A stretch of DNA of 29,783 nt from a virus, in IMG/VR virus record IMGVR_UViG_3300020215_000117, positions 1-29,783 of that record. One strand, given 5' to 3'. The notes under the pieces were generated by a model that did no database searches, was not told the origin of the DNA, and saw only the letters and a program-made list of their open reading frames with translations. Positions 1-29,783 of this stretch are shown piece after piece. The number at the start of each line of letters is the position of its first letter. Position 1 is the stretch's first letter. The translations under genes and the position numbers were made by a program.

Positions 1-942
1 TGGCTCCCTATCGGCCAGCTGCTGACGAATGACCTTCTCGCACGCGCGGCGCCACGCATTCGCCATCGCATGACGGTCCAACCGCTTCAGCGTGCCCTGT
101 TCCGTGACGCCAATCGCGATCAGCTGCTTGAGTGCATCCACGGCGGGCGGCTCAAGCTGCGTCCATGTTTCCTTCGCGCCCTTGCCCTTCCGCCTGGGCC
201 GGCGCCTGAGGGCCACCTGGGGCTCGCCGTCGTCGTTCGTGGCCTGCCAGTCAATGTCGGTCGCCGGGTTGATGCGTTCAATCTGGGCGGGCGGCAGGCC
301 CGTATACATCATGAAGAGCATCGCGGTCTTGGAGTGGCTGACGGTCGGGCGGGGTTCGCCTTTGCTGGGCCGTCCGCGATCGGGCATCTCGGCCAGGATG
401 CGCGCGATGACCTCGAGCGGCTGGCCGCGGGGCTCCGGGTCGGGTTCTCGCGGGCGCGTGACGCGGCTCACTGGATTGGGCTGGTCGTCCGTGTTGGTCT
501 TCTCGAAGATGGCACTGAGGGCGGATAAGCGCTTCTTGACGCTGGACGCCGCGACACCGTCACGGAGCCAGCCGGCCACGATCTGTTCAATCTTCAGCTT
601 TGTCAGGGCGAAGCGGGAGCGCTCACCGAACGGCACGCCGTCGCTATCGAGCGCGGTGGTCCAGTGCGCGCAGTACCCGGCGGCGTTCAAGTGCTTACGG
701 CGATCGCTGATCGTCTTGAGGTAGTCGATCGCATCGGCGGCGAGCGAGCCGGATCGGGGCGTGGCGGCGCGTGCGGCTTTCCGTTTGAGGCGATCGCGGA
801 CGTCGATCAGGTGGGCCAGCGGTTCGCCGTGGGCGAAGCGGTGCTCCTTCTGGCCTTTGACGCAGACGGCGATGCCGGTGTCATCGATCCAGATGCAGGG
901 CTCGTTCGGATCGAGCTTGCGCCGTTTACCGCGACGGCCCAT
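1..942 (-). CDS. int: Tyrosine site-specific integrase (3' end outside window)
   Basis: Phage integrase of the tyrosine recombinase family, which would insert the phage genome at an attachment site. The reading frame is open from the ATG at 942 to the window edge, giving 314 residues. Residues about 65-155 look like the SAM-like core-binding domain. The catalytic domain starts around residue 175, with the box I region at residues 210-224 (MMYTGLPPAQIERIN) and a basic hairpin at 246-262 that fits the catalytic lysine strand. The usual box I arginine (TGxR) is replaced by proline at 217. The HxxR and tyrosine boxes would lie beyond position 1, so activity cannot be judged. The start overlaps the end of the cysteine-rich gene by 17 bp. 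It is the last gene of the leftward lysogeny block; the attachment site is probably just left of the window. No stop codon is visible, so the gene is incomplete here. Confidence 0.88.
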   Translation of the reverse strand, partial: MGRRGKRRKLDPNEPCIWIDDTGIAVCVKGQKEHRFAHGEPLAHLIDVRDRLKRKAARAATPRSGSLAADAIDYLKTISDRRKHLNAAGYCAHWTTALDSDGVPFGERSRFALTKLKIEQIVAGWLRDGVAASSVKKRLSALSAIFEKTNTDDQPNPVSRVTRPREPDPEPRGQPLEVIARILAEMPDRGRPSKGEPRPTVSHSKTAMLFMMYTGLPPAQIERINPATDIDWQATNDDGEPQVALRRRPRRKGKGAKETWTQLEPPAVDALKQLIAIGVTEQGTLKRLDRHAMANAWRRACEKVIRQQLADREP

Positions 943-1117
943 CCGTCGTCTTTCGCTTGCACACTCCGCACGTACCCTTGTTCTTTTTGCAGTGCGCACA
1001 GGCTGAGCAGTTCTTGCACGCCTTGCAGGGATTCTCTCCGGTGCAGGTCGCGGCACGGGACCATGACGGCAAGACCAAGCTGACGGCGAGGACGAGTAAC
1101 GCGCGTCGAGCGATCAT
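926..1117 (-). CDS. Small secreted eight-cysteine protein
   Basis: A 63-residue protein I do not recognise. Residues 1-23 form a typical signal peptide: basic start (MIARR), hydrophobic core (LLVLAVSLVL) and an SRAA end that fits a signal peptidase site. The mature part of about 40 residues holds eight cysteines at 25, 31, 34, 37, 40, 43, 50 and 53, mostly spaced as CxxC, with many lysines. This fits either a disulfide-rich exported peptide or a metal-binding one. Its ATG overlaps the stop codon of the HIRAN gene by one base (TAATG), so the two are probably translated together. Its position between repressor and integrase suggests expression in the lysogen; a role in exclusion or host modification is only a guess. 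Confidence 0.7.
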   Translation of the reverse strand: MIARRALLVLAVSLVLPSWSRAATCTGENPCKACKNCSACAHCKKNKGTCGVCKRKTTDGPSR

Positions 1118-1950
1118 TACTCGCTGGCCTTTACCGGATCAGCGTCCGACTGGCGCACGCGCGTGTATTTCACATCGCACGCGGCCGCAACGACTGTTGG
1201 TGGCTCGAGGTCAAGCCAGATGCCGATGGCTGGGCGTGTCGCATCGCCGCCAACGAGTCGCGCTGAGCAAATGCCGGTCTGTCCACGCTCGCGCAGTGCC
1301 AGCAACGTCTGTTGATAACGCGGCGCGTCCTCGCGTGTGAGATACCCCAGCGTCTCGCCCTCAAACGTCTTGACTGCGACGGCATTCGCATCGTGCGGGT
1401 TCTCCGGTTCTGGATGGAGCAGCACGCGAACCGGATCGGTCCCGGCGATCGCTTGCAGTTGTCGCAGTTGCGGCTGGTAGTGCGACTCGCCGACCACTTC
1501 GATAAAGAATCCGCGTCCGGTGCCTGGTAGAACGGCCGTGAACTTCCGCGAACGAGTCGGCGCGGCGGGCGGAGCTGGATCTGATGCTGGCGGCGTGTGG
1601 CTGATTGCGACAGCAGTTGGCGATATAGATGGCGTCGGGCCTGCCATCCTGGTTCTAAACAACGCGGCCCCAAGCACCCCGCCGAACGCGCCCGCGAGCC
1701 ACAGTCCGCCGATGGTGGGGCCGAATGCGATCATTGCGCGAGTACCGGCGATCTGTGTCTCGTCCTTCGACGCGACCGCCACGAGCATGTCTCGCGGTGT
1801 GGGCGTGATTGCGAAGCACCCATACGACATCGCCATGCAAACAATGGCGATAGCGACATAGAGGCCGCGATACCCGTCACCCTTGTATGCACTGCGTGCG
1901 ATGCAGATGACGATGCAGGCCATAGCGAGAAGCACTAATAGACCAGCCAT
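1117..1950 (-). CDS. Membrane protein with C-terminal HIRAN domain
   Basis: A 277-residue protein with three predicted membrane helices (about residues 3-20, 29-48 and 72-98), a proline-rich linker (103-132) and a HIRAN domain at about 148-250. The HIRAN call rests on the pattern VVGESHYQPQL at 152-162, LLHPEPENPHDANAVAV at 177-193, GYLTREDAPRYQ at 202-213 and the later GICSARLVGG. HIRAN domains are known from helicases and nucleases such as Rad5 and HLTF, where they bind DNA ends or stalled forks. Here there is no helicase or nuclease domain, so the domain seems to be tethered to the inner membrane. A GGAG site lies about 6 bases before the ATG. The gene follows the zinc-ribbon membrane gene by 20 bp and is coupled to the cysteine-rich gene. 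Function is unknown; surveillance of entering DNA is a possibility. Confidence 0.82.
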   Translation of the reverse strand: MAGLLVLLAMACIVICIARSAYKGDGYRGLYVAIAIVCMAMSYGCFAITPTPRDMLVAVASKDETQIAGTRAMIAFGPTIGGLWLAGAFGGVLGAALFRTRMAGPTPSISPTAVAISHTPPASDPAPPAAPTRSRKFTAVLPGTGRGFFIEVVGESHYQPQLRQLQAIAGTDPVRVLLHPEPENPHDANAVAVKTFEGETLGYLTREDAPRYQQTLLALRERGQTGICSARLVGGDATRPAIGIWLDLEPPTVVAAACDVKYTRVRQSDADPVKASE

Positions 1951-1970
1951 GCGAGTCTCCGTGTTCCCCG

Positions 1971-2225
1971 TTAGCGTATCGTTGCGACTACCAGCGGTTG
2001 CTGGCAGTGTTTACAGATCGTCGCTTCGCCCTTGACCCACTCCGCGCAGTGCGGGCACTTCTTCCGGTTCGCGTCGCTCTTGTCGATGCCGCTGACGAAG
2101 AACATCAGGAACGCTAGCGGCCCGAGGAGTAATCCGCCCAGCACGCCACCGACAACGGAGAAGCCTTTCCGTTGCGCGGCCGCGACACCGATCAATGCGC
2201 CGAGTAGCATCCATGCAATCCACAT
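1971..2225 (-). CDS. Small membrane protein with C-terminal zinc ribbon
   Basis: An 84-residue protein. Residues 1-17 and 22-46 are glycine-rich hydrophobic segments likely to cross the membrane. The tail carries a zinc ribbon with CPHC at 57-60 and CKHC at 71-74. Similar small proteins (two helices, then CPxCAExxKxEAxxCxHC) are common in bacteria as 'zinc ribbon domain-containing' proteins of unknown role. A strong GGAGG site lies 6-7 bases before the ATG. It lies between the repressor and the HIRAN gene in the leftward block, and shares with the HIRAN protein a membrane part followed by a soluble nucleic-acid-binding-like domain, so the two may work together. Confidence 0.75.
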   Translation of the reverse strand: MWIAWMLLGALIGVAAAQRKGFSVVGGVLGGLLLGPLAFLMFFVSGIDKSDANRKKCPHCAEWVKGEATICKHCQQPLVVATIR

Positions 2226-2240
2226 TTCACGCCTCCAAAT

Positions 2241-2284
2241 GTGCGCACCGCTGGGGGGCGGCAGTGCTGGTCTGCACGGCGCAC
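2241..2284 (-). promoter_or_regulatory. Three-way-junction inverted repeat before zinc-ribbon gene
   Basis: An outer 6-bp stem (2241-2246 with 2279-2284, GTGCGC/GCGCAC) encloses two small hairpins, CCGC/GCGG (2248-2251 with 2258-2261) and GTGC/GCAC (2264-2267 with 2274-2277). It lies in the leader of the leftward zinc-ribbon gene, after the repressor region. There is no U-tract, so it is not a classic terminator; an attenuator, an RNA processing site or a DNA-binding site are all possible. Confidence 0.4.
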
Positions 2285-2295
2285 GGTTTCAGCGT

Positions 2296-2436
2296 TTACT
2301 CCAATAGCGCTCCGATCACAATCTTTTGATCAAGCAAAGCGATCGCCTTGTCAACCCGCTTTTCGAGTACGGCGAACGCGATGGGCCGTTCCTTCATCAG
2401 CCGATCCAATTTCTTCAAGAGCTGTTGCGACCTCAT
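2296..2436 (-). CDS. Small overlapping ORF at the end of the repressor gene
   Basis: A 46-residue reading frame that overlaps the last 86 bases of the repressor gene in another frame and runs 55 bases past its stop. The product (MRSQQLLKKLDRLMKERPIA, then FAVLEKRVDKAIALLDQKIV) reads as an amphipathic, lysine-rich helix, more protein-like than the overlapping repressor tail, which ends in VRRTRKAG. No clear ribosome binding site precedes the ATG; a second ATG lies at the 'MKERPIA' position. It may be a separate small gene, or the original C-terminus of the repressor displaced by a frameshift. I cannot decide between these. Confidence 0.35.
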   Translation of the reverse strand: MRSQQLLKKLDRLMKERPIAFAVLEKRVDKAIALLDQKIVIGALLE

Positions 2437-2875
2437 CGAGGGAGTCCGAGACCTGCAACACTTTGCGGGCTTGGGCTTGGTATCGAGCAACGAGAGATTT
2501 GAGTCGTGCGAGTTCCACACGAGCCGCAGCTGGGACATTGGCTTGTGCTCCTTCCTGTGAAAGATCCGACGTTTGATCCCGCTTCTGACAAGCGAGGTCA
2601 AATGCTCGGTTCACACCGGAAACGAACGCCTCTAGCGGTTGCCCTAATCCCACTGCGAGTTTCAGTAATGACTCAACGGTTGGTTCCTGTCTGCCGCTTT
2701 CCCATTTCGACAGCTGATTCTGCGCAACTCCGCATTTCGTGGCCGCTTCATCTTGGGTGAGGCCCATTGACACACGAATAGCCCGCACGTTCTTCCCAAT
2801 TGTCGGCACGGTCGGAGCATACGCGCCGTAACCTTGCGCTGGCAAAGGAGTTACCGGAATATCCCATCTATTCAT
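2351..2875 (-). CDS. C1-type repressor (HTH XRE family)
   Basis: A 174-residue DNA-binding protein, probably the lysogeny repressor. A Cro/C1-type helix-turn-helix occupies residues about 28-85 (IGKNVRAIRVSMGLTQDEAA, then KCGVAQNQLSKWESGRQEPT). Residues 100-160 look helical or coiled and could mediate dimers. There is no LexA-like S24 peptidase domain, so RecA-driven self-cleavage is not expected. It is divergent from the Cro-like gene, with the operator-promoter region between them and partly inside its own 5' end. No clear Shine-Dalgarno lies before the ATG at 2875; a start further inside, before the HTH, is possible. The C-terminal 15 residues are unusual and overlap another credible frame. 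Confidence 0.82.
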   Translation of the reverse strand: MNRWDIPVTPLPAQGYGAYAPTVPTIGKNVRAIRVSMGLTQDEAATKCGVAQNQLSKWESGRQEPTVESLLKLAVGLGQPLEAFVSGVNRAFDLACQKRDQTSDLSQEGAQANVPAAARVELARLKSLVARYQAQARKVLQVSDSLDEVATALEEIGSADEGTAHRVRRTRKAG

Positions 2876-2899
2876 TTCAAGTATTGACAGGAATATTCC
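2856..2899. promoter_or_regulatory. Putative repressor operators
   Basis: A perfect 10-bp palindrome GGAATATTCC lies at 2890-2899, exactly between the -35 and -10 boxes of the rightward early promoter. A near copy, GGAATATCC, lies at 2856-2864, within the first codons of the repressor gene. Their centres are about 34-35 bp apart, roughly three helical turns, which suits co-operative binding of the repressor or the Cro-like protein. This is inferred from position and symmetry only. Confidence 0.6.
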
Positions 2900-2912
2900 G
2901 CTACGTTATAGT
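2884..2912 (+). promoter_or_regulatory. Rightward early promoter
   Basis: TTGACA at 2884-2889 and TATAGT at 2907-2912 are separated by exactly 17 bp, a near-perfect sigma-70-type promoter. Transcription would start at about 2918-2920 and run into the Cro-like gene. The palindrome in the spacer would let a bound repressor block RNA polymerase. This is the strongest promoter I can see in the window. Confidence 0.82.
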
Positions 2913-2919
2913 GTGCGAC

Positions 2920-3165
2920 GTGCTGAAGGAACATCAACTCGCGCAGCTGCGAAGGTCGCCGGGCGAGCCTAATCGCGTCAAGAAGGCGATGGACTTGCTG
3001 GAACTGACGCAAGTGCAAGTTGCGGACGCCATCGGAGTGACGCAGTCACATATCAACAAGATAGCGAACGGCAAGTACAGCGAGTTGAATTGGGACACCG
3101 TTCGCAAGCTGTCCGATTACTTCGGTTGTGACCCAACGGTTCTCTTTCCTTCGAGGGCGGCCTGA
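2920..3165 (+). CDS. Cro-like HTH regulator
   Basis: A DNA-binding regulator of about 81 residues. The helix-turn-helix covers ELTQVQVADAIGVTQSHINK with the following IANGKYSELNWDTVRKLSDY and FGCDPTVLF, typical of XRE/Cro proteins. The frame is open further upstream (from 2800), but that part overlaps the promoter and repressor start. The first usable start after the promoter is GTG at 2920, which coincides with the expected transcription start, so the mRNA may be leaderless. ATG at 2989 would give 58 residues but removes part of the first helix. As first gene of the rightward operon next to the repressor, it probably drives the lytic choice by binding the same operators. Confidence 0.72.
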   Translation: MLKEHQLAQLRRSPGEPNRVKKAMDLLELTQVQVADAIGVTQSHINKIANGKYSELNWDTVRKLSDYFGCDPTVLFPSRAA

Positions 3166-3166
3166 G

Positions 3167-3316
3167 ATGCGCGCCACCACACATACGGTGATGGCGGCCA
3201 TTGGTGGGCTTCTGGGCGGGTGGCTGCGCGGACCGGAACAGCATGAGCGTGAGTGTCTGCTGAGCCTCGGCACGGTGTCATCAATCGTCCGAGGCGAAAC
3301 GGTAGGGAAACCATGA
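3167..3316 (+). CDS. Small hypothetical protein with one hydrophobic segment
   Basis: A 49-residue frame that starts one base after the Cro-like stop codon, with GAGGG upstream, and ends overlapping the start of the CII-like gene (ATGATG). Residues 7-20 (TVMAAIGGLLGGWL) are hydrophobic and glycine-rich and may form a short membrane helix; the rest is soluble. No family is recognised. Tight packing between two regulatory genes supports a real gene, but length makes it uncertain. Confidence 0.5.
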   Translation: MRATTHTVMAAIGGLLGGWLRGPEQHERECLLSLGTVSSIVRGETVGKP

Positions 3317-3804
3317 TGCAGAAGCGTTCCGCCTGCGTCCGTGGCGACAAGTGCTATCCGCTCACGCATAAGTCGCGGCTCAATTGCGCGCTCTACCACC
3401 ACGCCGACTTGACGCCGGAAGAGATCGCCGACAAGTCCGAGATTGCCTTCAGTCGGCTGAAGAACTACGCGAGCGAAAGCCAGCCGAGCGATCTGATTCC
3501 GTTCAAGGCGCTGGTTCGCTTCTGTGCCGTGACGGGCCGCTGGGATGTGATCGACGCAGAGTTGAATGCGCACCGGCGCGGCGTCGTGGAATTCGAACAC
3601 GTCGCCACGGCGGACGCGCTGAATGAATCCATCGATGTGAATACGGCGGCGGCGCGCGTGCTGGAACAGGTGCGCGAGTTAAGCCGTGATGGCCGGCTGG
3701 ATTCCGCTGATCGGGCCAAGGTCCGCGAGATGTTGCGCACGGTGCGCACGGAAGTCGAACAACTCGACGCTTCGCTCGACGTGCCCACGGTGAGGGTCCA
3801 GTGA
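3313..3804 (+). CDS. CII-like phage regulatory protein
   Basis: A 163-residue protein resembling the phage CII/CP76 group of transcription regulators. The N-terminus (SRLNCALYHHADLTPEEIAD, then KSEIAFSRLKNYASESQPSD and LIPFKALVRFCAVTGRWDVID) fits the family pattern of a small helical DNA-binding region followed by a conserved segment on growth state. Residues 105-160 are helical and charged and may oligomerise. In the family such proteins activate promoters for repressor and integrase, which fits the position after the Cro-like gene. ATG at 3313 is chosen; ATG at 3316 is equally possible. The 3' end overlaps the next gene by four bases (GTGA). Confidence 0.68.
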   Translation: MMQKRSACVRGDKCYPLTHKSRLNCALYHHADLTPEEIADKSEIAFSRLKNYASESQPSDLIPFKALVRFCAVTGRWDVIDAELNAHRRGVVEFEHVATADALNESIDVNTAAARVLEQVRELSRDGRLDSADRAKVREMLRTVRTEVEQLDASLDVPTVRVQ

Positions 3805-4097
3805 CCATCGTCACCGATTGGGATCAACTGCCGCTGGTGATGCGCGTCGACGACATCTGCCGTCTCACCGGATTGGCGAAGGGCACCATCTGGAACCGCT
3901 GCCAGAAGAAGCAACCGATCTGCGGCGGCCCCGTCAACTACGACTCCAAGCCGTACTTCTGGTACCGCGAGCACGTCAAAGCGTTTTTCGAGCGTGGCGG
4001 ATCGGTGCGGGTGATGCCGAACGCGCGGCGGAAACCGTTGGAGCGTGCGCGCGAAGTCCGAGAAGCGAAGGCGCATCTGTTGAGGCACGCGTCATGA
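3801..4097 (+). CDS. Excisionase/MerR-like HTH protein
   Basis: A 98-residue protein starting on GTG that overlaps the CII-like stop. Residues 9-36 (LPLVMRVDDICRLTGLAKGT, then IWNRCQKKQP) look like the winged helix-turn-helix of AlpA, Xis or MerR-type proteins. The conserved YFWYREHVKAFFERGG could be the wing and following helix. The tail is basic. It could be the excisionase partner of the integrase or an early transcription factor. The next gene overlaps it by four bases. Confidence 0.6.
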   Translation: MTIVTDWDQLPLVMRVDDICRLTGLAKGTIWNRCQKKQPICGGPVNYDSKPYFWYREHVKAFFERGGSVRVMPNARRKPLERAREVREAKAHLLRHAS

Positions 4098-4369
4098 GGA
4101 CACCGAGCCACGGCGCGATGACGTTCGGCCACATTGCGATTGAACCCAAGCGCGTCTCGGATGCGTCCTGGTGGGTCGGCCAACCGGCGGACGGTTTTAC
4201 CGAGCGCTGCGCGAAGGCGATGCAGACCCATGTCCCGTTGGATGACGTGAGCAGCTTAGAGACGGTGATCTATCAGCGTCGGGCGGACGTGTTGGCGACG
4301 TTGATCGGTTTACGGAAGGGCAAGGCGTTACGGGCCGTGCAGGGCACCGACGTCGTGCGACGGCACTAG
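4094..4369 (+). CDS. Hypothetical protein
   Basis: A 91-residue protein that I do not recognise. Its ATG overlaps the previous stop (ATGA). It is soluble, mixed in composition, with the central stretch DASWWVGQPADGFTERCAKA and a helical, basic C-terminus (VIYQRRADVLATLIGLRKGK). It is the last gene of the short regulatory operon, followed by a strong hairpin. Confidence 0.6.
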   Translation: MRTPSHGAMTFGHIAIEPKRVSDASWWVGQPADGFTERCAKAMQTHVPLDDVSSLETVIYQRRADVLATLIGLRKGKALRAVQGTDVVRRH

Positions 4370-4378
4370 AAACAGTTC

Positions 4379-4410
4379 GGGCCGCTCGATGGTTCAGATC
4401 GAAGCGGCCC
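4379..4410 (+). promoter_or_regulatory. Strong GC-rich hairpin before HNH gene
   Basis: GGGCCGCT (4379-4386) pairs with AGCGGCCC (4403-4410). Inside, CGAT pairs with ATCG around a 7-base loop, with a single bulged A at 4402. The stem has 12 pairs but no U-tract follows, so Rho-independent termination is doubtful. It lies 27 bases before the HNH start and may limit read-through or protect mRNA ends. Confidence 0.55.
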
Positions 4411-4437
4411 GGAAGAACACACGAGGTGAATCGTTCG

Positions 4438-5064
4438 ATGGCCAAAGTAGCACACCACGAATTCCCGGAGCAAGACCTGATGCAACTTCCCAAAGGGCGT
4501 GCACGACTGTGTGGTTATTGCGGCCGGTCGTTCGTTGTCCGCTACCTCATGGCACCGCAAGTCATGTGCTCCCACTCCTGTGCGCGTCGTGAACAAGCCA
4601 AGCGGCAGGCAGAAGCACGGAAACGTCGCTGCGAGTTGACAGCGGCGTTGGGTCTGAGCGCGTCGGACCGTCTTCCGTTGGGCTACTCCGTTGACGAGTA
4701 CGGCGTTGTGACCTCAACCCTGAAAGGCAAGCCGCGCGTTGTGGCCCCATCACGTGACCAGAAGGGATACCTCGTTGTCCGCGTCAACGGAGCGCTTCCC
4801 GGTCGGCGTGTAAGGCGGTGGGTGCACGTGCTCGTGGCAACGGCCTTCCACGGATCGCGGCCATCGCCGGAGCACGAGGTGCGGCACCTCGACGGATGCA
4901 AGACAAACAACCGTGCTGACAACCTCGCATGGGGAACGGCGAAAGAGAACGCCATGGATCGAGAGCGCCACGGACGTACGCGGCGTGGTGCCCTCAACGG
5001 TAGGTCTCACGATGCGCGACGGCGCCGACAGATGGAGGGTCTTCATGCCTCAGTTGCCCGCTAA
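4438..5064 (+). CDS. HNH homing-type endonuclease
   Basis: A 208-residue nuclease-like protein. The N-terminus holds a zinc finger (C25, C28, C44, C48). Residues about 80-125 resemble the NUMOD-type strand repeats of homing nucleases (GYSVDEYGVVTS, KGYLVVRVNG). The HNH_3 core runs from 127 to 175 with H130, VRHLDGCKTNNRADNLAWGT and KENAMD. ATG 4438 is preferred because GAGGTGA lies at the right distance; the GTG at 4426 falls within that site. The C-terminus after about residue 185 (NGRSHDARRRRQ) is atypical; the helical part expected there (like 'LTMRD..') is readable in another frame, so a frameshift is possible. Such genes are usually self-mobile and not essential. Confidence 0.82.
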   Translation: MAKVAHHEFPEQDLMQLPKGRARLCGYCGRSFVVRYLMAPQVMCSHSCARREQAKRQAEARKRRCELTAALGLSASDRLPLGYSVDEYGVVTSTLKGKPRVVAPSRDQKGYLVVRVNGALPGRRVRRWVHVLVATAFHGSRPSPEHEVRHLDGCKTNNRADNLAWGTAKENAMDRERHGRTRRGALNGRSHDARRRRQMEGLHASVAR

Positions 5065-5746
5065 TCAGGATGTTGTGGTCGATCGGGACATCGTCATTGA
5101 TCTCCTTGGCTGGACCGATGGCCCCTTACCAAAACAAGAGATGGAGCTGGCCGCGTGGGAGTTGTTCTGCGACTCCCATCCGGGCGGGTTGTGGACGGAT
5201 CGCGGCTACAGCGAAGAGCGGAACAAGTGCCGCCGGCAGATCCTGCGCGCCTACACGCGGTTCCTGAAGATGGACCGCTGGACGCTGTCCAACATGATCG
5301 AACGGCTCGAAGCGGGGTTCGGCGGGTTGGTGTTTGGCGATCGGGGCTCGTCACCCACGGAGCAGCGTGAGCTGCACGCCTACGCCGTGTCCTGCATCGA
5401 GGAATTGTTCGCCCGGTTCATGGGCGATCGCAAAGCGGCCCGGCAGGCGGTGGCGCCGGCGTATGACCAGATGCCGTGGTCGGTGCCCTGCGGGCAGGGG
5501 ATTGACGACGCCTGGCGGCAAGCCTACGTCGCGTCGAAGTTTGCCGACGTGCTGACGGATCTGACCTGCCCCGGCACGCCGTTCTCGAAGTTGGACGTGA
5601 AGGATCGCGCGTGGTTGCGTGGGCAAACGGAGCAGCTGGTGGAGGACGCCGTCGCGCGGTTCCAGTCGCATCCCGGCGATCCCGGCTACCGCCCACAGGA
5701 CGAACCCGAATACGACTTCGAGGGTCGCACGGAGGACGAACAGTGA
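5045..5746 (+). CDS. Hypothetical protein upstream of Bet
   Basis: A 233-residue soluble protein with no family I recognise. The ATG at 5045 has GGAGGG five bases upstream and overlaps the last 20 bases of the HNH gene. The protein is rich in tryptophan and acidic residues, with helical segments at [34 protein letters not shown] and [19 protein letters not shown], and an acidic tail ([15 protein letters not shown]). Its stop overlaps the GTG of the Bet gene. Recombinases of the Bet type usually pair with an exonuclease encoded next to them; this gene is in the right place, but I see no nuclease motif in it. Confidence 0.7.
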
Positions 5747-6681
5747 CGACCGCCATGATGCCGCGTGACGCGGCCACGCTGGCCCCGGCGATCACGCCGG
5801 ATCAAGTTGAGCTCATAAAACAGACCATTGCCAAAGGTGCCAGCGACAACGAATTGCAGCTGTTTCTGGCGCAGTGTCGGCGCACCGGCCTCGATCCCTT
5901 CGCGCGCCAAATCTATTGGATCAAGCGCGGCAACCAGGGTTCCACGCAAGTCTCGATCGATGGCTTCCGCGTGATCGCGGAGCGGTCGGGCGAGATGGAC
6001 GGGCAAGAGGTGTCCTGGTGTGGCGAGGATGGCGTCTGGAAAGACGTGTGGCTCGCCAAGGTTCCACCGGCCGCCGCGCGGGTAGTCGTCTACCGCAAGG
6101 GCTGTTCGCATCCGTTTACGGCGATTGCCAAGTGGAGCGAATACAACGCCGGCGGATCGATGTGGTCGAAGATGCCGGCGAACCAACTCGCGAAGTGTGC
6201 CGAAGCCTTGGCGTTGCGGAAAGCCTTCCCGCATCAGTTGAGCGGTCTTTACACGCCGGACGAAATGGCGCAGGCGGACGACAAGCCGGGCGTGGTGGTC
6301 GAAGCGCCCGTCGCGGGTCGATTGCAAACCACGACCAGCGGGGATGTTGTGGACAACCACACCGGCGAAGTCGTGGACGCGGCCCCGGTCGATCTGGCTG
6401 AGGGCACCTACCTGATCGCGCGCTGCGAGGACTTGAACGGGCGCGGCAAGAAGAAAGGCAACGTCACGTTCTCGGATGGTCTGACGGCGACGATCTGGAT
6501 GGGTGACGCGCAGTTGTTCGATCTGTGCATGGACATCTGCCAGCGCGAAAAAGCGGTGACGCGCACGCTGAAGGAAAAAGAGGGGTTTGCGCCGACGCTC
6601 AAGGGTGTGCGGCTGCTCGACGCCGAGCACGACCAGCGCGATTGGACCAACGACATTCCGCCGGCGGATCAGCCGTTTTAG
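5743..6681 (+). CDS. bet: Phage recombination protein Bet (RecT family)
   Basis: A 312-residue single-strand annealing protein. The family pattern is clear: [72 protein letters not shown], then the [20 protein letters not shown] segment and [20 protein letters not shown] with SGLYTPDEM. These proteins anneal complementary strands during phage recombination. The start is GTG at 5743, overlapping the previous stop. Residues about 200-312 form an extra C-terminal part ([20 protein letters not shown]-like region from about 222) longer than in lambda Bet; it may be a separate binding domain. No YqaJ-type or lambda-type exonuclease is seen in the window. Confidence 0.93.
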
Positions 6682-6686
6682 TCGTG

Positions 6687-7103
6687 ATGGCATTTACTGG
6701 CCCCAACTGGAAGCCGCCGAAGGGCTCCGGTCGGCTCGCCCGGCATGAGCGACGGCGCGAGGACGAGCAGGCGCTGCTGGATGCCTACGCGGAAGTTGAT
6801 CTGCGCGACGGTTCGATCTGCTGGGTCACGGGCCGATTCACCAAGGCCGGCGATCCCGATGCCCGTCGTCGTCGCGAGCATCACCACCTGAAGGGGCGCA
6901 ACGTGCGGCCCGATTGGGTGACGGTGTCGAAGCGGATCATCACGGTCTGTGCCGAAGCGCACGACCTGATCGAAGGCGGCTTTATCCAGGTCGAAGGTAC
7001 GGACGCGACGAAGCCGATCTTTTTCCACTGGAACGAATCCATGATGCGCGGTCGTAAAAAGCCATTCGCGATCGTGGGGAAGCGGAACTGGAGCGCGGCG
7101 TGA
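6687..7103 (+). CDS. HNH-like nuclease candidate
   Basis: A 138-residue basic protein starting at ATG 6687, six bases after the Bet stop. The segment WVTGRFTKAGDPDARRRREH, then HHLKGRNVRPDWVTVSKRII and TVCAEAHDLIEGG has the arrangement of a compact HNH fold: paired histidines near a strand, a conserved asparagine-like position, then C and H on a helix. I see only one cysteine, so no full zinc knuckle. In this place it could act as a recombination nuclease beside Bet. The assignment is by pattern only. Confidence 0.6.
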   Translation: MAFTGPNWKPPKGSGRLARHERRREDEQALLDAYAEVDLRDGSICWVTGRFTKAGDPDARRRREHHHLKGRNVRPDWVTVSKRIITVCAEAHDLIEGGFIQVEGTDATKPIFFHWNESMMRGRKKPFAIVGKRNWSAA

Positions 7104-7513
7104 CTCGCGAGCACTTCACGTTGATCTGCGTCGAAGAGAACGGTCGGAAGCGCCTGCAATTCGCCGCGCCGGTGCGCTACGACAAGTTCGTGAAGACGCT
7201 GGCGCATGGGCAGGAATTGCGCTGCGAGATTAGCGATCCGGTGCGCGGCATCAAACGCAACAACAAGCTCCATGCGTTGCTGGATGAAGCCGCCGAAGCC
7301 TTGGGCTGGGAAGACCGCGAAGAGTTCAAGGAGCAAGTACTGCTGCGACTACGGCCGGATGGCGTTGATGAGGTCACGGGCTTTCCGCGGCGGAAAAAGA
7401 CGCGCCACATGACTGACGACGAAGTGGATCAGTTGTGTCTCGAGTTGAAGACGTTCGTGTGGCACCTGATGCCGGGATTTGTTTTCAAGTACGACCAGGA
7501 GCAAGCGGCGTAG
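7100..7513 (+). CDS. NinB-like recombination protein
   Basis: A 137-residue protein starting on GTG 7100, overlapping the previous stop. The segment IKRNNKLHALLDEAAEALGW, then EDREEFKEQVLLRLRPDGVD and TRHMTDDEVDQLCLELKTF follows the NinB (Orf) pattern: a strand, an arginine-asparagine turn, a helix LxALLxxxAxxxxW, a further helix, and a last helix after a threonine-rich turn. NinB of lambda binds single-stranded DNA and helps recombination, which fits the gene next to Bet. Similarity is moderate, so it is a likely but not certain call. Confidence 0.6.
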   Translation: MTREHFTLICVEENGRKRLQFAAPVRYDKFVKTLAHGQELRCEISDPVRGIKRNNKLHALLDEAAEALGWEDREEFKEQVLLRLRPDGVDEVTGFPRRKKTRHMTDDEVDQLCLELKTFVWHLMPGFVFKYDQEQAA

Positions 7514-7529
7514 GTTGCTGCCTTGAATT

Positions 7530-7600
7530 CGTCGCATCGCGGGGGAGCACGTTCCGGTGTGCGGGCTGCTTACCGACGCGGGACGTTTCGCGATGCGACG
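7530..7600 (+). other. Long hairpin with 12-bp perfect stem
   Basis: CGTCGCATCGCG (7530-7541) pairs without mismatch with CGCGATGCGACG (7589-7600). Inside the 47-base loop, CGTTCC (7550-7555) pairs with GGGACG (7580-7585), with one GU pair. The region between the NinB-like gene and the small ORF at 7628 is otherwise empty. No U-tract follows. It may be an RNA element linked to the structured RNA downstream, a processing site or a protein-binding site. Confidence 0.6.
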
Positions 7601-7627
7601 TGTTGAAGACATGGACGCGGAGAACAG

Positions 7628-7867
7628 ATGAGCAACGAAACGGTTAATCCGGCACTGGTCGAGTACTGGGCGACGGCGCTTGAGGCCGTGGTCTTCGGGA
7701 ACTCGCATATGCGGTCCGAAGATGCGCGTGACGTGATGAACGTCGTGACCGAAATGCAGTCATACGCGCGCATTCATCGCAACCTTGCGGCGTCATCGCT
7801 CGGCGGCGAACGCATCAAGGCAAACAGTAAGGGCGTGAGACAGGTCGGAGAGACGGCCACGTATTGA
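7628..7867 (+). CDS. Small hypothetical protein
   Basis: A 79-residue protein with a good ribosome site (GGAGAAC before the ATG). No family is recognised. Residues 5-50 look helical (PALVEYWATALEAVVFGNSH, then MRSEDARDVMNVVTEMQSYA), the tail is basic. It sits alone between two structured non-coding stretches, and its last base is the first base of the 14-bp stem of the RNA candidate that follows. Confidence 0.6.
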   Translation: MSNETVNPALVEYWATALEAVVFGNSHMRSEDARDVMNVVTEMQSYARIHRNLAASSLGGERIKANSKGVRQVGETATY

Positions 7868-8331
7868 ACACGAACGACCGGAGCGGCGGCGTGGACGGAC
7901 ACGCAACTGATCGGGTCTGCTGGAAAGTCGCGGGGATGCTGTAAGTCCGACGCCTGCAACGATGGCGGCGGTAGGTGGGCGCCTTAACCGCGAGAAGTAG
8001 CAGTAGAAGCCGGTATCAAGCCCGGCCCGTTTCGGTCGTTCGTGTTGAGCACGTAACGAAAGACGTAATCCCGACTGTAGCGCATGCCCGACGTGTGCGC
8101 GTTTGTGAGGTTGATTCAGTTTCGACGCGCGAGCGTCATTGGCGAAGAGCAGCCCGAGCGCTCTAGCGGAGTCCGTAGCTGAAGAGCGGACACCAAGAGG
8201 GGATGTCCGACTTTCTGAGGGACTTGTGTCGGCCCCGACCTGATCAGTTGTGAACGATCTGGGATCAAGTGGCTCTCTGACCTGCGAGAAAGAACTTCTC
8301 AAGAGCAGATCAGGGAAAAACAAGTCCCTTA
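7867..8331 (+). ncRNA. Candidate large structured RNA, three domains
   Basis: About 500 bases (7868-8365) have no credible gene, but hold nested complementary segments. Domain I: AACACGAACGACCG (7867-7880) pairs perfectly over 14 bp with 8033-8046. Inside it are hairpin 7889-7904, stem 7917-7921/7999-8003, stem CGCGG/CCGCG at 7929-7933/7988-7992 with a purine-rich internal loop, and hairpin 8009-8026. Domain II: GCGCATGC/GTGTGCGC hairpin (8080-8100), GACGC-GCGA-GCGTC with a GNRA loop (8124-8137), and CGGACA/TGTCCG (8187-8209). Domain III: a 12-bp stem 8216-8227/8320-8331 closes a domain holding a long hairpin at 8277-8313. The GNRA loop exists only on the plus strand. I see no group I or II intron core, tRNA or tmRNA signature. 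Phages carry large RNAs such as GOLLD and ROOL; identity with these cannot be tested here. Confidence 0.65.
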
Positions 8332-8365
8332 TTGGCGCGGTGCAAGTTTAGCGAGAGGTGAGCAC

Positions 8366-8548
8366 ATGGGCGAGTCACACGGGATTTTGTCAGAAGTCGC
8401 GGAGCGCATCATTTCCAATTTGGAGCAGATGGCGTTGCCGGAAACGGCGCACGCGGAGCGCGCGTTGATGGTCGATGAAGTGACGGGCGTGCTGGAAACG
8501 ATGTTGACCACACTTGGGTTTGTGCGACTGGTGAAGCCCAATGAGTGA
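8366..8548 (+). CDS. Small hypothetical protein
   Basis: A 60-residue protein after the structured RNA region, with GAGAGGTGAG upstream of the ATG. It is mostly helical (HGILSEVAERIISNLEQMAL, then AERALMVDEVTGVLETMLTT) and has no family I recognise. Its end overlaps the next gene by eight bases. The structured region could serve as its 5' leader. Confidence 0.6.
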   Translation: MGESHGILSEVAERIISNLEQMALPETAHAERALMVDEVTGVLETMLTTLGFVRLVKPNE

Positions 8549-9674
8549 TCCACGCAGGGAGTTTATTCGCGCCATCGCGGAATACCTCTGCGGAAATGCG
8601 GCGGAGATGAGTATTCGGCTGGAGATGGGTCGAGACGATGCGAGGCGGTGGGCTGATCTGCGGAACGCCTCTCCGTTGCGCGGATGGGTGACGGTCGATG
8701 AGGCCGAGAAACAACTAACGGAGTTCTTTGACGTGCCGCATCCGGCTACCGGCGTCACAACATCCGCGCGAATCAACCGAACGCTACGACGCGGGAGAAG
8801 ACCATTCGGTATGAGCGACCAACACTTCAAGGCGTTCACGCACGCGGTGACGAGTTATGGAATCAACCCTTCGCAGGACAACTACAACCGAGTCCTCAAG
8901 GCGCGTGAAGCCATAGAGATACCGAGCCTTCAACAGGCGTTCTACGCTGGGCAGCGATCTGGCTGGAATGCCGCACGCCGTCCCGATCTCGCCAACGAGC
9001 CGATCATTCCTGCCGCCACGCAGTATCTCGACTGGCGCGATTACGAAGACGCGCGCGCCAACACGACCCATAGTGAGCGGTTCACGACGTGCGAGCGCGC
9101 GGTGGAGCGTGGCGATCTGTCGCGTGGTCCGGGCGGCGCGTTAGGACAAGGACGTGGAGTGGCATCGGCGCAATACACAGAGGGGGCACCACGGGCGGAC
9201 GAGGCCCGCCGTCCACTGCTGCACTTCGTCATTCGGAATTGGGCGGATCGGCTAGAGGCGGCCGTTGATCCGGAGACGGCAAGGGCTGGCTTCGCGGCGG
9301 TGGTGCGTGAAATGCGTGACGCTAATCATCGTCTGTGGTCCGAAGACGCCGTGCTGATGATGCTTAGCAACAGCGGCATCGATATTGAGTGCGGCGCGTG
9401 CATGGAAGTGGCGTTCACCGGCGTGACGACCAATCAACACACCTGCTCTCAGCACCCAATACTCGACCAAATCAATGAATTACGCGCGACCAACGCGCGG
9501 ATCGCCGCCTACAACACTGTCGCGAAGGCGCAACGTAGTGACGCGCTCGCGGCTCTCCGGGACTTATGGTTCTGGGCGACCGATAGGGCGAACGACAACG
9601 ACCGAGGCGAGTTCGTGCCGGATGGTCTCGGAGCCAAGGTGCTCGCAGTGCTGAACGACCCGCAAGAGAAGTAA
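8541..9674 (+). CDS. Hypothetical protein with possible zinc site
   Basis: A 377-residue soluble protein without a family I recognise. Residues 1-90 are helical and may be a separate domain; a short linker rich in arginine (INRTLRRGRRPFGMSDQHF) follows, and ATG at the MSDQHF position could be an internal start. Around residues 284-304 the pattern IECGACMEVAF and HTCSQH may bind a metal. The last 60 residues are helical. It overlaps the small gene before it by eight bases. Its location before the replication gene suggests an early role, but nothing more can be said. Confidence 0.6.
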   Translation: MSDPRREFIRAIAEYLCGNAAEMSIRLEMGRDDARRWADLRNASPLRGWVTVDEAEKQLTEFFDVPHPATGVTTSARINRTLRRGRRPFGMSDQHFKAFTHAVTSYGINPSQDNYNRVLKAREAIEIPSLQQAFYAGQRSGWNAARRPDLANEPIIPAATQYLDWRDYEDARANTTHSERFTTCERAVERGDLSRGPGGALGQGRGVASAQYTEGAPRADEARRPLLHFVIRNWADRLEAAVDPETARAGFAAVVREMRDANHRLWSEDAVLMMLSNSGIDIECGACMEVAFTGVTTNQHTCSQHPILDQINELRATNARIAAYNTVAKAQRSDALAALRDLWFWATDRANDNDRGEFVPDGLGAKVLAVLNDPQEK

Positions 9675-9685
9675 GGGTATGCGCG

Positions 9686-10459
9686 TTGGCTGTCCACTCA
9701 CCCGAACCCGTTAGCGAAACGAAATTGCTGGTGGAAACCTACGACCGTATGTATCAGGCGCAGTTCGGTAATCCCGCAGACATCAACTGGCCGCGGGACA
9801 TGAAGATCGCCAAGGAGTTGCTGGGTAAATACTCCTTTGCCTCTCTGACGCAGTGGTTACGGGCGTACTTCGCTTCGACGGATGACTTCATTCGCAACGG
9901 CGGGTTCACGTTTCCGCAGTTCAAGTTCAATCTGTCGAAGCTGATCACGGCCTCGTCGCAGGGAGAGACGGTCAGCCGGAAGTCGCTGCTGTCGATGCAG
10001 GGCATCTTCGGCAATCCCCCGGTGCGAACGCCGATCCGCGATGCGCTGGCGTTTTTGGCAGTCGGGTTTCGGACGGAGATTGACGCCCCACAACGGCGTG
10101 CCTTCGAGCGCACGTTAGACGAGTTGAAGGATCAGCCGGTGATCTTGTTGAAAGCCGCGCAGATCCTCGTGGATGAAGCGGCGAACGGGCGGCAGTTCTA
10201 CCCGATCCCGATGGCCCATGACCTCAAAGGTGCGTGCGCGAAGGTGATCGACGTGTTGCGCGCGGAGGCGTTCGTTAAGGGGACGACGGGCTGCACGCAC
10301 CACCGCTATCTCGAGGAATTCACCCGCCCAGACGGCACGACCTACTTTGATCGCTGCTCGTGTTATCGGCGCGGCAAGTTGGCGATGGATGCCGTTGCGA
10401 AGCCGTTGGGCTTACCGGAGCGGTCAGAGTTGGAGCCTGTGATGGAGGCCGAGGCATGA
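9686..10459 (+). CDS. Probable phage replication protein (helicase-loader-like)
   Basis: A 257-residue protein starting on TTG 9686, with AAGGG eight bases upstream; no other start fits. Residues 13-90 (LLVETYDRMYQAQFGNPADI, then FASTDDFIRNGGFTFPQFKF and NLSKLI) match a pattern seen in phage replisome organisers. Residues about 115-190 (AQRRAFERTLDEL-like helix, then ILVDEAANGRQFYPIPMAHD) resemble helicase loaders of the lambda P or DnaT type, where an FxP turn follows two helices. The C-terminus has CTHHRY and DRCSCYRRG, a possible zinc site. It would load the host replicative helicase. No phage helicase or primase is seen, so the host enzymes are probably used. Confidence 0.6.
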   Translation: MAVHSPEPVSETKLLVETYDRMYQAQFGNPADINWPRDMKIAKELLGKYSFASLTQWLRAYFASTDDFIRNGGFTFPQFKFNLSKLITASSQGETVSRKSLLSMQGIFGNPPVRTPIRDALAFLAVGFRTEIDAPQRRAFERTLDELKDQPVILLKAAQILVDEAANGRQFYPIPMAHDLKGACAKVIDVLRAEAFVKGTTGCTHHRYLEEFTRPDGTTYFDRCSCYRRGKLAMDAVAKPLGLPERSELEPVMEAEA

Positions 10460-10791
10460 CGGATCAACCGAGTCTGTTTCGCCAGCGGGAGCAGGAAGAC
10501 GCGCAACGGCTCACGGCAGCGTTCCTTACAGCTTTATCCGATGGGCAGTGGCATCTGCGCCGGGACTTGTGCCGACAGATTCCTGGGTTAACGGAACGCG
10601 GGGCGCGGTTGATCGCCTCGGAGTCGAGAGGGCGCGTGATCGGATCGGCAAGGGGCTACAAATTGACGATCCACGCGACCCAGGCGGAAGTGGATCACGC
10701 GGAAGCGCAACTGAGAAGTCAGGCGCGCGAGATGTTGAGGCGGGTCATCGCGATTCGCAAAGCAAGGAACGCGGGCGGGAGGGCGGCATGA
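10456..10791 (+). CDS. Winged-helix DNA-binding protein
   Basis: A 111-residue protein whose ATG overlaps the previous stop. The segment LTALSDGQWHLRRDLCRQIP, then GLTERGARLIASESRGRVIG and SARGYKLT is typical of small winged-helix proteins that follow phage replication genes: helix, helix, recognition helix, and a beta wing with GYKLT. The C-terminal part (residues 75-105) is a long, charged helix. Its target is not known. Confidence 0.7.
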   Translation: MTDQPSLFRQREQEDAQRLTAAFLTALSDGQWHLRRDLCRQIPGLTERGARLIASESRGRVIGSARGYKLTIHATQAEVDHAEAQLRSQAREMLRRVIAIRKARNAGGRAA

Positions 10792-11000
10792 GGATTCGCT
10801 GGTACTGGCTCTCGTTCGTCCGTGGGCCGCTGGTGACGTTCCATCTGCTGCGCCCGTATGAGGTGCGCTGGCGCGTTATTCGCGGTGTCCAGATCGGAAG
10901 TTGGTTCGTCGGCGCGATGCGATCAGCGGACGTGCCGTTGCCGCCGGATCTGAGGCGCGAGCCAGCGAAATCGGTATCGCGTGGAGGGATGGCGGATTGA
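10788..11000 (+). CDS. Small hypothetical basic protein
   Basis: A 70-residue protein overlapping the genes on both sides by four bases (ATGA and TTGA). The first half is rich in aromatic residues and arginine (RIRWYWLSFVRGPLVTFHLL), possibly associated with the membrane or a beta-sheet pair. No family is recognised. Confidence 0.55.
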   Translation: MRIRWYWLSFVRGPLVTFHLLRPYEVRWRVIRGVQIGSWFVGAMRSADVPLPPDLRREPAKSVSRGGMAD

Positions 11001-11656
11001 CCCCCTACTACGAGCAAGACGGCATCGCGATCTATCACGGGGACTGTCGGGAGATTTTGGACACGCGGACGCAATTCGCGTTGGCGGTCGTCACTGACCC
11101 GCCGTATGGGACGGGTCAGAAGATCAAGTACGACGTGTATCGAGACTACATGCCCCAATGGATCGAGCTAATGACATGGCTGCTCGAGTTGGAGTGCCCG
11201 ATGGCGTTCACGATGAGCCACTCACGATTATTTGATCTTCCGAAAAAGCCGCAGTGGATCGGGTGCTGGGACAAGGTATTCACAGGCGGCATTGTGCACG
11301 TTGGCGCGAGCCCATCGTGGGAGCCGATTTGCTTTTACAACCTGCCTGCTGGCGATCGCGGAAAACCGCGATGGGATGACATCTTCCGCGTTCCGCCGCA
11401 TGGGCACCCGGCGTGGAAACAAGACGAAGCAAACGGGCATCCGTGCCCAAAGCCAGTAGGGCTCTACAAGAAGCTGATCGGCGTAATGCCAGAGGATCGC
11501 ATCATCGTCGATCCGATGATGGGGTCAGGTACGACGCTTCGGGCCGCGAAGGACTCCGGCCGAAGGGCCATTGGGATTGATCTTTCTGAAGCCTACTGCG
11601 AGATTGCCGCCAAGCGTCTTGCCCAAGGCGCACTCCCGATGGAGTTCTCGGCATGA
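10997..11656 (+). CDS. DNA N6-adenine/N4-cytosine methyltransferase
   Basis: A 219-residue SAM-dependent DNA methyltransferase. The order of motifs is catalytic DPPY at 34-37, then the SAM-binding DPMMGSGTT at 172-180 followed by GIDLSEAYCEIAAKRL. This is the beta-class order. DPPY favours adenine N6 as the target; N4-cytosine enzymes more often have SPPY. The start is TTG 10997, which overlaps the previous stop and has GGAGGG upstream; the protein then begins TPYYEQDGIAIYHGDCREIL, as in relatives. A longer frame from 10901 would overlap the previous gene. No restriction partner is seen, so it is probably an orphan enzyme protecting phage DNA or altering gene control. Confidence 0.9.
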   Translation: MTPYYEQDGIAIYHGDCREILDTRTQFALAVVTDPPYGTGQKIKYDVYRDYMPQWIELMTWLLELECPMAFTMSHSRLFDLPKKPQWIGCWDKVFTGGIVHVGASPSWEPICFYNLPAGDRGKPRWDDIFRVPPHGHPAWKQDEANGHPCPKPVGLYKKLIGVMPEDRIIVDPMMGSGTTLRAAKDSGRRAIGIDLSEAYCEIAAKRLAQGALPMEFSA

Positions 11657-12012
11657 AGCGCGGCCACAAGTACGGCGCCAAGCCGACGACGGTTGACGGC
11701 ATCCGATTCGCCTCGAAAGCGGAAGCGAAGCGGTATAGCGAGCTCAAACTGCTGGAGAAGGCCGGCGAGATTATCGGCCTGAAGCTGCAACCGAAGTTCG
11801 ACATTCACGTGGCTGCGTTCGTGCGCGATTGCCCGCCTGGTGTTCGGCATCCGCAAAAGGTGTGCTCCTACATCGCTGATTTCGCTTACTACGACAAGTC
11901 TGGTGTCGCGATTTTTGAGGATGCAAAGGGCTTCAAGACCCCCATGTATCGGCTCAAAAAAAAGATGGTCGAGGCTGAGTACGGCATCCAGATCACGGAG
12001 ATCACCAAGTGA
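11653..12012 (+). CDS. DUF1064 PD-(D/E)XK nuclease-like protein
   Basis: A 119-residue protein of the phage DUF1064 family. The pattern HKYGAKPTTVDGIRFASKAE, then AKRYSELKLLEKAGEIIGLK and LQPKF is diagnostic, followed by SYIADFAYYDKSGVAIFEDA and KGFKTPMYRLKKKM. E24 in SKAE, the D in IADF, E99 in FEDAKG and the lysine after it fit a PD-(D/E)XK active site. Members are considered small phage nucleases, possibly acting on branched DNA. The ATG overlaps the methyltransferase stop. Confidence 0.88.
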   Translation: MKRGHKYGAKPTTVDGIRFASKAEAKRYSELKLLEKAGEIIGLKLQPKFDIHVAAFVRDCPPGVRHPQKVCSYIADFAYYDKSGVAIFEDAKGFKTPMYRLKKKMVEAEYGIQITEITK

Positions 12013-12221
12013 CCGCCTCGGATCGCGTCCGCCGCTTCCTCTGTGAGAACGCGGGACAGTACTTCCGCGCGCAGCAGATCGCTGAGCGGCTGAATCTCCC
12101 TCGTCGCTGTGTCTATGCCACGGTGATCAATGCGTGTTGTACCGGACAGGTGGAACGGAAACATCCCGTCCATCTGGGCCATACGCGCGGGCAGTGGTAC
12201 CGCTGGAAGGCGGCGGCGTGA
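12009..12221 (+). CDS. Small winged-helix protein
   Basis: A 70-residue protein starting on GTG, overlapping both neighbours by four bases. The sequence RVRRFLCENAGQYFRAQQIA, then ERLNLPRRCVYATVINACCT and a wing ending GQWYRWKAAA is a compact winged helix-turn-helix. It lies between the DUF1064 nuclease and the C5 methyltransferase, so it may regulate them or guide one to DNA. Confidence 0.7.
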   Translation: MTASDRVRRFLCENAGQYFRAQQIAERLNLPRRCVYATVINACCTGQVERKHPVHLGHTRGQWYRWKAAA

Positions 12222-12964
12222 AGCAGCCGCTGGCGATCGATCTGTGCTGCGGCCTGGGCGGCTGGACGGAAGGGCTGCTGGCTGAAGGCTACCGCGTGGT
12301 CGGCTTCGACATCGAGCGGCACGTCTACGGGGAGCATCGCTACCCGGCGCAGCTCGTCCTGCAAGACGTGTTGACGATCCACGGCGCGCAGTTCAAGCAC
12401 GCCGATCTGATCGTGGCGTCCCCGCCCTGTCAGGAATACAGCTACATGGCGATGCCGTGGTCGATAGCCAAGCAGAAAGCGCGGGACTACGAGAACGGCG
12501 TCCTGGACGTGAAGCAACTGACGGCCCTGTTCGATGCGTGCTTTCGGATTCAGCGGGAAGCGTGCGAAGCGGCCGGACGGCATATCCCGCTGGTAGTGGA
12601 GAACGTGCGCGGGGCGCAGCGATGGGTCGGGCGAGCTCGGTGGCATTTCGGATCGTTCTACTTGTGGGGTGATGTGCCGGCGTTGATGCCGATCACGCGC
12701 AAGGCGATCAAAGTCGCGGGGTTTCGCTTCGACGGCAGCGGGCGGTCGTTTCAGTCAGAGGCTGTGAAAGGTGTCGGGATTGGCTCTATCTCATGGGGAC
12801 AGGGGGCTGGCAATCGACACCCGAACGATCCGCGGAACACATGGAGCAAGAGCCCTGCGCGAAAAGCAGCCTCCGCGATGATCGCCAAGATCCCGTTGGT
12901 GCTGTCGCGGTGGATCGCCCATGCGTGGAAACCCACTGACCTCAGCGATCGGAGAACGGCCTAA
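12218..12964 (+). CDS. C5-cytosine DNA methyltransferase, compact phage type
   Basis: A 248-residue enzyme. Motif I is AIDLCCGLGGWTEGL (6-20), motif II includes GFDIE (29-33), motif IV is ASPPCQEYS (67-75) with the catalytic C71, and motif VI is VVENVRG (126-132). The second half (HFGSFYLWGDVPALMP and later KIPLVLSRWIAHAW) matches a short phage type and holds a reduced target-recognition part. The start is GTG 12218, overlapping the previous stop. It is the second DNA methyltransferase in 2 kb with no restriction enzyme, suggesting defence against host restriction. Confidence 0.9.
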   Translation: MKQPLAIDLCCGLGGWTEGLLAEGYRVVGFDIERHVYGEHRYPAQLVLQDVLTIHGAQFKHADLIVASPPCQEYSYMAMPWSIAKQKARDYENGVLDVKQLTALFDACFRIQREACEAAGRHIPLVVENVRGAQRWVGRARWHFGSFYLWGDVPALMPITRKAIKVAGFRFDGSGRSFQSEAVKGVGIGSISWGQGAGNRHPNDPRNTWSKSPARKAASAMIAKIPLVLSRWIAHAWKPTDLSDRRTA

Positions 12965-12966
12965 CC

Positions 12967-13128
12967 ATGCGTGAACTCCTCGACGTCTTCGCCCTCGTCT
13001 TCGGGGTGATCAGTCTGGTGGCGATCGGCTTGTTAGTGATCGGCGGCTTGGCCTACCGAGTCGCACAGCGTGATCGGGATGCGGGAGGCGACGACGCCCA
13101 CGGCGGTCGTGACGACCTTCGCTGGTGA
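12967..13128 (+). CDS. Small one-helix membrane protein
   Basis: A 53-residue protein starting at ATG 12967, two bases after the methyltransferase stop. Residues 7-31 (VFALVFGVISLVAIGLLVIG) form one clear membrane helix; the tail is charged (RDRDAGGDDAHGGRDDLRW). No family is recognised. It could be a membrane anchor or a small exclusion or lysis-related protein; nothing shows which. Confidence 0.6.
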   Translation: MRELLDVFALVFGVISLVAIGLLVIGGLAYRVAQRDRDAGGDDAHGGRDDLRW

Positions 13129-13174
13129 CAGGGATGCAGCTACCGCACGACGCACAGGTGAAACGAGGGAGACG

Positions 13175-13462
13175 ATGAAGAAGGCACCGGCCAAAAAGAT
13201 TCGCGCCTTCTTCCATCGCGTGCTCTCCGGCTGTTTCTTCAACCACTCCCCCCACTGGCACCGGGTGGTGATCAACGGCGTGTGGACGCGGCAGTGTGAT
13301 CGCTGCCTGGAGCCGTTAACCGCGATCCTGGTGAACGACGAAGGGCGGGACATTCAGCCGGCGAAGGTGCCAGCGATTACGCCACGGCACGCGCAGATTG
13401 AGAAAGCGAAGCGGACACGAGCAGTGAAGGCCACGCGGCCGAAGTTGGTCAAGGCGAGTTGA
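13175..13462 (+). CDS. Small basic protein with histidine-cysteine cluster
   Basis: A 95-residue basic protein with GAGGGAGA upstream of the ATG at 13175. The segment CFFNHSPHWHRVVINGVWTR with QCDRCL after it suggests a zinc-bound knuckle. The tail is lysine- and arginine-rich. A frame starting at 13070 is open further up, but would lack a ribosome site and overlap the gene before. No family is recognised. Confidence 0.65.
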   Translation: MKKAPAKKIRAFFHRVLSGCFFNHSPHWHRVVINGVWTRQCDRCLEPLTAILVNDEGRDIQPAKVPAITPRHAQIEKAKRTRAVKATRPKLVKAS

Positions 13463-13463
13463 G

Positions 13464-13694
13464 ATGCTGACCCGCAAGCCGGTCAAAGGCGATCGCGTGC
13501 GCTGGCCGCACTGGCCGAAGGATCGGATCGCGGTGGTGGTGCGGGTCGAGGGCAATCTCTGCTGGATTCGCGAGGACGGCAGTGACGAGGCCCATCCCTT
13601 CCTCTGGCAGTTTCCGAGGACGCAGACGTTGAACGAGTTAGCGGAATTGGTGGAGCCACAGGAGAGCCCAGCGATGACGAGGAAGCGAGCGTAA
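13464..13694 (+). CDS. Small hypothetical protein, beta-barrel-like
   Basis: A 76-residue protein with its ATG one base after the previous stop. The first 50 residues (VKGDRVRWPHWPKDRIAVVV, then RVEGNLCWIREDGSDEAHPF) look like a small beta barrel of the kind found in KOW- or SH3-like domains. The last part is helical and acidic. No family name can be given. Confidence 0.6.
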   Translation: MLTRKPVKGDRVRWPHWPKDRIAVVVRVEGNLCWIREDGSDEAHPFLWQFPRTQTLNELAELVEPQESPAMTRKRA

Positions 13695-13697
13695 CGG

Positions 13698-14039
13698 ATG
13701 GGCACCAACTACTACCACGAAACCAATATCTGCGAGTGCTGCCAGCGGTGCGACGTGACGCACATCGGCAAGTCCTCGTACGGCTGGATGTTCACGTTTC
13801 ATGGCACCGACACGATCCGTTCGTGGGCAGAGTGGAAGGAAGCGCTGAAATCGGGCCGAATCCGTGATGAATACGGCGAACTGGTGACCGCCGAGCGGTT
13901 CGGTGAGTTGGTCGAAGCGAAGCGGTCGGAACAACTGAATCACACCCTCTACTGCCGCAACGAACATCCTGCGCATGCGGAGCGTAATTGCTGGCTCGAC
14001 CCCGAGGGCCATCCGTTTTCCTCGTCGGAGTTCTCATGA
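13698..14039 (+). CDS. Conserved phage protein of the 'MGTNYY' family
   Basis: A 113-residue protein whose start MGTNYYHETNICECCQRCDV and HIGKSSYGWMFTFHGTDTIR are hallmarks of a family found in many phages. The cysteines and histidines (CECCQRC..THIGKS) suggest zinc binding. Then comes RSWAEWKEALKSGRIRDEYG. The role is unknown. The ATG lies three bases after the previous stop, and the next gene overlaps its end. Confidence 0.8.
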   Translation: MGTNYYHETNICECCQRCDVTHIGKSSYGWMFTFHGTDTIRSWAEWKEALKSGRIRDEYGELVTAERFGELVEAKRSEQLNHTLYCRNEHPAHAERNCWLDPEGHPFSSSEFS

Positions 14040-14224
14040 AGTCCTCATCTCCCTCGCCTCGCCGGACGAGCGGATCGAGGTATCAGGCGAAGCGGATGTG
14101 GCACATCAGCGCCAGCATCGACGACTCCCGGTGTTTCTATGCCTTCAGTGCAGAGAGCGCGAAGTTCCTGGTCAAGTTACTGAATACCTCCCCGGATCGA
14201 GGACGGAGAAAGGCCAAGCGATGA
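14036..14224 (+). CDS. Small hypothetical basic protein
   Basis: A 62-residue basic protein that overlaps both neighbours by four bases. It begins with a serine-, proline- and arginine-rich stretch and ends with SAESAKFLVKLLNTSPDRGR, a helix with a basic end. No family is recognised. The overlaps support translation. Confidence 0.5.
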   Translation: MKSSSPSPRRTSGSRYQAKRMWHISASIDDSRCFYAFSAESAKFLVKLLNTSPDRGRRKAKR

Positions 14225-14367
14225 CACACGACGACGAGCCGCAGACGATCCGGGAGATCGCGAGACAGGCGGCACAAGACGAGGTGCAGTGTCCGCACTG
14301 TAAGCGGTGGACGTGGCACTCGGGCTGGTGCATTCACTGTTTCGCCTTATTGACTGGGAAGCGATGA
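14221..14367 (+). CDS. Small zinc-ribbon protein
   Basis: A 48-residue protein with CPHC and CIHC as a compact zinc ribbon (residues 24-40) after an acidic, helical start (MTHDDEPQTIREIARQAAQD). Its ATG and stop both overlap neighbouring genes by four bases. It is one of several tiny zinc-ribbon proteins in the window. Confidence 0.6.
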   Translation: MTHDDEPQTIREIARQAAQDEVQCPHCKRWTWHSGWCIHCFALLTGKR

Positions 14368-15758
14368 CGATTTCAGAACTGAATCAGATCACGCGGGCGA
14401 TCCGAACCCTCGATTGCGGGGTTCACTTCTGCCGGTATTGCCCGGCGCAGAGTGCGAGCGGTTGGCAACACGACGAGCACTGCCCCTATGCGAGCAGCGT
14501 CCGTGACGCCGAGGAAGCCCGTCGCATTCTCGATCGATGGAGATCACCAGTCGGCGGTGCCTCCGTCTCGTCAGAGCGACAGGAACCGCAGGAGACGTGC
14601 CCGAAGTGTGGTCAGGAAGCGTGGATGCCCGGCGCGTGTAGTTCGTGCGAGTTTACCGACCGCGTCAGAGCCGCAGCCGGTCGTCCCCTCCGTCCGGTAT
14701 CGGGAGGGATCGAACGAGGAGAGGAGAAGGATTCTTGCGCAGGGCTCATCGGTCACGCGATACCGGATGTAGCGGAGACCGAGCCGCGTCTGAACGGTTG
14801 GCAACTATTCGGCACGCACCCCAAGGACGGGCGCTGGTTGCTGGGATGGCATCACGACTTCGGCCACTTTGTGTTTCGCGATGGCCCCGGACTCGTGACC
14901 GGCGAAGATCCGATGCCGACGCATTGGATGGCGTTGCCGCCGTCGCCAGCCTCGGGAGCGGAGAGCGAGACGCCCCAGATAGGACAGGTTTCGATGAGAA
15001 GTGACTGCATGACTTTATGGGATGAATACGACGCCATCGTGTCGGCGATCGCTGTCAAGGGCGTGACCGAGCGCGGCGAGAACATCGAAGGATGGTTGGC
15101 AGAGCGTCGGGCTGTCGCTGACGGTTTTAGGGCTCGCATCGTCCTCGATGCGGTGGGTCAGTCTCTTCAGGTCGGCAGCGGCAACCAAGCGTCTACCGCG
15201 TCTCTCGCTCCCAACGAGCAGGAGCGCAGCGCGATCCCCATTCTCTCTCAGGGGGGATCACGATCGGTCGCAGAGGCGAGACGGCAGGCGGTATGTCCTC
15301 ATGGCAGCGGTGCCGGACATGGCTACACGGCGTCAGGCGACGGCACGGCGCGGCGTTATTGCGAGGTCTGCGGACTCACATGGTCGGTCGGAGCCGACCC
15401 GCAGAAGATAACCATCGATGCCTTTGCTGCCGCCGTGCGAGCCGAGCAGCAGGCCGAGATCGAGCGGCTGCGGGAGATGCTATCGCTGCAAGCAGCCAAT
15501 GACGGTATGTCCATTGCGACACTCAAGGCCCGTGCCGCGAACGCCGAGCGGGAACGGGACCAGTGGCAGGGGCGCTACATGGAACTCGTCAAAAGCAACA
15601 GCACCGATTATCACGATCAACTATCAGCTGCGCACACAACGACGGCGCTGCACGAGGAAACCGACCAACTCAAAGCTCAACTGGGCAAGGCCGAGCGGGA
15701 ACGGGACGCCCTCAAGGCGCAGATCGAGCAACTGACGGCACGGGCATCGGCAGACTGA
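14364..15758 (+). CDS. Modular protein: zinc sites, DUF551-like part, coiled coil
   Basis: A 464-residue protein that looks assembled from parts. Residues 22-40 (CRYCPAQ with HDEHCP) and 79-94 (CPKCGQ with CSSC) are zinc sites. Residues about 140-195 (PRLNGWQLFGTHPKDGRWLL, ending PMPTHWMALPPSPA) resemble a DUF551 domain, which ends in a similar THWMPLP. A further zinc-like site follows (QAVCPHGSG and YCEVCGLTW, about residues 309-340). Residues about 355-460 are a long coiled coil (RAEQQAEIERLREMLSLQ to ERERDALKAQIEQLTARA). The ATG overlaps the previous stop. It may be several genes fused; an internal start at MRSDCMTLWDEYD (about 14996) cannot be excluded. The function is unknown. Confidence 0.65.
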   Translation: MTISELNQITRAIRTLDCGVHFCRYCPAQSASGWQHDEHCPYASSVRDAEEARRILDRWRSPVGGASVSSERQEPQETCPKCGQEAWMPGACSSCEFTDRVRAAAGRPLRPVSGGIERGEEKDSCAGLIGHAIPDVAETEPRLNGWQLFGTHPKDGRWLLGWHHDFGHFVFRDGPGLVTGEDPMPTHWMALPPSPASGAESETPQIGQVSMRSDCMTLWDEYDAIVSAIAVKGVTERGENIEGWLAERRAVADGFRARIVLDAVGQSLQVGSGNQASTASLAPNEQERSAIPILSQGGSRSVAEARRQAVCPHGSGAGHGYTASGDGTARRYCEVCGLTWSVGADPQKITIDAFAAAVRAEQQAEIERLREMLSLQAANDGMSIATLKARAANAERERDQWQGRYMELVKSNSTDYHDQLSAAHTTTALHEETDQLKAQLGKAERERDALKAQIEQLTARASAD

Positions 15759-15765
15759 GGGAAGC

Positions 15766-16155
15766 ATGGCAACCAAAATCGAGAACGCGAAAATCACAGG
15801 CACGACGCTCGGGATCGAAGGGCACGGCATCTTCACGGCCTACATCCACCTTGAAGGCGACGGCTGGGGCGTCAGCTTCGGTGGCTACGCCTTCGACTAT
15901 TGGAGCGAAGCCGATAAACGGCGCGTTGGGGCCAGTTACGGCATGGAGTTCATCCGCAGACTGATGAACACCGTCGGCGTCGAATCGTGGGAGAAGTTAC
16001 CGGGCGCGTTCGTCCGCGTGGACAGCGAGGGATGGGGCGGGAAAGCCAAGCGGATCGGGCACATCACAAAGGCGCAGTGGTTTGATCCTGAGGCGTTGTT
16101 CGCTGAAATGCGAGCAGCTGACGCCGCCCTTCGGGGGTCACAGGAGCAGCCATGA
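15766..16155 (+). CDS. Conserved phage hypothetical protein
   Basis: A 129-residue protein, with GAGGGAAGC before the ATG. It matches a family common in phages, with KIENAKITGTTLGIEGHGIF, then YGMEFIRRLMNTVGVESWEK, LPGAFVRV and KRIGHITKAQWFDPEALF. The family has no known role. Its end overlaps the next gene (ATGA). Confidence 0.75.
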   Translation: MATKIENAKITGTTLGIEGHGIFTAYIHLEGDGWGVSFGGYAFDYWSEADKRRVGASYGMEFIRRLMNTVGVESWEKLPGAFVRVDSEGWGGKAKRIGHITKAQWFDPEALFAEMRAADAALRGSQEQP

Positions 16156-16322
16156 ACCCAGAAGATAACCCCAACGCTTCGCTCGGTGAATTGATTCAGC
16201 GGGCGTGGCAACTGGAAATGCAGTTGCAACGACAGGAGCGGCAAACCGTCGAGAGCATTCAAGCTCAAACCGTCCGCGAGCGGATCGAAACGATCAAGCG
16301 GCAGTTAAAGGAGCAGCCATGA
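16152..16322 (+). CDS. Small coiled-coil protein
   Basis: A 56-residue protein, nearly all one charged and glutamine-rich helix (LGELIQRAWQLEMQLQRQER to TIKRQLKEQP). The start overlaps the previous stop within the unit GGAGCAGCCATGA, which is repeated at the next junction. It probably forms a coiled coil; its partner is not known. Confidence 0.6.
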   Translation: MNPEDNPNASLGELIQRAWQLEMQLQRQERQTVESIQAQTVRERIETIKRQLKEQP

Positions 16323-16408
16323 CGCAGACGCCGACGTTCGGACAAGTGTGGTTGCTGGCGACTCCCATAGCGATCATCGGCCTGTGGCTGATCTGGAGGC
16401 TATGGTGA
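16319..16408 (+). CDS. Very small membrane protein
   Basis: A 29-residue frame: MTQTPTFGQVWLLATPIAII and GLWLIWRLW. Residues 10-28 would be one membrane helix rich in tryptophan. It has the same ribosome-site and start cassette (GGAGCAGCCATGA) as the gene before, and its stop overlaps the next start, so translation is likely in spite of its length. Confidence 0.5.
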   Translation: MTQTPTFGQVWLLATPIAIIGLWLIWRLW

Positions 16409-16818
16409 CGCCGCGCCCACTCCACACGTATCGACCGCAGCATGACGAAGATTGCGAATCGCGGACGTGCAACCACTGCGGCACGTCGCAGGCGATTTGT
16501 GACTTGCACGCGGACGGTCACGCCTTCGAGCCGATGCCCTGCACCTGCGGCTTGGATCTCGCCCTCGTTCGATCCGAAGGGGAGCCGACCGGGTGGAAGC
16601 CGATTGAGACAGCACCGAGGAATCGCATCAAACTCTACGAGCAGCGGGCGATAGGTGGATGGTGGCACAAGGTCTACGGTTGGCTGTGGGGCCAACTCGA
16701 CTTTCACCCGGACAAGCATCACGACGATGGCGGCTACTTCCTGGTCAAAGGAGGAGCGCCAACCCATTGGACGACACTGCTAGCTCCTCCCGCGCCCTCA
16801 GGACGGCAGGAACCATGA
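16402..16818 (+). CDS. DUF551-like protein with N-terminal zinc site
   Basis: A 138-residue protein. Residues 15-55 hold cysteines and histidines (CESRTCNHCGTSQAICDLHA and MPCTCGLDL), a zinc-bound part. Then comes a DUF551-like region from GWKPIETAPRNRIKLYEQRA to GAPTHWTTLLAPPAPSG. ATG 16402 has GGAGGC at the right distance; GTG 16405 is the alternative. It is a partial relative of the gene at 14364, which has the same order of zinc site and DUF551-like part. Confidence 0.65.
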   Translation: MVTPRPLHTYRPQHDEDCESRTCNHCGTSQAICDLHADGHAFEPMPCTCGLDLALVRSEGEPTGWKPIETAPRNRIKLYEQRAIGGWWHKVYGWLWGQLDFHPDKHHDDGGYFLVKGGAPTHWTTLLAPPAPSGRQEP

Positions 16819-17093
16819 GTGAGCCGTTGTATTGCCCTCACCTGTTCCAGCGCTTCACGATCTGCGGCTACTGCGTAGAGTGCGCTCCAGACCTGCATCG
16901 CCAGCACGACGCCGATATGGCGGCATATGTGGACGCCGCACAACGCTTTGAGGCGGAGACGGGCCAGCATCCGTTGTCAGACTGGTACGCGTTTGAACAG
17001 TGGCAACAGCGCACGGCTCACCCAAACGGTTCATCCGGCGGTGCTTTGACGGGATCAGGGTCGAAGACCACTTCCACGGTGGCCCCGGAATGA
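16815..17093 (+). CDS. Small cysteine-rich hypothetical protein
   Basis: A 92-residue protein. Residues 7-25 (CPHLFQRFTICGYCVECAP) look like a zinc site; a helix follows (ADMAAYVDAAQRFEAETGQH). The last 25 residues (NGSSGGALTGSGSKTTSTVA) are simple in composition and lie over the 3' end of an antisense frame, so the natural end may have been changed by rearrangement. The ATG overlaps the previous stop. Confidence 0.55.
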   Translation: MSEPLYCPHLFQRFTICGYCVECAPDLHRQHDADMAAYVDAAQRFEAETGQHPLSDWYAFEQWQQRTAHPNGSSGGALTGSGSKTTSTVAPE

Positions 17094-17287
17094 CCGACCA
17101 CACGACATTGGCGCCACATGCCATCCACGCGGAACGGTTTGCCTTGGCGTTCGCCCCACGTCGCCCCGAATTCCACCTCGACGTAGCTGCCGATCTGCAA
17201 GGAGCCCTGGGATCGCACGGCACGTTCGATGGCCTTGAGCTCGCCGGCACAGATCACAGGTCGGACGGAGAAGTCGCGAGCGGACAT
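17018..17287 (-). CDS. Probable antisense gene, beta-rich hypothetical protein
   Basis: An 89-residue frame on the minus strand, opposite to all genes around it. The product (MSARDFSVRPVICAGELKAI, then QIGSYVEVEFGATWGERQGK, RVDGMWRQCRVVGHSGATVE and VVFDPDP) reads as a folded beta-rich protein, whereas the plus-strand reading of the same bases is low in hydrophobic residues and protein-unlike. It overlaps the end of the previous plus gene by 76 bases. There is no visible ribosome site before its ATG, so the call is not firm. No family is recognised. Confidence 0.5.
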   Translation of the reverse strand: MSARDFSVRPVICAGELKAIERAVRSQGSLQIGSYVEVEFGATWGERQGKPFRVDGMWRQCRVVGHSGATVEVVFDPDPVKAPPDEPFG

Positions 17288-17304
17288 GAAGGGAGATTGT
17301 AGCG

Positions 17305-17535
17305 ATGGACAGGGTCGATCGTCGGCAGCGGTGGGAAGTGCGCGCTGCCAGCTTCATCGGGCATGAAGTCGCCGGCCCGCTCCGCTGGTGGAGGCACTGG
17401 CAGCAAGGCCGCCTGCTAGACATGGTGTTGCTCGCGCTGGCCTTCTCCGTCACCGCTGTGGCGGTATTCATGCTGACCCCGGTGGTGTTTGGGTTGCTCG
17501 TCATCGCCGTGGCGCGAGAGGCGTTCGGATGGTGA
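17305..17535 (+). CDS. Small membrane protein
   Basis: A 76-residue protein with GAAGGGAG before the ATG. Residues 1-36 are basic and aromatic; residues 39-72 (MVLLALAFSVTAVAVFMLTP, then VVFGLLVIAVA) form one long or two short membrane helices. No family is recognised. A lysis-related role cannot be shown. Confidence 0.6.
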   Translation: MDRVDRRQRWEVRAASFIGHEVAGPLRWWRHWQQGRLLDMVLLALAFSVTAVAVFMLTPVVFGLLVIAVAREAFGW

Positions 17536-17560
17536 AGCTCCCCGATCCTCGAGACTGCCG

Positions 17561-18103
17561 ATGAGCATCATGACGCAACGTTTCAAGGCGGTGCCGGCAA
17601 GCCAGCAGTGCGGGCACGAGTTACGTGCGTGCGTCTGCGGCCACGATGGGTTTCATCATCGATACGGCACATGCGAGTTATGTGATTGCGCGCGATTCAT
17701 GGCGGCGCGCTGTTCGCGTAGTAGCCGATGCCCGCATCACACAGAGCGCCTTGAACTTACCGCGCAGGTGACGAGTGAATATCTGACGCGCTGGAAGGCT
17801 CAGGACGACGCTGAGCGCCAGATTGATCCGACGCGCTGCGGCATCTACTTTATTCGGTGTCAGCAATTCATCAAGATCGGCAAGACCACCAACGTCGATA
17901 GACGGCTGGCCGCACACCAGATGTCTACGCCATTCGACCTTGAAGTCATCGGGTTTATTCCGTGCGTGTCGGCCGATTTAGATCAAATGGAGGGCGCGCA
18001 TCATCGGCGCTTCAAGAGGTTCCACCACCGCGGCGAATGGTTCAGGGCGGCACCCACTCTTCTAGAATTTATCGCGCAATTACCTAAGGTCGTGAGGTCG
18101 TGA
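17561..18103 (+). CDS. GIY-YIG nuclease-like protein with N-terminal zinc site
   Basis: A 180-residue protein. Residues 17-58 are rich in cysteine and histidine (CGHELRACVCGHDGFHHRYG, then CELCDC), a likely zinc domain. The GIY-YIG part starts at 94 (CGIYFIRCQQFIKIGKTTNV) with DRRLAAHQ, and ends with MEGAHHRRFKRFHHRGEWFR, as in the T5orf172 and MUG113 group. ATG 17561 is chosen; ATG 17570 is close. It may be a homing-type or a phage-DNA-processing enzyme. Its stop overlaps the start of the XRE gene. Confidence 0.78.
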   Translation: MSIMTQRFKAVPASQQCGHELRACVCGHDGFHHRYGTCELCDCARFMAARCSRSSRCPHHTERLELTAQVTSEYLTRWKAQDDAERQIDPTRCGIYFIRCQQFIKIGKTTNVDRRLAAHQMSTPFDLEVIGFIPCVSADLDQMEGAHHRRFKRFHHRGEWFRAAPTLLEFIAQLPKVVRS

Positions 18104-18348
18104 CGCGCCTGGAACGTGACGGCCACTTAGAAGCGTTGATAGCCGAAATCAGCGCCATCATGCAGGAGCAGGACATCTCCCAGGCGGAACTGGCGCGGCG
18201 GATGAACGCGCACCCTGCCGCCGTCTGCAAGGTGTTAAAGCTCCAAGTCGACCCGCGGGCGTCGACGCTCGTCTCGATGCTGAAAGCCTTGAATCGCACG
18301 TTGGCCTTGCGGCCCGCACGCCACGATCAAGAGGGTGTAGACGATTAA
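18100..18348 (+). CDS. XRE-family regulator, possible late control
   Basis: An 82-residue helix-turn-helix protein starting on GTG. The domain is residues 12-62 (LIAEISAIMQEQDISQAELA, then RRMNAHPAAVCKVLKLQVDP). It is the last gene before a 95-base gap with an inverted repeat and the packaging genes, so it may control late transcription. The antitoxin HigA family has a similar fold, but no toxin gene is next to it. Confidence 0.75.
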   Translation: MTRLERDGHLEALIAEISAIMQEQDISQAELARRMNAHPAAVCKVLKLQVDPRASTLVSMLKALNRTLALRPARHDQEGVDD

Positions 18349-18368
18349 GCGCACGCTTATTCATCTAT

Positions 18369-18393
18369 AGTGACTACCTAATCAGTAGTAACT
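18369..18393. promoter_or_regulatory. Inverted repeat, possible operator and late promoter region
   Basis: AGTGACTAC (18369-18377) and GTAGTAACT (18385-18393) form an inverted repeat with one mismatch around a 7-base spacer. The AT-rich gap 18349-18443 stands out from the GC-rich genes. TATAGT at 18366-18371 could be a -10 box overlapping the repeat, but I see no good -35. The repeat is a candidate binding site for the XRE protein just upstream. Confidence 0.45.
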
Positions 18394-18443
18394 CTGCCAT
18401 TCTAGGTTCATCCACAAACTGAATACCGGCGGCGAGAGGCGTG

Positions 18444-18800
18444 ATGCCTAACGCTCCGTTGCGCCCCTGCTCGGCCAGCGGATGCAATGCGCTTGTCTCT
18501 ACTGGTCGATGTGATCAGCACGGCGGACCCCGCAAGGCCTGGCAGCCCAGCCGGCACACCGTCCCTCGCCTCCGTGGTCGTGCCAATCAGCGTCGACGGG
18601 ACGCCCTCTTCGCGCGCGAGCCACTCTGCCGGGAATGCACCAAGCAGGGCCGCGTGAGCATCGCCACCATCCGCGACCACATCATCCCGCTCGCAGAAGG
18701 GGGAACCGAAGGCGATCCTGCCAATGAGCAGCCGTTGTGCCGACCGTGTTCCGATGCGAAGACCAAACGGGAATCCGCTCGAGGGCTGAAAGCATGGTGA
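18444..18800 (+). CDS. HNH endonuclease of the packaging module
   Basis: A 118-residue HNH nuclease. C62 and C65 with C99 and C102 hold a structural zinc; the active-site motif is TIRDHIIPLAEGGTEGDPAN (76-93) with D78 and H79, followed by EQPLCRPCSDAKTKRES. Such HNH proteins lie directly before the small terminase in many HK97-like phages and work with terminase in cos cleavage. ATG 18444 is chosen over GTG 18441. It is the first gene of the late block. Confidence 0.92.
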   Translation: MPNAPLRPCSASGCNALVSTGRCDQHGGPRKAWQPSRHTVPRLRGRANQRRRDALFAREPLCRECTKQGRVSIATIRDHIIPLAEGGTEGDPANEQPLCRPCSDAKTKRESARGLKAW

Positions 18801-18812
18801 CTGCCCAGACGG

Positions 18813-18833
18813 GTAGGGGGTCTCAAGACCTAC
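18813..18833. other. Candidate cos region
   Basis: Between HNH and small terminase (18801-18891) lies an interrupted palindrome: GTA and a G-run, then GGTCT-CA-AGACC and TAC. In HK97-like phages with an HNH gene next to terminase the cos site often lies here, with a G-run and a short symmetric element. Only position and symmetry support this; the cut positions cannot be told. Confidence 0.4.
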
Positions 18834-18891
18834 GGCGGAACGCTCCGGACACCGCGCCCCAGTCGCGCGCAGATTTTCGGGGAATTTGAAC

Positions 18892-19383
18892 ATGGCGGGG
18901 AATGCCAACAGCGGACGGCGCCCGCAACCGACGAAGCTGACCATCCTTCGCGGGAACCCAAGTCGCAAAAAGCTCAACAAACATGAGCCTGTGCCACCGG
19001 CAGGAGAGGTGACAAAGCCGGTCGGATTGAGCGCGGGCGCGTCGGTGGTGTGGGACGAGCTTGCGCCGATCTGTTTAGCGATGGGCACGTTGACGCCGGC
19101 TGATGTGCGGGTGTTTGCCACGTTGTGCGAGTTGCAAAGCACGTTGCTCGTGGCGGTCGCCAGTAAGGACGGCCGACAGCTGGCCTCGATCGAGCAGGAC
19201 GATGCCGATGACCAGACGAAGCTCACCATCGTGATTGATGCGGTGTTGAAGCTGGAACGGGAGACGGCGACGGCGTTACGTCCTTATTATTCTTTGTTCG
19301 GGTTGGAACCGGTGAGCCGGGCGCGTATCCAGGTGAAGAAGGACGACATGCCGGTGAGTAAGTGGGCCGGAGCGCTGCGATGA
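18892..19383 (+). CDS. terS: Small terminase subunit (P27 family)
   Basis: A 163-residue DNA-packaging protein of the P27 family. The start GNANSGRRPQPTKLTILRGN with PSRKKLNKHEP is the typical N-terminus; the central part (VVWDELAPICLAMGTLTPAD, then VRVFATLCELQS) and the C-terminal YYSLFGLEPVSRARI also fit. It binds the phage DNA at the packaging site and delivers it to the large subunit. ATG 18892 has a GGGGA ribosome site; an upstream TTG at 18886 is less likely. The gene overlaps terL by four bases. Confidence 0.93.
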   Translation: MAGNANSGRRPQPTKLTILRGNPSRKKLNKHEPVPPAGEVTKPVGLSAGASVVWDELAPICLAMGTLTPADVRVFATLCELQSTLLVAVASKDGRQLASIEQDDADDQTKLTIVIDAVLKLERETATALRPYYSLFGLEPVSRARIQVKKDDMPVSKWAGALR

Positions 19384-20909
19384 AGGCACCATCGCAGGCG
19401 GATCGGGCCGTTCGACTGATCAACCAGTTGACGCATACCAGCGGGCCATTCGCTGGTCAGCCGTTCAACCTGCGTCCGTGGCAGGAAAAGCAGATTGTTC
19501 GGCCGTTGTTCAAGCAGCGCAAGGACGGACTGCGGCAATACCGCACCTGTCTGCTGATGCTGCCGCGCAAGAACGGCAAATCCGAGCTGGCCGCGGCGCT
19601 GGCGGTGTACTTCCTGCTGTTCGACGGGGAAATCGGCGCGCAGGTCTATTCAGCGGCGGCGGACAAGGATCAGGCGGCGCTGGTGTTCAACGTCGCGGCG
19701 CAGATGATTCGCAATGATCCAGAGCTGGCGGCGGTGTGCGAAATCATCGATTCGCAGAAGCGGATCGTGCATCGCGCGAGCGGCAGTTTCTATCGGGCGA
19801 TTTCGGCGGAAGCCTATAGCAAGCATGGGTTTAACGCCTCCGTCGTGATCTACGACGAACTCCACGCGGCACCGAACCGGGAACTGTGGGACGTGCTGTC
19901 GACGTCGCAGGGCGCACGGTCGCAACCGTTGATGATGGCGATTACGACCGCCGGCTACGATCGCCATTCGATCCTGTGGGAGCTCTACGCACACTCCAAG
20001 AAGGTGCAGGAGAATCCGGCACTCGATCCGACATTCCTGCCGATCCTGTTCGAAGCGCCCATCGGGGCGGATTGGACGAGCGAGAAGGTCTGGAAGGCGG
20101 CCAATCCCGCCCTCGGGGATTTCCGGTCGCTCGAGGAAATGCGTGCGGCCTGCCAGCGGGCCAAGGCCATCCCGGCGCAAGAGAACACCTTTCGGCGGTT
20201 GTATCTCAATCAATGGACGGAGCAGTCGGAACGCTGGTTAGACCTGTCGGCGTGGGACGCCTCGGCGGGCGTGGTGGATCTGGCGGATCTGCGCGGGCGG
20301 CCGTGCTATGCCGGGCTGGACCTGTCGAGCCGCACGGATCTGACGGCGTGCGTGCTGGTCTTCCCGGATGACGACGATGGGGTAACAGTGTTGCCGTTCT
20401 TCTTCGTGCCGGCTGAGAACGTGGCGCAGCGCGAACGGGCCGACCGCGTGCCGTATGCGCAGTGGATCAAGGACGGGCTCATCATCGCCACTCCAGGCAA
20501 CGTCGTCGACCAGGGTTTCATCCGCGAAAAGATCAACGAGCTCGGCGAGCAGTATGGGATTCAGGAGTTGGCGTTCGATCCGTGGAACGCGACGAAGATC
20601 GCCACGGAATTGACGGGGGACGGCTTCCGCGTGGTCGAACTGCGGCAAGGATTCAGGTCGCTCAGTGAGCCGACCAAGCATCTTGGGGCGTTGGTGACGT
20701 CGAAGAAGCTGCGACACGGTAAGCATCCGGTGTTGCGGTGGATGGCCTCCAACATGGTGGTCCGCCAAGATCCCAACGGCAACATCGCCCCGGACAAGGC
20801 GAAGGCGACGGAACGCATCGACGGGATCGTGGCGCTGATTATGGGTCTGAGCCGGGCGATCGTGGCGGAACGGCCGCAGACAGCGGAGGTCTACGCATGG
20901 ACGGTGTGA
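19380..20909 (+). CDS. terL: Large terminase subunit (Terminase_1)
   Basis: A 509-residue packaging motor and nuclease. The ATPase has a Walker A-like motif LPRKNGKSEL at 61-70 and Walker B VVIYDELHAA with D159 and E160. The C-terminal RNase H-like nuclease includes YAGLDLSSRTDL at 310-321 (D314 metal binding), DPWNATKIA in the middle and IDGIVALIMGL near the end. The length fits the family. The ATG overlaps the terS stop (ATGA); the more upstream start at 19362 is less likely. The protein docks on the portal, whose gene is displaced about 2 kb downstream by three accessory genes. Confidence 0.95.
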   Translation: MKAPSQADRAVRLINQLTHTSGPFAGQPFNLRPWQEKQIVRPLFKQRKDGLRQYRTCLLMLPRKNGKSELAAALAVYFLLFDGEIGAQVYSAAADKDQAALVFNVAAQMIRNDPELAAVCEIIDSQKRIVHRASGSFYRAISAEAYSKHGFNASVVIYDELHAAPNRELWDVLSTSQGARSQPLMMAITTAGYDRHSILWELYAHSKKVQENPALDPTFLPILFEAPIGADWTSEKVWKAANPALGDFRSLEEMRAACQRAKAIPAQENTFRRLYLNQWTEQSERWLDLSAWDASAGVVDLADLRGRPCYAGLDLSSRTDLTACVLVFPDDDDGVTVLPFFFVPAENVAQRERADRVPYAQWIKDGLIIATPGNVVDQGFIREKINELGEQYGIQELAFDPWNATKIATELTGDGFRVVELRQGFRSLSEPTKHLGALVTSKKLRHGKHPVLRWMASNMVVRQDPNGNIAPDKAKATERIDGIVALIMGLSRAIVAERPQTAEVYAWTV

Positions 20910-21094
20910 ACAAAGAGCGGCTGATGACGTTTCAGCAAGTGGCGCAGTTTTATGCGGTGACGCCGCGGACGGTCAGGAATTGGGCCGAGAAGGGCGCGGT
21001 GACGGTGGTGCGGACGCCGAGCGGGGCACCGCGGGTGCCGGCGTCATCGGTGATTGCGGTGCAGGATAAACGCGAGGCAGAATCGCACCCATGA
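20897..21094 (+). CDS. MerR/excisionase-like HTH protein
   Basis: A 65-residue DNA-binding protein: RLMTFQQVAQFYAVTPRTVR, then NWAEKGAVTVVRTPSGAPRV, the typical pattern of a winged helix with a short wing (helix_turn_helix_17). It overlaps the last 13 bases of terL; the GTG at 20906 (overlapping the stop as GTGA) is an alternative start. Lying within the packaging genes, it may adjust expression of the inserted genes. Confidence 0.72.
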   Translation: MDGVNKERLMTFQQVAQFYAVTPRTVRNWAEKGAVTVVRTPSGAPRVPASSVIAVQDKREAESHP

Positions 21095-21513
21095 AGGTCT
21101 GGTTGGTGTGGGTGGGCGAATACTCCGACGCACGCGTCGTTGGCGTCTATTCGTCGCTGGAACTCGCGCAGGCGGCTGCACAGATGCACGATTCAGAGAA
21201 TGTGATGTACGGCGAGCAGGGATGGATTGATAACGAGGACGGGTACGAAGTAGACGCGGCAGAGCGCCAAATCAGAGACGGCGTGTCCCGATGGTCGATG
21301 CGCGTGCGCGTGGACGATGGCGCAATCAGCTCGGTCTACCAAGAGGGACCAGGCACCGGCGAGCCGCCATCCGTGGAACTGTGGCCCGCTGTTCCGTCTG
21401 CGCCGTACGACAGGCTCTCATTGTCATGCGATGCGCGCGACAAGGAGCACGCGGTCAAGATCGCAGGCGATGAGCGGATCAAGTTTCTCGCGGTGCGAAC
21501 TCTGAAAGAGTGA
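21091..21513 (+). CDS. Hypothetical protein
   Basis: A 140-residue protein beginning MKVWLVWVGEYSDARVVGVY with SSLELAQAAAQMH, a beta-beta-helix start found in many small phage proteins that track a changing value such as 'xxVYSSxExAxxA'. The rest is acidic and unrecognised. Its ATG overlaps the previous stop. It ends just before a structured leader. Confidence 0.6.
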   Translation: MKVWLVWVGEYSDARVVGVYSSLELAQAAAQMHDSENVMYGEQGWIDNEDGYEVDAAERQIRDGVSRWSMRVRVDDGAISSVYQEGPGTGEPPSVELWPAVPSAPYDRLSLSCDARDKEHAVKIAGDERIKFLAVRTLKE

Positions 21514-21515
21514 AA

Positions 21516-21581
21516 CCAGCGGAAACGCTGGCGGGTAGTCCCTTCCTTTCCGTACGCGCTGAGTCCATCCTGAAGACTCAG
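21516..21581 (+). promoter_or_regulatory. Two-hairpin leader before the MTase-GT gene
   Basis: The gap holds CCAGCG-GAAA-CGCTGG (21516-21531), a perfect stem with a GNRA loop, and CTGAGTC-9 nt-GACTCAG (21559-21581), a perfect 7-bp stem that ends four bases before the TTG start. CGGAAA (21520-21525) can alternatively pair with TTTCCG (21547-21552), so two folds exclude each other. The second hairpin would hide the start region. It may control translation. Confidence 0.5.
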
Positions 21582-21585
21582 CCCA

Positions 21586-22911
21586 TTGGATCACTTCTAC
21601 GACCGTCTTCCGGGATGGTGTGACTTCGCCGATCTGTACGCCGATCGCGTGGCCGCCGCCTCTGATGGCGCCCACTTCGTCGAAGTCGGCACCTACGCCG
21701 GCAAGTCTGCGGCCTGTATGGCGGTGGAAATCGCCAACAGCGGCAAGCGGATTCGCTTCGACGCCTGCGACACCTTCGAAGGCGTAGCCCGCTCTAACTT
21801 CCACTCCGATCGAGACTTCCTCGATCAAGAGTCCCGCCGCGACGAGGACGGCTCACTCGTCACGAACACGCGCGCGAATCTCGCGCCGGTCGCTGACTTC
21901 GTCAACATCCGCGTGGGGGAATCGCTGGCCCTCGCCAAGACCTACGCCGATGCCTCCCTCGATTTCGTCTTCTTGGACGATGACCACTCGACCGGCCATG
22001 TCCTGAAAGAACTGAATGCCTGGTGGCCGAAGGTCAAGCCGGGCGGGATGCTGGCCGGTCACGACATTCAATGGCCGAGTGTCGCCAAGGCGTTGAAGCC
22101 GTGGGGCCAGATGCGCGGCGTGGCGGTCAAGACCGTCTCGGCGACGTCGTGGTGCGTGGAAAAGCCTGCGGCCACCGTCTCTTTGCGGACGCCGGCCGGG
22201 CAGCGTAAGTGCCTCGTGGCGGTCTGCTCCAACGAGCGCAGCATCTACCGGCAAACGGCCGCAAGCCTGCTCAATATCGGCTGGGGCCAGCGTGTGACGG
22301 ACGCGGCCAAGGCGCACGGCTTTACCGACGTGCAATTCACCTGGATCAGCCGGTATCTGCTGGTCAGTGATCTGCGCAACGAAGCCGTCCGCGTGGCGAA
22401 GGCGCAGGGCTGCACGCACATCCTGTTCCTCGATGCCGACATGATCTGGCCGACTGACGTGCTGTCGAAGATGCTGGCGCATCACGACAAGGGCATCGTC
22501 TCGGGCCTCTACTTCCTGAAGACGTGGCCGCACTGGCCGGTTGCCTTGACGCGCGAGCGCGTGAACCCGACGACCTTGCAGGTCGATTACGACTACGACA
22601 AGACCGTCCATCTCGGGACGACCCTGATGCCGGAATCGCTGGTTGGGATGGGCTGCACGATCGTCCCGATGTCGGTGTTCGACGCCATGCCGGCGCCGTG
22701 GTTTGAGTACGCCGAAGATGGCAACGGCGCGTGGACGATTACTGAGGATGTGTCCTTCTGCCAAAAGGCGCTGGCGCTCGGCTGCCCGATCTTCATCGAT
22801 CCGACCGTGAAGTGTGGGCACGTCGGCCAGTTGGCGATTGCGGAGCCGTGGTACGAGCGCTCGCTGTACGAGATGGCGATGCTCAACGAACAACAGGCGG
22901 TGCCGGCATGA
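21586..22911 (+). CDS. Fusion of SAM methyltransferase and glycosyltransferase
   Basis: A 441-residue protein. Residues 1-200 form a class I SAM-dependent methyltransferase (Methyltransf_24 type) with motif I FVEVGTYAGKSAACM (31-45) and LDFVFLDDDHSTGHVLKELN with the PGGMLAGHD turn (125-160). Residues about 208-430 look like a GT-A-type glycosyltransferase: LVAVCSNERSIYRQTAASLL, then HILFLDADMIWPTDVL with the DxD metal site at 283-285, and later WTITEDVSFCQKALALGCPI. It would modify a sugar or a surface glycan. The start is TTG 21586 with no good ribosome site. A longer frame upstream is not open. The gene lies between terminase and portal, an unusual place. Confidence 0.8.
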   Translation: MDHFYDRLPGWCDFADLYADRVAAASDGAHFVEVGTYAGKSAACMAVEIANSGKRIRFDACDTFEGVARSNFHSDRDFLDQESRRDEDGSLVTNTRANLAPVADFVNIRVGESLALAKTYADASLDFVFLDDDHSTGHVLKELNAWWPKVKPGGMLAGHDIQWPSVAKALKPWGQMRGVAVKTVSATSWCVEKPAATVSLRTPAGQRKCLVAVCSNERSIYRQTAASLLNIGWGQRVTDAAKAHGFTDVQFTWISRYLLVSDLRNEAVRVAKAQGCTHILFLDADMIWPTDVLSKMLAHHDKGIVSGLYFLKTWPHWPVALTRERVNPTTLQVDYDYDKTVHLGTTLMPESLVGMGCTIVPMSVFDAMPAPWFEYAEDGNGAWTITEDVSFCQKALALGCPIFIDPTVKCGHVGQLAIAEPWYERSLYEMAMLNEQQAVPA

Positions 22912-24170
22912 ACTGGCGCAGCTGGTTCGGGTTGGGAAAGCGCGAATCGCGCGCCACGCTGGCCGAGCGGGACTTTTGGCTCCGGGATGCATGGACGAAT
23001 GCCGTGGCCTCCGGGGTGACCGTGACGCCGGAGACGGCCATGCAGGTACCGGACGTCTTTGCGTGCGTCTCGGTGCTCGCGGAAGACGTGGGTCGCTGTC
23101 CGCTCAAGCTCCGGGTAAAGACAAACAACGGTGAATGGGAAGACGCGACGAGTCATCCGCTGTGGGAAATCCTGCACGACCTGCCGAACCCGGAGACGAC
23201 GGCTGCGGAGTTTCGCGATTCACTGATGCGCGACTTGCTGCGGCACGAAAAGGCGTTCGCCGAAATCGTCCGCAAGCCGAACGGTGAAGTGAAGGCGCTG
23301 TGGCGCCTAGATCCCGAACGCATGACCGTGTCGCGCGATGCCATGAATGTCAAGCGATACAGCTATCGCATGGACGCCGGCAAGCCTATCGAATGGACCT
23401 TTGACCCGGATCGGCCGCCACTGCTCGAGCTGCGCCATCCCTCACCGATTCATCGCTGCCGGGATTTGATCGGCTTGGCGATCGCGCTCGACATGTACGC
23501 GAGCAAGTTCTTTGCGAACGGCGTTCGGATGTCGGGCATCCTGCATGTGCCGCCGCAGAAGCCTGAAGGGCGACAGGCGATTCGGGAAACACTCGAGGCG
23601 ATGCACGGCGGCGTAAAAAACGCGCACAAGTTTGGCATCTTCGAGGGCGACACAAAATTCACGCCGCTGTCGACCACCAACGACGAAGCGCAATTCAACG
23701 AGACGCGCAAGCAGATCCGCACGATGATTGCCGGCTCGTTTCGTATGCCTCCTCACAAGATCGGGGATCTTGAGCGCGCGACGTTCAGCAACATCGAAGC
23801 GCAGGATCGCGACTACGTCAATAGCGGTCTCGATCGGTTTTTGGTGTTGCTGGAGCAGGCATACCGACGAGACGTGCTAACGACTCGTCAGTATCCGCGC
23901 TATCAAGCGATCTTCGACCGAGAGGCATTGATTCAATCTGACTTGCAGTCGCGTATGGAGGCGCTCGCCTCAGGACGGCAGAACGGCATTTATTCGGCGA
24001 ATGACGTGCGGCGGAAGCTGCACGAGAACCCGATCCCGGCCGCCGAGGGCGGCAATCAGTACCACATGAACGGGAACATGATCCCGCTGACGGGCGCCAC
24101 AGACAAGGCACCCGCGCAGCCGTTCGGTCAACCAGCGGCGGACGATGACGTCGCAGATCAGGTGATGTGA
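22908..24170 (+). CDS. HK97-type portal protein
   Basis: A 420-residue portal protein, forming the ring for DNA entry at one capsid vertex. Recognised from TPETAMQVPDVFACVSVLAE, then DVGRCPLKLRVK, HPLWEILHDLPNPETTAAEF and the core GSFRMPPHKIGDLERATFSN with IEAQDRDYVNSGL. The tail NGIYSANDVRRKLHENPIPA and AEGGNQYHMNGNMIPL is also typical. The ATG overlaps the previous stop, and its own stop overlaps the protease start. Confidence 0.95.
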   Translation: MNWRSWFGLGKRESRATLAERDFWLRDAWTNAVASGVTVTPETAMQVPDVFACVSVLAEDVGRCPLKLRVKTNNGEWEDATSHPLWEILHDLPNPETTAAEFRDSLMRDLLRHEKAFAEIVRKPNGEVKALWRLDPERMTVSRDAMNVKRYSYRMDAGKPIEWTFDPDRPPLLELRHPSPIHRCRDLIGLAIALDMYASKFFANGVRMSGILHVPPQKPEGRQAIRETLEAMHGGVKNAHKFGIFEGDTKFTPLSTTNDEAQFNETRKQIRTMIAGSFRMPPHKIGDLERATFSNIEAQDRDYVNSGLDRFLVLLEQAYRRDVLTTRQYPRYQAIFDREALIQSDLQSRMEALASGRQNGIYSANDVRRKLHENPIPAAEGGNQYHMNGNMIPLTGATDKAPAQPFGQPAADDDVADQVM

Positions 24171-24763
24171 TGGCTGAACAGGAACGACGCGCCCTTTCGA
24201 TGCCCGTAGAAGTCCGACGCGAGGACGACAAGCCGCGCCTGTCGGGCTATGCGGCGGTCTTTGGCGATGTGACGGAGATCGCGGGTCTGTTCAAGGAACG
24301 GATCGCGCCTGGCGCGTTTGCCGATGCGGCGAAGCGTGACGACGTGCGGGCGCTGTTCAACCACGACGCCAACTTTGTGATCGGGCGGACGGCGGCGGGC
24401 ACCCTGCGTCTGGTGGAAGACGAGCGAGGGCTTCGCTATGACGTCGATCCGCCCGATACGCAATGGGCGCGCGACCTGATGGTCAGCGTCCAGCGCGGTG
24501 ACGTCAATCAGTCGTCCTTCGCGTTTGAAGTGACCGAGGAAGAGTGGGATTACGGCACGCGCGGGGAGATGCCGCTACGCACGATCAAGGCTGTCAAGCT
24601 CTATGACGTGTCGCCGGTGACGTACCCAGCATATGCGTCGACGACGGTATCAGCACGGAGCCGAGAGGCCGCGGCGCTGAGCGAAATTGCTGACACCGAA
24701 TGGCGGACGCAGATCGAATTGTCGAGGGAACGATGCAGGTTAGCGGACGCAGCGAGCCGGTAA
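24170..24763 (+). CDS. HK97-type prohead protease
   Basis: A 197-residue serine protease that matures the capsid. Recognised from LSGYAAVFGDVTEIAGLFKE, then RIAPGAFADAA, ALFNHDANFVIGRTAAGTL with the catalytic H65, and VQRGDVNQSSFAFEV with the nucleophile S115 or S116. LYDVSPVTYPAYASTTVSAR is the typical end. It lies between portal and capsid, as usual. ATG 24170 is preferred over GTG 24167. The 3' end overlaps the Com-like gene by 31 bases. Confidence 0.95.
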   Translation: MAEQERRALSMPVEVRREDDKPRLSGYAAVFGDVTEIAGLFKERIAPGAFADAAKRDDVRALFNHDANFVIGRTAAGTLRLVEDERGLRYDVDPPDTQWARDLMVSVQRGDVNQSSFAFEVTEEEWDYGTRGEMPLRTIKAVKLYDVSPVTYPAYASTTVSARSREAAALSEIADTEWRTQIELSRERCRLADAASR

Positions 24764-24933
24764 CCGATCGTGTGACCGATCGACGATGGGAAGAGGTTCG
24801 ATGCCGCACCTGTAAGCGGTTGCTGTGCAAGACCACGGTGAGCAGCCCCTTACGCGGCGCCGAGGCGATCGAAATCAAGTGTGCGAAATGTGACGCACTG
24901 AACTACCTGATGGGCCGCCCCGAAGGCAGCTAG
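24733..24933 (+). CDS. Com-like zinc-finger protein
   Basis: A 66-residue protein with GAGGGAACG before the ATG, starting within the 3' end of the protease gene. The pattern RCRTCKRLLCKTTVSSPLRG, then AEAIEIKCAKCDALNYL has C24, C27, C50 and C53, and matches the Com family (phage Mu Com, a zinc-finger activator of mom translation). Com-like genes are usually beside a DNA- or RNA-modifying gene; here it is beside the capsid gene. It may control translation of the capsid gene. Confidence 0.72.
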   Translation: MQVSGRSEPVTDRVTDRRWEEVRCRTCKRLLCKTTVSSPLRGAEAIEIKCAKCDALNYLMGRPEGS

Positions 24934-24946
24934 TCAGACCGGAAGT

Positions 24947-25015
24947 CGGCCCAAGAGGCCGCATTCAGAGGCTCCGCGCGACAAGCCCCAACGCGCACGC
25001 CGGGGACATCCCGGC
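24947..25015 (+). promoter_or_regulatory. Two hairpins in the capsid gene leader
   Basis: CGGCC-CAAGA-GGCCG (24947-24961) and GCCGGG-GACAT-CCCGGC (24999-25015) are perfect hairpins. The second ends directly before the capsid ribosome site AGGAG (25016-25020). They may stabilise the capsid mRNA, mark a cleavage site, or bind the Com-like protein. No promoter is seen here. Confidence 0.5.
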
Positions 25016-25027
25016 AGGAGCAGTCCA

Positions 25028-26185
25028 ATGACACTCAGCGAACAGCGCGCCAAGATCGTGGCCGACTGGCGCGCCATGCTTGACGCGGCAGACGCGGAGA
25101 AGCGCGCCCTTTCACCGGAAGAACTCGAGAAGTCCCGCAAGATGGAAGCGGACATCGACGCCCTCAAGGCGACGATCGACGCCCGCGCCAAGGCCGACGC
25201 GGCCGATCGCGCGATCGTGCCCGACTCCCAGCGCGCGGTCGAAACCGCAGACAAGAAGGACAACGCCGAAGGCTATCGTCAGGCGTTCTGGCAGGCGATG
25301 CGCTCGGGCGTCGTCGGCGCCGAACTGCGCGATCACAAGGTCGGCACCGATTCGCTCGGTGGATACCTGGTGCCCGATGAGTTCCGCAAGGAACTGATCG
25401 TCGCGCTCGAGGAAGAGAACGTCATCCGCGGTCTGGCGACGGTGTTCACGACCACGTCGGGCGTGATGACCATCCCGGTCAACAGCGCGCACGGCTCGGC
25501 CTCGTGGAAGTCCGAAGAGAGCGCGTATTCAACGAGCGACGAAACCTTCGCCGAAGTCACGCTGAACGCCTACAAGGGCACGGCGCTGATCAAGGTGTCG
25601 GAGGAGTTGCTGAACGACTCGGCCTTCCCGGTGGAGTCGTTCATCGCTAGCGAGTTCGGCCGCCGCTTCGGCAAGCTCGAAGAGGAAGCCTTCATCTCGG
25701 GCGATGGCTCGGGCAAACCGACCGGCATCTTCAACGGCTCGGCGGTGGGCGCGACCGCGTCGGCGACCAACGCCATCACGGCCGACGAGATCATGGACGT
25801 CTATCACTCGCTGAAGCGTCCGTACCGCAGCAACGCCGTGTGGATCATGAAGGACTCCACGGTCAAGATGCTGCGCAAGCTCGTCACCGGCGTCTCCGGC
25901 GACAAGACCTATCTCTGGCAGCCCGGCCTTCAGGCCGGCGAACCGGACAAGCTGCTCGGTCGGCCCGTCGTGGTGTCCGAGTTCGCGCCGGCGGCGACCA
26001 CGGGCCTCAAGCCGGTCGTCTTCGGTGATCCCCGCTACTACTACATCGGCGATCGCCAGGCGATGTCGATGCAGCGCTTGAACGAGCTCTACGCGGCCAA
26101 CGGCCACGTCGGCTTCCGGCAGTTCCGCCGCACGGACGGCAAGCTGTCGCTGGCTGAGGCGGTCAAGCACCTGGTGATGGCGTAA
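25028..26185 (+). CDS. HK97-fold major capsid protein
   Basis: A 385-residue shell protein. Residues 1-75 are a charged coiled coil (DAADAEKRALSPEELEKSRK and following), the delta/scaffold domain removed by the protease. The HK97 fold starts near 105 (GTDSLGGYLVPDEFRKELIV) and includes NVIRGLATVFTTTSGVMTIP, YKGTALIKVSEELLNDSAFP, EEEAFISGDGSGKPTGIFNG and VVSEFAPAATTGLKPVVFGD, with the closing YYYIGDRQAMSMQRLNELYA. It has a strong AGGAG site and a hairpin leader. The next gene overlaps its stop (TAATG). Confidence 0.96.
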   Translation: MTLSEQRAKIVADWRAMLDAADAEKRALSPEELEKSRKMEADIDALKATIDARAKADAADRAIVPDSQRAVETADKKDNAEGYRQAFWQAMRSGVVGAELRDHKVGTDSLGGYLVPDEFRKELIVALEEENVIRGLATVFTTTSGVMTIPVNSAHGSASWKSEESAYSTSDETFAEVTLNAYKGTALIKVSEELLNDSAFPVESFIASEFGRRFGKLEEEAFISGDGSGKPTGIFNGSAVGATASATNAITADEIMDVYHSLKRPYRSNAVWIMKDSTVKMLRKLVTGVSGDKTYLWQPGLQAGEPDKLLGRPVVVSEFAPAATTGLKPVVFGDPRYYYIGDRQAMSMQRLNELYAANGHVGFRQFRRTDGKLSLAEAVKHLVMA

Positions 26186-26616
26186 TGGCTCGCAACTTCC
26201 TGAGCCGTCAGAAGCTCATCAAGCTGAAGGACCATTCGGCGGCGGCGACGACGGATGTCACGTCCGACATCATCGACACCGCCGGCTACGAGGGCGTGGT
26301 CTTCTTCACGTCCTTCGGCACGGCGAACGCGACCAACACGATCAAGGTCCAGCAGAACACGTCCAACCAGACGACCGGGATGGCGGATCTGACGGGCACC
26401 TCGGTCGCCTCGGGCGCGAGCGACGAAGACGTGATCGTCGAGGTCCACCAGCCGCAGGAACGCTACCTGCAAGTGGTGGCCGCGCGCGGCGCGTCCTCCA
26501 CGCTCGAATCGATCTGGGCCTGCCTCTACAACGGCACGCCGGGTGCGGCTGGCAACAGCGTCAGCGGCACGCAGATCGCGGAAGTCCACGCATCACCGGC
26601 AGAAGGCACGGCCTAG
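26185..26616 (+). CDS. Probable head decoration or structural protein
   Basis: A 143-residue protein overlapping the capsid stop by one base. The start RNFLSRQKLIKLKDHSAAAT, then TDVTSDIIDTAGYEGVVFFT and SFGTAN with YLQVVAARGASSTLESIWAC fits a family often found directly after the capsid gene in phages, without a firm role. It is rich in beta-strand-forming residues, threonine and serine. Decoration of the capsid is the likely role, from position. Confidence 0.65.
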   Translation: MARNFLSRQKLIKLKDHSAAATTDVTSDIIDTAGYEGVVFFTSFGTANATNTIKVQQNTSNQTTGMADLTGTSVASGASDEDVIVEVHQPQERYLQVVAARGASSTLESIWACLYNGTPGAAGNSVSGTQIAEVHASPAEGTA

Positions 26617-26618
26617 TG

Positions 26619-26831
26619 ATGCGTCTGCGCCTCCTCACGTCGATTGTCAGTCCCGATGGGTCATGGGACGAGGGCGACGTGTATCTCTGTCACGACGAGG
26701 TCACGGCCCGGCGCTTAATCGCGTCGGGTCAGGCCGTGCCGTACGAGGTGGGAGGCGTCGAGTTGGCCGTGGGGGAGCCTGGTCCCGAGCGGTCTGTCAA
26801 ACCTCGGGGCCGGAGGCGCACGCATGTTTGA
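26619..26831 (+). CDS. Small hypothetical protein of the head module
   Basis: A 70-residue protein between the decoration-like and connector genes. It begins MRLRLLTSIVSPDGSWDEGD with VYLCHDEVTARRLIASGQAV, a small beta-helix-like start shared with several short phage head genes, and ends in a basic tail (VKPRGRRRTHV). GTG 26616 overlapping the previous stop is an alternative start. It overlaps the next gene by eight bases. Confidence 0.6.
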   Translation: MRLRLLTSIVSPDGSWDEGDVYLCHDEVTARRLIASGQAVPYEVGGVELAVGEPGPERSVKPRGRRRTHV

Positions 26832-27432
26832 CGCCTCCGGTCACCCGATTCACTTCTCACTCGTCCGCACGACGGATGCCGCGGCCGAACCGATTTCGAC
26901 GGCTGACATGAAGCTCGCGTTGCGGGTTGATGTCAGCACGGAAGACGCGCTGATTGACAGCTACGTCAAAGCGGCGCGTCAGAAGGTGGAGATCGATACC
27001 CGGCGGGCGCTGATCAACCAGACGTGGACCTTGACGCTCGACAAGGCACCGTCGAATCGGGCGCCAATCTGGTTGCCGATCGCGCCGGTGTCGGCCGTGA
27101 CGAGCATCAAGAGTTTCAGCGTGGCCGACGTGGAATCAACGGTCGCGTCCACGGTCTATCGATTGGATACGGCCAGCCTGCCGGCGCGAATCGTGTTGAA
27201 GGATGGCCAGTCGTGGCCCTCGGATCTGCGTCCGGAAAACGCCCTGCAAGTGACCTTCACGGCGGGGTATGGCGCGGCCGGGTCGAACGTCACCGACGTC
27301 GGGCTGATTCAGGCGGTGCGGTTGCTGACGACTTACTGGTACGAGCAGCGCATCCCGGTTGGTGAGGCGATGGCGGAATTGCCGTTGGCCTACTGGTCCT
27401 TGATCAATCCGCTGGTGGTGCCATGCCTGTAA
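26824..27432 (+). CDS. Head-tail connector (gp6/phiE125 gp8-like)
   Basis: A 202-residue head-completion protein. STADMKLALRVDVSTEDALI, then DSYVKAARQKVEIDTRRALI and NQTWTLTLDKAP, with LPIAPVSAVTSIKSFSVADV and LQVTFTAGYGAAGSNVTDVG are typical of the gp6 family, followed by the helix IQAVRLLTTYWYEQR. It binds below the portal. Its end overlaps the next gene by ten bases. Confidence 0.88.
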   Translation: MFDASGHPIHFSLVRTTDAAAEPISTADMKLALRVDVSTEDALIDSYVKAARQKVEIDTRRALINQTWTLTLDKAPSNRAPIWLPIAPVSAVTSIKSFSVADVESTVASTVYRLDTASLPARIVLKDGQSWPSDLRPENALQVTFTAGYGAAGSNVTDVGLIQAVRLLTTYWYEQRIPVGEAMAELPLAYWSLINPLVVPCL

Positions 27433-27764
27433 TGGACGCCAGCGACCTGCTTGATCGCGTGGCGATTCAGCAGACCACGACGGTGGCGGATACCCAAGGC
27501 GGTCGGTCGTCTTCGCCGAGCACGTTAGCGACGGTGTGGGCGAATGTCCGCGCCTCACGTGCCTCGGAACAGCAGCAGGCCCAAGCGATCGGCTCGCATG
27601 TCGATTACACCGTGACGATCCGGTATCGGGCGGATGTGACACCGGCGATGACGCTGTCGTGGACGCCGTATACGGGGTCAGCGCGGACGTTGCAGATCGT
27701 GGGCGTGCATCCGGTGGATGGGCGGCGCGAGTTTCTGGCGCTGACGTGCCAGGAGGTCCGGTAA
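27423..27764 (+). CDS. Head closure protein (SPP1 gp16-like)
   Basis: A 113-residue protein of the head-tail adaptor family. LLDRVAIQQTTTVADTQGGR, then SPSTLATVWANVRASRASEQ and VDYTVTIRYRADVTPAMTLS with RTLQIVGVHPVDGRREFLAL fit the family in length and order. It plugs the connector once DNA is packaged. Confidence 0.88.
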   Translation: MPVMDASDLLDRVAIQQTTTVADTQGGRSSSPSTLATVWANVRASRASEQQQAQAIGSHVDYTVTIRYRADVTPAMTLSWTPYTGSARTLQIVGVHPVDGRREFLALTCQEVR

Positions 27765-28181
27765 GTGGCCTACCTCGCCCTCGGCCCGGTGTCGGTGGCG
27801 GTGTATGCCGCCTTGAACGTCGCGGGACTGACGGCCTTGGTGGGCTCGCGGATCTACGACGACGTGCCGCGGAATCCGACGTTTCCGTTCGTCTGGTACG
27901 AGGTGCGCGAGCGGGATCAGCGCGGCTTCGGGACGGGCGGGTTTCCTGAAATCGAACTGCGCGTGCATGTGTTCTCGAACTACGAGGGCACGAAGGAAGC
28001 GCAATCGATCGGCCAGAAGGTAATCGAGTTGTTGCGCGATCAGGCGTTGTCGATCACCGGCTACACGCAGGCGGGGCTGGTGTTCTACGACGAGACGCAA
28101 TTGCTGAGCGATCAGGTGATTGCCGGCGTGAAGGTGCGGGAGCTGGTGGCGTTCTTTCGGATCTACGCGAGCGAAGCATGA
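27765..28181 (+). CDS. Tail terminator (DUF3168)
   Basis: A 138-residue tail completion protein. VSVAVYAALNVAGLTALVGS, then RIYDDVPRNPTFPFVWYEV, ELRVHVFSNYEGTKEAQSIG and the closing VKVRELVAFFRIYASEA match DUF3168. The start is GTG directly after the previous stop. It forms the ring between tail tube and head. Confidence 0.9.
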   Translation: MAYLALGPVSVAVYAALNVAGLTALVGSRIYDDVPRNPTFPFVWYEVRERDQRGFGTGGFPEIELRVHVFSNYEGTKEAQSIGQKVIELLRDQALSITGYTQAGLVFYDETQLLSDQVIAGVKVRELVAFFRIYASEA

Positions 28182-28354
28182 GCGAGACATCCGTGATCGT
28201 GAATCCGCAAGGCAAGCCGCTTCGCACGAAGCCGACGTCGACCTGTCCGCAGTGCGGCAAGGGCGAGGAATGCAAGCGTTCGGCGCAGACCTTCGGCGGT
28301 GAGCGCTGGCACTGCATCAACTGTGGGTATGACTACCCGGAAGGCGAGCCGTAA
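28178..28354 (+). CDS. Small zinc-ribbon protein in the tail module
   Basis: A 58-residue protein with a zinc ribbon: CPQC at 23-26 and CINC at 46-49. The ATG overlaps the tail terminator stop, and the stop is directly followed by the next start. Its place between tail terminator and tail tube is uncommon. The role is unknown. Confidence 0.65.
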   Translation: MSETSVIVNPQGKPLRTKPTSTCPQCGKGEECKRSAQTFGGERWHCINCGYDYPEGEP

Positions 28355-29080
28355 ATGCCGAAGTATGGATCGTCGTCGATCTTCTACTTAGTCGGAGGTC
28401 GAAGTCTGCTCGGTGCCAAACCGAAGACGCTGAGCTACAAGATCACCGCCAAACACGAAGAGGCCACGGGACTCGGCGACACGGTGATGCTGTCGCTGCC
28501 GACCGGAATTTCGTCGGTGATGCTCGAGCAGGGCGGCGCGTTCTTCGATACCACGTCACTGCACGACGTGTTGCGTGATGTCGCCGACTCCGTGCAGGAA
28601 ACGGCCGATGTGGTCTGCGCGGGCTTTGGTGGCGACACGCTCGGTCAGCCGTTCGTCGGCTTCGAAGGCGTCTACAAAGCGGAATACGACGTCCTCGCAC
28701 AGATCGGCAATCTGACGAAGGCGAACACCAAATACATCTTCAACGGCGCGATCGATGACGGCGTGATCCTGCATCCGCTGGCGGCGCGCACCGTCGACAC
28801 CACAGGCACCGGCGTTGACAACACGGCTTCCAGTGCCAATGGCGGCGCGGCCTACTTGCAAGTGACGGCATTCAGCGGCCTAACCAGCGCCGTGATCACC
28901 GTTGAGCATTCATCCGATGGGTCGACGTGGGCGACCAAAGGCACGTTTACCACCGTCACGGCGGGTCCGACAGCTGAGCGGATCGCGCTGGCAGGGACCA
29001 TCAACCGACATACCCGCTACGTGCTGGATGTGACCGGGACCGGCAGCATCACGTTGTTCGTGGGATTGGCGCGCAACTAA
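28355..29080 (+). CDS. Tail-tube-like protein with extra C-terminal domain
   Basis: A 241-residue structural protein. Residues 1-132 resemble the next gene's product: YGSSSI at the start, GDTVMLSLPTGISSVMLEQG with GAFFDTTS, and YDVLAQIGNLTKANTKYIF. These are major tail tube protein features. Residues about 150-241 form an added beta-rich domain (AYLQVTAFSGLTSAVITVEH, then SSDGSTWATKGTFTTV and RYVLDVTGTGSITLFVGLAR), of the kind that decorates phage tails. It is either the main tube protein or a minor paralogue. Confidence 0.75.
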   Translation: MPKYGSSSIFYLVGGRSLLGAKPKTLSYKITAKHEEATGLGDTVMLSLPTGISSVMLEQGGAFFDTTSLHDVLRDVADSVQETADVVCAGFGGDTLGQPFVGFEGVYKAEYDVLAQIGNLTKANTKYIFNGAIDDGVILHPLAARTVDTTGTGVDNTASSANGGAAYLQVTAFSGLTSAVITVEHSSDGSTWATKGTFTTVTAGPTAERIALAGTINRHTRYVLDVTGTGSITLFVGLARN

Positions 29081-29107
29081 CAGTTCGATTCGAGGGAGTA
29101 ACTCACT

Positions 29108-29530
29108 ATGCCTGGAAAGTACGGAAGCAACAGCGTGACGGCCGCGTATGACGACGCGCAGAGCGGCACGGCGCGCACCATCACCAGTCTGCTGGTGTCC
29201 ATCGGCGGCGTGAAGATCGTCGCCAAGAGCCAAACCACGACGGCCTACGGCGACACGGTGGAGAAGCAGTTGCCGACCGGCGTCAAGGAACTGCCCGACA
29301 TCGACATCGAAGGCTGGTGGGATACCACGTCGACCACGGGATCGCACGCGGTCTTCGGATCGCCGGATACCGATCCGAACGGCGGCACGCGGACGCTCAC
29401 GCTGGTCTTTGGTGACTCGAAGACCTGGACGTCGGAAGGCTACCTGAAAGAGTACGAAGTGCTCGCGCAGGTCGGCAATCTGACGAAGTTCAAGGCGAAG
29501 TGCTCGCAGGTGTCGGGCGCCTGGTCGTAA
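29108..29530 (+). CDS. Major tail tube protein
   Basis: A 140-residue protein with GAGGGAG before the ATG. GKYGSNSVTAAYDDAQSGTA, then YGDTVEKQLPTGVKELPDID with IEGWWDTTS, LTLVFGDSKTWTSEGYLKEY and EVLAQVGNLTKFKAKCSQVS fit a tail tube protein. It is a paralogue of the gene before it, without the extra C-terminal domain. The gene before the tail chaperone is usually the main tube protein. Confidence 0.8.
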   Translation: MPGKYGSNSVTAAYDDAQSGTARTITSLLVSIGGVKIVAKSQTTTAYGDTVEKQLPTGVKELPDIDIEGWWDTTSTTGSHAVFGSPDTDPNGGTRTLTLVFGDSKTWTSEGYLKEYEVLAQVGNLTKFKAKCSQVSGAWS

Positions 29531-29533
29531 CGG

Positions 29534-29783
29534 ATGGGTTCACCGTTCGCATCACTCAGCGTCTCTGATCCGATTCCGCTGCCCTTCGATGAAGGGCAGT
29601 GGATACGGATTCGTAAACTGACGGGCCGCCAGCACGAAGAGGCGCAAGAGGCGCACCGTGTCGGGTTCGCGGCCGGCAATGCGCGGTCGTGGTCGCTGAT
29701 CTTTCGCCGTTCGCTCGAGCACGGCGCCAGTGATGCCGAGATCCAGAAGGCGCTCGTAGACCCGTTGACCGGGTACGACCGAT
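29534..29783 (+). CDS. Tail assembly chaperone-like protein (5' part only)
   Basis: An 83-residue start of a gene that runs off the window. The product (ASLSVSDPIPLPFDEGQWIR, then IRKLTGRQHEEAQEAHRVGF and WSLIFRRSLEHG) fits the phage tail assembly chaperone or 'phage tail' component that follows the tube gene, known by its set of helices and by a ribosomal frameshift near its end. The frameshift and tape measure would lie beyond the window. The ATG is three bases after the tube stop. Confidence 0.6.
   Translation, partial: MGSPFASLSVSDPIPLPFDEGQWIRIRKLTGRQHEEAQEAHRVGFAAGNARSWSLIFRRSLEHGASDAEIQKALVDPLTGYDR

Follow-up and report, generated by a model that had tools for sequence, protein, structure and literature searches.

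What is encoded by the stretch at positions 7867-8331 of the window, the window being the whole 29,783 nt of viral DNA analysed here (IMG/VR record IMGVR_UViG_3300020215_000117)? The phage concerned has RecT, NinB, terminase, portal and head genes, and for the stretch between two small genes of this phage the original prediction was a single structured RNA of about 465 nt, arranged in three domains and internally paired to a degree unmatched elsewhere in the window.

Extent of the RNA and its relatives

When compared with shuffled sequences, the 465 nt of 7867-8331 fold with a z-score of -3.82 (0/100), and their energy for their G+C content is the lowest of any + strand stretch of that length in the window, although by a small margin only (residual -2.30, next -2.07). 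Within this stretch, 7867-8046 has a z-score of -4.29. Its predicted 14-bp stem (7867-7880/8033-8046) is real, being the outer part of an uninterrupted 20-bp helix (7867-7886/8027-8046), as is the predicted 12-bp stem (8216-8227/8320-8331), which closes a fold with a z-score of -3.69 (8216-8331). The intervening 8047-8196, in which an 8-bp hairpin and a GNRA-capped hairpin had been pointed out, is random-like (z-score -0.82); both hairpins, like the nested stems pointed out within 7917-8003, can be read in the sequence, but the minimum-energy fold of the region does without the GNRA hairpin.

The BLASTN search for phage homologues that had been proposed for this stretch was run with 7860-8370 against 50,697 phage records. 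All matches were of 22-28 nt, all lay at window positions 8002-8029 and all fell in unannotated gaps of four phages, namely Pseudanabaena phage Pan3, Komagataeibacter phages phiKX1 and phiKX2, and Caulobacter phage DMCA, while nothing credible was found by DNA similarity among the phage records for 8047-8365. A 22-mer from the end of the latter segment was also without an exact match in IMG/VR. A match in a Rhodovulum phage was rejected, as it lay inside a coding gene and scored 19 bits with the covariance model R1, and matches that a short P3 query gave within mycobacteriophage tape-measure genes (E ≥ 0.2) were taken as chance. The four phage loci share two motifs at variable spacing, near GCGGCGTGGATGGACACGC and AGCCGGTATCAAGCCCGGCCCGC, and an exact scan of IMG/VR with the core of the second motif gave at least 119 contigs. 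From phages and prophages, 256 relatives (members) were parsed, with the layout P1, a 2-nt linker, P2 (loop GANGGA), an insert, a constant A, P3 (8-nt loop) and P1′ abutting P3. Model R1, whose training alignment did not include the window copy, matches window positions 7879-8034 with 63.5 bits (E 1.1e-12); the outer 12 bp of P1 in this copy lie outside the model. The features of the locus, all on the + strand, are as follows.

7867-8046, +: tRNA-like scaffold RNA including the insert, 180 nt (match to model R1; fold)
7867-7886, +: 5′ strand of P1, acceptor-like, 20 bp with 8027-8046 (fold; covariation in the family)
7887-7888, +: linker CG, in the place of tRNA positions 8-9
7889-7904, +: P2 hairpin, 5 bp, loop GACGGA (GANGGA in the family), D-arm-like (stem covariation)
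7905-8007, +: hypervariable insert, 103 nt, occupying the anticodon-arm position
8008, +: constant A, directly 5′ of P3
8009-8026, +: P3 hairpin, 5 bp, loop UAUCAAGC at 8014-8021, reading as a T-arm with one extra nucleotide (loop consensus; stem covariation)
8027-8046, +: 3′ strand of P1 (P1′), directly 3′ of P3 (R1 match; fold)
8216-8331, +: separate stable fold with a 12-bp closing helix, relatives not found

Since 8047-8196 is random-like and relatives were found only for 7867-8046, the RNA is taken to be 180 nt in length and not 465 nt. A structured phage RNA is therefore present as predicted, but the conserved unit stops at 8046 and the single molecule in three domains falls away. It could still be argued that the tRNA-like unit is the 5′ domain of one ornate molecule with 8047-8331 as its remainder, given the stable fold at 8216-8331 and the gene-free stretch between both folds; this is very improbable, as the other parsed members are closed by P1/P1′ and 8047-8365 is without similar DNA among the phage records. 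The fold at 8216-8331 may instead be a second RNA outside the scaffold family, unrelated to the neighbouring member.

The family is widespread. A complete IMG/VR scan for one P2 stem variant, which accounts for about 12% of members, gave 111 contigs, and from these two figures the family may be present in roughly 900 IMG/VR contigs. Among 84,980 species genomes, 97 stretches were picked up by a scan, for the most part from Alpha- and Betaproteobacteria, with Acidobacteria, Verrucomicrobiota, Planctomycetota, Nitrospira and Actinomycetes among the other titles (genomes or MAGs). With the covariance model, a copy was detected in three of 299 Pseudomonadota genomes and in four of 289 genomes of one class, both counts including the previously known G001. 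Relatives of the window were also sought through its neighbour gene of 377 aa, with none found, and through RecT, where none of 80 loci had the scaffold RNA. A literature search on motif strings and descriptive terms, from which subscription journals and preprints were mostly absent so that an earlier description is possible, returned no description of the RNA and no printing of the motif as RNA; the family is apparently undescribed so far.

The constant frame and its likeness to tRNA

The three helices of the frame were assessed in an alignment of 60 sequences, in which paired cells make up 98.5% as against 28-42% in slid controls, two-sided changes occur at 17 of 18 pairs, and the covariation score is 0.613 as against 0.159 after shuffling. 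Unguided RNAalifold returned exactly the same 18 pairs. In this alignment P1 shows covariation at every pair, P2 has two-sided changes at all five of its pairs and the P3 stem covaries also, so that the covariation looked for at the outer helix among homologues is overwhelming. Among the 256 members P2 occurs as 19 different stems, the linker is CG in 206 and CA in 50 (the parsing rule admitted only these two), and P1 has between 5 and 20 bp, most often 7-10, with the window copy at 20 bp. Because the parsing rules required pairing, a circularity check was run: when P3 was used to fetch members and P2 to place them, 87% had a P1 of 6 bp or more, in comparison with 6.1% for strands taken from different members. 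In addition, under rules that admit A-C as easily as G-U, the cells of the frame hold 70 G-U and 12 A-C (p 4e-11), which implies selection on an RNA of the + strand. By comparison of its members, then, the family is shown to have a constant three-helix frame with tRNA topology and a T-loop signature, under selection as RNA.

The tRNA T-arm carries the signature G53, U54, U55, C56, R57, A58, Y60 and C61. Members were also fetched by P2 alone, without reference to P3, and P1′ and a perfect 5-bp hairpin were located by pairing only; the loop consensus of these members is U-N-U-C-R-A-N-Y with G-C closing. Judged by this consensus, P3 is the T-arm of a tRNA into which one nucleotide has been inserted, while a minority of members have the P3 loop UACUCAAGC with two. 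It should be mentioned that in L027, L047 and L094 a long insertion is present in the P2 loop, a second site at which the frame is able to host extra RNA.

The T-arm signature and the acceptor/D/T topology make the frame tRNA-like. With tRNA it shares the acceptor-like P1, the 2-nt linker, a 16-nt D-arm-like hairpin with GG in its loop, and a T-arm with U54-U55-C56-R57-A58 and G53-C61 joined directly to the acceptor strand. It differs in having no anticodon arm and no CCA, in the extra T-loop nucleotide, in a D-loop of 6 nt, and in a P1 of 5-20 bp; a P1 of such variable length without CCA is not a normal tRNA substrate. Identity with tRNA was rejected, the anticodon arm and CCA being absent and the frame being missed by both ARAGORN and the Rfam tRNA model. 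On the window, ARAGORN neither recognised the tRNA-like frame nor found a tmRNA.

That no common RNA class fits the locus was borne out, as a search of the window with Rfam 15 gave no matches, nor did Rfam at E ≤ 5 match the RNA itself in L001-L005. At neither gathering nor permissive thresholds did the scans return an Rfam family for the RNA itself. In tmRNA a tRNA-like domain is combined with a long insertion that replaces the anticodon arm, and the scaffold RNA likewise has its insertion in that place. However, its inserts are mutually unrelated and so hold no conserved tag frame such as that of tmRNA, and a tmRNA turned up neither in the window with ARAGORN nor in the scanned loci with Rfam. 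The bacterial Y RNAs (YrlA), also of small size, combine paired ends with a tRNA-like module, as does the scaffold RNA, but the scaffold RNA is without an Rfam match, and since the pairs of its P1 vary freely this helix has no conserved Ro-binding sequence. In engineered tRNA scaffolds for RNA expression, foreign RNA is placed where the anticodon arm would be; these are laboratory constructs, whereas the phage arrangement is natural and evolves by insert exchange.

GOLLD and ROOL are RNAs without a known function that phages and prophages carry, often near tRNA islands, and the GOLLD linker sometimes holds tRNAs (PMC12286853). The original prediction had drawn a link to these RNAs. Shared habitat is as much of it as holds, in phages, beside tRNA genes and with a tRNA in the variable region of a few scaffold members; membership was rejected, as the Rfam models are without a match here, and GOLLD and ROOL are of 600-800 nt or more with other structures.

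The T4 RNAs rnaC and rnaD (species 1 and 2 RNA), whose functions are still unknown (PMC9697503), are also small phage RNAs (119-139 nt) encoded within a tRNA cluster, and rnaC has a T-arm-like CCGGGUUCGAAUCCCGG in its 3′ part. They were rejected as members, R1 having no match in L465 even at E 10, and the GANGGA hairpin is not seen in them. The 3′ end of rnaC itself (L465:1909-2047) is a canonical-looking T-arm, CCGGGTTCGAATCCCGG, which suggests that this RNA has a tRNA-like part.

On the covariation, loop consensus and topology above, the scaffold is almost certainly a new tRNA-like RNA family.

Exchange of the insert

Between P2 and the constant A, the inserts of the 256 members range from 30 to 179 nt, and 212 of them have no detectable relative among the other members. 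Similar flanks with unrelated inserts were found in 60 pairs of members, and similar inserts with flanks below the similarity threshold in 15. In L026 and L076, for example, the flanks are 94% (5′) and 99% (3′) identical and the inserts (69 and 50 nt) resemble each other no more than shuffles do, and the same pattern of alike flanks and unrelated inserts recurs in L022/L114 and L109/L206. Comparison of such near-identical loci shows that inserts are replaced between them as whole units. Tandem frames with differing inserts are also present in three loci (L097:5070-5333, L099:1704-2035 and L284:5273-5578).

Where an insert is shared, it is conserved together with its pairing. The inserts of L003 and L201 agree at 87 of 92 aligned positions, and compensating changes give CGCGCC/GGCGCG and CGUGCC/GGCACG in these two and CGCACC/GGUGCG in L250; compensating changes are found in L206/L235 also. 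One insert type, GAAGCTNTAG...GTAGGC...GCYGAA, is present in seven contigs in all of IMG/VR and always within the frame, although in one of the seven (L548) the frame match is weak at 25.5 bits. Five inserts, those of Pan3, L062, L084, L173 and L303, hold a whole tRNA, so that a tRNA is nested in a tRNA-like RNA; these Rfam tRNAs (34.9-47.2 bits) were located at L062:3788-3858, L084:3797-3866, L173:6873-6943, L303:1812-1884 and L002:2434-2499.

With most inserts lacking a relative and their folding being near random, they might be regarded as unconstrained filler, with P1, P2 and P3 alone of importance. As a group they are only slightly more stable than shuffles (mean z -0.46), the window insert folded alone (7905-8007) is no better than its shuffles (z -0.51), and crossing stems (pseudoknots) are in modest excess only. 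Filler would nevertheless leave the compensatory changes, the recurrent type in seven contigs and the replacement in place of drift without a cause, and is regarded as improbable.

Related elements that differ in the insert only would also be expected of an antisense RNA for superinfection immunity or regulation, in which the insert pairs with phage transcripts and sets the immunity type. In the loci available, which are partial genomes, the longest match between an insert and the locus that carries it, on either strand, is 10.4 nt, in comparison with 10.2 nt for foreign inserts, and the complementarity of the window insert to its own locus is shuffle-like, which makes a role of this kind quite unlikely. 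The reading preferred here is of a constant frame carrying an exchanged payload, for which confidence is high. To our knowledge, no other non-coding RNA exchanges RNA modules in this cassette-like manner.

Genomic neighbourhood and proposed role

In a subset of members a -10 box is present, as TANNNT occurs 52 times in the 5-nt bin lying 15-11 nt before the 5′ end of P1 and 4-18 times in other bins, and nine of the 24 best promoter matches begin exactly at -12 from P1. From the position of the box, transcription in this subset probably starts with the first nucleotide of P1. No promoter is recognisable for the window copy, which begins on the final base of the stop codon closing the ORF at 7628-7867, and this copy may be processed out of a longer transcript. 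Terminators downstream of the frame are in small excess only (15, with 7.9 expected).

A tRNA gene lies within 300 nt of the frame in 34 of the 256 members, on the same strand in 33 of these, as against 8.75 expected by random placement within those loci. In both phiKX1 and phiKX2 a tRNA-Met is located just upstream of the RNA. P1 starts 1 nt (L453), 2 nt (L418) and 3 nt (L267) after the CCA of a tRNA, an arrangement at three loci that is suggestive of processing of the frame by RNase P or Z. The orientation of the nearest gene is random (upstream 121 vs 119), the common neighbours are ordinary phage genes (terminase, portal, endolysin, HNH and methyltransferase), and no conserved protein partner was found among the member loci. 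In one phage contig a Burkholderiales-2 RNA of Rfam (L026:1542-1615, 93.5 bits) is present about 0.9 kb from a copy of the frame.

In some tens of loci, terminase genes are located downstream of the RNA at a distance of 0.6-2.5 kb. This placement would suit an RNA for packaging or head assembly comparable to phi29 pRNA, but most members are located elsewhere and in random orientation, with the terminase genes of the window 11 kb from the RNA, and such a role is highly unlikely. Least probable of the alternatives, and scarcely credible, is a DNA recombination site resembling the attC of integrons in place of an RNA. Inserts do resemble cassettes flanked by short conserved sequences; the strand-specific selection on RNA seen in the G-U count largely refutes this explanation, and the promoter placement and adjacency to tRNA genes fit a transcript.

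The T-loop consensus, the tRNA-like topology and the tRNA genes nearby would also suit a frame that acts through its elbow on translation or tRNA metabolism (the ribosome, EF-Tu, RNase P or tRNA-modifying enzymes), its insert merely tuning or stabilising it. That the frame is without CCA or an aminoacylation signal speaks against this, and the wholesale exchange of inserts, yet their conservation when shared, is left unexplained; this alternative is considered unlikely, though less so than the others.

Taken as a whole, the RNA is judged rather likely to be an autonomous tRNA-like scaffold for the display of structured modules that are exchangeable and, as far as their function can be inferred, probably directed at host defences. 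Under this proposal the tRNA-like elbow would lead to trimming, stabilisation or recognition by the tRNA machinery of the host, and the frame would serve as a natural 'tRNA scaffold' presenting a replaceable RNA module. There may be a division of labour, the frame providing stability and recognition through tRNA enzymes and the payload providing specificity. With less certainty, the modules could be decoys or inhibitors of targets in the host or in rival phages, such as RNA-dependent defences or tRNA nucleases, which would explain both diversification by swapping and the presence of whole tRNAs among them. Taken singly, an anti-defence role of the payload is doubtful. For a payload, tRNAs included, that is replaced and not slowly mutated, counter-defence or host-specific effectors are the best fit, although a tentative one. 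Equally speculative is a phage 'RNA display' system of shuffled modules, pseudoknot-like or tRNAs, each directed at a different host defence or host-specific task.

Were 'RNA display' to be true, the repertoire of inserts would be a library of counter-defence RNAs that is readable directly from metagenomes, and if inserts act on hosts the family would form a searchable catalogue of RNA effectors. The locus brings to light a phage RNA family that is widespread and for which a three-helix frame has been defined and a working model can be given, and the family offers a comparative handle on the very old question of why phages, T4 for example, make tRNA-like stable RNAs.
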